Positions 1 to 64,000 of a DNA stretch of 64,000 nt are shown here, one piece after another. Each line of letters opens with the position of its first letter. The first letter of the stretch is position 1. The notes beneath the pieces were generated by a model. The model had not been told where the DNA came from. It did not search any database and saw only the letters and a program-made list of their open reading frames with translations. Both the position numbers and the translations under genes were made by a program. This DNA is from Leisingera aquimarina DSM 24565. Lineage in GTDB: Bacteria > Pseudomonadota > Alphaproteobacteria > Rhodobacterales > Rhodobacteraceae. Location: the NCBI RefSeq assembly GCF_000473165.1, contig NZ_KI421504.1, positions 3,324,094-3,388,093 of the forward strand. The letters run 5' to 3'.

Positions 1-1311
1 CAGTTCCGCCACCGGCCGGTTGTCGACATAGACCCGCACCTGTGATTGCGGTTGCGCCCGTCCCGACAGCTCAACCCCGCCGCTGCCATTGTAGCTGATT
101 GAATCCAATGCCACTTCGTCAATCAACCCTGGATCGGCAGGAATTGCGGGCTGCACCACTTCGACGCCCTCCGCATCAGCCCTCAGAACGGCCACAGCCT
201 GCCCCTGAGGTTGCGGCGTTCCGGGTTCGACGGCAGGTGCCGGGCCTGCTGCAGCCGGCGCCTCGGCTGCGGCGTTGCCTGTTGTCTGCCCGGCGCTGGC
301 AGCATCATCATCTGCGTCCGCCGTTCCTGCAACTGAGCCAGCGGCCTGATCCAGAGAAGCAGATGGCGCTTCAACCATGGGTTGTTTTGCGCCGGCATCC
401 TCTGCAGGGTCCAGGGCGGCAACTTGTTCCTGCGCTGGCGCTGTGACGCCTTGTTCCGCATCCGTTGCCTGCGAAGCCCCGGTTTCCGCAGCCTGCGCCG
501 ATTGGGCCGCGTCGCCCGCCGCTGCGACCGCGACCGGGCTGACCGGCGCCAGAATAAAGGACGCCCCGGAGGCATTTTTCTGCCCTTCATGTTCGGCCAG
601 AAGCGACACCACCCGTGCATCGGCGCTTGGCGCGATCGTGGTCAGAGAGACGAATTCACCGCCCGTCGGCACTTCCAGCTGCTCCAGCACTTCGCCGTCC
701 AGCAAGACTGAAATACGCACCCCCGCCTGCGCGCGCCCTGCAATCACCGCAGCGCCCTCGTTGTCGACACGCACCAAGTCCAGCTCGGGTGCTTCCAGAA
801 CAAAGACGTCTTCCTTGGCGTCTGGCACTTGCGGTGCTGCTTGACGGGCGTCCTGCACTTCTCCCCCAGGTTGGGCCAAGGCGATTTCTTCCGGCTGCAC
901 CTTGGCCCCGGCAGTTTCCTCCGGGGATATTTCTGTTTCAGATTCGACAGTTACCGGCTGATCTTCAGACACCGGATCCGCAACCGTCAAGGCCGCTGCC
1001 GGCATACCTGTTTCAGCCTCAGCTCCACCGGTGTCTGGAACAACTGCCGCAGTTTCAGAGACAGCAGTTTCAGCTTCGGATCGTGCCCGGTTCTGCAGCG
1101 GCTGGCCGGATTCATCGCCATCCCCTGAAAACGCACTGCTCCCGTTTGCCGCCTGGCCGCTCGCCTGTCCGTCCGGCGCCCCGCTGCCTGGCTGGCCGCT
1201 GCCGAACACCCCAAGCTGGAACAACGCCACGCCGCCCAGCACCGCGGCCACGCCGGCAATACCGCCAATTGTGAGGGCCCCCAGGCCCCCGCTTCCAGAT
1301 GCTTCCGCCAT
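1..1311 (-). CDS. LysM/Ig-like cell-envelope protein, C-terminus outside window
   Basis: The reading frame opens at an ATG at 1311 and stays open to the left edge, so the C-terminus is missing. About 437 residues are visible. A single hydrophobic segment lies at about residues 10-35 and is followed by a long Ala/Glu/Pro-rich low-complexity region. Two short Ig-like stretches are visible, around residues 185-265 (V-R-V-D-N-E-G-A-A-V-I-A-G-R-A) and again at the left edge (a V-E-L-S-G-R-A-Q-P repeat followed by V-R-V-Y-V-D-N). Roseobacter relatives of this architecture end in a LysM peptidoglycan-binding domain, and they commonly sit beside a LOG-family gene, as here. The LysM assignment is inferred from architecture and neighbourhood because that domain is not in view. 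Confidence 0.7.
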   Translation of the reverse strand, partial: MAEASGSGGLGALTIGGIAGVAAVLGGVALFQLGVFGSGQPGSGAPDGQASGQAANGSSAFSGDGDESGQPLQNRARSEAETAVSETAAVVPDTGGAEAETGMPAAALTVADPVSEDQPVTVESETEISPEETAGAKVQPEEIALAQPGGEVQDARQAAPQVPDAKEDVFVLEAPELDLVRVDNEGAAVIAGRAQAGVRISVLLDGEVLEQLEVPTGGEFVSLTTIAPSADARVVSLLAEHEGQKNASGASFILAPVSPVAVAAAGDAAQSAQAAETGASQATDAEQGVTAPAQEQVAALDPAEDAGAKQPMVEAPSASLDQAAGSVAGTADADDDAASAGQTTGNAAAEAPAAAGPAPAVEPGTPQPQGQAVAVLRADAEGVEVVQPAIPADPGLIDEVALDSISYNGSGGVELSGRAQPQSQVRVYVDNRPVAEL

Positions 1312-1435
1312 TTCGATCCCTTCGGCATTTGCGGAATGTTGCCTTCCGCTTAGTTGAGCAAACCTACCAATCCCGCTATCACGGGTCAAAACACCAATTG
1401 CGTTTCATCTTGAAATTCCACGGAAAGGCTGGCCG

Positions 1436-1987
1436 ATGAGCATCAAATCCGTCTGTGTCTATTGCGGTTCCCGCGCCGGAGCACTGCCCGCTTATACCCA
1501 GGCCGCACAGGATCTCGGCGCGGCACTCGCCAAGAACGACATGAGGCTGGTCTATGGCGCCGGCGATGTCGGGCTGATGGGAGAGGTCGCTCGCGCTGCC
1601 CAGGCAGCAGGCGGCGAAACCTTTGGCGTGATCCCCGGCCACCTGGAACAGCGGGAAGTCGGCAAATCCGATCTCAGCACCTATGTTGTCACCGAAACCA
1701 TGCATGAACGCAAAAAGGTCATGCTGTGGAACGCTGATGCGGTGGTTGTACTGCCCGGCGGCGCCGGGTCGCTGGATGAGTTGTTCGAGGCGCTCACCTG
1801 GCGCCAGTTGGGCCTGCATTCAAAACCGATCGTGATCCTGAATACCGAAGGCTACTGGGACAAGCTGCGCGACCTTCTGGACCATGTTGTCGCTCAGGGC
1901 TTTGCTGGTCAGGACACCGCGGATTATCTGATCTGGGCCGACACCCCGGTAGCGGCCATTGCCGCCCTGCGCGACGCCCGCTCCTGA
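1436..1987 (+). CDS. LOG-family (TIGR00730) Rossmann-fold protein
   Basis: The 183-residue product has the family's N-terminal V-C-V-Y-C-G-S-R motif and the signature P-G-G-A-G-S-L-D-E-L-F-E loop near residue 105. That loop is the PGGxGTxxE nucleotide/phosphoribohydrolase motif with Ser in place of Thr. Characterised relatives are cytokinin riboside 5'-monophosphate phosphoribohydrolases, which cleave N6-modified AMP to base and ribose 5-phosphate. Older annotations call them lysine decarboxylases. The length is normal for the family. Its 3' end overlaps the 3' end of the convergent rarD gene by 64 bp. The family call is secure and the substrate is not. Confidence 0.9.
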   Translation: MSIKSVCVYCGSRAGALPAYTQAAQDLGAALAKNDMRLVYGAGDVGLMGEVARAAQAAGGETFGVIPGHLEQREVGKSDLSTYVVTETMHERKKVMLWNADAVVVLPGGAGSLDELFEALTWRQLGLHSKPIVILNTEGYWDKLRDLLDHVVAQGFAGQDTADYLIWADTPVAAIAALRDARS

Positions 1988-2835
1988 CGCAGGGCCGAGA
2001 ACGAGAACACCGCAACTGCGCTCCAGATCAGCGCAAAGGCCGCGCCGTGCCAAGGGGTGAATGGCTCGGCAAAGACCAGCACCGCCACCAGGAACTGCAG
2101 TGTCGGGTTCAGGTACTGCAACACACCCACCGTCCCCAGCCGCACCCGCTTGGCGGCATAGCTGAACAAGATCAGCGGCAGTCCGGTCAGGATGCCGGAG
2201 AACGCCAGCATCACAGCGGTCGCACTGCTGTCGAGAAAGCCCGCGCCGCCGGTCAGCCAGATCACCGCCAGCGCTACGGGCAGGATCAGCAGCACCTCTG
2301 CGGTGACGGACACCACCGGACCCAATGGAATCTGTTTTTTTGCAACACCATAAAGGGCAAAGCTAATCGCCAGCACCAGCGGAATCAGGGGGGCTGCGCC
2401 CAGCCCGAAGGACAGCACCGCAACTGCCAGTGCCGCCAGCCCAACTGCCGCGACCTGCGCCCGGGTCAGCTGTTCACCGAACACCAGCCGCCCCAGCAGC
2501 ACGCTCAGCAGCGGAAAGATATAGTACCCCAAGCTCGCTTCGGTCGCATAGCCGGTCTGTACAGAAGAAATGAACACAAACCAGTTGAGCGAGATCATCG
2601 CCGTTGCGAGAACCAGAAACATTGTGTTCCGCCTGCCGCTGAAAGCGGCCCCTAAGGCGCCGATCCGGCCTTGAAAAAACAACACGCCGGCAAAGAACAG
2701 GAACGACCACAATGCCCGGTGCGACAGGACTTGTTCGGGCGGCACATGCGACAGCGCATTGTAATAGATCCCCGACAGCCCCCAGACCACGCAGGCCGAA
2801 ACCATTGCCAATATGCCTTTGGCTGCCTCTGTCAT
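1924..2835 (-). CDS. rarD: EamA-family permease RarD
   Basis: This drug/metabolite-superfamily membrane protein has about ten hydrophobic segments, in two EamA repeats. The start is placed at the ATG at 2835 (M-T-E-A-A-K-G), which is preceded by a GGAGCAGGGG purine tract; an upstream ATG at 2868 in the same frame gives a polar, Arg-rich leader that looks non-coding. Characteristic stretches are V-W-G-L-S-G-I-Y-Y at the N-terminus and Q-Y-L-N-P-T-L-Q-F in the second repeat, both typical of RarD (chloramphenicol-sensitivity protein). The transported substrate is unknown. The last 64 bp run antisense to the LOG gene, so the two transcripts converge. Confidence 0.88.
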   Translation of the reverse strand: MTEAAKGILAMVSACVVWGLSGIYYNALSHVPPEQVLSHRALWSFLFFAGVLFFQGRIGALGAAFSGRRNTMFLVLATAMISLNWFVFISSVQTGYATEASLGYYIFPLLSVLLGRLVFGEQLTRAQVAAVGLAALAVAVLSFGLGAAPLIPLVLAISFALYGVAKKQIPLGPVVSVTAEVLLILPVALAVIWLTGGAGFLDSSATAVMLAFSGILTGLPLILFSYAAKRVRLGTVGVLQYLNPTLQFLVAVLVFAEPFTPWHGAAFALIWSAVAVFSFSALRQERASRRAAMAATGVSAQIR

Positions 2836-2892
2836 CGCCGTTCCCCTGCTCCGGCCCTTCGTGCGCAATACGCGCCTGCCGCCGGTTCAAAT

Positions 2893-2922
2893 AAGAAACG
2901 CCCGGTCAAAAAAGACCGGGCG
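2893..2922 (-). terminator. Rho-independent terminator of sodB
   Basis: Just downstream of the sodB stop, a perfect 9-bp stem (CGCCCGGTC / GACCGGGCG, arms 2899-2907 and 2914-2922) encloses a six-base A/T loop. On the minus strand it is followed by a T-rich tract. It separates sodB from rarD. Confidence 0.8.
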
Positions 2923-2947
2923 CTCCAGAATTCATGCCGTTCAGGAC

Positions 2948-3547
2948 TTACATCCGCGAGGCGACGTTTTCCCAGTTCACCAGATTGTCCAGGAAGTTGG
3001 TCAGATACGCCGGACGCTTGTTGCGGAAATCGATGTAATAAGAGTGTTCCCACACATCGCAGCCCAGCAGCGCGGTCTGGTTGAAGCACAGCGGGTTCAC
3101 ACCGTTTTCGGTCTTGGTCACTGCCAGCGAACCATCGGCGTTCTTAACCAGCCAGGCCCAGCCGGAACCGAACTGGCCGGCGCCTGCAGCGGAGAACTGC
3201 GATTTGAACTCGTCAACCGAGCCAAACGACTCAACCAGTGCCTTTTCCAGCTCGCCCGGCATTGCACTTTCGCCCGGACCCATCATTTCCCAAAACTGGT
3301 TGTGGTTCCACAACTGCGAAATGTTGTTGAAAATACCGTTCTGGGCAACCGAACCGGCGTCATAGGTGCCTTTGATGATCTCTTCCAGCGACTTGCCGTC
3401 CCATTCGGTGCCGGCGATCAGCTTGTTACCGTTATCGACATAGGCCTTGTGGTGCAAGTCGTGGTGGTATTCCAGGGTTTCAGCCGACATGCCTTTGGCG
3501 GCCAGAGCGTCATGTGCATAAGGAAGATCGGGAAGTTCAAAAGCCAT
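2948..3547 (-). CDS. sodB: Superoxide dismutase, Fe type
   Basis: The 199-residue protein dismutates superoxide to peroxide and oxygen. The first metal His lies in the H-H-D-L-H-H segment at residues 28-33. The second is in S-Q-L-W-N-H, and the third pair (Asp and His) lies in the D-V-W-E-H-S-Y-Y-I-D-F motif near the C-terminus. The Gln just before W-N-H is the residue that marks iron-type enzymes, in contrast to manganese types, where the equivalent Gln comes from the second domain. There is no signal peptide, so it is cytoplasmic. It is monocistronic, with its own terminator. Length and motif spacing are typical. Confidence 0.96.
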   Translation of the reverse strand: MAFELPDLPYAHDALAAKGMSAETLEYHHDLHHKAYVDNGNKLIAGTEWDGKSLEEIIKGTYDAGSVAQNGIFNNISQLWNHNQFWEMMGPGESAMPGELEKALVESFGSVDEFKSQFSAAGAGQFGSGWAWLVKNADGSLAVTKTENGVNPLCFNQTALLGCDVWEHSYYIDFRNKRPAYLTNFLDNLVNWENVASRM

Positions 3548-3693
3548 TTGGGCCCCCTGTGAAAAAGTTTGCGTTCCTGCGCAGATACATGCTGTGTGCG
3601 CGCTATCAGGTCAAGAGCCAAGGCTCCATTTCCGCGCAAGGTCTATGTGCAAAAAGATTATGCCTGCCCCGCCCGGTTGGCGCGATGCTGGCC

Positions 3694-4116
3694 TCAGTCT
3701 TTTTTGACTATGCATTTACCTTTGCCGCGCGGCTGATTGGCGACACCCGTGATGACGCCGCGGATCGACAGAGTGTTCTGCTTGGTATTCAAAACACCTG
3801 AATACAGCCCATCAAGCGTCATCCGGGCATTGCTGACCGGGATGTTGTTCACCCGCCAGTCCAAGTTGTAGGAAATTTCGTTTCGCGGTTCGACTTTAGC
3901 CGGAATAGGCTCTCCGATCAGTTTGTGTATATACCCGTCATAGATCTGCGCAGACTGGTTTTCTTCGTCCCATATGACAAGCACTCGCGGGGCTATCCAG
4001 CCATTGTTAGTGAACACCTTGATCGCGCAATCATATGTGATGGTGGCTTTTCTTCCCGCCGCTGCAGAGGACGCGGCTGCCAGCACAATGGATGCAGCCA
4101 GTAGATATCGTTTCAT
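3694..4116 (-). CDS. Small secreted protein, paralogue A
   Basis: This 140-residue protein has a clear Sec signal peptide (M-K-R-Y-L-L-A-A-S-I-V-L-A-A-A-S-S-A-A-A, cleavage expected near residue 20). The mature part is about 120 residues, with one Cys near each end and a C-terminal Q-P-R-G-K-G-K-C motif. The neighbour starting at 4692 has the same plan: signal peptide, an early Cys, a V-L-N-T segment and a final Q-P-P-R-G-S-G-T-C. The two therefore look like diverged tandem paralogues, possibly each with a disulfide joining the two ends. I do not recognise the family, and a periplasmic role is an inference from the signal peptide. Confidence 0.75.
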   Translation of the reverse strand: MKRYLLAASIVLAAASSAAAGRKATITYDCAIKVFTNNGWIAPRVLVIWDEENQSAQIYDGYIHKLIGEPIPAKVEPRNEISYNLDWRVNNIPVSNARMTLDGLYSGVLNTKQNTLSIRGVITGVANQPRGKGKCIVKKD

Positions 4117-4175
4117 TCAGATGGTTCCCTTGTTTTGCAGCGCAGTGATGCAAGGGAGCCAGTTCCGATGCAATC

Positions 4176-4217
4176 GCAATCTGCAGTTGCACGGCAATCT
4201 GCAGCTGCACGGCAATC
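4176..4217. repeat. 18-bp tandem repeat, 2.3 copies
   Basis: Unit GCAATCTGCAGTTGCACG at 4176-4193 is followed by GCAATCTGCAGCTGCACG at 4194-4211 (one base different) and a partial third copy, GCAATC. It lies between the two secreted-protein genes, upstream of paralogue A. Confidence 0.85.
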
Positions 4218-4248
4218 AATAGATTGCTCGCCAAGTCAATACACGCGC

Positions 4249-4692
4249 TTAGTTCAACCTGATGTGGTTCTGGGCCAGCAGTGACAAAGAGGGCTCCCGG
4301 CGGCAAGTCCCCGAGCCGCGCGGCGGTTGCACTGCTCTGCCTGTACGGATTGATTGAATGCTCATCTTCAGGTTTGCAGTGTTCAGCACAGCCCTGAAGC
4401 GCGGCTCTGCCTGCCCGCTGTCCGTCAGTACTGCAAGCCCCGGCAACGACCAGCTAAGCGCATAAGTTGTCATGCTGCGTTGCGAAACCTTGGCCGCAAC
4501 GGACACCCCAAACGCCGCATCGGTGACCTGTGCAGTGGTGAAATCATCAGAAAACCGCACGGTGATACGGCCAGGAACCCAGAACGCGCCGGAAATTGGT
4601 TTCAGGTTGCAGCTAAAGCTGGTTTCCGCCAGGGCGCTCGCCCCGGAAAACGTTAAAACCAATGCTAGAATTCCGCATGCCGGCAGGCGCAT
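4249..4692 (-). CDS. Small secreted protein, paralogue B
   Basis: The start is set at the ATG at 4692 because M-R-L-P-A-C-G-I-L-A-L-V-L-T-F begins a normal signal peptide; an in-frame ATG at 4737 only adds charged residues. The protein has 147 residues, with cleavage expected after A-S-A-L-A. The mature domain begins with F-S-C-N-L-K and ends near Q-P-P-R-G-S-G-T-C, matching the layout of the downstream neighbour (early Cys, late Cys after a Gly/Pro/Arg turn, and an A-V-L-N-T / G-V-L-N-T strand in between). The function is unknown. The 132-bp gap to paralogue A holds a short tandem repeat, and both genes are on the same strand. Confidence 0.75.
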   Translation of the reverse strand: MRLPACGILALVLTFSGASALAETSFSCNLKPISGAFWVPGRITVRFSDDFTTAQVTDAAFGVSVAAKVSQRSMTTYALSWSLPGLAVLTDSGQAEPRFRAVLNTANLKMSIQSIRTGRAVQPPRGSGTCRREPSLSLLAQNHIRLN

Positions 4693-4803
4693 CAGTCGCT
4701 CCCTGAAACAGTTTCGCACTGCCCCTCCTCCCGCCACGGAAAGGCATCAAATTCAATCTGTTGCAATCAATGCAAAGGGTCATTTCCAAGGAAATTCAAA
4801 TGC

Positions 4804-4837
4804 AAAAACGGTGCCCCGGAAGGTCTCCAGGGCACCG
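4804..4837 (-). terminator. Rho-independent terminator of the sox operon
   Basis: Inverted repeat CGGTGCCC / GGGCACCG (4809-4837) with a loop of about 11 bases. On the minus strand it is followed by TTTTT, 46 bp after the soxG stop. Confidence 0.85.
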
Positions 4838-4882
4838 TAAATGACGCGTGATGGCGTCACAAGCAAAAAGCGAGTGAAAATT

Positions 4883-5449
4883 TTAGTAAACACCCACTTT
4901 ACTTTGCGGATGCGCCGCTGTGCTGAGCAGTTTGAACACATATTCGCCAACAGAGCGGAAGCAGACGATGTAAAAACTGCCGTCTTCGTTCAACCAGTAG
5001 GCGCCAGCCACCTGCGCCAGGCGCGAACGGCGGAATTGGCCGGGTTTGAATGCCGCTGCGTCAAAGTCCACCGGGCTCACCTTGCCCAGCACCTCGCGCG
5101 CACCTTCGCCCGACACGCGGAAGAAGGCACGGGCGTCAGAGACATTCGCCGCCAGCGCATGTTCGCCTTTCAGCGCCGCTGCCAATTCAGCAGTTTTGGA
5201 AACCGCATCCTCATAGGGCACCAACAGCAGCAGCTCATCCGGCGACATCCAGGCAACGGCGCCGTTTTCGGCAACCGAGATACTGCCCTGGGCTGGAACC
5301 GCGGCGCCGGTGGCAGCTTTGACAGCCGCCTTCAGCACCGATGACTCCAAATCGCCGCGCAGGGTGATCATGCCCTGCAGACCCGCGTCCTCGACCTTGG
5401 CCAGGCCGGAGAATTGCGCGCCGTTCAGTACGGAAACAGCCTTAGACAT
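4883..5449 (-). CDS. soxG: Sarcosine oxidase gamma subunit
   Basis: The last gene of soxBDAG encodes 188 residues. The start is the ATG at 5449, inside the sequence ATGTCTAA, which also holds the soxA stop, so the genes overlap by 8 bp and are translationally coupled. An in-frame ATG at 5515 would add 22 basic residues and overlap soxA far more. The protein belongs to the SoxG/GcvT-like fold, visible in A-W-M-S-P-D-E-L-L-L-L-V and V-S-P-V-D-F. In heterotetrameric sarcosine oxidase the small gamma chain is structural and packs against the folate-binding half of the alpha subunit. Confidence 0.92.
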   Translation of the reverse strand: MSKAVSVLNGAQFSGLAKVEDAGLQGMITLRGDLESSVLKAAVKAATGAAVPAQGSISVAENGAVAWMSPDELLLLVPYEDAVSKTAELAAALKGEHALAANVSDARAFFRVSGEGAREVLGKVSPVDFDAAAFKPGQFRRSRLAQVAGAYWLNEDGSFYIVCFRSVGEYVFKLLSTAAHPQSKVGVY

Positions 5450-8400
5450 TCTGCTTTTCCCCTTCCTTGTCGTAGAAGACCGGATCAACGATCTTGGCCT
5501 TGTAGGTCTTGCCATCAGTGCCCGGGAACTCGACCACTTCGCCCATCCGCTTGGGACCGTGTTTGATCAGGCCCATCGCAATACCGCGGCCCAGGGTCGC
5601 GGAATGATAGGTCGAAGTCACCCGGCCGATCATGTTGCGCTGGCCGTTGGCATTGACGCCTTCACCCAATGCATAGGCGCCATCCGGCAGCACGGATCCG
5701 TCTACCGTTTCCAGGCCAACCAGCTGCCAGCGGTCAGGATCCGCCATGTGGTTGCGCAGCTGGGCGCGTTTGCCAAGGAAGTCTTCCTTCTTCTTGGAAA
5801 TCGCCCAATGCAGACCCAGATCTTGCGGGATCACGGTGCCATCGGTCTCGTCGCCGATCATGATGAAGCCTTTTTCAGCCCGCAGGATGTGCAAGGTCTC
5901 GGTGCCGTAAGGCATGACGCCGAATTCCTTGCCTGCTTCCATCAGCGCATCCCAGAACGCCTGACCTTCCGAGGCTGCAACCGCGATCTCATAGGACAGC
6001 TCGCCCGAGAAGGAGATCCGGTAAGCGCGGGCATCAAAGCCGCCGATCTGCCCGTCGCGCCATTCCATGAACGGCAGTGCCTCTTTCGACAGATCCATGC
6101 CGCCGCCTGCCTGCGCGTTCAGCTTTTCCAGCACCTTGCGGGCGTTGGGGCCGACCACGGCAACCTGCGCATACTGCTCGGTCACATTGGCGACATAGAC
6201 TTTCCAGTCCCACCATTCTGTCTGCAGCCATTCTTCCATGTGGCCATGGATGCTTTCGGCACCGCCGGTGGTGGTGTGGCAGAGGAAGGTGTCCTCGTCG
6301 ATGCGGGCAACAACGCCGTCATCGATCAGGAAACCGTTCTCCGAGCACATCAGGCCATAGCGGCATTTGCCGACCTTCAGCGTGGACATCATGTTGGTAT
6401 AGAGCATGTCCAGGAACTTGCCTGCATCCGGCCCTTTGACAATCAGCTTGCCCAGGGTCGAGGCGTCCAGCAGGCCAAGGTTCTCGCGGGTGTTTTTCAC
6501 CTCGCGGTTCACCGCGGCATGACGGTCCTCACCCGGCTGGGTGATGGCAAACGGGCGGCGCCACTGGCCAACCGGTTCCCAATCTGCGCCGTTCTTGTCC
6601 ATCCAGTCATAGATCGGCGTTTTGCGCACCGGCTGGAAGATTTCGGCCCGCGCCTCGCCCGCGATCGCACCGATGGAGATCGGGTGATACGGTGGACGGA
6701 AGGTGGTGGTGCCCACCGATGGGATTTCCGAATTCAGACTGTCGGCCAGAATGGCCAGACCGTTGATGTTGGACAGTTTGCCCTGGTCAGTGGCCATGCC
6801 CAGCGTGGTGTAACGCTTGGTGTGCTCGACGCTCTCGTAGCCTTCGCGCGCAGCCAGCTGCACGTCCGACACTTTCACGTCGTTCTGATAGTCCAGCCAG
6901 GACTTCATGCGCAGTTTGATGTCCGCCTTGGCCGGCATCAGCCAGACCGCTTCCATCTGTACTTCGCCCTCAGAGACACCCTTGGCAGCCGCCACGGATT
7001 TCGCCGGGAAGCCAGCAGCCTCAGCCGCTTTGGCTCCAGCCGCAGCCGCGTCTTCCAGCAGCGCACCCAGGCCGAACTCGCCATTGGCGGCACCAGCCGG
7101 AACCACAAAGCCGTTGCCGTCGTGGCCCAGCGGCGGACGCGAGGCGTCGGGGCGGAAGTTAGCGTTTTTCTCATCCCAGGTCAGCTTGCCGCCGCAGTGG
7201 GACCACAGGTGGACCACCGGCGACCAGCCGCCGGACATGGCAACCGCGTCTGCTTCAACCTCTTCGCGGGCGCCGCCTTCGCCGTTCTGGGCGCAGATGG
7301 CGACCTGGGTCACGCATTTGCCGTCCTTAACCTTGGCAATGGCGCGGCCAAGCTCAACCCGGATGCCCTTTTCACGGACGGCTTCCATCAGTTCGCCGCC
7401 GCCGGTTTCGCGGGTATCAACCACACGCACCACTTCAACGCCGGCCTCGTGCAGCACCAAGGCAGTGCGGTAGGCGTCGTCGTTGTTGGTGGCAACCACG
7501 ACCTTCTGGCCCGGGTTCACGCCCCAGTTGACCACATAGTCGCGCATCGATCCGGCCAGCATCACGCCCGGCACGTCGTTGCCCGCAAAGGACAGCGGTC
7601 GTTCAATCGCACCGGTTGCGGTGACGATCTGGCTGGCACGGACCCGCCACAGACGGTGGCGCGGACCGCCCTGGCCCGGCGCGTGATCGGTCAGACGCTC
7701 ATAACCCAGAGCATAGCCGTGGTCATAGACGCCAGACCCCATGCAGCGGTCGCGCAGGGTGACGTTGTCCATCGCACCCAGCTCGGCCAGGGTCTTGGCG
7801 ATCCAGGCGTCAGGGGCTTCCCCGTCGATAGTGCCACCGTCAACCGGCGCGCGGCCGCCCCAATGGTTGTTCTGCTCCATCACCAGCACCTTGGCGCCAG
7901 TGGCCGCAGCCGCCTTGGCCGCCTGCAGGCCGGCAACGCCGCCGCCGATCACCAGCACATCCGCAAAGAAGTAGAAATGCTCGTAGGTGTCGGCGTCCTT
8001 CAGCTCTGCGTCGGGCGCTTTGCCCAGACCGGCAGACTTCCGGATGATCGGCTCATAGACGTGTTTCCACAGCGGACGCGGGTGGATGAACATCTTGTAA
8101 TAGAAACCGGCCGTCAGGAACCGCGACAGCTTGTTGTTGATCGAAAGAACGTCGAACTCCAGGCTGGGCCAGTGGTTCTGCGAATTCGCCGACAGCCCCG
8201 AGAACAGCTCGGTGGTGGTGGCACGCTGGTTCGGCTCGTAGCGGTCGCCGGTACCCAGCTGCATCAGCGCATTGGGCTCTTCCGAACCGGATGCGACAAC
8301 GCCGCGGGGGCGGTGGTATTTGAACGAGCGGCCCATCATCACCTGGCCGTTGGCCAGAAGGGCGGAGGCCAGTGTATCGCCGGCAAAACCCTTCATGGTT

Positions 8401-8474
8401 TTGCCGTTGAAGGTAAAGGCGATCTGTTTGGAGCGGTCGATCAGCCGGCCGTGCTTGGCAAGACGCGTGCTCAT
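5442..8474 (-). CDS. soxA: Sarcosine oxidase alpha subunit
   Basis: The 1010-residue large chain carries an N-terminal ferredoxin-like domain (about residues 15-110, with F-A-G-D-T-L-A-S-A-L-L-A-N-G) and a dinucleotide-binding module with V-I-G-G-G-V-A-G-L-Q-A-A near residue 175. The C-terminal half (from about 600) is glycine-cleavage T-protein-like and binds tetrahydrofolate; F-L-D-M-L-Y-T-N and L-H-I-L-R-A-E-K-G are typical. The enzyme oxidises the N-methyl group of sarcosine to give glycine, hydrogen peroxide and 5,10-methylene-THF or formaldehyde. The length is normal. It lies 49 bp after soxD and overlaps soxG. Confidence 0.97.
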   Translation of the reverse strand: MSTRLAKHGRLIDRSKQIAFTFNGKTMKGFAGDTLASALLANGQVMMGRSFKYHRPRGVVASGSEEPNALMQLGTGDRYEPNQRATTTELFSGLSANSQNHWPSLEFDVLSINNKLSRFLTAGFYYKMFIHPRPLWKHVYEPIIRKSAGLGKAPDAELKDADTYEHFYFFADVLVIGGGVAGLQAAKAAAATGAKVLVMEQNNHWGGRAPVDGGTIDGEAPDAWIAKTLAELGAMDNVTLRDRCMGSGVYDHGYALGYERLTDHAPGQGGPRHRLWRVRASQIVTATGAIERPLSFAGNDVPGVMLAGSMRDYVVNWGVNPGQKVVVATNNDDAYRTALVLHEAGVEVVRVVDTRETGGGELMEAVREKGIRVELGRAIAKVKDGKCVTQVAICAQNGEGGAREEVEADAVAMSGGWSPVVHLWSHCGGKLTWDEKNANFRPDASRPPLGHDGNGFVVPAGAANGEFGLGALLEDAAAAGAKAAEAAGFPAKSVAAAKGVSEGEVQMEAVWLMPAKADIKLRMKSWLDYQNDVKVSDVQLAAREGYESVEHTKRYTTLGMATDQGKLSNINGLAILADSLNSEIPSVGTTTFRPPYHPISIGAIAGEARAEIFQPVRKTPIYDWMDKNGADWEPVGQWRRPFAITQPGEDRHAAVNREVKNTRENLGLLDASTLGKLIVKGPDAGKFLDMLYTNMMSTLKVGKCRYGLMCSENGFLIDDGVVARIDEDTFLCHTTTGGAESIHGHMEEWLQTEWWDWKVYVANVTEQYAQVAVVGPNARKVLEKLNAQAGGGMDLSKEALPFMEWRDGQIGGFDARAYRISFSGELSYEIAVAASEGQAFWDALMEAGKEFGVMPYGTETLHILRAEKGFIMIGDETDGTVIPQDLGLHWAISKKKEDFLGKRAQLRNHMADPDRWQLVGLETVDGSVLPDGAYALGEGVNANGQRNMIGRVTSTYHSATLGRGIAMGLIKHGPKRMGEVVEFPGTDGKTYKAKIVDPVFYDKEGEKQNV

Positions 8475-8523
8475 GTGCGCAGACCTTTCAAAAGAAAAGC
8501 AGGTGTTTCAGTCAGGCGGCGGA

Positions 8524-8865
8524 TCATTTCTGACCGTCCGAGAATTCGCGCCAGGTCCAGCCGGGGCGTTTGGCAGTGATCTTGTCCATGATCTCCTGCG
8601 TCGGCACGGCGGTCTGGGCGGTGTAGGTGCCAAAGACCTCCAGCGTCATGGTGCAGCGGGCGGCATGGAACCACTTGCCGCAGCCGTTGGCATGGCGCCA
8701 GCGTTCGAAGTGAACGCCTTTGGGGTTTTCACGCATGAACAGGTAGTCATGGAACTCATCATCCGAGGAGCCCGGACCAAAGCGCTTCAGATGCGCTTCG
8801 CCGCCCGCGGCCAGTTCGGTTTCTTCGGCTTTGACGCCGCAATAGGGGCATTCAAGGATCAGCAT
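8524..8865 (-). CDS. soxD: Sarcosine oxidase delta subunit
   Basis: The ATG at 8865 is chosen because the family begins with M-L-I-L-E-C-P-Y-C-G and a GAGAGGT ribosome site sits just upstream. A longer frame from 8964 runs back through the soxB stop region and the hairpins, so it is not coding. The protein has 113 residues. The C-P-Y-C-G pair at the N-terminus, with the downstream H-A-A-R-C, supplies the zinc-binding ligands known for this subunit. R-E-N-P-K-G-V-H-F-E-R-W-R-H is a SoxD hallmark. Confidence 0.95.
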   Translation of the reverse strand: MLILECPYCGVKAEETELAAGGEAHLKRFGPGSSDDEFHDYLFMRENPKGVHFERWRHANGCGKWFHAARCTMTLEVFGTYTAQTAVPTQEIMDKITAKRPGWTWREFSDGQK

Positions 8866-8889
8866 TTTGCGGACCTCTCCAACTGGGGG

Positions 8890-8935
8890 CCAAGGATTTT
8901 CAAAAATCCTTGGCAAAATTCTTCGACGAATTTTG
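8890..8935. repeat. Twin intergenic hairpins between soxB and soxD
   Basis: Two adjacent palindromes fill the 85-bp gap. The first (8890-8913) is a perfect 11-bp stem, CCAAGGATTTT / AAAATCCTTGG, around a two-base loop. The second (8914-8935) has 8-bp arms, CAAAATTC / GAATTTTG, around six bases. From memory, palindromes of this form recur between Roseobacter genes. Here they could stabilise the soxB message or reduce read-through into soxDAG. Confidence 0.75.
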
Positions 8936-8950
8936 CGGCGGCGCGCGGCA

Positions 8951-10195
8951 TCAGTGTGCCACACCCGCAGCGACGCTCTCGTCGATGAACTTGCCTTCTT
9001 TGAAGCGCATCATCGAGAACTCCTCGGTCAGCGGCGAATGGCCGGTGGCCATCAGTTCTGCCATCGCCCAGCCGGATCCCGGGATCGACTTAAAGCCTCC
9101 GGTGCCCCAGCCGCAGTTGACAAAGCAGTTCTGCACCGGGGTTTTCGAGATGATGGGTGAGCGGTCGCCGGTGACATCCACAATGCCGCCCCACTGGCGC
9201 AGCATCTTGAGGCGCGACACCATCGGGAAGGTTTCGACCAGGGCCCGCACGGTTTCCTCGATATGGTGGAACGAGCCGCGCTGGGTGTAGTTGTTGAACC
9301 CGTCGGTACCGCCGCCGATGACCATCTCGCCCTTGTCGGACTGGGACATGTAGCCATGCACGGTGTTGGCCATCACAACCACATCCATGCACGGTTTGAT
9401 CGGCTCGGACACCATCGCCTGCAAGGCAACGGATTCCATCGGCAGACGGAAGCCTGCCAGATCCGCCAGCACCGACGCGTTGCCCGCCACGATCATGCCG
9501 ATCTTGTCGCAGTCAATCGCACCCTTGGTGGTGTCGACCCCCACGGTGCGGCCGTTCTCGGTGCGCACGCCGGTGACTTCGCATTGCTGGATGATGTCCA
9601 TGCCCATGTCGGAGCACGCACGCGCATAGCCCCAAGCCACCGCATCATGGCGGGCAGTGCCGCCGCGTTCCTGCCACAGACCGCCCAGAACCGGGTAACG
9701 GGGGCCGTGCAGATTGATGATCGGCACCAGTTCCTTGACCCGCTCCGGGGTGATCCACTCGGTCGGGACACCCTGCTGCAGGTTGGCATGCGCGGTGCGC
9801 TTGTAACCGCGGATCTCATGCTCGGTCTGGGCCAGCATGATCACGCCGCGCGGGCTGAACATCACGTTATAGTTCAGGTCCTGCGACATGGTCTCATACA
9901 GGCTGCGCGCCTTTTCATAGATCGCAGCCGAGGGATCCTGCAGATAGTTCGAACGGATGATGGTGGTGTTGCGGCCGGTGTTGCCGCCGCCCAGCCAGCC
10001 CTTCTCGATAATTGCGACATTGGTAATGCCGAAATTCTTGCCCAGGTAATAGGCAGTGGCAAGGCCATGCCCGCCGGCACCGACGATGACAACATCATAG
10101 TGGCGCTTGGGGGCCGGCGAGCGCCAGGCGCGCTCCCATCCGGTGTGATAGCGCAGGGCTTCCCGCGCGACGGCAAAAGCTGAATAGCGTTTCAT
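8951..10195 (-). CDS. soxB: Sarcosine oxidase beta subunit
   Basis: The first gene of the operon encodes a 414-residue DAO-family flavoprotein. The FAD-binding fold starts with D-V-V-I-V-G-A-G-G-H-G at residues 34-44, and a second signature is R-N-T-T-I-I-R-S-N-Y. His183 in the G-T-A-R-H-D-A-V-A-W motif is the likely attachment point of covalent FMN by comparison with the characterised enzyme. The C-terminal N-C-G-W-G-T-G-G-F-K closes the flavin domain. It is divergent from ccmI across a 198-bp gap that must hold both promoters. No glycine or sarcosine regulator gene is next to it. Confidence 0.97.
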   Translation of the reverse strand: MKRYSAFAVAREALRYHTGWERAWRSPAPKRHYDVVIVGAGGHGLATAYYLGKNFGITNVAIIEKGWLGGGNTGRNTTIIRSNYLQDPSAAIYEKARSLYETMSQDLNYNVMFSPRGVIMLAQTEHEIRGYKRTAHANLQQGVPTEWITPERVKELVPIINLHGPRYPVLGGLWQERGGTARHDAVAWGYARACSDMGMDIIQQCEVTGVRTENGRTVGVDTTKGAIDCDKIGMIVAGNASVLADLAGFRLPMESVALQAMVSEPIKPCMDVVVMANTVHGYMSQSDKGEMVIGGGTDGFNNYTQRGSFHHIEETVRALVETFPMVSRLKMLRQWGGIVDVTGDRSPIISKTPVQNCFVNCGWGTGGFKSIPGSGWAMAELMATGHSPLTEEFSMMRFKEGKFIDESVAAGVAH

Positions 10196-10393
10196 GAGCG
10201 AATCCGATGGTTCGTGTCTGATAGCGGGTATGCCTGAAACGCATGGCTGACCAGTGCCGTTTATCGTCCTCTTTCTGCGTTATTGCGACATATGTAACGA
10301 ACAGATTACGACAGGCGGCGCCCGGCCGCGGCAGTTTGGCCCTTTTGTTCGCCCGCCCCCGGATATAGATGAAACCCAAACCACGGAGACGGC

Positions 10394-11632
10394 ATGATTT
10401 TCTGGACAGTCACCGCCCTAATCGCGTTCTCGGCAGCCTTTCTGCTGGCAATGATCCTCATTCGCGCCCGCTCTGCGGGCGAGCCGGCCGCGGCCTACGA
10501 CCTGCGTGTCTACCGCCAGCAGCTGCGCGAGGTGGACAAGGATCTGGCCCGCGGCGTCATCAACGCTGGCGACGCCGACCGCATCCGCACCGAGATTTCC
10601 CGCCGCATCCTGGCCGCAGACACGCAGCTGCAGCAGGCGCAGTCAGGCCGCTCGCAGCCCCGGACCCTGTCGCTGGTATTCGGCATAGCAACAGCGCTGC
10701 TGATCACCGGCGGCACTATGGGGATCTACTGGCAGCTGGGCGCGCCCGGGTATGGCGACCTGGGCCTGAAGGACCGTATCCAGCTGGCAGGTGAACGCGC
10801 CGAAAACCGCCCCTCCCAGGCGGAGGCCGAAGCCGAAGTTCCCGCCTTGCCCAAGCCGCAGGTTGAAGAGGGCTACTTCACACTGGTGGAGCAGCTGCGT
10901 AAGACGGCTAGGGAACGTGCGGACGACGCTCAGGGGCAGGCCCTGCTGGCCCAGCACGAGGCGAACCTCGGTAATTTCCAAGCCGCCTATGCAGCCAAAA
11001 CCAACTACATCCGGCTGGCCGAGGGCCAGGTCAACGCCCGCGACTTCACCGAACTGGCCGAGCTGAAGATCATGGCCGCCGGCGGCTATATCTCGCCCGA
11101 GGCCCAGACCGACCTGCAGAAAGCACGCGCCATTGACCCCGCGCACGGGCCGGCCCGCTATTACTGGGGCCTGATGCTGGGCCAGATCGGCCGCCCGGAC
11201 CTGGCCTACCGCGAATGGGCTGCAACCCTGCGTGACGGCCCGGCGGACGCCCCCTGGATCAAGGGCATCCAGGGCCAGATCGAGGAAATGGCCTTCCGCG
11301 CCGGTGTTGAATACCAGCCGATTGCGCCCGGCGGCAGCACCGCCCCCGCCCTGCCCGGCCCAAGCGCCGAGGATATGGCCGGCGCCAGCGAACTCAGTGC
11401 AGAAGACCGGCAGGAGATGATCCGCGGCATGGTCACCCGCTTGTCGGACCGGCTGGCAACCGAGGGCGGCTCAGCCGAGGAATGGGCCCGGCTGATCGGC
11501 GCCCTCTCGGTTCTGGGCGACACCGACCGCGCCCGCACCATCTATGGCGAGGCCCGCGACGCCTTTGCCGCCGATCAAGAGGCGCTGGCGCTGTTGGAAA
11601 CCATCGCCGCACAGGCGGGGATTGCACAATGA
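10394..11632 (+). CDS. ccmI: Cytochrome c biogenesis protein CcmI
   Basis: The 412-residue protein has two membrane segments (about residues 1-22 and 95-115) that bracket a cytoplasmic loop rich in R-x-x-L-R-E-V-D-K-D-L, then a TPR-like periplasmic domain (Q-A-L-L-A-Q-H-E-A-N-L-G-N-F, A-R-Y-Y-W-G-L-M-L-G-Q-I-G-R). CcmI holds apocytochrome c and presents it to the CcmFH haem ligase. The start follows a GGAGACGGC ribosome site. The stop overlaps the ruvX start (ATGA). The other ccm genes are not in the window. Confidence 0.93.
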   Translation: MIFWTVTALIAFSAAFLLAMILIRARSAGEPAAAYDLRVYRQQLREVDKDLARGVINAGDADRIRTEISRRILAADTQLQQAQSGRSQPRTLSLVFGIATALLITGGTMGIYWQLGAPGYGDLGLKDRIQLAGERAENRPSQAEAEAEVPALPKPQVEEGYFTLVEQLRKTARERADDAQGQALLAQHEANLGNFQAAYAAKTNYIRLAEGQVNARDFTELAELKIMAAGGYISPEAQTDLQKARAIDPAHGPARYYWGLMLGQIGRPDLAYREWAATLRDGPADAPWIKGIQGQIEEMAFRAGVEYQPIAPGGSTAPALPGPSAEDMAGASELSAEDRQEMIRGMVTRLSDRLATEGGSAEEWARLIGALSVLGDTDRARTIYGEARDAFAADQEALALLETIAAQAGIAQ

Positions 11633-12102
11633 TCCACGACATCTTCGAAGGCTTCGCCGCCGCCCTGCCGCCGATGCACGCGCTGATGGGGCTGGACCTG
11701 GGCACCAAGACCATCGGCGTTGCTGTCTCCGACCGCATCGGTGCCGTGGCGACCCCGCTGGAAACCGTGAAGCGCAAAAAGTTCACCCAGGACGCCGCGC
11801 GTCTTCTGGAGATCATCAGGGAACGCGATATAAACGGCATCCTCCTCGGCCTGCCGCGCAACATGGACGGAAGTGAAGGCCCCCGCTGCCAGTCCACCCG
11901 CGCCTTTGCCCGCAACCTGATGCAGCTCACTGACCTGCCGATCGGTTTCTGGGACGAGCGGCTCAGCACCGTGGCGGCAGAAAAAGCGCTTCTTGAAGCA
12001 GATACGACACGCAGACGCCGCGCAGAGGTTATCGACCACGTCGCGGCCTCCTATATTCTCCAAGGCGCATTGGACCGGATGCGGCATTTGAAGAACGGAT
12101 AA
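11629..12102 (+). CDS. ruvX: Holliday-junction resolvase-like protein YqgF/RuvX
   Basis: The ATG at 11629 overlaps the ccmI stop by four bases and begins the conserved product of 157 residues. The RNase H-like fold is shown by M-G-L-D-L-G-T-K-T-I-G-V-A (first acidic residue in D-L-G), G-L-P-R-N-M-D-G-S-E-G, and W-D-E-R-L-S-T near residue 105, followed by an R-R-R-A-E-V-I-D-H-V-A-A segment with the last catalytic Asp. Relatives act in 16S rRNA 5'-end processing and possibly recombination. Upstream ATGs in this frame overlap ccmI and were not used. Confidence 0.93.
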   Translation: MIHDIFEGFAAALPPMHALMGLDLGTKTIGVAVSDRIGAVATPLETVKRKKFTQDAARLLEIIRERDINGILLGLPRNMDGSEGPRCQSTRAFARNLMQLTDLPIGFWDERLSTVAAEKALLEADTTRRRRAEVIDHVAASYILQGALDRMRHLKNG

Positions 12103-12105
12103 GCG

Positions 12106-12339
12106 ATGACTGACGACGTATGGAAACGGGACGAAATCCAAAGCCCCTGCATCAAAATCTGCGTCGTCCATCCGGAATCGCGGATCTGCACCGGCTGCTA
12201 CCGCACAATTGACGAGATCCGCGACTGGTCGAAAATGACCAACGAGGACCGCGCCGGCATCATGAACGACCTGCCGGAACGCGCCAGCAAACTGGTCAAG
12301 CGCCGCGGCGGCCGCAGCGCAAGGCTCAAGCGCAGTTAA
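12106..12339 (+). CDS. DUF1289 family small Cys-rich protein
   Basis: This 77-residue protein starts three bases after ruvX. It has the DUF1289 plan: S-P-C-I-K-I-C near residue 14, I-C-T-G-C-Y-R-T around residue 29, then E-I-R-D-W and a basic C-terminus (K-R-R-G-G-R-S-A-R-L-K-R-S). The four Cys suggest a small metal or Fe-S site. The function is unknown. It probably shares the ccmI-ruvX transcript. Confidence 0.88.
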   Translation: MTDDVWKRDEIQSPCIKICVVHPESRICTGCYRTIDEIRDWSKMTNEDRAGIMNDLPERASKLVKRRGGRSARLKRS

Positions 12340-12709
12340 CGCGGCGCGCGGGTAGGTAAGCGCCTGGCAACCATGCGGAATAACCGCTGTCTAAATGTTT
12401 CGCGCGCGAAACATTTAGACAGAGTTGCTGACCTATCCCCGAAGGGCGTGCAGGCACTCACTCTCCCAAACTAAAGCGCATTCTTACCCTCTGCATAATT
12501 ACAGAATCTGGACTTTGCCTTAGCGCCAGCTAAGTCATACGCATTCGGCCAATGCCCGCAAAGGGGATGTATCTAAACGATCGCCCTAGGAACCGGACCT
12601 GCCGGACGGCCCGCTGCCGGTTTTCTGTATCCCGGCAATTTCCCGGAAACTTCCCTCTGGGTCACCCGCTTCAAGCACTGCAAACCCAGCTTCAATACAG
12701 GAGAACACC
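12340..12709. other. Gene-free stretch upstream of the rhodanese gene
   Basis: No open frame here looks coding. The stretch holds the perfect 36-bp palindrome at 12387-12422 and a weaker AACCGG / CCGGTT inverted repeat at about 12591-12635. The rhodanese promoter and a CAGGAGAAC ribosome site lie at its right end. Base composition dips to AT-rich around 12470-12540 compared with both sides. Confidence 0.6.
12387..12422. repeat. Perfect 36-bp palindrome
   Basis: The half-site CTGTCTAAATGTTTCGCG is followed immediately by its exact reverse complement, with no spacer. It has a CGCGCG centre and AT-rich shoulders. There is no T-run on either side, so it is a poor intrinsic terminator. An operator for a dimeric regulator of the downstream rhodanese gene, or a cruciform or recombination site, are the alternatives. 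Confidence 0.9.
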
Positions 12710-13111
12710 ATGGCTGAGACTTTCGCCCAAATGGAACAGCAAGCCATTTCCCAAGCCCAGGCCGTTGAAGCCGAGGAAGCGCTCAATATACTCGAAAGCG
12801 GCCCGGAGGTCCTCCTCGTCGACGTTCGCGATGAGTCTGAAGTCGACGCCACAGGTTTAGGTCTGCAGGCCATCCATGCGCCTGGCCGCTCAATTGCTTG
12901 GATGGCTGATTTGGACAGCGAGTATAAGTCTCAAGAACTCCAGGACCGGTCCCGCAGGGTTCTGACAACTTGCGGGGGGCCCCCCTGCTACAGGGGCGCT
13001 TCCGCAGCAAATATCCTATCGCGCATGGGCTTTGCGAACGTCAGTTTCGTGGAAGGCGGTATGAAGGCTTTGCTCGCAGCTGGGATGAAGACTAAGCAGC
13101 GTACAAGTTAG
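12710..13111 (+). CDS. Rhodanese-domain protein
   Basis: This 133-residue single-domain rhodanese has V-L-L-V-D-V-R-D-E-S-E at residues 34-44. The active-site loop is at C93 (C-Y-R-G-A-S), preceded by a second Cys at 88 in T-T-C-G-G-P-P-C. A loop of this length is typical of sulfurtransferases, not Cdc25-like phosphatases. Rhodaneses pass sulfane sulfur from thiosulfate or persulfides to acceptors. The paired Cys could form a disulfide with the catalytic thiol. It stands alone, with a long upstream region carrying the 36-bp palindrome. No signal peptide. Confidence 0.85.
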   Translation: MAETFAQMEQQAISQAQAVEAEEALNILESGPEVLLVDVRDESEVDATGLGLQAIHAPGRSIAWMADLDSEYKSQELQDRSRRVLTTCGGPPCYRGASAANILSRMGFANVSFVEGGMKALLAAGMKTKQRTS

Positions 13112-13135
13112 AATTGCCTGGGAATCACACAGCCC

Positions 13136-13933
13136 CTACCCCTCCGCTAGCCACCCTTTGGTCCAATCCGCCAGCTCCGGGCGGAAATAGGCGATCATGC
13201 GCCCCTCTTCCGGCGCAGATGCCGCCTCGCCCCAGGGCGCAACTCCGTGCAGGCACAGCCGGTGCATCAGATAGGACTCACCGGGCCTGGCCGGCAGGGT
13301 GATCCGCGGGCAGGTCTCGAACACCTCGGCGCGGGCGGCAGTATAGGCATCGGTCACATCCACCTCCGCCCAGGCCTCCGGCGGCACGCCCTCAAAGGCC
13401 GCAGCAAAGGCGCGGCGCATAATCCTGTGGCTGCCCTCCCAGATCACCAGGGGCGAGGCATTGGGGCTGCTTTCATTGAGCGGAATGCCCAGCACCCAGG
13501 CATGCGGCTCCTCCACCTTGCGGCGGCGGTGCGCGCCAAACATCTTCACCCCGTCCACATGCGCTGCATCGCGTTTGACGCGGTAGCGGAAGGCGGCCTC
13601 GCCCTCGCCCGGCCGCGGGCGCGGATAACCTGGAAAGACCGAGGACACCTGCGCCCGGTGTAGTCCAGGGATGGGGCCAAGGTGTTGGGTGATGAAGTCC
13701 ACCGGCGCGCCGGCCAGCGGCGGGCCATCCGGCAGACGGCCCGCAGCGTCATTGGGCAGCGCATCAACGCCGATGAACCAGGTGCGCTCGCATTGGAACC
13801 ACTCGGCGCAGGCCGGGTCATCCAGCGCCCGGATCCCGTGCTGCAGTGCATCCGTTGCCCAGGCAGAGATTTGCGGGTCACGGGCGAAGCGCACCCAGCC
13901 TTTGTCCTGAAACTGCTCGAATTTCTCCGGCAT
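13136..13933 (-). CDS. PhyH-like Fe(II)/2-oxoglutarate dioxygenase
   Basis: The product has 265 residues. The facial triad can be read as H125-x-D127 (A-A-H-V-D-G-V-K) and a distal H229 in L-C-L-H-G-V-A-P-W. R245 in E-G-R-M-I-A-Y-F is a likely 2-oxoglutarate anchor. Members hydroxylate varied small molecules, and the substrate cannot be told. It starts 10 bp after the TauE-family gene on the same strand, so the pair is probably co-transcribed. That suggests a sulfonate- or organic-acid-related role, but this is only inference. Confidence 0.75.
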   Translation of the reverse strand: MPEKFEQFQDKGWVRFARDPQISAWATDALQHGIRALDDPACAEWFQCERTWFIGVDALPNDAAGRLPDGPPLAGAPVDFITQHLGPIPGLHRAQVSSVFPGYPRPRPGEGEAAFRYRVKRDAAHVDGVKMFGAHRRRKVEEPHAWVLGIPLNESSPNASPLVIWEGSHRIMRRAFAAAFEGVPPEAWAEVDVTDAYTAARAEVFETCPRITLPARPGESYLMHRLCLHGVAPWGEAASAPEEGRMIAYFRPELADWTKGWLAEG

Positions 13934-13943
13934 GATGTCCCTC

Positions 13944-14798
13944 TTAATATCCGAAAGCCTTGCGCAGCATGTTCAGTGCCACCAGCACCAAGAACGCTCC
14001 GAACACCCGTTTCAACGGCTTGGGGTTCATCGCATGGGCCAGTTTCACCCCCCAGGGCGCAGTGATCAGCGTCATCGCAATCACAATGAAGAATGCCACC
14101 AGGTTAACCGCCCCGATCGTGAACGGCGGCCGCGTGGCCGGGTCCAGATCCAGCAGCAGGAACCCCGCCACCGACGGTACCGCGATGATCACGCCAAAGC
14201 CCGCAGCGGTCGCCACCGCCCGGTGAACAGCCACCCCGTGCAAGGTCATCAAAGGCACGCCAAAGCTGCCGCCGCCGATGCCCATCAGCACTGACAGGAA
14301 CCCCACCGCAGGCGACAGCACCAGCCGCTTGCCGCCCTTAGGCATGGCTTCAGCCAGCCGCCAGTCCGCGCGGCCCAGCCCCAGGTAGCAGCCGATCACC
14401 AGTGCCAGCCCGCCAAACACCCCCTGCAGCACGGTCGAGCGCAGCGCCGAGGCTGCCAGCACGCCAACCACTGCCCCCAAGGCAATGCCCAGCCCCCAGC
14501 TGCGCAGGATCTCCCAATCCACCGCGCCCTTCTTGTTGTGGCTCAGGACGGAGCGCACAGAGGTCACGATGATCGTCGCAAGGGAGGTCGCAAGGCACAT
14601 CTGCATCAGCTGATCGCTGCCATATCCAAGCGTTTGAAAGGCATAGAAGAAGGCCGGTACCAGCACGATACCGCCGCCAACCCCCAGAAGCCCCGCCAAT
14701 ACCCCGGCAAATGCGCCGATCACCAGCAGCAGCCCCGCCATCTGCATCAGCAGCGCAGGCTCCGGCCACAATGCGGCGGTCACGGCAGGATCAGTCAT
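13944..14798 (-). CDS. TauE/SafE-family anion exporter
   Basis: This membrane protein of about 284 residues has the two family repeats: G-L-L-G-V-G-G-G-I-V-L-V-P in the first half and M-G-I-G-G-G-S-F-G-V-P in the second, each in a hydrophobic hairpin. About eight membrane segments can be counted. TauE/SafE proteins export sulfite or organosulfur anions such as sulfoacetate. The ATG at 14798 (M-T-D-P-A-V) is preferred; another ATG lies three codons upstream. It is followed closely by the PhyH-like dioxygenase. Confidence 0.88.
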   Translation of the reverse strand: MTDPAVTAALWPEPALLMQMAGLLLVIGAFAGVLAGLLGVGGGIVLVPAFFYAFQTLGYGSDQLMQMCLATSLATIIVTSVRSVLSHNKKGAVDWEILRSWGLGIALGAVVGVLAASALRSTVLQGVFGGLALVIGCYLGLGRADWRLAEAMPKGGKRLVLSPAVGFLSVLMGIGGGSFGVPLMTLHGVAVHRAVATAAGFGVIIAVPSVAGFLLLDLDPATRPPFTIGAVNLVAFFIVIAMTLITAPWGVKLAHAMNPKPLKRVFGAFLVLVALNMLRKAFGY

Positions 14799-14884
14799 GC
14801 AGGGCACCTCAGGCTGGGCTTCACCGGCAAAGGGTTAGCCGCCGCAATCCGCTTGCACAAGGCAATAGCCCGCGCGCCGCCGCG

Positions 14885-15880
14885 TCACGCAGCCGCGCGG
14901 TCCGCCATCTGCGCCAGCGCCTGCTCCACCAGTTCCGGCCCGGCCCCGGCGCGGCAGGCCCCCTCGGACAGCATCCGCCGCCATTGCCGCGCGCCGGGGC
15001 GGCCGGCAAACAGACCCAGCATATGCCGGGTGATCTGGTTCAACTTGGCGCCATCGGAAAGCCGAGCCTCGATGTAGGGCAGCATCTGCCGCACCGCCTC
15101 AGCAGGATCGCTCACAGAACCCGTCCCGTAGATCTCCGGATCAGCACCGCAGAGTACCTCGGCCGGCTGGTGATAGGCTGCACGCCCCACCATCACCCCG
15201 TCCAGACCGCGGTCCAGATGCAGCTTGGCTTCGGTCAGCGTGGCGATGCCGCCGTTGATCGAGATATGCAGATCCGGAAAGGCAGCCTTCATCTGGTGCA
15301 CTAACTCGTAGTCGAGCGGAGGAATGTCCCGGTTTTCTTTCGGACTCAGCCCCTGCAGCCAGGCCTTGCGGGCATGGATCGTCACCCGCCGGCAACCCGC
15401 CGCGCGGATCTTGTCCAGAAAGTCCGGCAGCACCTCTTGCGGCTCCTGCTCATCAATGCCGATACGGCATTTGACCGTGACCTCGGCCTTCACGGCCTCA
15501 CGCATGGCTGCAACGCAGTCCGCCACCAGCTCCGGCGTCTGCATCAGAACCGCGCCAAAGGCGCCGGATTGCACGCGGTCACTGGGGCAGCCGCAGTTGA
15601 GGTTGATCTCGTCATAGCCTGCATCAGATCCCAGCTTTGCAGCCTCTGCCAGCTCAACCGGGTCAGAGCCGCCCAGTTGCAAGGCCACCGGATGTTCGTC
15701 GTTGTGAAAGTCGAGCAAGTGCAACGCTCCGCCCCGCACCAGCGCAGGCGCGGTCACCATTTCGGTGTACAGCAGCGTCTCCCGGCTCAAGAGCCGGTGC
15801 AGATACCGGCAATCGGACGTCGTCCAATCCATCATGGGTGCCACGCTTAAACGCGCCGCTTTTTGTGCGTTATTTTTCAA
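14885..15880 (-). CDS. dusA: tRNA-dihydrouridine synthase A with island-supplied N-terminus
   Basis: The FMN enzyme reduces U20/U20a in tRNA. Motifs include S-V-A-P-M-M-D-W near the N-terminus, the catalytic-Cys motif N-L-N-C-G-C-P-S, H-A-R-K-A-W-L-Q-G-L, and G-V-M-V-G-R-A near residue 225. The C-terminal R-H-M-L-G-L-F motif is present. The best start is TTG at 15880 (K-N-N-A-Q-K-A-A-R-L-S-V), giving 331 residues; an ATG at 15997 would add 39 basic residues. The first codons lie inside the integrated island. The original host start, encoding M-T-D-F-A-P-L-H-Q-A-A-R-L-S-V, is stranded at 23823. The enzyme is thus a hybrid, complete in sequence and probably functional, now read from an island promoter. 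Confidence 0.93.
   Translation of the reverse strand: MKNNAQKAARLSVAPMMDWTTSDCRYLHRLLSRETLLYTEMVTAPALVRGGALHLLDFHNDEHPVALQLGGSDPVELAEAAKLGSDAGYDEINLNCGCPSDRVQSGAFGAVLMQTPELVADCVAAMREAVKAEVTVKCRIGIDEQEPQEVLPDFLDKIRAAGCRRVTIHARKAWLQGLSPKENRDIPPLDYELVHQMKAAFPDLHISINGGIATLTEAKLHLDRGLDGVMVGRAAYHQPAEVLCGADPEIYGTGSVSDPAEAVRQMLPYIEARLSDGAKLNQITRHMLGLFAGRPGARQWRRMLSEGACRAGAGPELVEQALAQMADRAAA
15826..15838. other. attL of the dusA island
   Basis: Core AATCCATCATGGG encodes the M-M-D segment of DusA on the minus strand. It is identical to 23763-23775, and partial identity continues for about 25 bp on the island/host side. It marks the left junction. Confidence 0.82.
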
Positions 15881-16157
15881 AGCTTTAACCCCATTTAGCT
15901 TCAAACTTCGCGTAGCACGATTTCCCCTGATTTCACCGTTTTTCCGGGGATTTTCGGAGGTTCTCGATTCGAGCGTGCTACGGTGTAGCACATCCATAGC
16001 CTACAAACAGCGGCCCAAATGCAGCTGGTTCCTGGCCCGGGCACCGCCGGTTCCATCTTCCGTGCTTCTCTCGGAATTTGGCTATCAAACCCCGGAATCT
16101 TTTTTCGTGCGGCCGAACCGAATTCCCTATCATCGAAATCAAGATGGGACGAATTCC

Positions 16158-17420
16158 ATGACCACTATCAACAAAAGCACAACGGATGTGCTCGCAGCGA
16201 TTACTGCCCAGAACCTCTTCCAGCGCTCTCCTTCTCAAGCAACCGCTGTGGCTGCTGCCGGGGTTTCAGAAAGCACCATGCCGGTCTCGTCGACCGAGCA
16301 GAAAGAAAAGAAACCTCGCAAGGAGATCCCAGGGAAAAAATTCGAGGAACAGAACATCACTCGGTTTGAAGGCAAGAATGGAAAGTTCTCCTACCGGGTA
16401 CAAATCCGAAAGCGTGTGGATGGCAAACAGCACAGCCTCACGAAAACCTTCAAGCACCTGCCAAACGCAAAAAAATGGCGAAACAACCAACTCCGCGACA
16501 TCGAGCTAAACGGGTTTCCAATTCAAATCGTGACGGAAACTACAATCTCAGATGTCATCGACGATCGTTTGAAGCGCGGGAAAACCCTTGGCCGATCTGC
16601 CCTTCAAGTGCTGACGTTCATCAAGGCCGACGAGTTCGGAAAGACCAGGGTATCAACGCTGACCCAGCAACAACTATACGACTATGCGGATCTATTGTCG
16701 GCTGGTGAAAGAATGCCACAGACTGTCGCGGGATACATGACTCACCTGGCGAGGACACTCTCCTGGGCCAAGGACCGAGGTGCCTTGATTCCGATCGAAG
16801 TGGTCAGTCTGGCCATGCGAACTCTTTGGGAAGATGAAGTTCTGGCTCGATCCGAAGAGCGAGATCGCCGACCAGAACTCTGTGAGCTAAACAAAATCCT
16901 GACTGCTATCTCGGAAAATCCTCGGCAGAAGATCCCCGCCGACATCCTGGCGGTCTTTGCAATCTATTCGGCGCGTCGTCTGAGCGAAATCTGCAGACTG
17001 AGGTGGGATGATCTGCGCGTGAATAGTGGCACAATCCTCGTGCGCGATATGAAACATCCCAGGCAAAAAAAGGGAAACAACGTTTGGTGCACTCTTCCGA
17101 GCGAAGCATTGGAGATTATCCTGGCAATGCCCAGGACGTCTGAGTTCATCTTCCCTTACAATCCGCGCTCGGTTGGGACGGCATACCGCCGCCACCGGGA
17201 CAAGGTCGGAGTCGTCGATCTGCGCTTCCATGACTTTCGGCACGAAGCCATCAGTCGGCTTTTCGAGATGGGAAAGTCTGCTTCATTCGTCAGAAAGATC
17301 TCAGGTCACAAGAATGGTGGATGCCTTTACCGCTACGAACACGTCGAAGAAGAAGGCGACAAATTCGCCAACTGGGACTGGCATCAACTGACCCTGGAGA
17401 AATGCAAGTCACTTCACTGA
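16158..17420 (+). CDS. int: DusA-type tyrosine recombinase (integrase)
   Basis: The start is the ATG at 16158, after GATGGGACGAATTCC; the same frame is open back to 15765 across dusA but that part is antisense. The protein has 420 residues. The N-terminal third is a charged arm- and core-binding region (K-K-P-R-K-E-I-P-G-K). Catalytic residues are R274 (S-A-R-R-L-S-E-I), H358 and R361 in H-D-F-R-H, H384 in S-G-H-K, and the nucleophile Y393 in Y-R-Y-E-H. The position beside the 5' end of dusA, pointing away, is the known arrangement of integrases that use dusA as target. It is expected to recombine the 15826 and 23763 sites. Confidence 0.92.
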   Translation: MTTINKSTTDVLAAITAQNLFQRSPSQATAVAAAGVSESTMPVSSTEQKEKKPRKEIPGKKFEEQNITRFEGKNGKFSYRVQIRKRVDGKQHSLTKTFKHLPNAKKWRNNQLRDIELNGFPIQIVTETTISDVIDDRLKRGKTLGRSALQVLTFIKADEFGKTRVSTLTQQQLYDYADLLSAGERMPQTVAGYMTHLARTLSWAKDRGALIPIEVVSLAMRTLWEDEVLARSEERDRRPELCELNKILTAISENPRQKIPADILAVFAIYSARRLSEICRLRWDDLRVNSGTILVRDMKHPRQKKGNNVWCTLPSEALEIILAMPRTSEFIFPYNPRSVGTAYRRHRDKVGVVDLRFHDFRHEAISRLFEMGKSASFVRKISGHKNGGCLYRYEHVEEEGDKFANWDWHQLTLEKCKSLH

Positions 17421-17529
17421 TAACCCCGATGGCCGGGTTCCTTGCATCGGCCATCAAACTCCTATCAAACCAGTTTTCCGCCATTTGAAGCAGAAACGCA
17501 TTTCCTCTCCACAAGCAAAGGAGACAAAG

Positions 17530-17814
17530 ATGAAAACCATCGACATGCTGCTCGCCCATTTCGGCGGAAATCCGATTATCCCGCTGGAACACGTAGCGCA
17601 GTATTTGAACTACAAGCCGGATACGCTGAAGCAAAAAATCGACGGCGGCGACATCCGCTTGCCCTACACTGGAGTTGAGAACAACAGCCAGAAGGCTCAG
17701 AAATTCATACAGCTCACGGATCTTGCTCGACTGATTGACGTTCAGTTCACAGCTGCGCAGGAGAAATTCGCTTCTATCTGGGAAGACGCCGCGTTCGACG
17801 CAAGCGCCCGTTGA
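17530..17814 (+). CDS. PrtN-like (pyocin activator family) protein, possible excisionase
   Basis: This 94-residue protein starts after an AAGGAGACAAAG ribosome site, 109 bp behind the integrase. Its pattern M-L-L-A-H-F-G-G-N-P-I-I-P-L-E-H-V, Y-L-N-Y-K-P-D-T-L-K-Q-K-I, G-G-D-I-R-L-P and L-T-D-L-A-R-L-I-D is that of PrtN-family winged-helix proteins. PrtN activates pyocin genes in Pseudomonas. No pyocin genes are present here, so in this setting a recombination directionality factor or regulator of the integrase is more likely. That role is inference from the neighbour and size. Confidence 0.75.
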   Translation: MKTIDMLLAHFGGNPIIPLEHVAQYLNYKPDTLKQKIDGGDIRLPYTGVENNSQKAQKFIQLTDLARLIDVQFTAAQEKFASIWEDAAFDASAR

Positions 17815-18063
17815 ACCCGACCTGACGGCGCCTTGAAGAATGCCTCTATGAGCAGGCGGAAGAAGGGGTTTTAATCGGACGAAGAAGAGCACGAGAGTTG
17901 AGCGCAGGCAACGACGCCGGGGATTTCAGTGGCACTGGTGGCGCAGCGATATGCGGTCAATGCGAACCCCATTTTCGAATGGTTGAAGGATCCTCACTTT
18001 CTCCGTCATGAGATGCGCCGTCCCAATTTCAGCTTGCTGAGAAGGGGGCGGTGTCCGATCACA

Positions 18064-18315
18064 TCAAGTCGACTTTATGTCAGTATTATAAAGGAGTTCG
18101 ACTTTCATTTCGCTCTCACGTTCATTGTTGAATAGAGTCCAGCGCTGACCATTGAGGATACTTCCATCGTCGCAAATATTCTTTGTTGATGTCGGCGTGG
18201 AATTTGGATGCAATACGATCCAGAGCACACCAAAAGCCGCGTCTCGCTTGCCATGCTCAAGACCATGCGTGTCCAAAATTCTGCTAATTTCGGAAATCAG
18301 CGCTCTATCATCCAT
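18064..18315 (-). CDS. Small hypothetical protein of the island
   Basis: The 83-residue frame starts M-D-D-R-A-L-I-S-E-I and is preceded on the minus strand by GGAGAGAGATGAGCA, a plausible ribosome site. The product is mixed polar with no signal peptide or membrane segment and contains one Cys. Residues 1-32 look helical, with a later W-T-L-F-N-N-E-R-E-S-E-M-K-V-E-L-L strand-like tail. I recognise no family. It lies alone between the PrtN-like gene and the end of hsdR. Confidence 0.5.
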   Translation of the reverse strand: MDDRALISEISRILDTHGLEHGKRDAAFGVLWIVLHPNSTPTSTKNICDDGSILNGQRWTLFNNERESEMKVELLYNTDIKST

Positions 18316-18496
18316 TGCTCATCTCTCTCCATTAAACACACGCAAACTATACCACCATGAAAATTCTGGGGAATGAGATTTGCACCGGCACGCGTTGGCT
18401 GGGTTTACAGAGCGCTCACCGCTCGACTGAACAAGCTGATACAGTTCAAGAGGCACCACACGACTTTGGGGCCTCTTTCTTTGCTCAACGTGTCGC

Positions 18497-21400
18497 TCAA
18501 TGCAACTCGACTGCCAGGGCTTCGGCTTGACGAAGAACGGTCTTCACAGCCTCAGATGCAAGATCAGGTGGGTATCCATGCCGCTGAAGAATTTTCTTCA
18601 CTGCAATGCGCATCCTCGCTCGCACATTATCCCGGCGCCACCAATCCGTACCTGAATTCTTTCGTACCGTATTCACCAGTTCCGCGGCTATTACACGCAA
18701 CTTATCATTGTCCATGATCTCAACCGCGCTGTCATTTTGTGACAGGGCATCATAAAATGCGCGTTCTTCCGCAGACAGACCGTCGTCAGGTTGATCCCGA
18801 AGGTCCTTCGCAATTTCGATCAGTTCCTGAAGGATCTGAAGGGCGTCGACACTTCTATTGTGATATTTGGCAATCGCTTGCTCCAGGCGAGAGGAAAACT
18901 CCTCTTTCTGAACGATATTCGTTCTGGTCTTCGCAGAGATCTCACCGTTGAGAAGCTTCTTGAGAGCTTCCACCGCCAGGTTCTTGTACTTCATATTTTG
19001 GATTTCGATCATGAAGGCATCAGACAGAACGCTGATATCAGGACGATCGAAGCCGCAAGCTTCAAGGATATCAACAACTTCTGTAGACGCAACTGCACGA
19101 TTCACAAGCTGCTGAATTGCGAAATCCGGATTCCGGGATGACCGCCCAACCGGCGCCGCCCCAACCTTTTCCAGGCCTGATCTGACGGCAGAGAAAAAGG
19201 CTACTTCTTCCGTGTGGTCGGTGGCTTGAGGACTGCCTGACGCGAGTTTGAAGGCCTTTACCAGGGCCGCAGTGGCATCGTTGAAGCGCTTTACTGCCCC
19301 GCCTTCACCCAGTCTCTCCCTTTGCAAAATGTGATCGAGAGCACTCGGTAGTACGCGAAGCCGTTCCGCAGGCGTCCCTCCCAAGGCTTGAGAATAGTCA
19401 AACCCATGGAACTGGGTGCGCGCCACGTCAAGCGCATCCAGGAAAGCCGCGACGGCCTCGGCTTCACTGATCCCTGTCTGTTGCTGGTCGGACTGACTGT
19501 AGTGGGCAAGCGCACTTTTCAATTCCGCAGCGATACCAATGTAATCAACGACCAGCCCTGCAGGTTTGTCCTGAAATACACGGTTCACCCGGGCGATAGC
19601 TTGCATAAGGCCATGCCCTCGCATCGGCTTGTCGACATAAAGTGTATGCATGCAGGGTGCATCAAATCCGGTCAACCACATGTCACGGACGATGACGAGC
19701 CTCAACGGATCCGCTGGATCCTTTGTGCGGTTCCTGATCGCTTCCTGGCGGGACTTCGAGCGAATATGGGGCCGAAACTCTGCAGGATCTGTTGCGCTGC
19801 CAGTCATGATGACTTTGACCTGACCAGTTTCGTCAGTATCCCCATGCCATTCAGGCCTCAGTTCCACGATCCTATTGTACACTTCAACGCATATGCGTCG
19901 GCTCATGCACACAATCATCGCCTTGCCGTCCATCGCCTCAAGCCGCGCGTCGAAATGCTCCAGGATATCTTCGACCACCGTATCCAGGCGCTTGTTGGCT
20001 CCAACCAGTGCTTCGACACGCGACCATTTTCGAGCGATCGCCGCCGCCTCGTTTTCTTCCATTACTTCGGTGGCTTCGTCGAATTTCTCGTCGAGTTCCC
20101 TGGAAAACTCCTCGTCCAGCTCGACCTTGGCAACTCGTGCTTCATAGTAGATTGGAACCGTCGCTCCATCCTCGACGGCTTGGGCGATGTCATACACGTC
20201 GATATATTCTCCAAATACACCCCTTGTGTTAGCTCCGACCAACTCAACAGGAGTTCCTGTGAAGGCGATGTAAACAGCATTGGGGAGCGCCTGGCGAAGT
20301 TGGTATGCAAGGCCATGACGGACTTCCCCTGTCTCCTTTTTCATCTTTGCCTCGAACCCATATTGAGTGCGGTGCGCCTCATCGACCATGACGATCACGT
20401 TGGACCGGTCCGTCAGTTCTGGGAAAACTTCACCTGTTTCCGGACGGAATTTCTGTATCGTGGAAAAGACAACACCACCCACTTCACGATTAAGTAGGTC
20501 TTTCAGGTCACTGATGCTGTCGGCCTGGACTGGATCTTCGCCAAACAAATCCCTGCACCGACCGAAGGTCGCAAAAAGCTGATTATCCAGATCATTGCGG
20601 TCAGTCAGAACAACCAGGGTCGGGTTTTCAAGGCCAGGATGCCGCATAACGCGTCCGGCAAGGAAGGTCATCAGCAGAGATTTGCCAGACCCTTGTGTGT
20701 GCCAGATGACACCGCCTTTGCCATCTCCTCCCTGAGCCGCCAGAATCGTCTGGATGGCCTTCCGTACGGCATGGAATTGATGGTAGCCGGCGATTTTCTT
20801 GACCGGTCCTCTACCCTCATCCTCAAACACTACAAACCAGCGCATCAGGTCCAGAAGCGTCTGTGGATCCAAAAGCCCTTGGGTCAGAGTTTGGAGGGCA
20901 AGAGACGTATTTTCTTCGACTATGGTTTCGCCGTCGATGGTACGCCATCGCATGAAACGATCCAGTCCGGCCGACAACGAGCCATAGCGGGCATTCAGCC
21001 CATCTGAAATCACGGTAAGAAGCGATGTGCGAAACAGATCAGGGATATCTTCTTTGTATGTGTCGATCTGCCGATAGGCGGCGTCAATTCCGGCCCCTTC
21101 CGTCCCCTTCAGCTCAACAACGACCAGTGGCAGGCCGTTCAGGAATAGTACCACATCCGGTATCCGAGGATTCTTTCCGACCACATCCACCTGATTGACG
21201 GCACGCCAGTCATTCTTCTGGTTTTCCCAATCGACAATCTGAACACGCGCATTGCGTTCTTCACCATCGGCGAAATAGGTCAGAGCCACACCATTGACGA
21301 GAAGGTCATGCAGACGCCGGTTTTCCTGGACAACGTCAGTGGCGTACACGACATCATGTACCCGCGTCGCGGCCTCCTGGACCGCAGTGACCGGCAGCTC

Positions 21401-21562
21401 AGGGTTCAGTCGTTTCAGCGCACCGAAGAACACCGGCAAAAGAAAGGTCTCCCGGAAGCTCGTTCGCATCGGATTGCGCATTTCAGGCGAAATTTCAGAA
21501 CCGTGGTGGACGGAGTACCCCAGCGCCCCAAGGTCTTCCATGAAGACAGCTTCAAGGGGCAT
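18497..21562 (-). CDS. hsdR: Type I restriction HsdR-like protein, 5' end altered by IS
   Basis: Read from an ATG at 21562 that lies inside the IS terminal repeat, the product has 1021 residues. It contains the nuclease motif D136...E150-L-K152 (I-P-D-V-V-L and V-V-V-E-L-K), Walker A G-S-G-K-S at 291-295, a D-E-A-H box in [10 protein letters not shown], helicase motif [12 protein letters not shown], and the C-terminal coupling helices. HsdR cuts DNA during translocation and needs HsdM and HsdS. Neither is in the window, so restriction activity is unlikely unless they are supplied elsewhere. Compared with relatives, only about 5-15 N-terminal residues seem lost. Expression would depend on IS-derived sequence. 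Confidence 0.88.
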
Positions 21563-22610
21563 TGTTGCAGAACTCCCTCTTGTGGCCTGACTACCCCTTT
21601 CCCCTCCGAACTTAGGCGACGCGGATGATCTCGGCGGCGCCGAGTGCGTTGAAGCGGTTGATGAGTGCGATGCGGATGTGGATTTCGGCGGTTTGGCGGT
21701 CGGGGTCTCTTGCGGCAATGCGCTCGCCGAATGCCTTTAAGCAGCGCATCTTTGCCTCGATCCGGCTCCGGACGTGGTATCCTGTCCAGCGCTTCCAGAA
21801 GGCTCGACCGTAGTGTCGGGTGGCTCGCAGAGTTTCGTTTCTGACCTGCGCAGCCGGACAATCTTCTTTCCACAACCGACCATTCTTGCGGATCGGGATG
21901 ATCGGGGCCGCGTCGCGTTCGAGGATCGCGGCATGGCAGCGTCGCGTGTCATAGGCGCCATCGGCGATCACGGTGCCGATGTCTTCGTCCTCGGGGAACT
22001 GACCCAACAAGTCCGGTAAGACCGGGCTGTCGCCGTCGCGGCTGGGGGTGAATTCGACGGCACGGATGTCAGACGTGGCAGCATCCATCGCAAGATGAAC
22101 CTTGCGCCATTGGCGCCGCCCCTGAACGCCGTGCTTGCGGGCCTGCCACTCACCATTGCCAAGGAACTTGATCCCGGTGCTGTCCACAAGCAGGTTCAGC
22201 GGCCCGTCGGCGCGGCGATATGGGATCTGGACGGCCAGCGTTTTCTGTCGGCGGCACAGCGTAGAGAAATCCGGAACGGGCCAGTCCAGACCCGCCAGGT
22301 GCAGAAGGCTGGTGACCATCCCGACGGTCTGCCGGAGGGGCAGCTTGAACAGAACCTTGATCGACAGGCAGAACTGGATCGCCGCATCCGAGAAAACCGC
22401 AGGGCGACCGGGGCTGTCATCATGCGGAGCGAGCCAGGTCATCTCTTTGTCCAACCAGATCAGAAGCGACCCGCGCTTTCTGAGCGCATCGTTGTAGCTG
22501 GACCAATTCGTCGTACGGTAGCGGGCTGGTGTGGGCTTGCTCATCTGCCCCGTCTAACCGCATGGATTCGTGATGTGAATCCTTAGCACTCAGAGTTCTG
22601 CAACAACGCC
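21558..22610. mobile_element. IS5-family (IS903-like) insertion sequence, 1053 bp
   Basis: Terminal inverted repeats are GGCATTGTTGCAGAACTC at 21558-21575 and, on the other strand ending at 22610, GGCGTTGTTGCAGAACTC: 17 of 18 bases match. One intact transposase gene fills it. The flanks (CTTCAAGG before, CAACAGAGG after) show no target duplication, which suggests a deletion after insertion. Both neighbouring genes are cut at the IS ends. Confidence 0.9.
21612..22544 (-). CDS. tnp: IS5-family transposase
   Basis: The intact 310-residue DDE transposase begins M-S-K-P-T-P-A-R-Y. Likely catalytic Asp residues are in L-L-V-D-S-T-G-I-K and V-I-A-D-G-A-Y-D-T, and the Glu is in V-R-S-R-I-E-A-K-M, the Y-x2-R-x3-E-x6-K-like signature of IS5 relatives. 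The N-terminal [14 protein letters not shown] is typical of the IS903 subgroup. With intact terminal repeats and frame, the element may still be mobile. Confidence 0.92.
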
Positions 22611-23529
22611 CAACAGAGGCCTGCTCGTCGGTCAAAAGGGGATGCCCACCTGGTTTCGCGCTCCACCCAATGGATGCGTCGATAAGTTTGTCGCTGTCGA
22701 CCAGTAAGAAGGACGTCTTGACCTGGTCATTCCCCTCAGCATCCTTGGTGAGTGCCGTGAAATGCGCGACCTTGTAGTGTGACCTATTCCCAGGAACGCC
22801 CATCATCCCTGCCAGCCGGGTTATCAATGTGTCGGTGGTCTCATCTGCAGGAATGAGAATTTGGAGCAATCTGATCTCGCCCTCACTGGAAATCAGTCGC
22901 GTTCCCAGATCAGACAATCTTAAATCAATGAATCCATCATCATGATTGTCAGCCTCATCACTGTAGAGATGCTCTTGTAGGGCCTTCAGATCAAAACTTT
23001 CGCTGACATCTCCATCAGTTTCCCCCAGACGAAGATAGTCGAGGAATTTGTGATTTTTTCCTGCGGTGACCCCAATGGGTTGGCTTGCCATCATCTCTCG
23101 AAGATCTTCGTAGTCCTCGGGCACATAGAGGTGGCGCGTCGCCGGCCAGGGAGTGAGCCCTGGGAGTTTTCCGACAGGATGTGGTCTGAGGAACGGACGC
23201 ATTGCTTCAATACCAGGAAAGGTTCCTGGAAGTTTAAGTTCCATCAGAGCCAATTCGGCAAGGCAGTTGAGCGTGTCGTCAAATATGGTTTCCACCTGGT
23301 TGGCCAACAATGCGCTACTGACTTTCATCCATCGCCGAACAATCTGATCAAGACTTGAATCCGGGCCCTTCTTGAAAATGTCGACATGCCCCAGCTTGTG
23401 AATGCGGAGGAGAAAAGGAGGAATCCTTTCACCCGAAGAAGGTCCAAAGTTGGTTAAAGGCGATCGAGAATTTGCCAATGTAGTCTTTCTTTGAAATCGT
23501 CTTGATATGGATCTTTGGGATGTTTCCAT
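22611..23529 (-). pseudogene. Unknown island gene truncated by the IS
   Basis: The frame encodes about 305 residues of unrecognised protein and runs into the IS at 22610 (D-E-Q-A-S-V-G, then IS-encoded residues to a stop at 22420), so the C-terminus is lost. Visible features: a helical W-M-K-V-S-S-A-L-L-A-N-Q-V-E-T-I-F-D-D segment, a Pro-rich turn, then an acidic region S-D-E-A-D-N-H-D-D-G-F. No nucleotide-binding or nuclease motif is seen. The first 40-odd codons look unnatural (Arg/Ser-rich). An overlapping frame starting M-S-L-I-G-V-L-P-I-P at about 23594 reads more naturally and stops at 23429, so a frameshift near 23430 is possible. It is co-oriented with hsdR and may once have belonged to the same defence operon. 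Confidence 0.6.
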
Positions 23530-23762
23530 AGGTTGCCCCCGGACAAAAGGGACATTCCGCGACCGGGATCGGCAAAACGCCAATCAACGACATATGGTTT
23601 TGGCTCGGCGCCCTCGCTTGTCGAAGAACCAAGAATGCGGCATCATCAAACACGTGAAGCACGGCTTCACCATCAGGTAGGGACGATTGCTACATATGTG
23701 CTACACGCCGAAATCACCCCCTAAAAACAACTACAAAACAATACCTTACCTTCAGTCGCACA

Positions 23763-23775
23763 AATCCATCATGGG
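23763..23775. other. attR of the dusA island
   Basis: AATCCATCATGGG is an exact copy of 15826-15838. It is directly followed by the host-side remnant of dusA, defining the right junction. Confidence 0.82.
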
Positions 23776-23823
23776 CCCCACAGAAAGGCGCGCGGCCTGG
23801 TGCAAGGGGGCGAAATCAGTCAT
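23763..23823 (-). pseudogene. Stranded native 5' end of dusA
   Basis: On the minus strand, an ATG at 23823 opens M-T-D-F-A-P-L-H-Q-A-A-R-L-S-V-G-P-M-M-D and then runs into island DNA. It matches residues K-A-A-R-L-S-V-A-P-M-M-D of the intact dusA 8 kb away and is the original N-terminus displaced by integration. It lies 71 bp after the dctM stop, so the host dusA promoter was probably in or after the TRAP operon. Confidence 0.85.
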
Positions 23824-23894
23824 GCCGCGCCATATAGGTCCTGCGCCGCCGCCTGCCAGGCCGATCCGCTTTGGTGAGACATGAGTGCCCTTCT

Positions 23895-25298
23895 CTACCC
23901 CGCCAAGGACGGGAGGTAGAGCACAATCCCCGGGAAGGCGACCAGCAGCGCAATCGTCACAGCGTCGGCAATGAAAAACGGCGTCACGCCCTTAAATACA
24001 TCCTGCACGCTCAGGTCATCACGCACGCCCGCAACTACAAAGCAGTTCAAACCGATAGGAGGAGTAATCAGGCAGAACTCTGCCATTTTTACAACCAGGA
24101 TTCCGAACCAGATCGCGCACATGGTGCCGCTCATGCCAAAGGCGCTGTCGGCGGCCGCCACGCTCTCACCGCCGTTCAGCGCCATCACCGCCGGATAAAC
24201 CACCGGCAGCGTCAGCAGCAGCATCCCGATTGCATCCATGAACATCCCCAGCACCGCATAGGCCAAGAGAATGCAGATCAGGATCAGCATCGGCGGCATC
24301 TCCAGCGATGTGATCCAGTCGGAAAATGCTCCCGGCAGATCAGCGAACCCTAGAAAACGCACATAGATCAGCACGCCCCAGATGATAGTGAAGATCATCA
24401 CTGTCAGCTTGGCCGTTTCCAGAAGTGCTGATTTAAGCTCAGCCCATTTCATCCCCTTCAGGACCGCCATGCAGAACACCACAAAGGCCCCCAGCGCGCC
24501 GCCTTCGGTCGGCGTGCCCCAGGCGTCGCCGCCAAAGGGGTTGTAAACAAAGCAGATGATGATCACGACCACAAAGATGATCGGCAAGGCACCGGGAAGC
24601 GCTGCAAAGCGCTGGCCCCATGTGAAGCCTTTGACAGGCGGGCCCACGGATTTGAAGATCACAGCGATGCCGACAATCAGCAGGCCATAAACCACGGCAG
24701 AAAAGGCGCCGGGGATGAAGCCTGCCAGCAACAGCTTACCCACGTCCTGCTCGACGATGATGGCATAGATCACCAGGATCGCCGAGGGCGGGATCAAGGA
24801 CGCCAGCGTGCCGCCGGCCGCCACCACACCGGCGGCGAACTGCTTGTTGTAGCCGATCTGGAGCATTTCCGGGATGGCGATGCGGGCAAAGACGGCGGAG
24901 GTGGCTACGCTGGCGCCGGACACAGCGGCAAAGCCCGCGGTGGCAAAGACAGTGGAGACCGCGAGCCCCCCGGGCAGCCAGGCAATCCAGCGTTTGGCCG
25001 CCTCGAACAGCGCCCGCGTCAGCCCTGCGTAATAGGCGAGATAACCGATCAGGATGAAGGTCGGGATCAGGCTCAGCGCCTGGCTGGAGACCTTGGAGTG
25101 TGGCACTTGGCCTGCGATCTTGACCGAAACGGTCAGCGCCTTGCCAAAGCGCGCCGGATCGTAGCCGAACTTGGCCCAGAAGATCCAAATGAGGCCGATG
25201 AGGCCCGCGAGGCCGGCGGCAAAGGCCACCCGCATCCCCAAGACCACCATCGCCAGCAGGCCGCCCGTGACCCACAGGCCGATATCAATGGGTTCCAT
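23895..25298 (-). CDS. dctM: TRAP transporter large permease (DctM)
   Basis: The 467-residue inner-membrane protein has 12 or more hydrophobic segments. It contains the DctM signature G-A-S-V-A-T-S-A-V-F-A-R, P-P-S-A-I-L-V-I-Y near residue 170, and a late I-T-P-P-I-G-L-N-C-F-V-V motif. It forms the sodium-driven channel with the small DctQ subunit, five bp upstream on the transcript. With about 150 residues beyond the minimal core it resembles the longer FcbT3-like TRAP-T permeases. The substrate is unknown. Confidence 0.93.
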   Translation of the reverse strand: MEPIDIGLWVTGGLLAMVVLGMRVAFAAGLAGLIGLIWIFWAKFGYDPARFGKALTVSVKIAGQVPHSKVSSQALSLIPTFILIGYLAYYAGLTRALFEAAKRWIAWLPGGLAVSTVFATAGFAAVSGASVATSAVFARIAIPEMLQIGYNKQFAAGVVAAGGTLASLIPPSAILVIYAIIVEQDVGKLLLAGFIPGAFSAVVYGLLIVGIAVIFKSVGPPVKGFTWGQRFAALPGALPIIFVVVIIICFVYNPFGGDAWGTPTEGGALGAFVVFCMAVLKGMKWAELKSALLETAKLTVMIFTIIWGVLIYVRFLGFADLPGAFSDWITSLEMPPMLILICILLAYAVLGMFMDAIGMLLLTLPVVYPAVMALNGGESVAAADSAFGMSGTMCAIWFGILVVKMAEFCLITPPIGLNCFVVAGVRDDLSVQDVFKGVTPFFIADAVTIALLVAFPGIVLYLPSLAG

Positions 25299-25303
25299 AT
25301 GCC

Positions 25304-25969
25304 CTACCCCTGCCCGCCAGCAGACTTATCACTGGTACTGCTGTCATGGCCTTCCAGTTGCTCAGCCTCTGCCGCCGCCTGCTCTGCCGCGGTCAGGACC
25401 AGCGGCACGGCGACGGGTGTCTCCAGCCCCAGCACCAAGGCGCGGCCGTAGCCCCAGATCTGCAGCAGCAGCCGCAGGCCCAGAACCGCAAAGGCCACCG
25501 GCGCCAGCAGCTTGGCTGGCCAGATCGGAATGCCGATATCGATGGAGCTGTCACGGCTCCACCAGGGGGCAGCAAAATCAAAGGAGCGCAGGAAATGCGA
25601 CCAGCTGCCCCAGACCAGAGCCATAATCAGCAGCAGGATCAGCAGGACCGAGATCAGCTCAAACAGCCACATGGCCCGCCCCCGCAACGCGGCGATAACG
25701 ATGTCCATCCGGATGTGGCCGCCGTCGCGCTGCACATAGGCAATACCCATAAAGGCAATCAGCGGCATGATCTGTTCGATCCAATCCACATAGCCGGGCA
25801 AGGGCGCATTCATTGCATTCCGCCCGCCGACCGAGACCACTGCCAGGATCATCAGTGAAAACACTGCGATACCGCTCAAAAGCGCCAGCAAGCGCTCCGC
25901 TTTCAATAACCGCTGGTCCAGCCTGCTGATCAGGCTGCCGTCCTCCAGCACTGCTGCGCTGCCTGCCAT
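25304..25969 (-). CDS. dctQ: TRAP transporter small permease (DctQ)
   Basis: The 221-residue protein has four membrane segments (about 28-50, 66-85, 102-125 and 160-180). The DctQ signature appears in A-Y-V-Q-R-D-G-G-H-I-R-M-D-I-V, just after the second segment. The C-terminal 30 residues are an Ala/Glu-rich cytoplasmic tail (A-A-E-Q-A-A-A-E-A-E-Q-L), longer than usual. It lies between dctP and dctM in one operon. Confidence 0.92.
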   Translation of the reverse strand: MAGSAAVLEDGSLISRLDQRLLKAERLLALLSGIAVFSLMILAVVSVGGRNAMNAPLPGYVDWIEQIMPLIAFMGIAYVQRDGGHIRMDIVIAALRGRAMWLFELISVLLILLLIMALVWGSWSHFLRSFDFAAPWWSRDSSIDIGIPIWPAKLLAPVAFAVLGLRLLLQIWGYGRALVLGLETPVAVPLVLTAAEQAAAEAEQLEGHDSSTSDKSAGGQG

Positions 25970-26051
25970 GCCCGCCCCCGTCTTTTAGTAGTCATCAAAG
26001 GCAAAAGGGGCCGGACCTGATCAGCCCGCCCCCCTTTGTGTTGCGTCAGGC

Positions 26052-27068
26052 TCAGCTGCCTGAGCGGTGATCGCTGAGGGTCTTCTGCACCAGATCATAC
26101 AGCTCTTGTGCCGGCAGGCCCTGGGCGGTCATGTCCTCGATCCACTGGGCGCGGATCGGGTCGGCGGCCACTTTGCGGAACTCGGCCAGCTGGTCGTCAG
26201 AGATAGTGACCTTCTCCACGCCCTTCTCGGCCAGCACCCCGTCCCATTTCTCCAGCAGCGCGCCGTAATTGCTCAGGTAATGACCGATCGCCTCCTCAAC
26301 TGAACTGTCCAGCGCCTCACGCTCGGCGTCGCTGAGGGCATCATAGGCATCGGTGTTGACCACCACCGGGCAGTTCACAGTGCCAGGGTTGAGGTTGGCG
26401 GTCCACCAGTCGGCGCGGTTGATGGTGCCGAAGGCCAGATGCGCGTGCTGGGCAAAGGCGACGGTGTCCACAACACCGGATTCCATCGCGTTATAGGCCT
26501 CGGTTGCGGTGACCGAGGTCGGCACCGCACCCACGGCCGAGAACGCCTTGCCGATGCCGCCGGTGGCGCGCACCCGCATGTCCTTGAACTCTGCCAGCTC
26601 ATCACGCGGCTCGCCGGTGCCGACGATATTGTACTGCGGCATCGGCGAGGTCATCAGCAGCTTGGCGTTCCAGCGCGCCAGATCCGCCTGCACCGCCGGA
26701 TGGGCATAGACCGCATTGGCGACCGCCACCTCTTCCTCCAGCGTGTTCACGCCCAGGAACGGCAGCTCCAGCACGGTGATCGAGGGGTTCTTGTCGCGGT
26801 GGTAGCCGGCACAGAACTGCGCCATCTCAAAGGCGCCGATGGAGATGCCGTCGAGGTTCTCCTTGTTCTTCGAAAGCCCGCCATAGCTGATGTTCAGGGT
26901 GAACTCGCCGCCGGTCTTTTCAGATACCAGTTCGGCCAGTTTTTCCACATGTTCAGTAAAGGCACGGCGCTTGCCCCACAGGGACACGTTCCACTCGGTG
27001 GCCGCAGCCTCGCCTGCCAATGCGAAACCAGCAGTTGCCGCCACAGCGGCTGTCAGAAATCTGTTCAT
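26052..27068 (-). CDS. dctP: TRAP transporter substrate-binding protein (DctP)
   Basis: The 338-residue periplasmic protein has a 24-residue signal peptide ending A-A-A-T-E. The DctP fold is shown by L-A-E-L-V-S-E-K-T-G-G-E-F, the ligand-contacting Arg in M-R-V-R-A-T-G-G-I-G near residue 170, and T-E-A-Y-N-A-M-E-S-G-V-V-D. It delivers the ligand, usually a carboxylate, to DctQM. The nature of the ligand cannot be read from the sequence. An 82-bp gap to dctQ contains a GC-rich inverted repeat that might reduce expression of the permease genes relative to this one. Confidence 0.93.
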   Translation of the reverse strand: MNRFLTAAVAATAGFALAGEAAATEWNVSLWGKRRAFTEHVEKLAELVSEKTGGEFTLNISYGGLSKNKENLDGISIGAFEMAQFCAGYHRDKNPSITVLELPFLGVNTLEEEVAVANAVYAHPAVQADLARWNAKLLMTSPMPQYNIVGTGEPRDELAEFKDMRVRATGGIGKAFSAVGAVPTSVTATEAYNAMESGVVDTVAFAQHAHLAFGTINRADWWTANLNPGTVNCPVVVNTDAYDALSDAEREALDSSVEEAIGHYLSNYGALLEKWDGVLAEKGVEKVTISDDQLAEFRKVAADPIRAQWIEDMTAQGLPAQELYDLVQKTLSDHRSGS

Positions 27069-27557
27069 TATGTAACTCTCCCGAATTGCGCTCCTTTTTA
27101 ACCCGGCACCGGGCCGGCGCGGTGCGCTTGCCCGTCAGGCTAGCGGCACACAGCCCCCCTGCCAAGCCCCCGGCGGGAAAGATGACGTGGCGACTCGCAG
27201 CGGGATGAAACGGCAGTTTCCAGTATTGCCAGCACAATATGCCGCAGGTGCAAAGCCGCCGACAGCTGCGGCAGTAAGCCGCTCCCAAGCCCAGAACGGC
27301 GATTGAAGCCGCAAACGGCCGCTGGAGAAATTTACAGAAAAGCCTCTGAAAACATGGGGTGGTATGCGCTGGCATACGCCCATATTTACAAAATGGCCGA
27401 AAATTTTGAAATTCGTTTACAGATAAACTCTTTGATATCTGTGTTTTATTCACAAATTTTCAATCCGCGGTATTATCGGTGCCCAGGAGGAAACGGTTTG
27501 ACAGCCACGGCACAGCGTTGTCGTTTGTCTTGCCAATAAATTCTGGGAGGAAACCGA
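27069..27557. other. 489-bp divergent control region, dctP / acsA
   Basis: No gene is apparent. The region becomes strongly AT-rich from 27380 to 27480 (several A/T runs), a likely promoter area for acsA. It holds the GTATGC inverted repeat at 27362 and ends with GGGAGGAAACC, a strong ribosome site nine bases before acsA. Confidence 0.6.
27362..27377. promoter_or_regulatory. Putative operator, inverted repeat GTATGC-N4-GCATAC
   Basis: GTATGC and its exact reverse complement GCATAC are separated by four bases within the divergent dctP/acsA region. Size and symmetry suit a GntR-type dimer, but no regulator gene is adjacent. This is speculative. Confidence 0.35.
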
Positions 27558-29519
27558 ATGAACGCGCTGCACGCAGACGCTGTCTATCCGCCGTCCGACG
27601 AAACCGTTGCCCGCGCGCATGTGACTGCCGCGAAATACCAGGAGATGTATGACGCCTCGCTGACCGACCCGGAAGGGTTCTGGGGCGAACAAGGCAAGCG
27701 CATCGACTGGATCAAGCCCTTCACCGAAGTGAAGGACGTGAACTACGGCTTCGGCAATGTCTCGATCAACTGGTACGCCGACGGCACCCTGAACGTCTCC
27801 GCCAACTGCATCGACCGCCATCTGGACACACGCGGCGACCAGACCGCGATCATCTGGGAGCCGGACAGCCCGGAAGAAGCGGCGCAGCATATCACCTACA
27901 AGGAGCTGCACCGCCGCACCTGCCGGATGGCCAACATCCTGCATGAGATGGGCGTGCGCAAGGGCGACCGGGTGGTGATCTACCTGCCGATGATCCCGGA
28001 AGCCGCCTATGCGATGCTGGCCTGCGCCCGCATCGGCGCCATTCATTCCATCGTGTTTGCCGGTTTCTCCCCCGACGCGCTGGCGGCCCGGATCAACGGC
28101 TGCGACGCCAAGGTTGTGATCACCGCCGACGAGGCCCCCCGCGGAGGCCGCAAGACGGCGCTGAAGTCGAACGCCGACGCCGCGCTGCTGCACACCAAGG
28201 ACACGGTGAAATGCCTGGTGGTCAAGCGCACCGGAGGCCAGACCACCTGGGTCGACGGGCGCGACTTTGACTACAACGAAATGGCATTGGAAGCAGAGGA
28301 TTACTGCGCCCCGGCCGAGATGAACGCCGAAGATCCGCTGTTCATCCTCTACACCTCCGGCTCCACCGGCCAGCCCAAGGGCGTTGTGCATAGCTCCGGC
28401 GGCTATCTGGCCTATGCCGCGATGACCCATGAGATCACCTTTGATTACCACGACGGCGACATCTACTGGTGCACCGCGGACGTGGGCTGGGTGACCGGCC
28501 ACAGCTATATCGTCTACGGGCCCCTGGCCAATGGCGCCACCACGCTGATGTTCGAAGGCGTGCCGACCTACCCCGATGCTTCCCGCTTCTGGCAGGTCTG
28601 CGAAAAGCATAAAGTAAACCAGTTCTACACCGCCCCCACCGCGCTGCGCGCACTGATGGGCCAGGGCAACGAATGGGTCGAGAAATGCGACCTGTCCTCC
28701 TTGCGCACCCTCGGCACCGTGGGCGAGCCGATCAACCCGGAAGCCTGGAACTGGTACAATGAGGTTGTCGGCAAGGGCAAATGCCCGATTGTCGACACCT
28801 GGTGGCAGACCGAAACCGGCGGCCACCTGATGACCCCGCTGCCGGGTGCGCATGCGATGAAGCCCGGTGCCGCAATGAAACCCTTCTTCGGCATCCAGCC
28901 GGTGGTTCTGGACCCCCAGTCCGGAGTTGAGATCGAGGGCAATGGCGTCGAAGGGGTGCTGTGCATCAAGGACAGCTGGCCGGGCCAGATGCGCACGGTC
29001 TGGGGCGACCATGAGCGGTTTGAGAAGACCTATTTCTCCGACTACAAAGGCTACTATTTCACCGGCGACGGCTGCCGCCGCGATGAAGACGGCGACTACT
29101 GGATCACCGGCCGCGTCGATGACGTGATCAACGTCTCCGGCCACCGGATGGGCACAGCTGAGGTCGAAAGCGCATTGGTCGCACACGCCGCCGTGGCCGA
29201 GGCTGCCGTGGTTGGCTACCCGCATGAGATTAAGGGCCAGGGCATCTATTGCTATGTGACCCTGATGAACGACCGCGAGCCGTCGGACGAGCTGCTGAAG
29301 GAACTGCGCACCTGGGTGCGGACCGAGATCGGCCCGATTGCCTCGCCGGATGTGATCCAATGGGCGCCGGGTCTGCCGAAAACCCGCTCCGGCAAAATCA
29401 TGCGCCGCATCCTGCGCAAGATCGCCGAGAACGATTTCGGTTCCTTGGGCGATACGTCGACCCTCGCCGATCCGTCGGTGGTAGACGACCTGATCGAAAA
29501 CCGTGCGAACAAGGGGTGA
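27558..29519 (+). CDS. acsA: Acetyl-CoA synthetase
   Basis: The 653-residue AMP-forming enzyme converts acetate, ATP and CoA to acetyl-CoA. The ATP loop is Y265[10 protein letters not shown]. The A5-type motif is W-W-Q-T-E-T-G-G. The C-terminal P-K-T-R-S-G-K motif places the catalytic and acetylation-prone Lys at 613. Length is normal. It heads a set of genes that continue with adk, a two-part sodium:solute symporter and a DUF294 regulator, so acetate uptake and activation are probably linked. The start follows a strong GGGAGGAAACC site. Confidence 0.97.
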
Positions 29520-29526
29520 TTGACCG

Positions 29527-30210
29527 ATGAATATGGCAGTATTGACCCGCCCCGCTGTTCTGATCTTGCTGGGTCCTCCGGGGGCCGGCAAGGGCACTCA
29601 GGCGCGGATGCTGGAAGAGAAATTCGGCTATGTGCAGCTGTCCACCGGCGACCTGCTGCGCGAGGCCGTTGCGGCGGGCACCCCCGCCGGCCTCGCCGCC
29701 AAGGCCGTGATGGAATCCGGCCAGCTGGTCAGCGACGACATTGTGATCAACATCCTGCGCGACCGTCTGACCGGACCCGATTGCACCAAGGGCGTGATCC
29801 TCGACGGCTTCCCCCGCACCACCGTGCAGGCCGAAGCGCTGGACGAACTGCTGGCCGAAACCCAGCAGAAGATCAACGCCGCGATCAGCCTGGAGGTCGA
29901 TGACGCCGCCATGGTCGAGCGGATCTCCGGCCGCTACACCTGCGGCGGCTGCGGCGAAGGCTATCACGACAGCTTCAAGCAGCCCGCTGTGGCGGACACT
30001 TGCGACAAATGCGGCAGCACCGAGATGAAGCGCCGCGCCGATGACAACGCCGAAACCGTTGCCAGCCGGCTGGAGGCCTATCACGCGCAGACCGCGCCGC
30101 TGATTGCCTATTACGGCGGCAAGGACGTGCTGCAGACAACAAATGCCATGGGCGGCATCAACGACATCGCCCAGGACATGGCGGCCATCGTAACCGAGGC
30201 CACCGCCTAA
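29527..30210 (+). CDS. adk: Adenylate kinase with zinc-binding LID
   Basis: The 227-residue enzyme has P-loop G16-P-P-G-A-G-K-G-T, the D-G-F-P-R-T motif near residue 93, and a long LID with four Cys (C139, C142, C159, C162) spaced for structural zinc. It lies seven bases after acsA. Acetyl-CoA synthetase makes AMP, which adenylate kinase returns to ADP, so the pairing is sensible. This may be a second, catabolic copy, because the usual adk next to secY is not in view. The N-terminus is about eight residues longer than in typical Adk. Confidence 0.94.
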   Translation: MNMAVLTRPAVLILLGPPGAGKGTQARMLEEKFGYVQLSTGDLLREAVAAGTPAGLAAKAVMESGQLVSDDIVINILRDRLTGPDCTKGVILDGFPRTTVQAEALDELLAETQQKINAAISLEVDDAAMVERISGRYTCGGCGEGYHDSFKQPAVADTCDKCGSTEMKRRADDNAETVASRLEAYHAQTAPLIAYYGGKDVLQTTNAMGGINDIAQDMAAIVTEATA

Positions 30211-30221
30211 CCAATAAGAAA

Positions 30222-30249
30222 CGGGGCCTGCGCGAACCGCAGGACCCCG
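30222..30249 (+). terminator. Hairpin after adk
   Basis: CGGGG-CCTGCG and CGCAGG-A-CCCCG form an imperfect stem of about 10 bp 12 bp after adk. There is no U-run, so it may only attenuate read-through into the symporter genes. Confidence 0.55.
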
Positions 30250-30400
30250 CCCCCCGGACATTGGAATACCCGAAGGCACCGCCTTGGCGGACCGGAGGAG
30301 TCATGCCTGCACGACGTGAACCCGTCGGCAGGCACATGGAGAGAGTTTGCCTGGCGCATCACCCTGCAAGGCAGCTCAGGAGGAAGAAGGAGGAGCCGCC

Positions 30401-30685
30401 ATGGCGGACCAAACAACCAACTCCGCACAGACCGCCGAAGCCGACAAGGGCTATTGGGCGGCAAACGTGCGGATCATTCTTGTCAGCCTGGTGATTTGGG
30501 CTGTTGTGTCATTCGGCTTCGGCATCCTGCTGCGCCCTGCCCTGTCGGGCATCAGCGTCGGCGGTGCCGATCTTGGCTTCTGGTTCGCCCAGCAAGGCTC
30601 GATCCTGGTGTTCCTGGGGCTGATCTTTTTCTACGCGTTCCGAATGAACAAGCTGGACCGCGAATACGGCGTGGAGGAAGAATAA
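30401..30685 (+). CDS. Sodium:solute symporter small subunit (DUF4212)
   Basis: The start at 30401 follows an AGGAGGAAGAAGGAGGAGCC stretch; the frame is open further upstream but reads as random sequence. The product has 94 residues, two membrane segments (about 22-45 and 58-80), and the family pattern Y-W-A-A-N-V-R-I-I and F-A-Q-Q-G-S-I-L-V-F. These small proteins always accompany the large symporter immediately downstream (one base gap here). The pair resembles acetate/pyruvate-type uptake. Confidence 0.9.
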   Translation: MADQTTNSAQTAEADKGYWAANVRIILVSLVIWAVVSFGFGILLRPALSGISVGGADLGFWFAQQGSILVFLGLIFFYAFRMNKLDREYGVEEE

Positions 30686-30686
30686 G

Positions 30687-32471
30687 ATGGACCAGTTTAC
30701 CATCAACCTGCTGTTTGTGGGCGCGTCCTTTGCGCTCTACATCGGCATCGCGATCTGGGCCCGCGCGGGCTCCACATCTGAATTCTATGCCGCCGGCCGG
30801 GGTGTTCACCCCGTCACCAACGGCATGGCCACTGCAGCCGACTGGATGTCGGCAGCCTCGTTCATCTCAATGGCGGGCCTCATTGCTTTCACTGGCTATG
30901 ACAACTCGACCTTCCTGATGGGCTGGACCGGCGGCTATGTGCTGCTGGCGCTGCTGCTGGCGCCTTACCTGCGCAAGTTCGGCAAGTTCACCGTGTCCGA
31001 GTTCATCGGCGACCGGTTCTATTCCCCGACCGCGCGCATCGTGGCTGTGATCTGCCTGATCGTTGCCTCGACAACTTACGTGATCGGCCAGATGACCGGC
31101 GTGGGCGTGGCCTTTGGCCGCTTCCTCGAGGTCTCCAACACCGCGGGGCTGTTGATCGGTGCCTGTGTTGTGTTCGCCTACGCGGTGTTCGGAGGCATGA
31201 AAGGCGTGACCTACACCCAGGTGGCGCAATACTGCGTGCTGATCATGGCCTATACCATCCCGGCCATCTTCATCTCGCTACAGCTGACCGGTAACCCGGT
31301 CCCCGCTCTGGGCCTGTTCGGCGAACACGCTGCATCCGGTGAGCCGCTGCTGGCCAAGCTGGACGCCATTGTCCGCGAGCTGGGCTTCAACGAGTACACC
31401 GCGCATCATTCCGACACCTTCAACATGGTGCTGTTTACGCTCTCGCTGATGATCGGCACCGCGGGCCTGCCCCACGTGATCATGCGCTTCTTTACTGTGC
31501 CGAAAGTGGCGGATGCCCGCTGGTCGGCCGGCTGGGCGCTGGTGTTCATCGCGCTTCTGTACCTGACCGCTCCGGCAGTTGGCGCCATGGCCCGCCTGAA
31601 CATCACCGAGATGATGTGGCCCAATGGCGGCATCGAAGGCGGCGCCGTGACCGTGCAGCAGATCGAAAACGATCCGCAGTACGACTGGATGGCCACCTGG
31701 CAGAAAACCGGCCTGCTGGCTTGGGAAGACAAGAACGGCGACGGTGCGATCCAGTACTACAACGACAAGTCCGAAGCGCTGCAGGAAACCGCGGCTGCCA
31801 ATGGCTGGGCCGGCAATGAGCTGACCAAGTTCAACCGCGACATCCTGGTTCTGGCCAACCCGGAAATCGCCAACTTGCCCAGCTGGGTGATCGGTCTGGT
31901 TGCTGCCGGCGGCCTGGCGGCTGCACTGTCCACCGCGGCGGGCCTGCTGTTGGCAATCTCATCTGCGGTATCGCACGACCTGATCAAAGGCTCGATCAAC
32001 CCGAACATCTCGGAAAAGAATGAGCTGCTGTCGGCCCGTATCGCCATGGGTGTGGCCATCGCGGTGGCCACCTATCTTGGCCTCAACCCTCCGGGCTTTG
32101 CCGCACAGACCGTGGCGCTGGCCTTTGGCCTCGCAGCAGCTTCGATCTTCCCGGCGCTGATGATGGGCATCTTCACCAAGGTGAACAACAAGGGCGCCGT
32201 GGCCGGCATGCTGGCCGGCCTTGGTGTGACCCTGGTCTACATCTTCCTGCACAAAGGCTGGCTGTTCATCCCGGACACCAACTCCTTTACCGACGCAGAC
32301 CCACTGCTGGGCACCATCAAATCCACCTCCTTCGGTGCGGTTGGCGCGATGGTGAACTTTGCAGTCGCCTTCATCGTCTCGAAATCGACCGCGGCCATCC
32401 CCGCCGAGATCGAAGAGCTGGTGGAAAGCGTTCGCATCCCGCGCGGTGCCGGAGTTGCGCAGGACCACTGA
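30687..32471 (+). CDS. Sodium:solute symporter large subunit (acetate-type)
   Basis: The 594-residue membrane protein has about 13 segments and SSS-family motifs A-A-D-W-M-S-A-A-S-F and G-L-A-A-A-L-S-T-A-A-G-L-L-L-A. Between membrane segments, around residues 325-390, an extra soluble loop holds D348-K-N-G-D-G-A-I, which reads like a calcium-binding EF-hand loop. This subfamily (TIGR03648-like) pairs with a DUF4212 subunit and often sits beside acs. Acetate or another short carboxylate is the probable substrate. A terminator follows at 32515. Confidence 0.9.
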   Translation: MDQFTINLLFVGASFALYIGIAIWARAGSTSEFYAAGRGVHPVTNGMATAADWMSAASFISMAGLIAFTGYDNSTFLMGWTGGYVLLALLLAPYLRKFGKFTVSEFIGDRFYSPTARIVAVICLIVASTTYVIGQMTGVGVAFGRFLEVSNTAGLLIGACVVFAYAVFGGMKGVTYTQVAQYCVLIMAYTIPAIFISLQLTGNPVPALGLFGEHAASGEPLLAKLDAIVRELGFNEYTAHHSDTFNMVLFTLSLMIGTAGLPHVIMRFFTVPKVADARWSAGWALVFIALLYLTAPAVGAMARLNITEMMWPNGGIEGGAVTVQQIENDPQYDWMATWQKTGLLAWEDKNGDGAIQYYNDKSEALQETAAANGWAGNELTKFNRDILVLANPEIANLPSWVIGLVAAGGLAAALSTAAGLLLAISSAVSHDLIKGSINPNISEKNELLSARIAMGVAIAVATYLGLNPPGFAAQTVALAFGLAAASIFPALMMGIFTKVNNKGAVAGMLAGLGVTLVYIFLHKGWLFIPDTNSFTDADPLLGTIKSTSFGAVGAMVNFAVAFIVSKSTAAIPAEIEELVESVRIPRGAGVAQDH

Positions 32472-32514
32472 ACCTCCCCTGGGCGGGCTGCCCTGCGGCC
32501 TGCCTCTTTCCTCA

Positions 32515-32551
32515 TGGTCCCGTCCGGTTCTTACTGGCGGGGCCATTTTTT
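32515..32551 (+). terminator. Rho-independent terminator after the symporter
   Basis: TGGTCCCG at 32515-32522 pairs with CGGGGCCA at 32538-32545 (one G-U pair) and is followed by TTTTTT. It lies just before the DUF294 gene and may set a lower level for it. Confidence 0.75.
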
Positions 32552-32569
32552 CTCTGATTTCATGCAGGT

Positions 32570-34399
32570 ATGCCCATGCCCTTATCTGACGCCGCCCTGC
32601 TCCGCTTTCTGACGTCGGTCCACCCCTATGACAGCCTGGAACCCGCGCTGCTGCAGGATCTGGCCGCCAGGTTCCAACAGATCGAAACCGCCGCCGGCGA
32701 TCCCGTTTATACGCTGGACGAGGATCTGCAGGGGCTTTACCTGGTCCATACCGGCGAAGTTGAAGTGACGGATGAGAACGGCATCCCTGTCTCGATCCTT
32801 GGCCCCCGCAATTCATTCGGCGAGCGCGGCCTGACCCGCAGCGGCCGGGCGGTGACATCAGCCCAAGCCACCGCAGACACGTTGCTGCTGCTGCTGCCCA
32901 AGGCAGCGTTCCACGCCCTGATGGCCAGCCAGCCGCAAGTCGCAAAATTCTTCGACCGCCGCCGCCCCAGCAGCCGGGAAACCAGCAGCCTCGCCACGAC
33001 GCGGGTCGAAACCATCATGGCCCGTGATCCCGTCACCTGCTCCAGCGGGCTCACCTGCCAAAGCGCGGCGCAGCTGATGCGCGACCGCCGCATTTCCTCC
33101 GTCTGCGTGACCGATGGCGGGACGCTGCAAGGCATTCTCACAACCCGCGATCTGACCGGAAAAATTCTAGCCGCAGGCAAGCCCATCTCCACCCCCGTCA
33201 GTACGGTAATGACACCGGACCCGCTGACGCTCGCCCCCTCCGCCATCGGCTCCGAAGTGCTGCACTTGATGATGGAGCATGGCATCGGCCACATCCCGGT
33301 GGTGGAGGCAGGGAAGCTCGCAGGCATCGTCACCCAGACCGACCTCACACGCTTTCAGGCGGTCAGCTCCGGCGAGATGATCTCAAGCATTGCCCGCGCC
33401 GGATCTGCTGATGAGATGGCAAGGGCCGCTGCCGAAATCCCCCGCCTGCTGGTTCAGCTGGTGGCAGGCGGCAACCGGCATGAAGTGGTGACCCGGTTGA
33501 TCACCGACATCGCCGACACCGCAACCCGCCGCCTGCTGGCGCTGGCGGAGCAGAAATTGGGCCCCGCCCCCGTCCCCTACCTGTGGCTGGCCTGCGGCTC
33601 GCAAGGGCGGCGCGAACAGACCGGGGTATCGGATCAGGACAATTGCCTGATCCTGTCTGACGATCTGACGCCCGGCGATGAGGCCTATTTCGAAGCACTG
33701 GCCCGGTTTGTCTGCGACGGGCTGAACACCTGCGGCTATGTCTATTGCCCCGGTGACATGATGGCATCGAATACGCGCTGGCGGCAGCCGCTGCGTGTCT
33801 GGCGCGACTACTTCCGCGGCTGGATTGCCAAGCCTAGCCCTGAGGCGCAGATGCTGGCCTCGGTGATGTTCGACCTGCGGCCCATCGGCGGCGATGCCGC
33901 CCTGTTTGCGGATCTGCAGCAGGAAACCCTGAAGGCCGCCAGCGCCAATTCGATCTTCACCGCGCATATGATCGCGAATTCCCTGAAGCACACGCCGCCC
34001 CTGGGCCTGCTGCGCGGGCTGGCCGCCATCCGCTCGGGCGAGCACCGCAACACGCTGGACATGAAGCACAACGGCGTGGTGCCGGTGGTGGACTTGGGCC
34101 GGGTCTATGCGCTGCAAGGCCAGCTGGCGGAGGTCAACACACGCGCCCGGCTGGAAGCGGCAGAGGCGGCAGGCGTGCTCAGCCCCTCCGGCGCGCGCGA
34201 CCTGATGGATGCCTACGACCTGATCGCCCAAACCCGGCTGGAGCATCAGGCGGCGCAGATCCGCAGCGGCAGCGCGCCGGACAACTATCTGGCGCCCTCG
34301 GATCTGTCGGATTTTGAGCGAAGTCATCTGCGCGACGCCTTTGTTGTGGTAAAAACAATGCAATCGGCGGTTGGGCACGGTAAAGGGATACTGAGCTGA
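32570..34399 (+). CDS. cNMP-binding / CBS / DUF294 signalling protein
   Basis: The 609-residue soluble protein has four parts: a cyclic-nucleotide-binding-like domain (about 20-125, with F-G-E-R-G-L-T), two CBS repeats (about 140-255), a DUF294 nucleotidyltransferase-like domain with G343-S-Q-G-R-R-E-Q-T-G and S-D-Q-D-N, and a helical C-terminal DUF294_C domain. The G-S...D-x-D pattern is that of GlnD-type nucleotidyltransferases. Genes of this type travel with the DUF4212/symporter pair and probably control it according to nucleotide state. Two in-frame ATGs lie six bases apart at 32570 and 32576. Confidence 0.9.
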   Translation: MPMPLSDAALLRFLTSVHPYDSLEPALLQDLAARFQQIETAAGDPVYTLDEDLQGLYLVHTGEVEVTDENGIPVSILGPRNSFGERGLTRSGRAVTSAQATADTLLLLLPKAAFHALMASQPQVAKFFDRRRPSSRETSSLATTRVETIMARDPVTCSSGLTCQSAAQLMRDRRISSVCVTDGGTLQGILTTRDLTGKILAAGKPISTPVSTVMTPDPLTLAPSAIGSEVLHLMMEHGIGHIPVVEAGKLAGIVTQTDLTRFQAVSSGEMISSIARAGSADEMARAAAEIPRLLVQLVAGGNRHEVVTRLITDIADTATRRLLALAEQKLGPAPVPYLWLACGSQGRREQTGVSDQDNCLILSDDLTPGDEAYFEALARFVCDGLNTCGYVYCPGDMMASNTRWRQPLRVWRDYFRGWIAKPSPEAQMLASVMFDLRPIGGDAALFADLQQETLKAASANSIFTAHMIANSLKHTPPLGLLRGLAAIRSGEHRNTLDMKHNGVVPVVDLGRVYALQGQLAEVNTRARLEAAEAAGVLSPSGARDLMDAYDLIAQTRLEHQAAQIRSGSAPDNYLAPSDLSDFERSHLRDAFVVVKTMQSAVGHGKGILS

Positions 34400-34487
34400 C
34401 ACCTGCGCGTGGTGCCGCGGAGGAAGCCTCCGGCGGGAGTATTTTGGAAAAGATGAAAACGACCGGGCATATGCCGGAGGAGAGCGG

Positions 34488-35006
34488 ATGTTTCTGGAAC
34501 TGATTGCAGTAATTTTTGCGGGCATTGCCACCGCGGGCGTGGTGATGCTGCTGGGAAAGTTCCTGGGCGGGCGGCTGCCGCGCTGGCTGGCGCCGGTGGC
34601 AGCGGGGCTGGCGATGATCGCGGCCACCATCACCTCGGAATACGGCTGGTACCCGCGCACAGCTGCGGCCCTGCCCGACGGGCTGGTCGTGGCGGAAACG
34701 GTGGAAAACCAGAGCTTTTACCGGCCCTGGACCTATGCCGTGCCCTACGTCGACCGCTTTGCCGCGCTGGATACCGCAACGATGAAAACCCATGCGGACC
34801 ACCCGCAGATCTTTCTTGGCGAGTTGTACTTCTTTGGCCGCTGGGCGCCGGTCAGCAAGCTGCCGGTCTGGCTGGACTGCGGCGGCGGGCGGCGGGCGCT
34901 GGCGGCAGGCAATGCGGAGTTTTCCGGCGGCCTGCCGGACGGTCTGGACTGGGTCGAACCCGGCAGCAGTAGCGATCCGATCCTGACAACAGCCTGCGGA
35001 GGGTAA
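34488..35006 (+). CDS. Small membrane-anchored hypothetical protein
   Basis: The 172-residue protein has a GGAGAGCGG ribosome site, two N-terminal membrane segments (about 2-22 and 34-52), then a soluble domain beginning E-Y-G-W-Y-P-R-T. That domain carries Cys near residues 132 and 169 and faces the periplasm if the N-terminus is inside. It ends two bases before the exonuclease gene and is probably co-transcribed with it. The family is not recognised. A Roseobacter-type repeat (34427-34458) lies before it. Confidence 0.75.
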   Translation: MFLELIAVIFAGIATAGVVMLLGKFLGGRLPRWLAPVAAGLAMIAATITSEYGWYPRTAAALPDGLVVAETVENQSFYRPWTYAVPYVDRFAALDTATMKTHADHPQIFLGELYFFGRWAPVSKLPVWLDCGGGRRALAAGNAEFSGGLPDGLDWVEPGSSSDPILTTACGG

Positions 35007-35008
35007 AG

Positions 35009-36418
35009 ATGCTGTCACGCCTCAGCCTGCGGCTTCGGATCTTCCTGTTCTTCTGCCTGCTGGCGCTCGGCGGCATTGCGGTCACCACCGGTGCGCTGTG
35101 GCTGGGATACAGCCGCTCCGGACAGCCCGGGCTGACGGACGCCTTTGTCTTTTCTGGCCTGCTCAGCGGGTTTGCCATCCTTGGCTTATGCGCTGCGGTC
35201 TGGCTGCTGTTTGACGAAAACGTCGCCAAACCGATCGAGCGGCTGGCGGCGGGTATGCGCGCCCGCGCCCATGCCGGAGTGTCAAAGGAACTGGATACCC
35301 ACGGTGCCCGCTATCTGGGCGATCTTGCCGCCGCTGCTGAAGGCCTGGCCGGGCAGCTGGGTGCCTCGGCACTGTCAGCGGCGGAGGCAATCGCCAGCGA
35401 AACCGAACACTTGGAGGCGGAGAAGACCCGCCTGGCGGCGCTGCTGACCGACATTCCCATTGCCACCGTGATGGCCGGCCCCGCCCATCAGATCGTGCTG
35501 TACGACGGCCAGGCCGCCGCGGTGCTGGCGCAGGAGGCACCGCCGCGGCTCAATGCGCCCTTGTCCGATTACCTGGACCGGACCGGGCTGGAGGCGGCCT
35601 ATGGCCGGCTGGTGCGCAGCGGCCTGGAGGTGAAGGCCGAAGTCAAAAGCGCCAGCGGCACCCAGGTGTTCGATCTGCGGCTGAAGCCCCTGGGCGGCGC
35701 GCCGGGCTATATCATTCTGTTCGAGGGCAGCCATGCGGGTCTTGCCCCGGAGGATTCCCGGCCCTTGGTCTATGACTTTGCGTTGCTGGACACGGATCAC
35801 GCGGAACTGGACAGCCGCAAGCTCGCCAATCTCAGCTATGTGGTGTTCGACACCGAGACCACCGGCCTGCTGCCGCACAAGGACGAGATCGTGCAGATCG
35901 GCGCGCTGCGGATGGTGCGGGGCCGCATCATCGACAGCGAGGTGTTTGAAACCCTGGTGGATCCGGGGCGGCCGATCCCCGCCGCTTCGGCACGGGTGCA
36001 TGGCATCAACGATGCCATGGTGCAGGGTGCGCCGGATATAGCCGTGGCCGCCCGCGCCTTCCACCGCTTTGCCTCGGACGCAGTCATTGTTGCCCATAAC
36101 GCGCCCTTCGACATGGCCTTTCTGCACCGCCATTCCAAACGCACCGGCGTCATCTGGGACCAGCCGGTGCTGGACACCGTGCTGCTGAGCGCAGTTCTGT
36201 TCGGCGCCTCGCAAAACCACACGCTGGACGCGCTTTGCGAAAGGCTGGACGTCACCATCCCGCCCGCCTTGCGCCACACTGCCATGGGCGACGCGCGCGC
36301 CACGGCAGAGGTGTTCTGCAAGATGCTGCCCATGCTGGAAGCGCGCGGGCTTGCCACCTTTGGCGCGGCGCTGGAGGAGACCCGCAAACACGGACGCCTC
36401 ATCGAAGACATGAACTAG
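35009..36418 (+). CDS. Membrane-anchored DnaQ-like 3'-5' exonuclease
   Basis: The 469-residue protein has two N-terminal membrane segments (about 8-30 and 45-70), a HAMP-like stretch, and a PAS-like region (about 140-250, with A-A-V-L-A-Q-E-A-P-P). The C-terminal exonuclease domain carries Exo I D281-T-E283, Exo II H-N-A-P-F-D, and Exo III H423...D428. All acidic residues are present, so it should be active on DNA or RNA 3' ends. It is not the replicative epsilon subunit, which lacks the first 270 residues. The sensor-like front end suggests exonuclease activity or location tied to the membrane. Confidence 0.88.
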   Translation: MLSRLSLRLRIFLFFCLLALGGIAVTTGALWLGYSRSGQPGLTDAFVFSGLLSGFAILGLCAAVWLLFDENVAKPIERLAAGMRARAHAGVSKELDTHGARYLGDLAAAAEGLAGQLGASALSAAEAIASETEHLEAEKTRLAALLTDIPIATVMAGPAHQIVLYDGQAAAVLAQEAPPRLNAPLSDYLDRTGLEAAYGRLVRSGLEVKAEVKSASGTQVFDLRLKPLGGAPGYIILFEGSHAGLAPEDSRPLVYDFALLDTDHAELDSRKLANLSYVVFDTETTGLLPHKDEIVQIGALRMVRGRIIDSEVFETLVDPGRPIPAASARVHGINDAMVQGAPDIAVAARAFHRFASDAVIVAHNAPFDMAFLHRHSKRTGVIWDQPVLDTVLLSAVLFGASQNHTLDALCERLDVTIPPALRHTAMGDARATAEVFCKMLPMLEARGLATFGAALEETRKHGRLIEDMN

Positions 36419-36478
36419 GTAGACAATCACGCCCATGCGTGGCAGGTCACTGCCCGGAACGGATAAAAGGCGCGCGAC

Positions 36479-36979
36479 ATGGCCGAAACCAGCTTTATCC
36501 CCGGGCCGGAGACCGCCCGGGACTACCGCGATGCGCTCGGCTGCTTTGGCACCGGGGTGACGGTTGTCACCACCATGACAGCGCGCGGCCCTCTGGCCAT
36601 TACCGTCAATAGCTTTACTTCCGTGTCACTGGATCCGCCGTTATTGCTGTGGTGCCCGGCGAAAGCCTCTCTGCGCCATGATTCCTTTGTCATGGCAGAG
36701 AATTTCGCCATTCACGTGATGGCGGAGGATCAGCTGGGCCTGGCCAAGCATTTTGCGGCCCGCGGCGAGGACTTCAGCACCGCAGCATGGCAGTCCAACG
36801 GCCAGGGGGCGCCGGCGCTGGACGGGGTGATTGCCCGGTTTGACTGCCGCCGCTTTGCCGCCCATCTGGCAGGCGATCACACCATCATCATCGGCGAAGT
36901 GGCCAGCGTCACCACCCGCCCCGGCAAAGGCCTGATCTTCAAGCGCGGCCAATATGGCGGGTTCCTGGAGCAAAGCTGA
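36479..36979 (+). CDS. Flavin reductase family protein
   Basis: The 166-residue protein of the DIM6/NTAB type binds FMN. Motifs are F-G-T-G-V-T-V-V-T-T, I-T-V-N-S-F-T-S-V-S-L-D-P-P-L-L near residue 45, and G-D-H-T-I-I-I-G-E-V. It is likely to supply reduced flavin to a monooxygenase, or to act as a flavoprotein oxidoreductase. No partner oxygenase is adjacent. It starts 60 bp after the exonuclease gene and converges on the iron-sulfur protein gene. Confidence 0.88.
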   Translation: MAETSFIPGPETARDYRDALGCFGTGVTVVTTMTARGPLAITVNSFTSVSLDPPLLLWCPAKASLRHDSFVMAENFAIHVMAEDQLGLAKHFAARGEDFSTAAWQSNGQGAPALDGVIARFDCRRFAAHLAGDHTIIIGEVASVTTRPGKGLIFKRGQYGGFLEQS

Positions 36980-37004
36980 ACGGCGCAGTTTTTGGCCAAG
37001 CCGC

Positions 37005-37976
37005 CTAGCCCCGGGCTTGCCCCAAGGCTTGCACTGCTGCACTCGCGCTGCCCAGAACGGCAATCTCCTCTACCAAACCCGGGGTACCTGCATCTTCCGC
37101 ATCTTGCCCCGCCAGCAGGTGCGGCAGCACGGCTGATGCGGACAAATCCATACCCGGTTCCATGCTGAGCGCCCGCTGCGGACAGATCGAAATGCACAAG
37201 CCGCATTGAAAACACAAGGATTCCACAAAACTCAGCGCGCCGCCGTCTTCCGTCAGGCTCAAGGCATCCGACGGGCAGACCCAGACACAGCTGCTGCACT
37301 GATTGCACAGGTCTTCATCCAAGCTGACGGAGCCGTATGGCGCCTGTTCCGGCAAGGCGACATGGTCCGCACTGGCCGGCAGCAGAGCCGCGGCGCTGGC
37401 CCTTGCGGTGTCCCTGCGGCTACCCACCGCCAATATGTCCGGTGCAACCGAAGGAAACGGAAAAACGCCTGTCCCCAGCCGCCGCGCCAAGGTCTCAGCC
37501 CCGTCAAACAGCAATATCCGGCCCAGCCCGCCCAGCACCTGCACCAATTCCACCTCCTGCTGCTGATGCTGCCTGCCGGCAGAGCTGGCGCAGGCCTGCA
37601 TGTGGATGACATCAAAACCGCAGGCCAATGCGTGCAGCAGATCGGTGTGGGTGATCTGCTGGAGACAGCAGACCGAAACCGGGATCACGTCGCCCTGCCG
37701 GGGCGCCGCCACCTCCAGCCCAATTGGTTCTACCTCGTAAAGCAGCAGCATCTGCGCCCGCCCGGTCTCCAGCTTCCGCTGGTGCGCTGCCTGACAGAGA
37801 TCCATCAGCGGCAGTTCGCAACTTCTGCTGGCGACATCCAGCAACGCAGGCCGTCCGTGCGCTGCGTACCGTGCATGGCACGCAGTGTCGTCTGGCTGAG
37901 GACAAAGGCACAAGTATTGCGGCGGATATCCGGATTGCCTTTGCCGATCAGGGATATGAGCACGCATCTCTCCCAT
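37005..37976 (-). CDS. 4Fe-4S dicluster ferredoxin-domain protein, possibly shortened
   Basis: Up to 323 residues. Two C-x2-C-x2-C-x3-C-P clusters lie near the C-terminus (C-N-Q-C-S-S-C-V-W-V-C-P and C-F-Q-C-G-L-C-I-S-I-C-P). Upstream is a region with V-S-V-C-C-L-Q-Q-I-T-H and A-C-G-F-D-V-I-H-M-Q-A-C-A, recalling hydrogenase-delta-like modules. Relatives as I recall them are about 600 residues, so this copy may have an internal or N-terminal deletion. The first 60 codons are of uncertain frame: an overlapping frame beginning L-I-S-L-I-G-K-G-N-P-D reads equally well. Start choice is weak (ATG 37976 or 37967). Confidence 0.65.
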   Translation of the reverse strand: MGEMRAHIPDRQRQSGYPPQYLCLCPQPDDTACHARYAAHGRPALLDVASRSCELPLMDLCQAAHQRKLETGRAQMLLLYEVEPIGLEVAAPRQGDVIPVSVCCLQQITHTDLLHALACGFDVIHMQACASSAGRQHQQQEVELVQVLGGLGRILLFDGAETLARRLGTGVFPFPSVAPDILAVGSRRDTARASAAALLPASADHVALPEQAPYGSVSLDEDLCNQCSSCVWVCPSDALSLTEDGGALSFVESLCFQCGLCISICPQRALSMEPGMDLSASAVLPHLLAGQDAEDAGTPGLVEEIAVLGSASAAVQALGQARG

Positions 37977-38075
37977 AAGGCAACGCTAACACAAAAACAC
38001 ACACCCCAAGGGTGTAATTTTTAATTGCCGCCGAATTGTTGAATTTTTAACAATACTTCTCTGAAATCACGCAGA

Positions 38076-38107
38076 AGATCCGCCGGTGTCCAGGACCCGG
38101 CGGATCT
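38076..38107 (-). terminator. Strong hairpin after the ABC binding-protein gene
   Basis: A perfect 11-bp stem AGATCCGCCGG / CCGGCGGATCT has a 10-base loop that is itself a small palindrome. It lies 18 bp after the stop at 38126 and marks the end of the pyrimidine operon. It has no clear U-run. Confidence 0.65.
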
Positions 38108-38125
38108 CCGATGACTATGCCCTGC

Positions 38126-39112
38126 TTAGTTCAGCGCCGCATCGGTGATGGCATGGGTCCAGGCGCCTTCCGGGGCCTTGGTGATCACCGGATCCGAGCC
38201 GCCGCCCATCAGCGTTGACACTGTCCGCTCATAATCCGCCGGATCCAGCGCGCCGTTGCTGCCTGCAGTCAGTTTGGCAATTTCACCCATCATCCGTTTC
38301 TGGTGGGTCTCGGTCTGCGCGCCGGAGGCATCATTGTCGAGCACGATCTCTGCCGCCTCATCCGGATGCTCCTCAGCGTATTTCCAGCCCCTCATCGAGG
38401 CGCGCACAAAGCGCTCCATCTTGCCGGTGAAGGCCTCATCGCTCAGGTTTTCTTCCAGTACATACAGACCGTCTTCCAGCGTCGCCACACCCTGGTCCTC
38501 GTATTTAAACGTGATCAGCTCGTCGGCACCAACACCGGCATCAATGACCTGCCAGTATTCATTATAGGTCATGGTCGAGATGCAGTCGGCCTGGCGCTGC
38601 AGCAGCGGATCAACGTTGAAGCCCTGCTTCAGAACTTCAACACCAGCCTCGCCTTTACCTTCGGTGGAAATTCCCAACTGGCTCATCCAGCTCATAAACG
38701 GGAACTCATTGCCAAAGAACCACACGCCCAGGGTGCGGTTGGCCAGATCGGCAGGCTCTGCGATTCCAGTGTCCTTCCAGCAGGTCAGCATCATGCCGGA
38801 AGACTTGAACGGCTGGGCGATATTGACCAGCGGCAGGCCTTTTTCCCGTGCTGCCAGCGCCGCGGGCATCCATTCCACCGTCACATCTGCACCGCCGCCG
38901 GCAATCACCTGGGTCGGGGCAATATCCGGCCCGCCGGGCAAGATGGTGACATTCAGGTCTTCTTCCTCATAGAACCCCTTGTCCAGCGCCACGTAATAAC
39001 CCGCAAACTGTGCCTGCGTCACCCATTTCAGCTGCAGCGTCACATCATCCGCCGCCTGCGCTGCCCCCGCAGCGCCCAGTGCCAGCGCTGCCGCCGTCAT
39101 CAGATGTTTCAT
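38126..39112 (-). CDS. ABC transporter substrate-binding protein (NMT1/ThiY-like)
   Basis: The 328-residue periplasmic protein has a signal peptide ending A-A-Q-A-A. The fold is that of NMT1/THI5-like binding proteins, which bind pyrimidine-type ligands: L-K-W-V-T-Q-A-Q-F-A-G-Y-Y-V-A-L-D-K-G at the N-terminus and G-G-G-A-D-V-T-V-E-W near residue 75. Its place at the end of an operon with dihydropyrimidinase and a carbamoyl hydrolase suggests uptake of a pyrimidine, dihydropyrimidine or hydantoin. A degenerate RutR site lies 44 bp before the start, so it may also be expressed separately. Confidence 0.88.
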   Translation of the reverse strand: MKHLMTAAALALGAAGAAQAADDVTLQLKWVTQAQFAGYYVALDKGFYEEEDLNVTILPGGPDIAPTQVIAGGGADVTVEWMPAALAAREKGLPLVNIAQPFKSSGMMLTCWKDTGIAEPADLANRTLGVWFFGNEFPFMSWMSQLGISTEGKGEAGVEVLKQGFNVDPLLQRQADCISTMTYNEYWQVIDAGVGADELITFKYEDQGVATLEDGLYVLEENLSDEAFTGKMERFVRASMRGWKYAEEHPDEAAEIVLDNDASGAQTETHQKRMMGEIAKLTAGSNGALDPADYERTVSTLMGGGSDPVITKAPEGAWTHAITDAALN

Positions 39113-39155
39113 GTCTCGTTCTCCCTATTGATTATGACTTGAAGCTTGCCCGGGT

Positions 39156-39171
39156 TTGACCATTCGTTCAA
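39156..39171. promoter_or_regulatory. Degenerate RutR operator before the binding-protein gene
   Basis: TTGACCATTCGTTCAA matches the RutR consensus TTGACCAnnTGGTCAA in the whole left arm and five of seven positions in the right. It is 44 bp upstream of the ABC binding-protein start. Confidence 0.6.
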
Positions 39172-39259
39172 AGTTTTTTCTTTATGAGGCCGGCCGTTGA
39201 CGGCACCCCGCGCAAGATTTCCGCAAAACCGCCCCGCATCTGGCGGGACGGCCCAATCT

Positions 39260-40105
39260 TCAGCCCCGCTGCGACGGGTGCCAGAAGGTGAAGCTTTTTT
39301 CGATCAGCGCCACCAGCCCGTAAAAGGCCGACCCGGCGAGCGCGGCCACCACGATCTCCGCCCAGACCATATCCAGTGCCAGCTGGCCGACACTGGTGGA
39401 GATGCGGAAGCCCATGCCGACGGTGGGCGAGCCAAAGAACTCCGCCACAATCGCACCTATAAGCGCCAGGGTGGTGGAGATCTTGAGGCCGTTGAACACA
39501 AACGGCAGCGCCGCCGGCAGACGCAGCTTGAAAAAGGCCTGCCAATAGGTTGCCGCATAGGTCTGCATCAGATCGCGCTGCATGGCGGAGGTCTCGCGCA
39601 GGCCCGCCACCGTATTCACCAGCATCGGAAAGAACACCATAACCACCACAACAGCGGCTTTAGAATGCCAGTCGAACCCGAACCACATCACCAGAATCGG
39701 TGCGGTGCCGACAATCGGCAACGCTGCAATGAAATTCCCAACCGGCAGCAGACCCCGCCGCAGAAAATCGCTGCGGTCCACCAGGGTCGCGGTCAGAAAC
39801 GCTGCGCCGCAGCCAATCAGGTAACCACCAAGAGCACCCTTCAGGATGGTCTGGGCAAAATCCGCCCACAGAATTGGGATGCTGGAGGCAAAGCGCACCG
39901 CGATTACGGAGGGAGCCGGCAGGATCACCAAAGACACCGCCAGTCCGCGCACCAGCAGCTCCCAGACCACCAGAACGGTGATGCCGAAGGTCGCGGGCAC
40001 CAACAGCTGCACAGCGCGGGTTTTCGCGGCCGGACTGTTTGCCAGACGGCTGTTCAGCCACCACCCCAAACACCAGACTAGCACGGCTAGAACAACCATC
40101 ACCAT
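39260..40105 (-). CDS. ABC transporter permease 2
   Basis: The start at 40105 follows AGGGGAGGCTGTC. The 281-residue protein has six membrane segments and the permease EAA-like loop D-L-M-Q-T-Y-A-A-T-Y-W-Q-A-F-F-K-L-R-L-P-A near residue 190. It pairs with the permease encoded just upstream on the transcript, with which it shares the loop and K-L-R-L-P motif, and with the ATPase to carry the ligand of the NMT1-like binding protein. A heterodimeric permease in this family is unusual but not unique. Confidence 0.9.
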   Translation of the reverse strand: MVMVVLAVLVWCLGWWLNSRLANSPAAKTRAVQLLVPATFGITVLVVWELLVRGLAVSLVILPAPSVIAVRFASSIPILWADFAQTILKGALGGYLIGCGAAFLTATLVDRSDFLRRGLLPVGNFIAALPIVGTAPILVMWFGFDWHSKAAVVVVMVFFPMLVNTVAGLRETSAMQRDLMQTYAATYWQAFFKLRLPAALPFVFNGLKISTTLALIGAIVAEFFGSPTVGMGFRISTSVGQLALDMVWAEIVVAALAGSAFYGLVALIEKSFTFWHPSQRG

Positions 40106-40114
40106 GACAGCCTC

Positions 40115-40145
40115 CCCTTGTTCTTCTGGCCTGAAACATCCCGGG
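40115..40145 (+). repeat. 31-bp Roseobacter-type intergenic repeat, copy 1
   Basis: It begins CCCTTGTTCTTCTGGCC and ends CATCCCGGG. A second copy at 43674-43704 matches at about 28 of 31 positions. A looser relative in inverse orientation lies at 34427-34458, before the small membrane protein. All three are outside genes. Confidence 0.65.
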
Positions 40146-40190
40146 TGAGCCGCGCAGCGGCGAGGGCAGAGCCCTCTGTCCATCGCTTGA

Positions 40191-41108
40191 TCATGCGCTT
40201 ACCCCCATGCGTTTCAGAACCAGCCGCTCGATCAGCCCGAGCAATGCCACCAGTAAAGCCGCCAGGATCGCCGCGGCAAACAGCGCCGACCAGATCTGCA
40301 CGGTCTGCCCGTAGTAGCTGCCGGCCAGCAGCCGCGCGCCAAGCCCCGCAACCGCGCCGGTCGGCAGCTCTCCCACGATGGCCCCCACCAGCGAGGCGGC
40401 AATGCCGATCTTCAGCGAGGCGAACAGATACGGCATCGAGGACGGCAGCCGCAGCTTCCAAAACCCCTGATTTGTATTGGCGTTATAGGTTTTCAAAAGG
40501 TCCAGCTGCATCGCATCCGGCGCCCGAAGGCCCTTCACCATGCCGACAACCACCGGGAAGAAGCTGAGGTAGGCTGAGATAACCGCCTTCGGGATAATCC
40601 CCTGCACCCCGATGGAATACAGCACCACGATGATCATCGGTGCCAGAGCGATGATCGGGATGGTCTGGCTGACAATCGCCCAGGGCATCACCGACATATC
40701 CATCACCCGGCTATGCACGATCCCCACCGCAAGCAGGATGCCCAGGCCGGTGCCAATGGCAAAGCCCAGAAGCGTGGCGCTCAGCGTCACCTGCGCATGA
40801 TAGATCAGGCTGCGTTTCGAGGTGACCTTCTTTTCCACCGTGGTCTGCCACAGCTCCACCGCCACCTGATGCGGGGCCGGCAAGCGCGGACGCTCCTGCA
40901 CCCAGGTTTCGCCAATAGCAAATGTGTTCTTCGCCACCAGCCCGATTTCACTCATGTACCGGCGCTCCTTGGCGGCAGCCGGTGTGACCACGGCCCCTGC
41001 CCGCTCTGCCTGATCAAGCACACCTTTGATATTCATCGGGACGCAAGCGGCGTACCAGAAGGCGATGATGGCAGCGAGCACGGTGAGGACAGCAAGAAGG
41101 CTTTTCAT
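40191..41108 (-). CDS. ABC transporter permease 1
   Basis: The 305-residue permease starts at the ATG at 41108 (M-K-S-L-L-A-V-L-T-V-L), after GGGGGCGGATC; the frame upstream to 41204 is open but unconvincing. It has an N-terminal membrane helix, a periplasmic region of about 90 residues, then five membrane segments. The coupling loop is D-L-L-K-T-Y-N-A-N-T-N-Q-G-F-W-K-L-R-L-P. The large periplasmic insert (about 25-105) is a feature its partner lacks. Confidence 0.9.
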   Translation of the reverse strand: MKSLLAVLTVLAAIIAFWYAACVPMNIKGVLDQAERAGAVVTPAAAKERRYMSEIGLVAKNTFAIGETWVQERPRLPAPHQVAVELWQTTVEKKVTSKRSLIYHAQVTLSATLLGFAIGTGLGILLAVGIVHSRVMDMSVMPWAIVSQTIPIIALAPMIIVVLYSIGVQGIIPKAVISAYLSFFPVVVGMVKGLRAPDAMQLDLLKTYNANTNQGFWKLRLPSSMPYLFASLKIGIAASLVGAIVGELPTGAVAGLGARLLAGSYYGQTVQIWSALFAAAILAALLVALLGLIERLVLKRMGVSA

Positions 41109-41255
41109 GATCCGCCCCCGCGCCGCACCAATTTTCTGCACAGGAAATTGACCGGTAAATTTGAATATTCCGATGCCGTGAATGATGCGCCCGTCAGTGT
41201 ACAAGCGGTGTTCAGGGACTGCGTGTCAGATGCCGCCGTATTTTGCAGGTTGATA

Positions 41256-42095
41256 TCAGTCATCGCCATGACCCGCCCGCAGCCCTTCGCGCACCCGATG
41301 CGCTATTTCGATGAACTCCGGACTGTCACGGATATCCAGAGGCCGTTCTTTCGGCAGGGTGCTATCAATCACATCATGGATACGGCCCGGCCGCGGCGAC
41401 ATCACCACGATCTTGGTCGACAGATACACCGCTTCAGGAATCGAATGAGTAACAAAGCCAATGGTCTTGTTGGTCCGGGCCCACAGCTTCAGCAGCTGCT
41501 CGTTCAGATGGTCACGCACGATCTCGTCCAGTGCCCCGAAAGGTTCATCCATCAAGAGGATATCAGCATCAAATGCAAGCGCCCGCGCAATGCTGGCCCG
41601 CTGCTGCATCCCGCCCGACAGCTGCCAGGGGAACTTGCCGCCAAAGCCTGACAATTCAACAAGTTCCAGGACTTGATTAACGCGCTTTTCCTGCTCCGCC
41701 CGGGAGTATCCCATGATCTCCAGCGGCAGCTTGATGTTCTTGGCAATGCTTCGCCACGGGTACAGCCCCGCGGCCTGGAACACATAGCCATAAGCCCGGT
41801 TGCGGCGTGCCTCATCCGGGGTCATACCATTGACGGACAAGCTGCCGCCGGTGGGTGTTTCCAGCGCCGCGATACAACGCAAAAACGTGGTCTTGCCGCA
41901 GCCGGAGGGACCGATGAAGGAGACAAAATCGCCCCTGTTGATCTCCAGACTGATGTCCTTCAGCGCATGCACAGGGCCATCGTTGGTCTGAAACGTCAGA
42001 TCCAGGTTCCGGGCCTCAATCACGGTTTCAACAGAGGCTGGGTCGGAAGCGGCGGCCTCGGGTCGGATTGCCTGGGTGGTCGTTTCCATATTCAT
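41256..42095 (-). CDS. ABC transporter ATPase
   Basis: The 279-residue ATPase has Walker A G-P-S-G-C-G-K-T-T near residue 60, signature L-S-G-G-M-Q-Q-R, Walker B I-L-L-M-D-E-P-F-G-A-L-D and the switch His in V-T-H-S-I-P-E-A. It resembles the SsuB/TauB/ThiZ group, which energises NMT1-like systems. It lies 61 bp after the dihydropyrimidinase gene and ahead of both permeases, in one operon. Its N-terminal 25 residues are a polar extension. Confidence 0.93.
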   Translation of the reverse strand: MNMETTTQAIRPEAAASDPASVETVIEARNLDLTFQTNDGPVHALKDISLEINRGDFVSFIGPSGCGKTTFLRCIAALETPTGGSLSVNGMTPDEARRNRAYGYVFQAAGLYPWRSIAKNIKLPLEIMGYSRAEQEKRVNQVLELVELSGFGGKFPWQLSGGMQQRASIARALAFDADILLMDEPFGALDEIVRDHLNEQLLKLWARTNKTIGFVTHSIPEAVYLSTKIVVMSPRPGRIHDVIDSTLPKERPLDIRDSPEFIEIAHRVREGLRAGHGDD

Positions 42096-42156
42096 ATCTT
42101 CGCCTTGATTTCACACAGGAAAACGGGCCGCCGATACCGGCAGCCCGCTCCTGAAT

Positions 42157-43611
42157 TTAAACACCTGTTGCCGGGATGCCGGTGCGTTCCACCGGGCGCG
42201 GCGCGGTCAGCTCTTTCCAAGTCGACAGCGCCTTGTTGACCGTGGTGTTAGCCTCCCGCGAGACAAACTTGCCATGGCCCTCCTGGCACTTGATCTCGCC
42301 GTCATGCACCGCCACATGGCCGCGGGTCAGCGTAAAGCGCGGCAGGCCCTTCACCTCATGCCCCTCGAACACGTTGTAGTCGATCGAGGACTGCTGGCTG
42401 GCGGCGGAGATCGTCTTGGTCTTTGTCGGGTCCCAGACCACCAGGTCGGCATCTGCGCCTACCAGAACTGCACCCTTTTTCGGGTAACAATTCAGGATCT
42501 TGGCAATGTTTGTTGACGTTACCGCAACAAATTCATTCGGGGTGATCCGGCCCGTTTCAACGCCATGGGTCCACAGCATCGGCATCCGGTCCTCCAGCCC
42601 GCCGGTGCCGTTCGGGATCTTGGTGAAATCGCCAACCCCAGTGCGTTTCTGTTCAGTGGTAAAGGCGCAGTGGTCCGTCGCAACAACCGACAATGAGCCA
42701 GACTGCAAACCAGCCCACAGGCTGTCCTGATGCTGTTTGTTGCGGAACGGCGGCGACATCACCCGGCGGGCGGCATGGTCCCAATCCTTGTTGAAATACT
42801 CGCTCTCATCCAGGGTCAGATGCTGAATCAGCGGCTCGCCCCAGACCCGCTTGCCCTGCATCCGGGCACGGCGGATGGCCTCATGGCTGTCCTCGCAGGA
42901 AGTATGCACCACATACAGCGGCACGCCCGCCATGTCGGCAATCATGATGGCGCGGTTGGTGGCCTCACCCTCGACCTGCGGCGGGCGGGAATAGGCGTGC
43001 GCCTCAGGGCCGGTATTGCCTTGTGCCAGCAGCTTGGCCGACAGCTCCGCCACCACATCGCCGTTTTCCGCATGCACCATGGCAATGCCCCCCAGCTCTG
43101 CCAGCCGCTGGAATGAGGAATACAGCTCGTCATCATTCACCATCAGCGCGCCCTTATAGGCCATGAAGTGCTTGAAGGTATTGATGCCGCGCTCCTGGAT
43201 CACGGTCTTGATGTCGTCAAAGACCTGCTCACCCCACCATGTCACAGCCATGTGGAAGGAGTAATCGCAATTGGCGCGGGTCGATTTGTTGTCCCAGCGT
43301 TTCAGTGCATCCAGCAGGCTCTCACCCGGATTGGGCAGTGCAAAATCCACCACCATGGTGGTGCCGCCCGCGAGCCCGGCACGGGTGCCGCTCTCAAAAT
43401 CATCCGAAGAATAGGTCCCCATGAAGGGCATCTCCAGATGTGTATGCGGATCGATCCCGCCCGGCATCACAAAACAGCCGGTGGCGTCCAGTTCCTCATC
43501 GCCTTTGAGGCTCTGGCCGATCTGGGTTATCACCCCGTTTTCGATCAGCACATCGGCCTTGTAGGTCAGATCGGCGGTCACGATGGTGCCGTTTCTGATG
43601 ACTTTACTCAT
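42157..43611 (-). CDS. hydA: Dihydropyrimidinase
   Basis: The 484-residue metal-dependent cyclic amidohydrolase opens dihydrouracil or dihydrothymine to N-carbamoyl-beta-amino acids. Metal ligands are H-T-H in D-P-H-T-H-L-E-M-P near residue 60, the carboxylated Lys in F-M-A-Y-K-G-A-L near 150, H-A-E-N-G-D, and H-T-S-C. The D-H-C-A-F segment near residue 317 holds a late Asp. The length is typical. It acts between PreTA and the downstream carbamoyl hydrolase, and sits in the operon between that hydrolase gene and the ABC ATPase gene. Confidence 0.96.
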   Translation of the reverse strand: MSKVIRNGTIVTADLTYKADVLIENGVITQIGQSLKGDEELDATGCFVMPGGIDPHTHLEMPFMGTYSSDDFESGTRAGLAGGTTMVVDFALPNPGESLLDALKRWDNKSTRANCDYSFHMAVTWWGEQVFDDIKTVIQERGINTFKHFMAYKGALMVNDDELYSSFQRLAELGGIAMVHAENGDVVAELSAKLLAQGNTGPEAHAYSRPPQVEGEATNRAIMIADMAGVPLYVVHTSCEDSHEAIRRARMQGKRVWGEPLIQHLTLDESEYFNKDWDHAARRVMSPPFRNKQHQDSLWAGLQSGSLSVVATDHCAFTTEQKRTGVGDFTKIPNGTGGLEDRMPMLWTHGVETGRITPNEFVAVTSTNIAKILNCYPKKGAVLVGADADLVVWDPTKTKTISAASQQSSIDYNVFEGHEVKGLPRFTLTRGHVAVHDGEIKCQEGHGKFVSREANTTVNKALSTWKELTAPRPVERTGIPATGV

Positions 43612-43673
43612 GACTATAACTCCCTGAATCGGGGCGTATTTTCACGCCTCCACTTATTCTCGAAGAACAAGTT

Positions 43674-43704
43674 CCCTTGTTCATCTGGCCGGAAATATCC
43701 CGGG
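43674..43704 (+). repeat. 31-bp Roseobacter-type intergenic repeat, copy 2
   Basis: Begins CCCTTGTTCATCTGGCC and ends TATCCCGGG, in the gap between the amidohydrolase and dihydropyrimidinase genes. See copy 1 at 40115. Confidence 0.65.
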
Positions 43705-43725
43705 GGTCTGGGGGCTGGCCCCCAG

Positions 43726-44976
43726 CTACGAAACGATTTCCGCTGTCTCGACCACCGCATGGAACAGCACGTTGGCGCCAGCCTCGGCCCATTCCTTGCT
43801 GATCTCCTCGGCCTCGTTGTGGCTCAGACCATCAACGCAGGGGCACATGACCATCGCGGTCGGCGCCACCCGGTTGATCCAGCAGGCATCGTGGCCCGCG
43901 CCAGAAATGATATCGATATGCGAATACCCCAGCCGCTCTGCCGCACTGCGCACAGCAGTGACACAGCCTGCGTCAAAGGTAACGGGATCAAAGCCGCCCA
44001 CCTTCTCGAACGCGATTTCAACGCCCATCGCCTCAGCAATCCGGGTGCCTTTTTCGCGCAGCTGATTTTCCATGTCGGTGATCACGTCCAACTCGGGGCT
44101 GCGGAAATCAACGGTGAAAACCACCCTGCCCGGGATCACATTGCGCGAGTTCGGATAGACGTCGATATGGCCCGCGGCCCCGACAGCATGAGGCGCGTGG
44201 CCCCAGGCGATTTCATCCACGGTTTCCAGGATCCGCGCCATTGCCAGCCCCGCGTTGCGGCGCATCGGCATCGGGGTGGAGCCGGTATGCGCATCCTTGC
44301 CTGTCACCGTCACCTGGGTCCAGCTAAGGCCCTGGCCGTGGGTCACCACACCGATATCCTTGCCTTCGGCTTCCAGGATCGGTCCCTGTTCGATGTGCAG
44401 TTCAAAGAAGGCGTGCATCTTGCGGGCACCGGTCTCTTCTTCGCCGCGCCAGCCGATGCGTTTCAGCTCATCCCCGAATTTCTTGCCTTCGGCATCTTCG
44501 CGGCCGTAAGCCCAGTCCTGCGTGTGAATGCCCGCAAACACGCCGGAGGACAGCATCGCAGGCGCATAGCGCGTGCCCTCCTCATTGGTGAAATTCGTGG
44601 CCACGATCGGATGCTTGGTCTTGATGTTCATATCGTTGAGCGAACGGATCAGCTCCAGTCCGGCCAGCACCCCCAGCACGCCGTCATACTTGCCGCCCGT
44701 CGGCTGGGTGTCCAGATGCGAGCCCACATAGACCGGCAGGGCATCCGGATCGGTACCTTCCCTGCGGGCAAACATATTGCCCATCTGATCCAGCCCCATG
44801 GTGCAGTCGGCATCCTCGCACCATTTCTGGAACAGAGCGCGGCCCTCGCCATCTTCGTCTGTCAGCGTCTGGCGGTTGTTGCCGCCTGCGACACCGGGAC
44901 CGATCCGGGCCATTTCCATCAGGCTGTCCCACAAACGGTCGCCATTGATCTTCAGATTCTGTCCAAGCGACGTCAT
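43726..44976 (-). CDS. M20-family N-carbamoyl-beta-alanine amidohydrolase
   Basis: The 416-residue zinc enzyme has metal motifs G-S-H-L-D-T-Q-P-T-G-G near residue 82, D-G-V-L-G-V, N-E-E-G-T-R-Y, E-L-H-I-E-Q-G-P near 195 and G-A-G-H-D-A near the C-terminus. This is the hydantoinase/carbamoylase family, which includes allantoate amidohydrolase. Here the context of dihydropyrimidinase and PreTA points to beta-ureidopropionase, releasing beta-alanine, ammonia and CO2. As first gene of the operon it lies 118 bp from the perfect RutR operator. Confidence 0.92.
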   Translation of the reverse strand: MTSLGQNLKINGDRLWDSLMEMARIGPGVAGGNNRQTLTDEDGEGRALFQKWCEDADCTMGLDQMGNMFARREGTDPDALPVYVGSHLDTQPTGGKYDGVLGVLAGLELIRSLNDMNIKTKHPIVATNFTNEEGTRYAPAMLSSGVFAGIHTQDWAYGREDAEGKKFGDELKRIGWRGEEETGARKMHAFFELHIEQGPILEAEGKDIGVVTHGQGLSWTQVTVTGKDAHTGSTPMPMRRNAGLAMARILETVDEIAWGHAPHAVGAAGHIDVYPNSRNVIPGRVVFTVDFRSPELDVITDMENQLREKGTRIAEAMGVEIAFEKVGGFDPVTFDAGCVTAVRSAAERLGYSHIDIISGAGHDACWINRVAPTAMVMCPCVDGLSHNEAEEISKEWAEAGANVLFHAVVETAEIVS

Positions 44977-45093
44977 CTCAGCTTCCTTCCCTGTGCGCCC
45001 GTCTTTGCAGGCTTCAATCGGCTTTGCGCCGTTTAGGTGGCTTTGAGTGCTGGCCGGTTCAGAGCGCCGGTTCTTTCGATTCCGGCCAATGAT

Positions 45094-45109
45094 TTGACCA
45101 ACTGGTCAA
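45094..45109. promoter_or_regulatory. Perfect RutR operator
   Basis: TTGACCAACTGGTCAA equals the published E. coli RutR consensus TTGACCAnnTGGTCAA at all fixed positions. It lies in the 268-bp gap between the divergent rutR-like gene and the catabolic operon and could control both. Confidence 0.88.
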
Positions 45110-45244
45110 ACTCACGCTATCACGGGTTCACTATCAGTCAAGAAATTGCCGCACAGCCCTTGAAAAAATCGGCTCTTTTGCCGGAAACAGGTGAAATTCC
45201 GCGCTTCAGCTGGCAGAAGGCGGCAGAAACAGACAGGGACGGAC

Positions 45245-45859
45245 ATGCCTGCAGACCGCGCGCCAACCCGAATTCAGAAAAAGAATCGCGCCGCCATACT
45301 GGAGGCCGCGCTGGATGTGTTTTCCAGCCACGGCTTCCGAGGCTCCACCGTGGACCAGATCGCCAAAGCGGCAGGACTCAGCAAGCCGAACCTGCTGTAT
45401 TACTTCCCCTCCAAGGAAGCGATTTTCAACGAACTGATGGCCGGGCTGCTGGACACCTGGCTGGACCCGCTGCGGGCGCTGGACCCCGACGGCGAGCCGC
45501 TGGAGGAGATCCTCGCCTATGTGCAGCGCAAGCTGCAGATGAGCCGGGATTTTCCGCGCGAAAGCCGGCTTTATGCCAATGAGATTGTACAGGGGGCACC
45601 CCGGCTGCACGACGTGATCGCCAGCGACTTGAACGGACTGGTGGAGGAAAAAGCACAGCTTCTGCAAGGCTGGATGGATGCCGGCCGGATCAACCGTGCG
45701 CATCCCAAACATCTGTTGTTTTCGATCTGGTCGCTAACCCAGCATTACGCCGATTTCGATGCCCAGGTACGCACTTTGATGGGGGATGAAGACCCTTTCG
45801 ATGCAGCGCCGCAATACCTGGAAACCTTGTATCGGCGGATGCTTACACCGCAAAGCTGA
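45245..45859 (+). CDS. rutR: RutR-type TetR-family regulator
   Basis: The 204-residue protein starts at the ATG at 45245 after ACAGGGACGGAC; upstream codons are basic and unlikely. The DNA-binding domain (about 15-60) contains T-V-D-Q-I-A-K-A-A-G-L-S-K-P-N-L-L-Y-Y-F-P-S-K-style turns. The ligand domain closely follows E. coli RutR: S-R-D-F-P-R-E-S-R-L-Y, G-A-P-R-L, W-S-L-T-Q-H-Y-A-D-F. RutR is a repressor released by uracil or thymine. With a consensus operator just upstream it should regulate this locus. Confidence 0.92.
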   Translation: MPADRAPTRIQKKNRAAILEAALDVFSSHGFRGSTVDQIAKAAGLSKPNLLYYFPSKEAIFNELMAGLLDTWLDPLRALDPDGEPLEEILAYVQRKLQMSRDFPRESRLYANEIVQGAPRLHDVIASDLNGLVEEKAQLLQGWMDAGRINRAHPKHLLFSIWSLTQHYADFDAQVRTLMGDEDPFDAAPQYLETLYRRMLTPQS

Positions 45860-45934
45860 CCCCGGAATGCCAACGGCAGCAAAGCGCTCCCGCCCCCGCA
45901 AAATACATCAGCCTTGCTGATGCTTATTGAACGG

Positions 45935-45977
45935 CGTTGGGCCCGGCACCGCGCCTTGCGCGGTGCCGGGCCCAACG
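45935..45977. terminator. 20-bp perfect stem-loop between convergent genes
   Basis: CGTTGGGCCCGGCACCGCGC and its exact complement enclose a three-base CTT loop. It lies between the ends of rutR and preA and probably ends both transcripts. A smaller CATCAG / CTGATG hairpin (45906-45922) and a GCCTCC / GGAGGC repeat flank it. Confidence 0.75.
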
Positions 45978-46046
45978 GGAGGAGCGCCTCCGGCAGGAGG
46001 CCGACGACGGGCGGGAGGACACCCGGGGCCGGGCCCAGGCGGCGGA

Positions 46047-47351
46047 TTACTCCGCAGCCGTAGCTGCCGGGTTGTTCGGATGTGTTGTCCAGTTGGCGTA
46101 ATCGTCCGAGACCACCTCGCCGGTGCGCTCGTCAATCTGACCCGCGGCCACTTCTTCCATGGTGATGCAGCCTTCAACCGGGCAGACATTCACGCAAAGA
46201 TTGCAGGCGACGCATTCGTCGTCCTTCACCGTGAACACCCGGTCCTCGCTCATCGCAATCGCTTGATGCGAGGTGTCCTCGCAGGCCGCAAAACAGCGGC
46301 CGCAACTGATGCAATCGTCCTGATTGATCTTGGCCTTGGTCACAAAATTCAGGTCCAGGTACTGCCAGTCAGTCACATTCGGAACCGCCATGCCGATGAA
46401 GTCCTGGGTGGAGGTGTAACCCTTCTCGTCCATCCAGGTGGACAGGCCCGAGATCATTTCCTTGACCACATTGAAACCATAGGTCATCGCCGCGGTGCAA
46501 ACCTGCACGTTGCCGGCCCCCATCGCCATGAACTCAGCTGCATCGCGCCAAGTGGTAACGCCGCCAATCGCCGAAATCGGCAGGTCGCGGGTTTGCGCAT
46601 CGCGGGCAATCTCAGCCACCATGTTCAGCGCAATCGGTTTCACCGCCGGGCCGCAATAGCCGCCATGGGTGCCCTTACCGCCAATGGTCGGCTCCGGCGC
46701 CATGCTGTCAAGATCGACCGAGGTGATCGAATTAATGGTGTTGATCAGGCTGACCGCATCGGCATTGCCCGCATTTGCCGCCCGCGCCGGCTGACGGATG
46801 TCTGCGATATTCGGGGTCAGCTTCACGATTACAGGTTTAGAGTAGTATTTCTTGCACCACTCGGTGACCATCTGGATGTATTCCGGCACTTGCCCCACAG
46901 CGGAACCCATGCCGCGTTCTGCCATACCGTGCGGACAGCCGAAGTTCAGCTCGATCCCGTCGGCGCCGGTGGCCTCGACTTGCGGCAGGATATCTTTCCA
47001 GGCCTGCTCCTCGCACGGCACCATGATCGAGACGATGATGGCGCGGTCCGGGTAGTCCTTCTTGACCCTGGTGATTTCCTCAAGGTTGGTCTGCAGGGGG
47101 CGGTCAGTGATCAGTTCAATGTTGTTGAGTCCCAGCAGGCGGCGATCGGCGCCCCAGATCGCGCCATATCGCGGGCCGTTCACATTGACCACCGGCGGGC
47201 CTTCGGCCCCAAGGGTCTTCCAGACCACGCCGCCCCAGCCGGCCTCGAATGCGCGGCGGACGTTGTATTCCTTATCGGTCGGCGGCGCTGAGGCCAGCCA
47301 GAACGGGTTGGGGGATTTGATCCCCAGAAATTCTGTTGTCAGATCAGCCAT
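46047..47351 (-). CDS. preA: NAD-dependent dihydropyrimidine dehydrogenase, PreA subunit
   Basis: The 434-residue protein has a dihydroorotate-dehydrogenase-like FMN barrel (I-E-L-N-F-G-C-P-H-G near residue 130, V-K-L-T-P-N, G-G-V-T-T-W-R-D-A) followed by two 4Fe-4S motifs, C-I-S-C-G-R-C-F-A-A-C and C-V-A-C-N-L-C-V-N-V-C-P. With PreT it reduces uracil and thymine to the dihydro forms. A 52-bp gap separates it from preT. The C-terminal extension after the clusters is about 35 residues. Confidence 0.96.
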   Translation of the reverse strand: MADLTTEFLGIKSPNPFWLASAPPTDKEYNVRRAFEAGWGGVVWKTLGAEGPPVVNVNGPRYGAIWGADRRLLGLNNIELITDRPLQTNLEEITRVKKDYPDRAIIVSIMVPCEEQAWKDILPQVEATGADGIELNFGCPHGMAERGMGSAVGQVPEYIQMVTEWCKKYYSKPVIVKLTPNIADIRQPARAANAGNADAVSLINTINSITSVDLDSMAPEPTIGGKGTHGGYCGPAVKPIALNMVAEIARDAQTRDLPISAIGGVTTWRDAAEFMAMGAGNVQVCTAAMTYGFNVVKEMISGLSTWMDEKGYTSTQDFIGMAVPNVTDWQYLDLNFVTKAKINQDDCISCGRCFAACEDTSHQAIAMSEDRVFTVKDDECVACNLCVNVCPVEGCITMEEVAAGQIDERTGEVVSDDYANWTTHPNNPAATAAE

Positions 47352-47403
47352 TTGATCTCTCCTCTTAAGGCTAGCTTGGAACGGTTTCCCGGTCCTGACT
47401 GGC

Positions 47404-48738
47404 TCAGCCCATCAGGCTGGAGTGAATGTCCATTGCAGCGTCGCGGCCTTCGGCCACGGCAGTCACGGTGAGGTCCTCGCCGCCAGAGGCGCAGTCGCCC
47501 CCGGCCCAGACCCCGGCCATCGAGGTGCGGCCCGTGTCACTGACCTTGATCTTGCGGCCCTCAAGCTCCAGCGCATCGGGCTGGCCCTCCAGTGTCTGGC
47601 CAATGGCCTTGAACACCTGATCAGCCACCAGCCGCACGGTCTCGCCGGTGCCGGATACTTTGCCGCCGGCAACCGCAGTATACTCCAGTTCGATCTCGGC
47701 AGCAGCCCCATTGCCGTGTACCGCCTTGGGCATCACATTGAACATCAGTTTGACGCCTTTCGAGGCGGCCAGATCCTGCTCGAACCGGCTGGCACCCATA
47801 TCCTCGCGCCCGCGGCGGTAGGCTATGGTGACGTTTTCGGCGCCCAGCAGTTTCGATTGCACAGCGGCGTCCACCGCAGTCATGCCGCCGCCGATCACCA
47901 CCACATTGCGGCCCACGGGCAGCGCGGTCAGATCCTCCGCCTGGCGCAGCTCGGCAATGAATTCCACCGCGTCCCGCACGCCATCCTTTTCCTCACCCGG
48001 GGCGCGCAGGGCGTTGACCCCGGCCAGACCGATGGAGAGGAACACGGCGTCATAGCCGGACGCCAGCCCGTCCAGTGACAGCTCCGCCCCCAGCTTCTTG
48101 CCATAATCCATTGTAATGCCGCCGATTTGCAGCAGCCACTCGACCTCGCGCGCGGCAAAGTCGTTGGTGGATTTATAGGCCGCGATGCCGAATTCGTTCA
48201 GGCCGCCCGCCTTGGACTTGGCATCGTAAAGAACAACGTCATGGCCCAGCATGGCCAGCCGGTGTGCCGCCGAGAGACCCGCAGGCCCAGCACCGACGAC
48301 GGCAACCGTCTTGCCGGTCGCCTCGGCGCGGCTGAAGGGATGCCCCCCCATCTCCATCAGAGTGTCAGTGGCGTAGCGCTGCAGACGGCCGATCTCAACC
48401 GGCTTGCCCTCTGCGGTTTCGCGTACACAGACCTCTTCACACAATGTCTCTGTCGGGCAGACCCGGGCGCACATGCCGCCGAGGATGTTCTGCTCCAGAA
48501 TGGTGCGGGCGGCACTTTCAGGGTGGCCTGCCTGGATCTCGCGGATGAATTGGGGAATGTCGATGGATGTAGGACATGCGGTCATGCACGGCGCGTCATA
48601 GCAGAAATAGCAGCGATCTGCCGCTACGGCTGCCTCATGCGCGTCATAGGCTGGGTGCAGGTCCGAGAAATTCTCGGCGATCCCGGCGGCGTCCAAACGC
48701 GCTACCTGAATGCCGGATGCCTGATGGCTGGTCGCCAT
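47404..48738 (-). CDS. preT: NAD-dependent dihydropyrimidine dehydrogenase, PreT subunit
   Basis: The 444-residue GltD-like flavoprotein has N-terminal Cys clusters (C-Y-F-C-Y-D-A-P-C-M-T-A-C-P and C-A-R-V-C-P-T-E-T-L-C-E), an FAD site V-A-V-V-G-A-G-P-A-G-L near residue 145, and an NAD site V-V-V-I-G-G-G-M-T-A near residue 280. It passes electrons between NAD(H) and PreA. It is the first gene of the preTA operon and has a degenerate RutR site 59 bp upstream. Confidence 0.95.
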   Translation of the reverse strand: MATSHQASGIQVARLDAAGIAENFSDLHPAYDAHEAAVAADRCYFCYDAPCMTACPTSIDIPQFIREIQAGHPESAARTILEQNILGGMCARVCPTETLCEEVCVRETAEGKPVEIGRLQRYATDTLMEMGGHPFSRAEATGKTVAVVGAGPAGLSAAHRLAMLGHDVVLYDAKSKAGGLNEFGIAAYKSTNDFAAREVEWLLQIGGITMDYGKKLGAELSLDGLASGYDAVFLSIGLAGVNALRAPGEEKDGVRDAVEFIAELRQAEDLTALPVGRNVVVIGGGMTAVDAAVQSKLLGAENVTIAYRRGREDMGASRFEQDLAASKGVKLMFNVMPKAVHGNGAAAEIELEYTAVAGGKVSGTGETVRLVADQVFKAIGQTLEGQPDALELEGRKIKVSDTGRTSMAGVWAGGDCASGGEDLTVTAVAEGRDAAMDIHSSLMG

Positions 48739-48796
48739 TGGGTGTCTCCCTGATTATTACATTCTTCTTGCCTATTAGACTGCCACAGTCTGATTT

Positions 48797-48812
48797 TTTA
48801 TCAACTGGTAAA
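48797..48812. promoter_or_regulatory. Degenerate RutR operator before preT
   Basis: TTTATCAACTGGTAAA keeps eleven of the fourteen fixed positions of TTGACCAnnTGGTCAA, and its own symmetry (TTTA-TCA / TGG-TAAA) is good. It lies 59 bp upstream of preT, in an AT-rich promoter-like region. Confidence 0.55.
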
Positions 48813-48826
48813 ATTTTTACTTGGCG

Positions 48827-48858
48827 AAAAAAAATGCCGTTCCTGCAGGAACGGCATT
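48827..48858 (-). terminator. Rho-independent terminator of the cupin gene
   Basis: A perfect 13-bp palindromic stem (AATGCCGTTCCTG / CAGGAACGGCATT, 48833-48858) is followed on the minus strand by TTTTTTTT. It insulates preTA from the cupin gene. Confidence 0.92.
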
Positions 48859-48894
48859 CAAAGATTTGATTTCAGGGAAAAAAGCGATGCCGGC

Positions 48895-49533
48895 TTAGGC
48901 AGTCATTTGCGTAAGATGGCCGGTTTTCACCCAGACATGTGCACCTTCTGCGCCAGCCATGGCCTCAAAACGGCAGCCCGGCGGCAGCCGAAGCCAGTCC
49001 CAGCGCGTGAACGCTTCATCGTTTTCGCTAAAGCTGCCATGCACCACAAATACCTCCACGCCGCCAGTGGCTTCCAGGCTGATCGCCTGCCCCGGCGCCC
49101 AGATTTGCAAGGCCACCGTTTCAACACTGTCCTGGAACAGCTCTTGCTGCGCTGCATTGCCGGAGACGCGGGTTTTCACTTCGGTTCGATCGGCTGGATC
49201 GAACTGGTGCAGCTTCACCAGGATAACCGCCCCTTCGGCCGCAGCAGGCGTGTGGCTGGTGGTCGGCGGGTTCCGGATGTAGGAGCCTTCGGGGAAGTCC
49301 CCGTGTTCGTCCTGGAACACGCCGTCCAGCACCAAAAATTCCTCACCGCCGTCATGCACATGCGGTGCAAAGGCAGACCCCGGTGCGAACCGTACGATGG
49401 TGGTGGCGCGGGCTACCTCCTCGCCAATGCGGTCCAGCATTTTCCGCTCCACCCCAGGCGCCGGGCTTGCCACCCAAGGTGTTTCATCAAAATGCACCGC
49501 TGCGCGTTTGGTGAAATCGGCGTTGATCCGCAT
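48895..49533 (-). CDS. Double-cupin (ChrR-like) protein
   Basis: The start is taken at the ATG at 49533 (M-R-I-N-A-D-F), after CAGGGGAGAGCGAC. The 212-residue protein has two cupin domains. The first has metal-type ligands (P-H-V-H-D-G-G-E-E-F and, later, T-S-H-T). The second (about 120-205) lacks the His pair. It resembles the cupin half of ChrR anti-sigma factors but has no zinc-binding anti-sigma domain. Function is unknown; oxidative stress or small-molecule binding are possibilities. Confidence 0.8.
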   Translation of the reverse strand: MRINADFTKRAAVHFDETPWVASPAPGVERKMLDRIGEEVARATTIVRFAPGSAFAPHVHDGGEEFLVLDGVFQDEHGDFPEGSYIRNPPTTSHTPAAAEGAVILVKLHQFDPADRTEVKTRVSGNAAQQELFQDSVETVALQIWAPGQAISLEATGGVEVFVVHGSFSENDEAFTRWDWLRLPPGCRFEAMAGAEGAHVWVKTGHLTQMTA

Positions 49534-49621
49534 GTCGCTCTCCCCTGGCTCTGCGCCTTTGAATGTGGCGTCCGGCACGGTCCATGGGAAGAGCGCTCAC
49601 GAAACCGTGTGGCGCTTCGAG

Positions 49622-50020
49622 TTAAGCGGGCAGTACCGCCGTGGCTTCGATTTCCACTTTGGCCTCATCTTCGACCAGAGCGGAGACAACCACCATGGTC
49701 ATCGCCGGAAAGTGATAGCCCATCACCGCACGGTAGGCTTTACCGACTTCTGCCTGATGGGCGAGATATTCGGCCTTGTCGGTCACAAACCAAGTGAGCC
49801 GGGTGATATCCTGCGCTGATCCGCCTGCGGCTTCGACCACCTCCAGAATATTCTGCAGTGCCTGGCTCATCTGACCAATAAAATCCTGTGCCACAAACAC
49901 CTGATCCGCGGTCCAGCCGATCTGGCCGCCGACAAAAAGCAGCTTGCCCTCGGCCATCATACCGTTGGCATAACCTTTGGCGGGCTTCCACCCTTCGGGA
50001 TGCACGCTGATGGCTGGCAT
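49622..50020 (-). CDS. RidA-family protein lacking the catalytic Arg
   Basis: The 132-residue trimer-forming RidA/YjgF protein starts at 50020 (M-P-A-I-S-V-H). Family landmarks are F-V-G-G-Q-I-G-W, L-Q-N-I-L-E-V-V-E-A-A-G and V-E-I-E-A-T-A. In imine-hydrolysing RidA the segment is F-P-A-R-S, and that Arg contacts the substrate carboxylate. Here it reads F-P-A-M-T, so it probably does not deaminate 2-aminoacrylate. RutC of the alternative pyrimidine pathway is also a RidA homologue, but a role here is only suggested by proximity. Confidence 0.85.
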   Translation of the reverse strand: MPAISVHPEGWKPAKGYANGMMAEGKLLFVGGQIGWTADQVFVAQDFIGQMSQALQNILEVVEAAGGSAQDITRLTWFVTDKAEYLAHQAEVGKAYRAVMGYHFPAMTMVVVSALVEDEAKVEIEATAVLPA

Positions 50021-50165
50021 GACGGGGCTCCTTTGCTGATGCGGCCTGCCAGCGACCATACCGCTGCCACGACATTTATTTCAAGCTTAAAACTTATTAC
50101 GTTGAAGTTCATCACCCAGCGGTCATTGGCCGCACGGGCGAACGCCCGCACAGCCAAGGTCCCAT

Positions 50166-51535
50166 TTAGAGCAGCACGCCGTAATCTTCCTGTGCAAACA
50201 GTGGGACTGCCCCTGCATCAGCCTCATCAAGGCCGCCGACCAGGATGGTCACTGTCGCCTCGGAAGTGCCGCCCTGCCCATCGGAGATCGTGTAGGTAAA
50301 GCTATCTTCCAGCACCTCGCCCTCAGAGAGCGATTGGATGCCACCGGCAGCGGTCGGATCGTAAAACAGGGTATCAGTTTCCGCATCACAGGACACCACA
50401 GCACCGTATTCACGGGAACTGGCAGCAAGAGTAAACGTCAGAGCATCTGCATCCGGATCGGTGTCATTGGCCAGCAGATCAAGCACTGCAATTTCAGCGA
50501 CTTCATCTTCAAAACCATAAGGCAGTTCGACGGGGGAGCCATCGCCTTCGGACACACTGTACTGCACCGAGTCATCATTGTGGTTATCCCCCTAGGTGAT
50601 GATGAACCGTCCACCCTCAAGTGCCTCGATTTCGTAATAGCTTTGTGTATCCTTGGTTTGCTGGTTGACCACGAATTCATCACCTTGCGGCTCGCCTTCT
50701 GAACTGAAAACCCGCGCCCAAACACCTGGATGCCTGCCCCATGCACCCCCTGCCGGTTCACTGTCTCCCGGTGCGCCCCAGACCACAACGAAATTGCTAT
50801 CATCAAGCCACGCAACTTTTGGAGGACTGTCGCCGGACCCGCCGGCCGCATCCTGATGGACCTGGAATTCATCGACCAGAACCTTTCCCTCCTGGTCGAT
50901 GATTTTTGCAAAATAGGCAGTACTGCCGGAAACATCAGGGTCATAGAACTTCCAAACAACAAGCAACTGCCCGTCTGGCCCTTCCGTTATTTCCGGGAAA
51001 CTGTCCAGTTGGCCTGCGGGCTTCGTGACATCAACTTCGGCAGCAGTGGTGTTGCCGGTTTCATCGAACAATTGAACCTTGATCGTCTTTGAACCTCCGG
51101 AACGGTAATAAGGCTCATAATCTGGCTGAGACCAAGCAACTGCATACCCGCCGCTTTCAAGAGCGATCACCGAAGGAACGCTGGGGGCACCTATATCAGG
51201 CAGATTGTAAACAACCTCGTCCCCGATTTTGCTGCCATTGTTGTCATACAAAGCTATGCGAAAATCGGTCTCCTGAGCAGAAGTCGTCCAAACTGCGACG
51301 AAGCCGTCGCCTTTCAGTGCGGTTATGTCCGCGTCCTTGACAGTTTCATCAGCAGCTTCATTGACCACCAATTCCTGAGTTACTGCGTTGCCTTCTTTGT
51401 CAAAAATACGGATCGGAAACTCATTCTTGGCATCATCGGCGTCGTAGTTGCTGCCCCACCCGATCACAACATTGCCATTGCTGAGAACCGTGACTTCGGG
51501 ATCGACCTGATAACCATCAGTGAAACTGTCCCCTA
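50166..51535 (-). pseudogene. Remnant of a repeat-rich surface/calcium-binding protein
   Basis: About 455 codons are open except for one in-frame TAG at 50592-50594. The part before it has four to five repeats of about 55 residues, with strands such as N-V-V-I-G-W-G, F-V-A-V-W-T-T-S, Y-A-V-A-W-S-Q and F-V-V-V-W-G-A. The part after it is a cadherin/VCBS-like domain (L-L-A-N-D-T-D-P-D-A-D). The N-terminus is removed by the IS at 51536. At the TAG the repeat reads R-F-I-I-T-stop-G-D, where the other repeats have Trp, so TGG to TAG is likely. Such proteins are large secreted adhesins in Roseobacters. This one is not functional unless the stop is suppressed. Confidence 0.8.
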
Positions 51536-52565
51536 GGGTCAGGATTCATAACCAGTAAATGACTAACGCCGCGAGGGCGATTGCTGACAGGAATACCTCG
51601 GGGCACCAGTCGCAGCGTGTTGCGGCGCGCCTGCATTCCTTGAGCCTGCCGGACATGATCTCGATACGGTTGCGCCGCTTGTAGCGGCGTTTGCCGTATT
51701 TCACAGGCTTCTTGCGCTGCTTTCGACCGGGGATACAGCCGCGCTCCTTTGTCTTTTAACGCTTCCCTGAACCCGCCGGCGTCATAGCCGCGGTCCCCAA
51801 GCAGCCAACCGGCTTTTGGCAAGCTGCTTAGCAGCGCCCGCGCGCCGATGTCGTCGCTGACCCGCCGCCTGACAGGCGATGTTTGCATCGCCGAGAAGGG
51901 GCCCGGCGGTGATAAACAGGCTGAGCGGCCGGCCCTGGCGGTCGCAGATGGCATGCAGCTTCGTGTTCATGCCGCCTTTGGTCCGGCCCCTCTCGGGACA
52001 TTGCTGCGCAATGCCCTGCCGGGCAAGGGATCAGGCGTCCACGCCCCCCTTTTTCACGCCCGTACCGGTCGCTGTCCGATGGGCTTTCAGATAAGTTGCG
52101 TCCACTGCCCGGCAGTCGAAACGCAGTTTCGATGAGAGGGGATCATCACAGTCTTCTCTTCCCTGTGACCGGAGGCCGGCCCGTCCGTCATTCGAGCGAA
52201 GATGCCTTTCTCGCTCCAGCGCTTCCACCGGCTGTCAAGCGTTCACCGGGCTGACGCCGCCCCGCCGGGGCGACGGTCCCGCCTCACTGCGCGGACCGTA
52301 TTCAGCAGGAGCGTCCCGCCAGCGCAATCCATTGCGGTTGATGAAGGTTCGTCGGGAAAATGATTCACTGGATCGTTTTCTGATCCTCCTCACTCCCGCT
52401 CAAAACGCGCCGGTCATCAACGCGAGGCTTACCGGGGGACCTGGGAAAGAAGGGTTCAAGACGCGCCATCTGCGCGTCGCCCAGCCGGAAAAGATCAGAC
52501 ATGTACACCGCTCGTTTTCGAGCTCTGAATCACACGGCAAATCGGAAATCAATGCATCCTGACCC
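51536..52565. mobile_element. Degenerate IS5-family insertion sequence, 1030 bp
   Basis: Ends are GGGTCAGGATTCAT (51536-51549) and, on the opposite strand ending at 52565, GGGTCAGGATGCAT. The two match at 13 of 14 bases. A TA duplication flanks it (51534-51535 and 52566-52567). The transposase inside is frameshifted. It interrupts or truncates the surface-protein gene. Confidence 0.82.
51550..52370 (-). pseudogene. Frameshifted IS5-family transposase
   Basis: Fragments in several minus-strand frames reconstruct a common Rhodobacteraceae IS5 transposase: an N-terminal piece ending Y-L-K-A-H-R-T-A-T-G, then M-N-T-K-L-H-A-I-C-D, then G-W-L-L-G-D-R-G-Y-D-A. The middle Asp motif (G-D-R-G-Y-D) is intact, but stops and frame changes separate the parts. 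It cannot make transposase. Confidence 0.8.
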
Positions 52566-52652
52566 TAAGGAAAAGTGTTCAATTCTATACAGCCAAGGGC
52601 TGCAAGGCGACAATTTAAATGGAAAATCGCCCCAAAGAAGGATCGCCCGTGC

Positions 52653-53390
52653 TCAGATACTTGTCTTCTTAAAGATCGCTTCGGGAATGTTACGGATAAT
52701 CAGCATGATCAGCTGCCAAACAGGCCGCACGTACACAACATTCCGGCCTTTGGATGCGGCGGCGGCGATGGCATTTGCCACCTCTTCAGGCTGAGCGGTC
52801 AGCTTGGCCGGCAAGTCCATGCCTTCGGTCATTTGCGTGGCGACAAACCCGGGCAGCACGGTGACAACATGAACGCCTTTGCGGGCCAGCCTGTTTCGAA
52901 GCCCGGACAAAAAGGCGGTAAAGCCGGCCTTGGCCGCCCCATAGACATAATTGGATGCTCTGCCGCGCTCGCCAGCGACTGAACTGATGCCCACCAGCGT
53001 GCCGGAGCCGCGCTGCTCGAACCGGTTGGCGAGAACCGCCAGAATGCTTGCCGGCCCCTCAAAGTTACTGCGCAGCACCTGGGCTGCTTGCAAAGGCGTC
53101 CGTTCGCTTTCCGCCTGATCGCCCATATACCCGACAGCGCAAACGGCTATGCCCGGCAGCTCAGGCAGTGCATCAGCAAAACCCTCGTGATTTTCCAGCG
53201 CCAGCGCATCGAAATCATGCAGGCTCACCGGCACGCCATGGCGCAGCTCAAGATCCGTTTTTTCAGCCCCGAGCGTGTCTGCCCGGCGGGCGGCAAGCTG
53301 CACAGGATGCCCTTGTGAGGCAAAAGCATGGGCCACGGCCAGGCCGATGTCCGAACGGGCGCCAAGGATCAGAACAGGAGATTTTGTCAT
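52653..53390 (-). CDS. SDR-family reductase, DprE2-like
   Basis: The 245-residue short-chain dehydrogenase has a Rossmann start L-I-L-G-A-R-S-D-I-G near residue 6, an S-S-V-A-G-E-R-G-R motif, and the catalytic Y-x3-K in Y-V-Y-G-A-A-K. The C-terminal R-P-V-W-Q-L-I-M-L-I-I-R-N-I-P segment is hydrophobic, as in membrane-associated DprE2 proteins. The ATG at 53390 overlaps the stop of the DprE1-like gene by four bases. The expected reaction is NAD(P)H reduction of the 2-keto sugar made by DprE1, giving polyprenyl-phospho-arabinose. Confidence 0.85.
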   Translation of the reverse strand: MTKSPVLILGARSDIGLAVAHAFASQGHPVQLAARRADTLGAEKTDLELRHGVPVSLHDFDALALENHEGFADALPELPGIAVCAVGYMGDQAESERTPLQAAQVLRSNFEGPASILAVLANRFEQRGSGTLVGISSVAGERGRASNYVYGAAKAGFTAFLSGLRNRLARKGVHVVTVLPGFVATQMTEGMDLPAKLTAQPEEVANAIAAAASKGRNVVYVRPVWQLIMLIIRNIPEAIFKKTSI

Positions 53391-54715
53391 AGCGAAAGCC
53401 TTTGCGATTGTGCGGACTGAAAGGACGGGTGCAGCCCGGAGGATTGCCGCATTCCGGTGAAGCCCGCAGCCCTGGGGTCCGCCGCGCGCAAGGTATCCGC
53501 GTGCATCCGGCTGTCCTTGGCCAGGTAGAACCGGCCGCCATGGGCGATGGTGATCCGGTCCAGTTCCTCCATCAGCGCCAGGCTGCGGCGATTGACAGGG
53601 AAATCCAGCGCCAGCGTGTAGCCTTCCATCGGGAAGGAGAACGGGCTGTCCTGCGGTCCCAGCCGCTTGAGCACCGCCAGAAAAGATCCCTGTCCGGCAG
53701 CCGAGATCGCCTGCAGCAGCCTGCGCAGGCCGGACCGGGCGCTGTCGAGCGGCAGCACACATTGAAACTGGGCAAAGCCCTTGCGCCCGTAAATCCGGTT
53801 CCAGCCAAGCAATGCATCAAGCGGGAAAAAGTAGCGGTTCCAGTCGGTAATCAGCAACCCGGCCTTTCGGGCGCCTGCCCAGTAGTAGGCGGAATTGAAG
53901 GCCCGGACACTGAAGCGGTTCAACAGAAAGGAGGGAAACACCGGCGGCACCTGCCGGGTCTTTGCACTGGCGATGGCATAGGGGGTGGCCGCCTGTTGCG
54001 CGCTCAAGTCCCGTGAATCCGCATGTTCGCCCAGCATAACAAGCGAGCGGCCCAGTGTGTTGCCTTCCGACAGGCAATCAATCCACGCTACCGAATAGGT
54101 TGCGCTGGCCGACCGCTCGAAGATTTCGATCGCGGCATCCAGATTTGCAGCCGGCAGTGTCTGCTGCCGGATCCAGGCCGACGGCACCGCCCGCAGCCTG
54201 ATCGCGGCCTTGACAATGATCCCGGTGAGCCCCATGCCGCCAGCAGTCCAGCCGAACAAATCGCTGTTTTCCTGCGCCGAGCAACGGCGCAGCGTGCCGT
54301 CCGGCCCCATGACATCCACCCAGTCCAGGCAATTGCGGAAACTGCCCTCCTTATGGTGGTTCTTACCATGCACATCCGCCGCGATCGCTCCGCCAAGGGT
54401 CACAAACTTGGTGCCCGGCACCACCGCCGGAAACCAGCCGCGCGGCAGGAAGGCCGAGATGATATCGCCCAGCAACACTCCGCTTTCAGCAACCAATTGC
54501 CCGGTTTCGGCGTCAAACGAGATCATCCGGTTGAAATGCCGCATGTGCAACGTCGCCGGCAGGCCGATAGCGCTGTCGCCATAAGCGCGGCCATTGCCGC
54601 GGGCGATGACCGAGGAGTTGCCGGCGATCAGGATTTGCAGCTCTGTCTCGTTGCGGGGGGCCAGAAGCTGTGCCCGGGCCACCGGGTAGTTCCCCCAGCC
54701 TGACAGCATTGTCAT
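53387..54715 (-). CDS. FAD-linked oxidoreductase, DprE1-like
   Basis: The 442-residue protein has the VAO-type FAD domain, with A-R-G-N-G-R-A-Y-G-D-S near residue 37, V-P-G-T-K-F-V-T-L-G-G-A-I-A-A-D-V-H-G-K near residue 100 and G-M-G-L-T-G-I-I. The C-terminal cap domain includes F-F-P-L-D-A-L-L-G-W-N-R and Q-F-Q-C-V-L-P, where the equivalent of the mycobacterial inhibitor-reactive Cys may lie. DprE1 oxidises C2 of decaprenylphosphoryl-ribose. It is tightly coupled to the neighbours on both sides by four-base overlaps. Confidence 0.9.
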   Translation of the reverse strand: MTMLSGWGNYPVARAQLLAPRNETELQILIAGNSSVIARGNGRAYGDSAIGLPATLHMRHFNRMISFDAETGQLVAESGVLLGDIISAFLPRGWFPAVVPGTKFVTLGGAIAADVHGKNHHKEGSFRNCLDWVDVMGPDGTLRRCSAQENSDLFGWTAGGMGLTGIIVKAAIRLRAVPSAWIRQQTLPAANLDAAIEIFERSASATYSVAWIDCLSEGNTLGRSLVMLGEHADSRDLSAQQAATPYAIASAKTRQVPPVFPSFLLNRFSVRAFNSAYYWAGARKAGLLITDWNRYFFPLDALLGWNRIYGRKGFAQFQCVLPLDSARSGLRRLLQAISAAGQGSFLAVLKRLGPQDSPFSFPMEGYTLALDFPVNRRSLALMEELDRITIAHGGRFYLAKDSRMHADTLRAADPRAAGFTGMRQSSGLHPSFQSAQSQRLSL

Positions 54716-55131
54716 TCCGTCTCCTTTGCGCCTCGAGTGAAAACGAAATGCCGGTCCAGCTGGTATTTCACCGTATAGCCTATCACCAGCCCGAGAATAG
54801 CCCCGGCCTCGCGCGCGGCATCCGTGCCCCAGGTGATCCAGAACAGGGTCTCGGTAATCCAGAACACCGCTGTGGTTGCGATACCCATCAAGGCATACAG
54901 CGTAAATGTCCGCCCCTGGTGCTTAAGGCCGCTGTGCTGGTCAAAAAAGATCCAACGCTTATCCAGCAGGTATTTGACAACCAGCCCAGCAAGGGTGCCC
55001 GCCGCCATGGCGGCGGTGAAATGTGCTGCACCTTCCCCCAATTGCAGGACCGCACGCTGGGTGGCGAGGTTGACCGCAGTAGCAACAACCGCAAAGACAG
55101 TGTAGCGGATCAGAAGCTGCTGCAAGATCAT
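54712..55131 (-). CDS. GtrA-family membrane protein
   Basis: The start at 55131 (M-I-L-Q-Q-L-L-I-R-Y) overlaps the preceding frame. The 139-residue protein has four membrane segments with the family pattern R-Y-x-x-F-A-V-V-A-T-A-V-N-L and L-D-K-R-W-I-F, ending Y-Q-L-D-R-H-F-V-F. GtrA proteins are thought to flip polyprenyl-phosphate sugars across the inner membrane, which suits its place among the Dpr-like genes. Confidence 0.9.
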   Translation of the reverse strand: MILQQLLIRYTVFAVVATAVNLATQRAVLQLGEGAAHFTAAMAAGTLAGLVVKYLLDKRWIFFDQHSGLKHQGRTFTLYALMGIATTAVFWITETLFWITWGTDAAREAGAILGLVIGYTVKYQLDRHFVFTRGAKETE

Positions 55132-55460
55132 GACATACTGCTCCAGACTGCAACCGCCAGGACAGTCAAAAAGCACAGATGGCGGCCGCGGGCAGCATTC
55201 AGGTCCAGCAGATCAGTCACCACGCAAACATTGAAGGCAATCAGATTGACCGGCAAAACCGCCAGCAACGTCACAGTGCCCAGCAGAAGCGCTGCCCGCC
55301 CCTGAAACAGCGCAATTGCCGAGGTGAATGGGCTTTTCCAATCCCGCCCGAAGGAGGACCAGAAGCTTTCATACAGGATGTTGCTGCGCCGCAGAGTGCC
55401 ATCCAAATCGACGGCAAGCATACCGGGCTGGCCGGTCATAAGCGATGAATCTGTCGTCAA
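55128..55460 (-). pseudogene. Collapsed HAD-UbiA prenyltransferase gene
   Basis: The frame gives 110 residues. The first 57 are the start of a HAD domain (A-V-D-L-D-G-T-L) with S-N-I-L-Y-E-S-F-W. They join directly to a UbiA membrane segment carrying V-V-T-D-L-L-D-L-N-A, the first half of the N-D-x2-D-x3-D motif, then to a short tail. Full-length relatives have about 470-500 residues, so most of both domains is missing. The intact protein would be the phosphoribosyltransferase that makes polyprenyl-phospho-ribose for DprE1/E2. It still overlaps the gtrA start, so the message may serve only for coupling. Confidence 0.78.
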
Positions 55461-55636
55461 ATGAAATCAACCGAAAGATGCTTTTACTTCCGGTCCGATT
55501 TATATCAGCACCATCACTTTTTGGCTAGGTGTCAAACTGCCCGCTGCCTGGCCCGCCTTGCCGGCCAGAACCTGCGGGGAATTTCACACTGCGCCAGAAT
55601 AACCTATAAGGGCATAAAAAAACACTGAGGACGGGC

Positions 55637-57043
55637 ATGACATTTCATTCGAATCCTTCCGCCAAGCCGGCCGCATGTGCATCAGACAGAGCTGCGCTGC
55701 CGCGCGAGACAGCGCTGTTTGCGGTGGCGGCAGCTGTCATCATCCTTACCTCCAGGCTGCTGGCAGCTGGCCTGCTCGACATTCGCCCCGACCCCATTCA
55801 CTTGGACGGTTCCTACCAGCACCTCCCGGCGCAGCAGCTGCATGACGGTTTGCTGGATGCCCTGCTAACCCTGCACTCCCAGCCTCCGTTCTGGAATTTT
55901 CTGCTGGGGATCGCCGCCAAGGCTTGCGGCGCTCAAGGTGCTTGCATGATCCAGCTGATCTGGAGCAGCCACTTGGCGCTGAGCGTCCTGACCGCCGCCT
56001 GCATGTTTGCGGCCCTGCGCCTGATGGCGCAATCGCGACGCCTGGCCTGGCTGCTGCCCCTGGCCTATATCCTGTCGCCCGCCGTGTTTTACTATGAGAA
56101 CTTCATTCTCTATGCGCATTTCACCTCAGCGCTGTTTGCCCTGTCCTGCCTGTGTGCCCTGCTGTTTCTGAAGACGCAAAGGACGCTCTATTTCCTGCAA
56201 TTCTGCGCCTGCCTTGCGGTGCTGTCGCTGACCTGGACGCTGTTCCACCCGATCTACATCCTGCTGGTGGCCGGGCTGCTGCTGTTCAAGACCGCAGCGA
56301 ACCCTGCCCGTTTGATCATCCTGGCCCTCACGCTGATTGTCACACTGCTGCCGTCGGTGAAGAACAAGGCGGTGTTCGGCATCTTCAGCTCCGGCAGCTG
56401 GCTCGGCCTCAATGCGTCGCAAACAGCGCCTGAGCCGGTCGAAGGCTGCTCATTCAAAACATTTGCCGAAGTCCATGGGCTGATCGGTCAGCATACCGGC
56501 ACAGCGCTGAATGATCCGCGGATGATCCCCTATTCCAAGACCTGCCTGAAGAAATCGATCGAGGTCGTCGCTGCCAGCCCGGTGCAATATGCGGCCGGCG
56601 TCGCGGTGCGGGCTTTCACCAGCCTGTCGCTGTGGCCGAACGAATATTTTTACCCGCCGCTGAACTGGGACCGCTTCCCAAAGATCCCCGACACCAAGCG
56701 GGTGCTGACGGCGGACAATAAGATCATAATCGACCCCAGCCTGTCGCGCTTCCTGACCCTGGCGCTGAACCTGTTCGCGCTGATCGCCCTGGCGGAACTT
56801 GCCCGCCGGGATCAGGACGACACACGCCGGGCCTTCTTTCAGGTGATGCTGCTGTCGGTGGTGCTGTTCCTGGGCGTAGCCCATGCGGTGAACGGGCCGG
56901 AACAAGAGCGGATGAGATACACGCTGCATCCGTTATTCTGGGGGCTTTATGCGGTGGTGCTCCAAGAGGCAGGCCGGCGTGCACGACGGCTGGCCCGGCG
57001 CTCCCGGATGAAACCTTTGCCAGAGACTGGCAGCTCTCAATAG
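55637..57043 (+). CDS. GT-C-like integral membrane protein
   Basis: The 468-residue protein has 9-11 membrane segments and, after the first, the acidic motif L-D-G-S-Y-Q-H-L at about residue 56. This is the place of the catalytic Asp in GT-C glycosyltransferases that use polyprenyl-phosphate sugars. A periplasmic region (about 255-365) follows. It is divergent from the dpr-like operon across a 176-bp gap. It could be the transferase that uses the product. Family assignment is by architecture only. Confidence 0.7.
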   Translation: MTFHSNPSAKPAACASDRAALPRETALFAVAAAVIILTSRLLAAGLLDIRPDPIHLDGSYQHLPAQQLHDGLLDALLTLHSQPPFWNFLLGIAAKACGAQGACMIQLIWSSHLALSVLTAACMFAALRLMAQSRRLAWLLPLAYILSPAVFYYENFILYAHFTSALFALSCLCALLFLKTQRTLYFLQFCACLAVLSLTWTLFHPIYILLVAGLLLFKTAANPARLIILALTLIVTLLPSVKNKAVFGIFSSGSWLGLNASQTAPEPVEGCSFKTFAEVHGLIGQHTGTALNDPRMIPYSKTCLKKSIEVVAASPVQYAAGVAVRAFTSLSLWPNEYFYPPLNWDRFPKIPDTKRVLTADNKIIIDPSLSRFLTLALNLFALIALAELARRDQDDTRRAFFQVMLLSVVLFLGVAHAVNGPEQERMRYTLHPLFWGLYAVVLQEAGRRARRLARRSRMKPLPETGSSQ

Positions 57044-57066
57044 GCCCGAAGGCTCAGCATCAGCAG

Positions 57067-57104
57067 GCTGGTGCCGCAAGCGGGCAAACCCCTCCGGCAC
57101 CAGC
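57067..57104. terminator. Hairpin between convergent genes
   Basis: The 10-bp stem GCTGGTGCCG / CGGCACCAGC with an 18-base loop lies between the GT-C-like gene and gapR. There is no U-run. Confidence 0.5.
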
Positions 57105-57137
57105 GGAAACTCTCGCGGGACCGCAGTCCCGCGTGGC

Positions 57138-57419
57138 TTACATACCCAAGGCTTCCTTATACATTTCCAGCACCGCTTCTTCTTCGTCGATGTCGTTCTG
57201 ATCGCGCTTGCGAAGGGCAATGATCTTACGCATGACCTTGGTGTCATAGCCGCGTGCTTTGGCTTCGGCCATCACCTCTTTCTGCTGTTCGGCGATGGTC
57301 TTCTTTTCTTCGTCCAAACGCTCGAACCGCTCGATGAACTGGCGCAACTCGCCAGCGGTCACACGGTAGTTTTCGCTTTTTTCGTCTTCGGTGATATCCA
57401 TCTGCGGCTCCGTCGGCAC
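57138..57419 (-). CDS. gapR: GapR-family DNA-binding protein (DUF2312)
   Basis: The 93-residue highly charged coiled-coil protein matches the family pattern Y-R-V-T-A-G-E-L-R-Q-F-I-E-R-F-E-R-L and A-K-A-R-G-Y-D-T-K-V-M-R-K-I-I-A-L-R-K. In Caulobacter, GapR tetramers encircle overtwisted DNA ahead of forks and transcription complexes and aid topoisomerases. The ATG at 57419 is used; another lies six codons in. Confidence 0.93.
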   Translation of the reverse strand: MPTEPQMDITEDEKSENYRVTAGELRQFIERFERLDEEKKTIAEQQKEVMAEAKARGYDTKVMRKIIALRKRDQNDIDEEEAVLEMYKEALGM

Positions 57420-57594
57420 ATGCTGTCAATTGCTGTCGGAGCAAGGGGATAGCGCCCCGCCCGCTGCGCCGCAAGCAGGGAAAGCCGCAGAGACGCGCCG
57501 AGCGGCAAAAACCGGCGCCCGCCCCCTCGCAGCTTGCGCGCAGAGCCGGGATCGGCTAGGCGCGGCGCAGCGCGAAAACCGCAGGAGCACGCAC

Positions 57595-57813
57595 ATGTTC
57601 GAACTCATCGTCTGGGCCGGAGCCGCCTTGTCCATCGCCGGTCTGCTGGGCCTGGTCTGGTGCATTGTCCGCGTTGCGCGTGCGCGCCGCCAGAAACTGA
57701 ACGACGAAGCTCTGCGTGCCGTTGTGCAATCAGTACTGCCCTACAATCTGGGCGCCCTGTTGCTGTCCGTTTTGGGGCTGATGCTGGTTATGACGGGCAT
57801 TTTCCTGGGCTGA
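57595..57813 (+). CDS. Small two-helix membrane protein
   Basis: The 72-residue protein has a GCAGGAGCACGCAC ribosome site. Two membrane segments (about 4-27 and 49-70) flank a basic loop, V-A-R-A-R-R-Q-K-L-N-D-E-A-L. Conserved-looking Roseobacter small protein of unknown function. Confidence 0.75.
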   Translation: MFELIVWAGAALSIAGLLGLVWCIVRVARARRQKLNDEALRAVVQSVLPYNLGALLLSVLGLMLVMTGIFLG

Positions 57814-57842
57814 AGCCTCGGACGCCTTGCCTGACAGTCCGG

Positions 57843-58058
57843 CTAGACCGGCATATTGTCAAACATCTCCTCCACCGCTTCTTCGCACAGTGCGGCTTCC
57901 AGACGGCGGAACCGGCCTGGCACAGCAGCGCCAGTCTTGCGCATGTGATCCAGCAACCGGATAAACTCAGGCCGCATGGCAAGCCGGGCGGTACCGGTCT
58001 CTCCAAGAATCCGGGTTTCCAGATTCTCGACAGTGTGCAGCAGATCTTCTTGTGTCAT
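57843..58058 (-). CDS. Small acidic hypothetical protein
   Basis: The start is at 58058, after CAGGGAGGACTGCC, a strong ribosome site; an in-frame ATG at 58139 lacks one. The 71-residue helical protein begins M-T-Q-E-D-L-L-H-T-V-E-N-L and ends E-E-M-F-D-N-M-P-V. No known domain is recognised. Confidence 0.7.
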   Translation of the reverse strand: MTQEDLLHTVENLETRILGETGTARLAMRPEFIRLLDHMRKTGAAVPGRFRRLEAALCEEAVEEMFDNMPV

Positions 58059-58351
58059 TGGCAGTCCTCCCTGGATCATGATGGGGCTATACTGGTATTT
58101 CACAACAGCCGCGTGAAGGCCCGCAGAATTTAGGCGCACGACCGCCTATTTGTGCAGATTTACCGGCCGGTTGATGGTTCTGCAGGTGTCACCCACGCCT
58201 GCCAAGCATACTGCAGCGCAACATTGCCCTGCCTTGACACGGGTCAACTGGCTGCGATGATTTCAATGGCACCATCGGTCTGCGCACCGGCATCCTTGAA
58301 ACATATTCGCCAACCAATATATGATTATCCAAAATCAAGGGAGAGCAACAG

Positions 58352-59215
58352 ATGACCCCCGCCGTCAAGGCCTTCTTCGACGAAGCCACTAACACCGTTT
58401 CTTATGTGGTGCGTGAACCTGAAGGCTCCGCCTGTGCCATTATCGACTCTGTGCTGGACTACGACCAGGCAGCCGGGCGCACCGGCACGGCATCAGCGGA
58501 TGCCATCATTGCCTGGATCAAGAAGGAAGGCCTGCGGACAGAGTGGATCCTGGAAAGCCATGTGCATGCCGACCATCTGTCTGCCGCGCCCTACCTGCAA
58601 GACCGGCTGGGCGGCAAGATCGGCATCGGCGCCCAGATCACCGTAATTCAGGACACCTTCGGCAAAATCTTCAATGAAGGCACCGAATTTCAGCGCGACG
58701 GCAGCCAGTTCGACCGCCTGTACCGTGAAGGCGATGTATTCATGATCGGCCAGATGCGCGGCGAAGTGCTGCACACGCCGGGCCACACGCCCGCCTGCCT
58801 GACCTATGTGATCGGGGACGCAGCCTTTGTCGGCGATACGCTGTTCATGCCTGATTTCGGCACCGCCCGCTGTGATTTTCCCGGCGGGTCTTCAATCGAT
58901 TTATATAATTCGATCCAAAAGATCCTGGCGCTGCCCGACAACACCCGCATCTTTGTCGGCCATGATTACAAGGCACCGGGCCGCGATGATTACGAATGGG
59001 AAACCACCGTAGGTGAACAAAAGGCGCTGAACGTGCATATAGGCGAAGGGCGCAGCATCGAGGAATTCACCCGGATGCGCGACGCCCGTGATGCGACCTT
59101 GGGCATGCCGCGTCTGATCCTGCCGTCGCTGCAGGTGAATATGCGCGCGGGCCAGATGCCGGAACCGGATGATCAGGGCGATGTCTTCCTGAAGATCCCG
59201 GTCAACAAAATCTGA
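58352..59215 (+). CDS. Persulfide-dioxygenase-like metallo-hydrolase
   Basis: The 287-residue metallo-beta-lactamase-fold protein has H-V-H-A-D-H-L near residue 70, H-T-P-G-H-T-P, G-D-T-L-F-M-P-D-F-G-T-A-R-C-D-F and V-G-H-D-Y. This set is that of ETHE1/Blh persulfide dioxygenases, which oxidise glutathione persulfide to sulfite. It heads an operon with YeeE/YedE sulfur-uptake halves and a TIGR01244 protein. The AT-rich upstream sequence (58295-58340) contains CATATT and AATATATG motifs that may be an operator. Confidence 0.9.
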   Translation: MTPAVKAFFDEATNTVSYVVREPEGSACAIIDSVLDYDQAAGRTGTASADAIIAWIKKEGLRTEWILESHVHADHLSAAPYLQDRLGGKIGIGAQITVIQDTFGKIFNEGTEFQRDGSQFDRLYREGDVFMIGQMRGEVLHTPGHTPACLTYVIGDAAFVGDTLFMPDFGTARCDFPGGSSIDLYNSIQKILALPDNTRIFVGHDYKAPGRDDYEWETTVGEQKALNVHIGEGRSIEEFTRMRDARDATLGMPRLILPSLQVNMRAGQMPEPDDQGDVFLKIPVNKI

Positions 59216-59237
59216 CCGGAGCAGGCGGAAGACGATC

Positions 59238-59663
59238 ATGGAAACGGATTGGATTCAGGGTTTCGCGGGCGGCATGCTGATCGGGCTCGGCGGTGCCGTC
59301 TATCTTTTCGGCAACGGCCGCATCATGGGCGCCAGCGGCATCCTGGGCGGGCTGCTGGATGGCAGCGGTCGCAACTCCGCAGCCGAGCGGCTGGCCTTCA
59401 TCGCAGGCGTAATTTTCATGCCGCTGCTGGTTGGCCTGTTGGCCGGGACTCCTGCAACCTATGCCAGCAGCAACCCCATCGTGCTGATTTCTGCGGGCTT
59501 GCTGGTCGGCGTTGGCACGCGGATGGCCAATGGCTGCACCTCCGGCCACGGGGTCTGCGGCATCTCGCGGCTGTCCTTGCGGGGCATCACGGCAACAGGG
59601 GTCTACATGCTGGCCGGTATTCTGACACTGGCGGTTCTGCGCCAAATCCTGGGGATGATTTGA
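59238..59663 (+). CDS. YeeE/YedE family membrane protein, N-half
   Basis: The 141-residue protein has four membrane segments, with G-R-I-M-G-A-S-G-I-L-G-G near residue 30 and the Cys motif G-C-T-S-G-H-G-V-C-G-I-S-R near 100. YeeE-type proteins import thiosulfate, with Cys relaying sulfur. It makes a pair with the next gene (one-base overlap). Confidence 0.9.
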   Translation: METDWIQGFAGGMLIGLGGAVYLFGNGRIMGASGILGGLLDGSGRNSAAERLAFIAGVIFMPLLVGLLAGTPATYASSNPIVLISAGLLVGVGTRMANGCTSGHGVCGISRLSLRGITATGVYMLAGILTLAVLRQILGMI

Positions 59664-60097
59664 TGCTGCGGATTGTTCTGGCGCTGGTTGCAGGCAGCCT
59701 GTTTGGCACAGGTCTGATGCTGTCGGGCATGACAGACACCACCAAAGTGCAGGGCTGGCTGGATATCTTTGGCAGTTGGGACCCAACCCTTGCCTTTGTG
59801 ATGGGCGGCGCGCTGCTGCCAATGGCCTTGGCCTGGCGGCTGATAGAGGGGCGCAAGCCCGCGGCCGGCGGCAGCTTCCCTGCACCGCCGCAAACGGAGC
59901 TGGACCGGCGGCTGATCATAGGCTCTGTTCTGTTTGGCGCAGGCTGGGGCCTGGCGGGGCTTTGCCCCGGCCCCGCAATGGCCTCGCTCAGCTATAACGG
60001 CTGGCAGGGCGCGCTGTTCCTGGCGGCGATGGCCTGCGGCATGGTAGCCGCTCCCAGGCTCAGCCGGCATCTGGACCGGCGCGCTGCAAAAGCGTAA
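59663..60097 (+). CDS. YeeE/YedE family membrane protein, C-half (DUF6691)
   Basis: The ATG shares one base with the preceding stop (TGATG). The 144-residue protein has four membrane segments, with G-L-M-L-S-G-M-T-D-T-T-K-V-Q-G near residue 17 and the Cys motif G-L-C-P-G-P-A near 98. The two halves together equal one full YeeE/YedE transporter. Confidence 0.9.
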   Translation: MLRIVLALVAGSLFGTGLMLSGMTDTTKVQGWLDIFGSWDPTLAFVMGGALLPMALAWRLIEGRKPAAGGSFPAPPQTELDRRLIIGSVLFGAGWGLAGLCPGPAMASLSYNGWQGALFLAAMACGMVAAPRLSRHLDRRAAKA

Positions 60098-60108
60098 AGA
60101 CTCAGGAT

Positions 60109-60534
60109 ATGGATGCACGCGTAATCACCCCCCGCTATTCAGTCTCGCCGCAGATTTCGGCTGAGGACCTGCCCGCCATTGCCGGCGCCGGCTTCAAGAC
60201 AGTGATCTGCAACCGGCCGGACGCGGAAGTGCCGCCCAGCCATCAGGCAGAGGCGATCCGCGCAGCCGCCGAAGCCGCCGGGCTGCGGTTCGAGGTTCTG
60301 CCGCTCACCCATCAGACCATGACACCCGAGAACGCGGCCCGCCAGCGGGCGCTGTATGAAGGCTGCGAAGGCCCGGTATTGGCCTATTGCGCGTCCGGCA
60401 CCCGCTGTTCGGTGGTCTGGGCGCTCAGCCAGGCCTGCGATATGTGCGCCGATGACATTCTGCAAAAAACCGCAGCGGCCGGCTATCAGCTGGACGGGTT
60501 GCGGCCAGCACTAGATTCCCTGGCTGACAATTAA
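60109..60534 (+). CDS. TIGR01244 family sulfur transferase / phosphatase-like protein
   Basis: The 141-residue protein contains the active loop C-A-S-G-T-R-C-S near residue 93, a C-x5-R pattern of the protein-tyrosine-phosphatase/rhodanese type. Its N-terminal half has Y-S-V-S-P-Q-I-S-A-E-D-L. Such domains occur fused to persulfide dioxygenases (Blh), and here it is a separate gene in the same operon, supporting a role in sulfide detoxification. Confidence 0.88.
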   Translation: MDARVITPRYSVSPQISAEDLPAIAGAGFKTVICNRPDAEVPPSHQAEAIRAAAEAAGLRFEVLPLTHQTMTPENAARQRALYEGCEGPVLAYCASGTRCSVVWALSQACDMCADDILQKTAAAGYQLDGLRPALDSLADN

Positions 60535-60547
60535 TCCTGTGAAAATA

Positions 60548-60573
60548 CTGCCTGCGTGAGACATTGCAGGCAG
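60548..60573 (+). terminator. Hairpin ending the persulfide operon
   Basis: The 8-bp perfect stem CTGCCTGC / GCAGGCAG with a 10-base loop lies 13 bp after the last gene. There is no clear U-run. The remaining sequence to 60799 holds nothing I can identify. Confidence 0.55.
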
Positions 60574-60799
60574 CGGCCAAGCCGTTGGCCAGCGCAGGAA
60601 ACCCGGATCCCGCCAATTCTGATCATCCTTGGGCGCAGCGCCGTGCGTCAACAGCACTAGGAGCCTGCCCTGGATAGTTGCGCAGGCAGCCTAGGTTTGG
60701 AACGACTAAGAGGGTATGGCTGCCCGCGGCGGCTCCCGGCAAAGGTCCTGGATTTCAGGGCCGATTGGCGCCCGCGCGCAGCGCGGAGAACCGAATAAA

Positions 60800-62152
60800 T
60801 CAGTTGCTTCCCGGCAATGCGCCATCCAGCCCGGCCAATTGCGAGATTTCTGCCGCCGCATCCCCTGGGTCAAAATCCCCCAAGTCGACAGCAGGAAGAT
60901 CAGGCAAGTCAGGCAAACCGCCGTCCAGCCCATCCATGCCCAAAGCGCCATCGTCGCCGAGACCTGGCAAATCCATTGCGCCCATTCCGCCCATGGCGTC
61001 GTCCAGGCCGCCCATGCCCCCCATGCCGCCGTCAAATCCGCCGTCACCCAGCGCAGGAAGCCCATCGCTGTCCATACCAAGACCGCCGCCGCCCAGTCCC
61101 GGTGCCGCTTCCAACGCAGGCAGGCCCGTGTCGTCCATCGGGTCCTGCAGGCCCTGCGCGGCGATTCCCATATCGAGTGCGGGAGGTCCGCCGCCCATCA
61201 GATCGGTGCCTGCCCCGTCGGAGAACCCCATTCCTTCTGCCCCGGCATCGCCTGCCAGCCTGGCCCCGGACTGATTCAGCCGGACCGCGCGCGCGCCGTT
61301 CATCTGGCCCAGGCGCCCCTGCGCAACCGACTGGCCTCCAATGGTCAGAAGGTCGGTTTCATACAGGTAGGCGGAATCCAGCGGCAGCGAATCGCCGACT
61401 TTGAGACCGGCAAAATCCCTCAAGGGCACCCGCATCTTGCACAAAACTGCCGACAGCTCCGCCCGGATTGCCCCCAGGTTGCGGCCCAGAGATGGACCTT
61501 GGGCACCGTTCCCCTGGCCGTCCTGCAGCTCTTCGGCAGTGGGTTCCGGAAGAATCAGCTTCATCACGCCCTGCATGGCGCCGCAGGCCAGGTCCAGGTT
61601 CAGTTCGATCACCCGGTAATCCTCAGCCTCCATGCCCAGCACCAGGCTGCGCACATTTTCAACCTGTGCGCCAAAGCGGTAACCGGTGAAGATTGTCTGG
61701 TCCGCGTGCCCATCCAGCATCGCGAAAACCTTGGCAAAGGTGCGTTCCAGAAACTCTGCCGTCATGGCTGCATCTGTCGGGGTATAGTGACGCTCGTCCG
61801 GTGCTTTGCCCATCACCGTGCCGATGGTCTGCTGCTGGATCAGCGCAGTTACCGTGGCCGCATCCATGCTGGCCGCACCCATTCTGCCATGCGGGCAGTC
61901 CAGCACCACCAGAAGATCCTTATCCGACAGCTGGTCAGCCAGATCCTCGGGAATGCGGTTGGATTGCCGGGCAGCCAGAACTGCCACCGGCAGACCGCAC
62001 AGGTCCGCAGCCGCCCGCGCAACCGACCGGCGCAAAGCCTTCAGCGTCAGGGAGCTGGCAAGCGCCCCCACGCCTTCCTTTGTCGCTGCCAGCTTGCGTG
62101 CAAGCACACCCTGCTTGCTGCTGCCTGCCTCTGCTGCTTCTATTTCAGACAT
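60800..62152 (-). CDS. FliM/FliN-family protein with Gly/Asp/Met-rich tail
   Basis: The 450-residue protein has a FliM-like middle region (about 20-190) and a SpoA/FliN-type domain at about 205-290 (V-P-L-R-D-F-A-G-L-K-V-G-D-S-L-P-L). From about 330 the sequence is low-complexity: short G-L-D, G-M-G-G and D-L-P repeats to the end. FliM and FliN form the flagellar switch. Roseobacters encode such proteins as extra switch components. No other flagellar genes are near, so its partner is unknown. Confidence 0.82.
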   Translation of the reverse strand: MSEIEAAEAGSSKQGVLARKLAATKEGVGALASSLTLKALRRSVARAAADLCGLPVAVLAARQSNRIPEDLADQLSDKDLLVVLDCPHGRMGAASMDAATVTALIQQQTIGTVMGKAPDERHYTPTDAAMTAEFLERTFAKVFAMLDGHADQTIFTGYRFGAQVENVRSLVLGMEAEDYRVIELNLDLACGAMQGVMKLILPEPTAEELQDGQGNGAQGPSLGRNLGAIRAELSAVLCKMRVPLRDFAGLKVGDSLPLDSAYLYETDLLTIGGQSVAQGRLGQMNGARAVRLNQSGARLAGDAGAEGMGFSDGAGTDLMGGGPPALDMGIAAQGLQDPMDDTGLPALEAAPGLGGGGLGMDSDGLPALGDGGFDGGMGGMGGLDDAMGGMGAMDLPGLGDDGALGMDGLDGGLPDLPDLPAVDLGDFDPGDAAAEISQLAGLDGALPGSN

Positions 62153-62235
62153 AGGCTGTTTAACCTGCCCCTTGCGCGTCCCGTTTCCCCGGTTTTACCC
62201 GAAAGGGGGTTAACAACTCCTGTATTTCAGGCGGG

Positions 62236-64000
62236 TTACGCAGCCTTTTCGCCTGCCGCGGGTAAGGAAACCCGGAATGCGCCGCCGCCGTGCCCCGGCA
62301 GATAGGAAACATTGCCGCCCAGCCGTTGCATGACCTCCCGGCAGATTGCGAGGCCAAGCCCGGCCCCGCCTGCCCGCTCGGGGCTGACGCGCGAGAATTT
62401 CTCGAAAATCATCTGTTGAAATTCTGCCGGCACGCCGCTGCCGTTGTCGGTGAAGTCGATCTGCAGCCACCCGCTGGTTGCGGAGGCGGAAATGGACAGC
62501 TCCGGCTCCGCGGCATCGCAATACTTCTGGGCGTTGGCGATCAGGTTGATAAAGACCTGCGCCAGCCGGTCGAGGTCGGAAGATATGCGGAACCCTTCTG
62601 TTGCAGGATTGCGGCGAACCTTGAGCGGACGGTCCGATCCCGCCAGTGCGGCAGCAACCGCATGGTCCAGCACGTCCGGCAGCGCGCCCGCCGACATGTT
62701 AAGGCTCACTTGGCCGTTCTCCAGCACGCTGAGGTCCAGAAGATCGTTGAGCAGCCGGGTCAGCCGCAGCGTTTCGTCATGGATGATCCCGGCATAGTGG
62801 CGCTGATCCTGCCCACTCAGCTGCCCGTCATCGCGCAAAATTTCCGAAAACGCCCGGATCGAGGTCATCGGCGTGCGCAACTCATGGCTGACCTGGCTAA
62901 GGAAGGCGTCCTTTTGCTCGGAGATTTGCGTAAGCTTCTCGTTTGTTTCCCGCAACTTGCGTGCTGTCGCTGTCAGCTCTGCCGATTGCGTCTCCAAGCG
63001 GCTGGAATACTCCAGCATCTGGGCGGTTTCATCTGCAACCGCCAGCAGATCCGCAACCGAAACCGAGGAGCCGCCGGCGATCTGGCCAATCATTGCGTGT
63101 GCTGCCGCCGCGCCGATGGAGGCGCTCAGCTCGCGCTCCAACCGTTCCAGAAAAGCCGGTGTCGGCTCCGGCAGCGGGCCGCGGCCGCCCTGCCGCAGCC
63201 GCTCGCGCTGAAAGAACGCTTGCGCTTCTGCAGCACCCAGAATCCGCTGCGACATGATCATCAGGTCTTCGCATTGCGCCACCGATCCGGTCCAGCCGCG
63301 CGGGCCGGCGGAATGATCAAAGACATTGACGAATTGCGCGCCCTGCAGCCGCTCCAGCGGGCTGGGAAAGCTCATCAGCGACACCAGGCAGAACACCAGC
63401 GCATTCAGACTCATCGACCACATCACGGCATGGACCGTCGGATCCATCCCTTCGATCCCGAACAGCGCCTCCGGGCGCAGCCAGCTGAGGCCGAACAGAC
63501 CATCGCGCAGGATATGCTCTGGTAAAAGCCCGCCGCCCAATGCCGGCAGCAGCATGGTGTAGAGCCAGATGGCAAACCCCACCGAAAGCCCGGCCAGTGC
63601 GCCGCTGCGGGTGGCGCCGCGCCAGAACAACCCGCCAACCAGCGCGGGCAGAATTTGCGCCACACCGGCAAAGGAGATCAGACCGATGGCGGCCAGTGCC
63701 GCGGCACCGCCGGACAGGTGGTAATAGAAATACCCCAGCGCCATGATCACCGCGATCGACACCCGCCGTGACAGCAGCACTACATTGCGCACATCGCCAG
63801 AGACCGACGCCCGGCGGTTCTGCAGCCGCAGCCAGACCGGCATCACGATATGGTTCGACACCATCGTCGACAGTGCCATGGCGGCCACAATCACCATCGA
63901 CGTTGCCGAGGAAAAACCGCCTAGGAAGGACAGGACTGCCAATCCCTGCTGCCCCTGCTGCAGCGGCACTGTCAGTACAAACATGTCCGGATTGGCGCCT
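62236..64000 (-). CDS. Sodium:solute symporter-histidine kinase fusion, 5' end outside window
   Basis: The frame is open through the right edge; about 588 C-terminal residues are visible. The first 210 are membrane segments of the SSS fold (F-S-S-A-T-S-M-V-I-V-A, L-P-A-L-V-G-G-L-F-W-R-G-A-T). A PAS-like linker and coiled coil follow, then HisKA with the phospho-accepting His in S-H-E-L-R-T-P-M, and HATPase_c with N-L-I-A-N-A-Q-K-Y and G-A-G-L-G-L-A-I. This is the CbrA-type sensor, which couples substrate transport to nutrient signalling. A partner regulator is not in view. Confidence 0.92.
   Translation of the reverse strand, partial: GANPDMFVLTVPLQQGQQGLAVLSFLGGFSSATSMVIVAAMALSTMVSNHIVMPVWLRLQNRRASVSGDVRNVVLLSRRVSIAVIMALGYFYYHLSGGAAALAAIGLISFAGVAQILPALVGGLFWRGATRSGALAGLSVGFAIWLYTMLLPALGGGLLPEHILRDGLFGLSWLRPEALFGIEGMDPTVHAVMWSMSLNALVFCLVSLMSFPSPLERLQGAQFVNVFDHSAGPRGWTGSVAQCEDLMIMSQRILGAAEAQAFFQRERLRQGGRGPLPEPTPAFLERLERELSASIGAAAAHAMIGQIAGGSSVSVADLLAVADETAQMLEYSSRLETQSAELTATARKLRETNEKLTQISEQKDAFLSQVSHELRTPMTSIRAFSEILRDDGQLSGQDQRHYAGIIHDETLRLTRLLNDLLDLSVLENGQVSLNMSAGALPDVLDHAVAAALAGSDRPLKVRRNPATEGFRISSDLDRLAQVFINLIANAQKYCDAAEPELSISASATSGWLQIDFTDNGSGVPAEFQQMIFEKFSRVSPERAGGAGLGLAICREVMQRLGGNVSYLPGHGGGAFRVSLPAAGEKAA

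What the first reader, a model, noticed from the sequence alone, without database searches (positions are those of the whole stretch)
15826..23823. Genomic island in dusA that swaps the gene's N-terminus and strands the original
A 13-bp direct repeat (AATCCATCATGGG) bounds 7.95 kb. Next to the right copy is a stranded dusA start encoding M-T-D-F-A-P-L-H-Q-A-A-R-L-S-V-G-P-M-M-D. The intact gene now reads K-N-N-A-Q-K-A-A-R-L-S-V-A-P-M-M-D, apparently from a TTG codon on island DNA. Integration at dusA by a dedicated tyrosine recombinase family is established. Having both old and new 5' ends visible lets excision be predicted exactly. dusA is now under an island promoter with a weak start, so tRNA dihydrouridylation may depend on the island.
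Basis: partly seen in the sequence, partly recalled or inferred. Interest (0 to 1): 0.72.

Follow-up and report, generated by a model that had tools for sequence, protein, structure and literature searches.

The report
Mobile island that restarts host gene
A small mobile DNA island sits inside a housekeeping gene for tRNA modification and supplies that gene with a new beginning; comparison with relatives suggests that such borrowed beginnings can stay after the island has decayed, and it looks as if laboratory E. coli carries one.

Summary
A 7.9-kb island lies in the 5' end of dusA in a Leisingera genome, bounded by 13-bp repeats. The original start is stranded beside dctM; dusA now starts at a TTG on island DNA. 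Eight of eight island-free congeners have the stranded version joined to dusA. It is a new member of a known kind: dusA-associated integrase islands (PMC4482086, PMC8409611).

New to my knowledge is the aftermath. Of 21 Leisingera genomes, 13 have a borrowed dusA start. In six of these no intact integrase lies beside it, and in eight the original start is decayed or gone, so excision could not bring it back. In some, islands are stacked, each stranding the previous start. In E. coli the K-12-type start (4258 of 5426 genomes) looks like such a relic: homology to the other allele (1117 genomes) breaks at the attachment core, and a relative of the K-12 start sits beside an intact integrase in another genus. 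The relic reading is inference; no excision or expression was measured.

The parts
14885..15880 (-). dusA as now expressed: body from the host, first 14 codons before the core from the island, TTG start at 15880-15878
   Evidence: (PRK11815, TIGR00742 DusA)
15826..15838 (.). near attachment core (minus strand CCCATGATGGATT), junction of island 5' end and dusA body
15839..16157 (.). island end between dusA core and integrase start: replacement dusA 5' end, and inferred promoters for dusA (-) and int (+)
   Evidence: Alignment of 16 related ends; sigma-70 scan negative
15912..15990 (.). three GTAGCA/TGCTAC sites (15912, 15976, 15985), inferred integrase arm-type or directionality-factor sites
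   Evidence: same offsets from the core in G000, G010, G019, L058; in G007 too, one site two bases off
16158..17420 (+). tyrosine recombinase (integrase), 420 aa; RHRHY-type residues visible
   Evidence: PF00589 E 2.6e-20; sequence
17485..17814 (+). PrtN/RdfN-type recombination directionality factor candidate
   Evidence: PF11112 E 3.9e-15
18497..21556 (-). hsdR remnant (type I restriction subunit) that has lost its first ~8 codons to the IS
   Evidence: homology to related islands stops at 21557; intact hsdR in L053 starts with ATG at 15425
21557..22611 (-). IS5-family insertion (transposase 21612-22544), 19-nt inverted repeats, no target duplication seen
   Evidence: NF033579 E 4.1e-111; inverted repeats; flanks
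22612..23583 (-). cargo ORF without family match, 3' end cut off by the IS
   Evidence: read on into the IS; without it; Pfam, PADLOC and NCBIfam negative
23688..23704 (.). two GTAGCA/TGCTAC sites at the far end (+58 and +69 from the core)
23763..23775 (.). far attachment core
23763..23823 (-). stranded original dusA 5' end, MTDFAPLHQAARLSVGPMMD
23831..23859 (-). stranded original dusA promoter (inferred; CTGGCA-17-TATATG, 7 nt before ATG); native alleles read TTGGCA-17-TATATG

Best explanation
This is a small, probably still excisable member of the dusA-associated integrase islands. Its tyrosine recombinase joined the island's attachment site to the P-M-M-D codons of dusA. The island carries, just outside its core, a ready-made replacement for the first codons of dusA with its own ribosome site and a TTG start, so the gene keeps an open frame while the original promoter and start are pushed 7.9 kb away. 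The PrtN/RdfN homologue would favour excision, which would rejoin the original start. Over time the stranded original is no longer selected and decays, while the island-borne start is kept. After that, excision could not bring the original start back, and the borrowed start stays even when the integrase and the rest of the island are lost. Shown here: the anatomy, the empty site in relatives, conservation of the borrowed codons, decay of stranded starts, borrowed starts without integrase, and stacks. Inferred: activity of Int and RdfN, the ribosome site and the island promoter, and that selection against excision fixes the swap.
For: Empty site in 8 of 8 island-free congeners. Integrase PF00589 and PrtN PF11112. 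Same type of 5' end beside 89-98% identical integrases in six other genomes, among them Ruegeria, Shimia, Tritonibacter and Leisingera SS27. The borrowed codons differ far less (0.053 per site) than the 60 nt upstream (0.255), with changes mainly at third positions (0.116 against 0.014 and 0.028). Of 13 swapped loci, 7 have an integrase alongside and 6 none intact. The original start is intact in 5 and decayed or gone in 8. Stacks of more than one borrowed start: G004, G001 and, in another genus, G093.
Against: No excision, expression or tRNA measurement. No sigma-70-like promoter found in the island end. Ungapped comparison inflates the upstream difference. Only one locus (G006) combines an open integrase frame with a decayed start at the far end of the same island. 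In G001 and G004, whose native start is decayed, the top island ends at an intact older borrowed start, so its excision would still leave dusA with a start. G013 and G017 seem to share one inversion and are not independent; the decayed starts of G001 and G004 also look shared, so the eight losses are at least five events. Decay could simply track age, without any selective lock.
Confidence: 0.9

Rival explanations
1. The swap is freely reversible and decay of the stranded start is only a clock, with no lock-in.
For: Window, G010, G011, G018 and G019 have intact stranded starts. In the stacks of G001 and G004 the top island still ends at an intact older start. Excision is reported for other members (PMC4482086).
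Against: A borrowed start persists without an intact integrase in 6 of 13, in G220 of another genus (none found in 19.9 kb upstream) and in E. coli K-12. G006 has an open integrase frame but a far-end start without ATG and with a stop in the core.
Confidence: 0.4
2. dusA in the window is translated from the ATG at 15997, so the island adds a 39-residue extension and not a TTG start.
For: Open frame 15997-14885.
Against: Related 5' ends have in-frame stops between that point and the TTG (G010, L063, L064), and the upstream stretch is not conserved.
Confidence: 0.05
3. For the E. coli extension: the K-12-type start is ancestral and the type of strain IMT5155 is the derived one.
For: The K-12 type is the more frequent in E. 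coli (4258 against 1117 genomes).
Against: Upstream DNA of the IMT5155 type exceeds the best of 100 shuffles in 19 of 30 other Enterobacteriaceae genera; the K-12 type does so strongly in 3, one of them beside an integrase, and narrowly in six more, among them L122 and L129, which also lie beside integrases.
Confidence: 0.1

Closest known systems
dusA-associated integrase (DAI) islands, Farrugia et al. 2015 (PMC4482086; abstract, section 10 parts 1 and 2, section 18, and passages seen)
   Same: Tyrosine recombinase next to the 5' end of dusA, semi-conserved direct repeats, island supplies a new dusA 5' end, PrtN homologue in 60 of 94 islands, type I restriction cargo in the Acinetobacter example.
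   Different: Here 7.9 kb with a decayed cargo. That survey searched by integrase, so it could not see starts left behind without one; in the main text 'tandem', 'pseudogene', 'degenerate' and 'lost' have 0 hits. Supplements were not seen.
IMEVchUSA3 and SGI1-like elements in dusA (PMC8409611; abstract passage, section 13 and passages seen)
   Same: [quoted passage not shown] RdfN (PF11112) needed for excision; one tandem pair in dusA reported (IEVpaBan1a and 1b).
   Different: Vibrio element mobilised by IncC plasmids. It treats E. coli K-12 dusA as the native allele; searches suggest that K-12's own start is island-derived.
SXT in prfC (mentioned in PMC8409611, passage seen)
   Same: Element in the 5' end of a gene supplies new promoter and N-terminus.
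   Different: Different gene and element.

Membership tests
dusA-associated integrase islands | Tyrosine recombinase with RHRH tetrad and Tyr | tested here: met
   PF00589 E 2.6e-20; R, HxxRH, GH and Y residues read by eye in the sequence; tetrad named in PMC4482086
dusA-associated integrase islands | Insertion in the 5' end of dusA at a conserved site | tested here: met
   Core over codons P-M-M-D; the E. coli junctions lie at the corresponding P-M-L-D codons
dusA-associated integrase islands | 21-bp semi-conserved attachment sequences at both ends | tested here: inconclusive
   13 bp exact; the published logo is a figure and was not available
dusA-associated integrase islands | Island replaces the 5' end and keeps the reading frame | tested here: met
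dusA-associated integrase islands | PrtN/RdfN homologue (60 of 94 islands in PMC4482086) | tested here: met
   PF11112 E 3.9e-15
dusA-associated integrase islands | Excision as a circle | not testable with these tools
   Needs DNA from cells
dusA-associated integrase islands | Integrase falls in the DAI clade next to Rci | not tested
   No tree with reference DAI or Rci proteins was built; identity to integrases of other Leisingera dusA islands is 98% (G019), 65% (G010) and 34-35% (G001, G004, G006, G018)
Type I restriction-modification system (cargo) | hsdM and hsdS beside hsdR | tested here: not met
   Between hsdR and the far core only the IS and one unassigned ORF; hsdM and hsdS present in the related L053 island

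The most novel reading that the evidence does not exclude
Islands act as a one-way ratchet on a core gene: they replace its promoter and first codons, the stranded originals rot, and the borrowed start outlives the island. By this reading the dusA start of E. coli K-12, and of about four fifths of complete E. coli genomes, is the relic of a lost dusA island, and dusA 5' ends form a readable stratigraphy of past integrations.
Probability: 0.7. Interest if true: 0.62.

Novelty: new member of a known kind. Interest (0 to 1): 0.5.

Why it matters
The island is ordinary for its kind, but the aftermath is not obvious. If the borrowed start persists after the island is lost, integrase-based surveys undercount past integrations, 'wild-type' alleles used as reference (E. 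coli K-12 dusA) may themselves be island products, and a mobile element can leave a lasting mark on expression of a core tRNA-modification gene. In the window's genus the native allele looks leaderless (TATATG seven bases before ATG; inference), while the island version has an SD-like stretch and TTG, so the mode of translation start may change too. All of this can be tested with existing genomes and simple reporter fusions.

Tried and rejected
Chance repeat: rejected on context, though the 13-mer alone is not significant.

Upstream ATG start at 15997: rejected by in-frame stops in relatives.

Residue change W-T-D-R-(H/N)-C to W-T-T-S-D-C just after the core as an island product: it marks a group of four congeners (G000, G006, G013, G017), and the searched codons gave a match in 1 of 394 genomes of a family sample, the own genome. 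It is not explained by either island end; left as an aside.

Island captures the host promoter for its cargo: far-end ORF orientation was mixed in the 6 genomes looked at, so dropped.

tRNA gene as target: none in the window. Sigma-70 promoter for dusA in the island end: none found.

Cargo ORF 22612-23583: no Pfam, PADLOC or NCBIfam match; no structure was predicted.

Arm-site motif: present in KNNAQ-type and G006 islands, absent in the G001, G004 and G018 ends looked at, so at most specific to a subfamily. It was picked after seeing the sequence.

Three 'locked' islands with open integrase frames (draft claim for G001, G004, G006): withdrawn for G001 and G004, whose top island ends at an intact older borrowed start; it stands for G006 only.

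Stacking as something unreported: withdrawn, PMC8409611 describes one tandem pair in dusA.

Literature: searches listed no paper that I could recognise as dealing with decayed stranded dusA starts or with the K-12 start as island-derived; only the PMC library of these tools was searched, two papers were opened (in parts), and no supplements were read.
Full report
1. Observation. The 13-bp repeat is exact at both places. The right copy ends a 20-codon frame MTDFAPLHQAARLSVGPMMD that begins 71 bp past dctM on the minus strand; the left copy lies in dusA. Joining the flanks gives an unbroken dusA. The window's genome has one dusA by close match; the only other hit, at 31% identity, is a distant paralogue. 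Of 21 genomes of the genus, 8 have an uninterrupted dctM-dusA junction with this same 5' end: G002, G003, G005, G008, G009, G014, G015, G020. The genus is Leisingera: contig G019:C1 has the length of a contig of Leisingera sp. SS27 that carries the same locus.

2. Anatomy. From the dusA side: replacement 5' end, integrase (PF00589), PrtN/RdfN homologue (PF11112), hsdR, an IS5-family element, an unassigned ORF, far core, stranded start. Homology to related islands stops at 21557, the edge of the IS. The IS has 19-nt inverted repeats and no target duplication. In L053 (Ruegeria denitrificans) hsdM, hsdS and a DUF4268 gene precede an hsdR that starts with ATG. The window island has therefore probably lost hsdM, hsdS and the first codons of hsdR, perhaps by an IS-linked deletion (inference).

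3. Start codon. Sixteen related 5' ends were aligned: window, G007, G010, G012, G019, L053, L055-L061, L063-L065 (L054 and L062, duplicates of G019 and the window, were left out; L061 and L065 come from one genome). TTG stands at the start position in 15; G007 has GTG one codon upstream. Stops shortly upstream in G010, L063 and L064 exclude longer starts there. The borrowed codons change mainly at third positions and much less than the 60 nt upstream, as protein-level selection would give. The set includes stranded copies (L064, L065), and the upstream comparison was ungapped. Native alleles share TTGGCA-17-TATATG with ATG 7 nt later in 8 of 8, which suggests a leaderless transcript (inference). 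The window's stranded copy has CTGGCA instead, and Gly for Ala before the core.

4. After the swap. Thirteen of 21 genomes have a borrowed start, of at least five sequence types. A related integrase lies beside it in 7 (G000, G001, G004, G006, G010, G018, G019) and not in 6 (G007, G011, G012, G013, G016, G017) by tblastn and phmmer. A PF00589 search of those six genomes found none next to dusA, apart from a 321-aa recombinase 6.7-8.2 kb away in G013 and G017; I take it for a core XerC/D-like gene (recalled, not tested) because the best hit is of that size in six of the seven genomes searched. G016 keeps integrase fragments. At the dctM side the original start is intact in 5 (G000, G010, G011, G018, G019) and decayed or lost in 8 (G001, G004, G006, G007, G012, G013, G016, G017). 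Examples are ATG to ATC plus a frameshift in G007, and no ATG with a stop in the core in G006; G001 and G017 still have the ATG but not the core. In G013 and G017 dusA and dctM lie about 460 and 495 kb apart in opposite orientation, consistent with a shared inversion through the island. A tree of dusA body and dctM (G012 by dusA only) suggests at least five independent losses. Outside the genus, 5 of 394 sampled genomes hold the KNNAQ-type start (the 5 include the window's own): the window's genome and G093 with an open integrase frame, G359 with a probably frameshifted one, G220 with none found in 19.9 kb upstream, and G347 where the start is itself stranded.

5. Stacks. A pattern for the R-L-S-x-x-P-M-(M/L)-D codons was run on the 21 genomes with the reversed pattern as control (0 matches in 21). 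It finds three 5' ends in G004, two in G000, G001, G010, G011, G018 and G019, one in 13 genomes, and none in G002, whose native core reads MID. In G004 two further stranded starts (MQTNQHARLSAAPMMD, MPLNAATEAARLSSAPMMD) lie between dusA and dctM. In G001 a start of the G006/G017 type is stranded under a different island. In both, excision of the top island would restore an older borrowed start, not the native one. G093, another genus, has two KNNAQ starts 37 kb apart. In a family sample 18 of 199 genomes have two such ends by my count of the table, 152 of 199 have any, and the reversed pattern gives 0. The match list was cut, and whether each pair marks an island was not checked. One tandem pair in dusA is already in print (PMC8409611).

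6. E. coli as an independent test. Of 5426 complete genomes, 5375 hold the dusA body, 4258 match the K-12-type 5' region (4253 over at least 80%) and 1117 the type of strain IMT5155. The two counts add up to the body count, but genome-by-genome overlap was not checked. The contiguous K-12 junction covers at least 80% of the query in 3600, so roughly 650 K-12-type genomes probably carry something between; one such stranded K-12 start was read. Homology between K-12 and IMT5155 stops 67 bp past zur and resumes in dusA at L095:3258, at the P-M-L-D codons; the stranded K-12 start diverges 16 bases further on, so both junctions fall in the same short core. Between lie yjbL, yjbM and a different start. 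A profile built from seven Leisingera integrases found none there. In 30 other Enterobacteriaceae genera (the best 30 loci of 65 matching genomes out of 119 searched), the 180 nt upstream of the core exceed the best of 100 shuffles against the IMT5155 type in 19 (L124 only just). Against the K-12 type three do so strongly (L114, L119, L127; scores 48.5-65.5) and six narrowly. In L119 that start lies beside an integrase of this family (E 1.2e-79); L122 and L129 also have integrases beside other starts; L114 and L127 have none in the 1.5 kb looked at. The simplest reading is that the K-12 start came with an island that has since been lost. The IMEVchUSA3 paper reports 61% identity over 35 residues and equal length between the element's N-terminus and that of K-12, which fits.

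7. What is known. Integration in dusA, the new 5' end, excision, and RdfN are published (PMC4482086: abstract, section 10 parts 1 and 2, section 18 and passages; PMC8409611: abstract passage, section 13 and passages). Tandem accretion of islands is a known idea (search listing only). I found no statement of stranded-start decay, integrase-free dusA scars or the K-12 case in searches, of which I saw listings and starts of abstracts.

8. Verdict. Added value: a testable view that borrowed starts outlast their islands. Steps shown: sequence anatomy, comparative counts. Steps inferred: recombinase activity, promoter, selection, and the K-12 history.

Noticed in passing
window 15806-15826 (-), dusA codons at and after the core: The motif WTDR(H/N)CR of DusA reads WTTSDCR in four related congeners (G000, G006, G013, G017), and its codons matched in no genome of another genus in a 394-genome family sample; it looks like a compensated frameshift next to the attachment core.
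   Followed up: partly
L042 13220-15025 (G011): A 1.8-kb mini-island without integrase, with both attachment cores and an intact stranded dusA start, carrying one ORF with a weak TIR-like match below the curated cut-off (PF10137 E 0.015; PADLOC TIR E 0.035).
   Followed up: partly
window 15912, 15976, 15985, 23688, 23699: Five of the nine GTAGCA/TGCTAC sites of the window lie in the two island ends, at offsets conserved in related islands; candidate integrase arm sites.
   Followed up: partly
G013 and G017 (L033, L035, L066, L070): dusA with an island-type start and dctM are about 460-495 kb apart in opposite orientation, as if an inversion had used the island as a breakpoint.
   Followed up: partly
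L063/L091 (G359): The integrase beside a KNNAQ-type start matches in two frames (break near residue 334), so it is probably frameshifted.
   Followed up: no
L095 1571-3258 (E. coli K-12): yjbL and yjbM occupy the replaced stretch between zur and dusA and may be cargo left over from a lost dusA island.
   Followed up: partly
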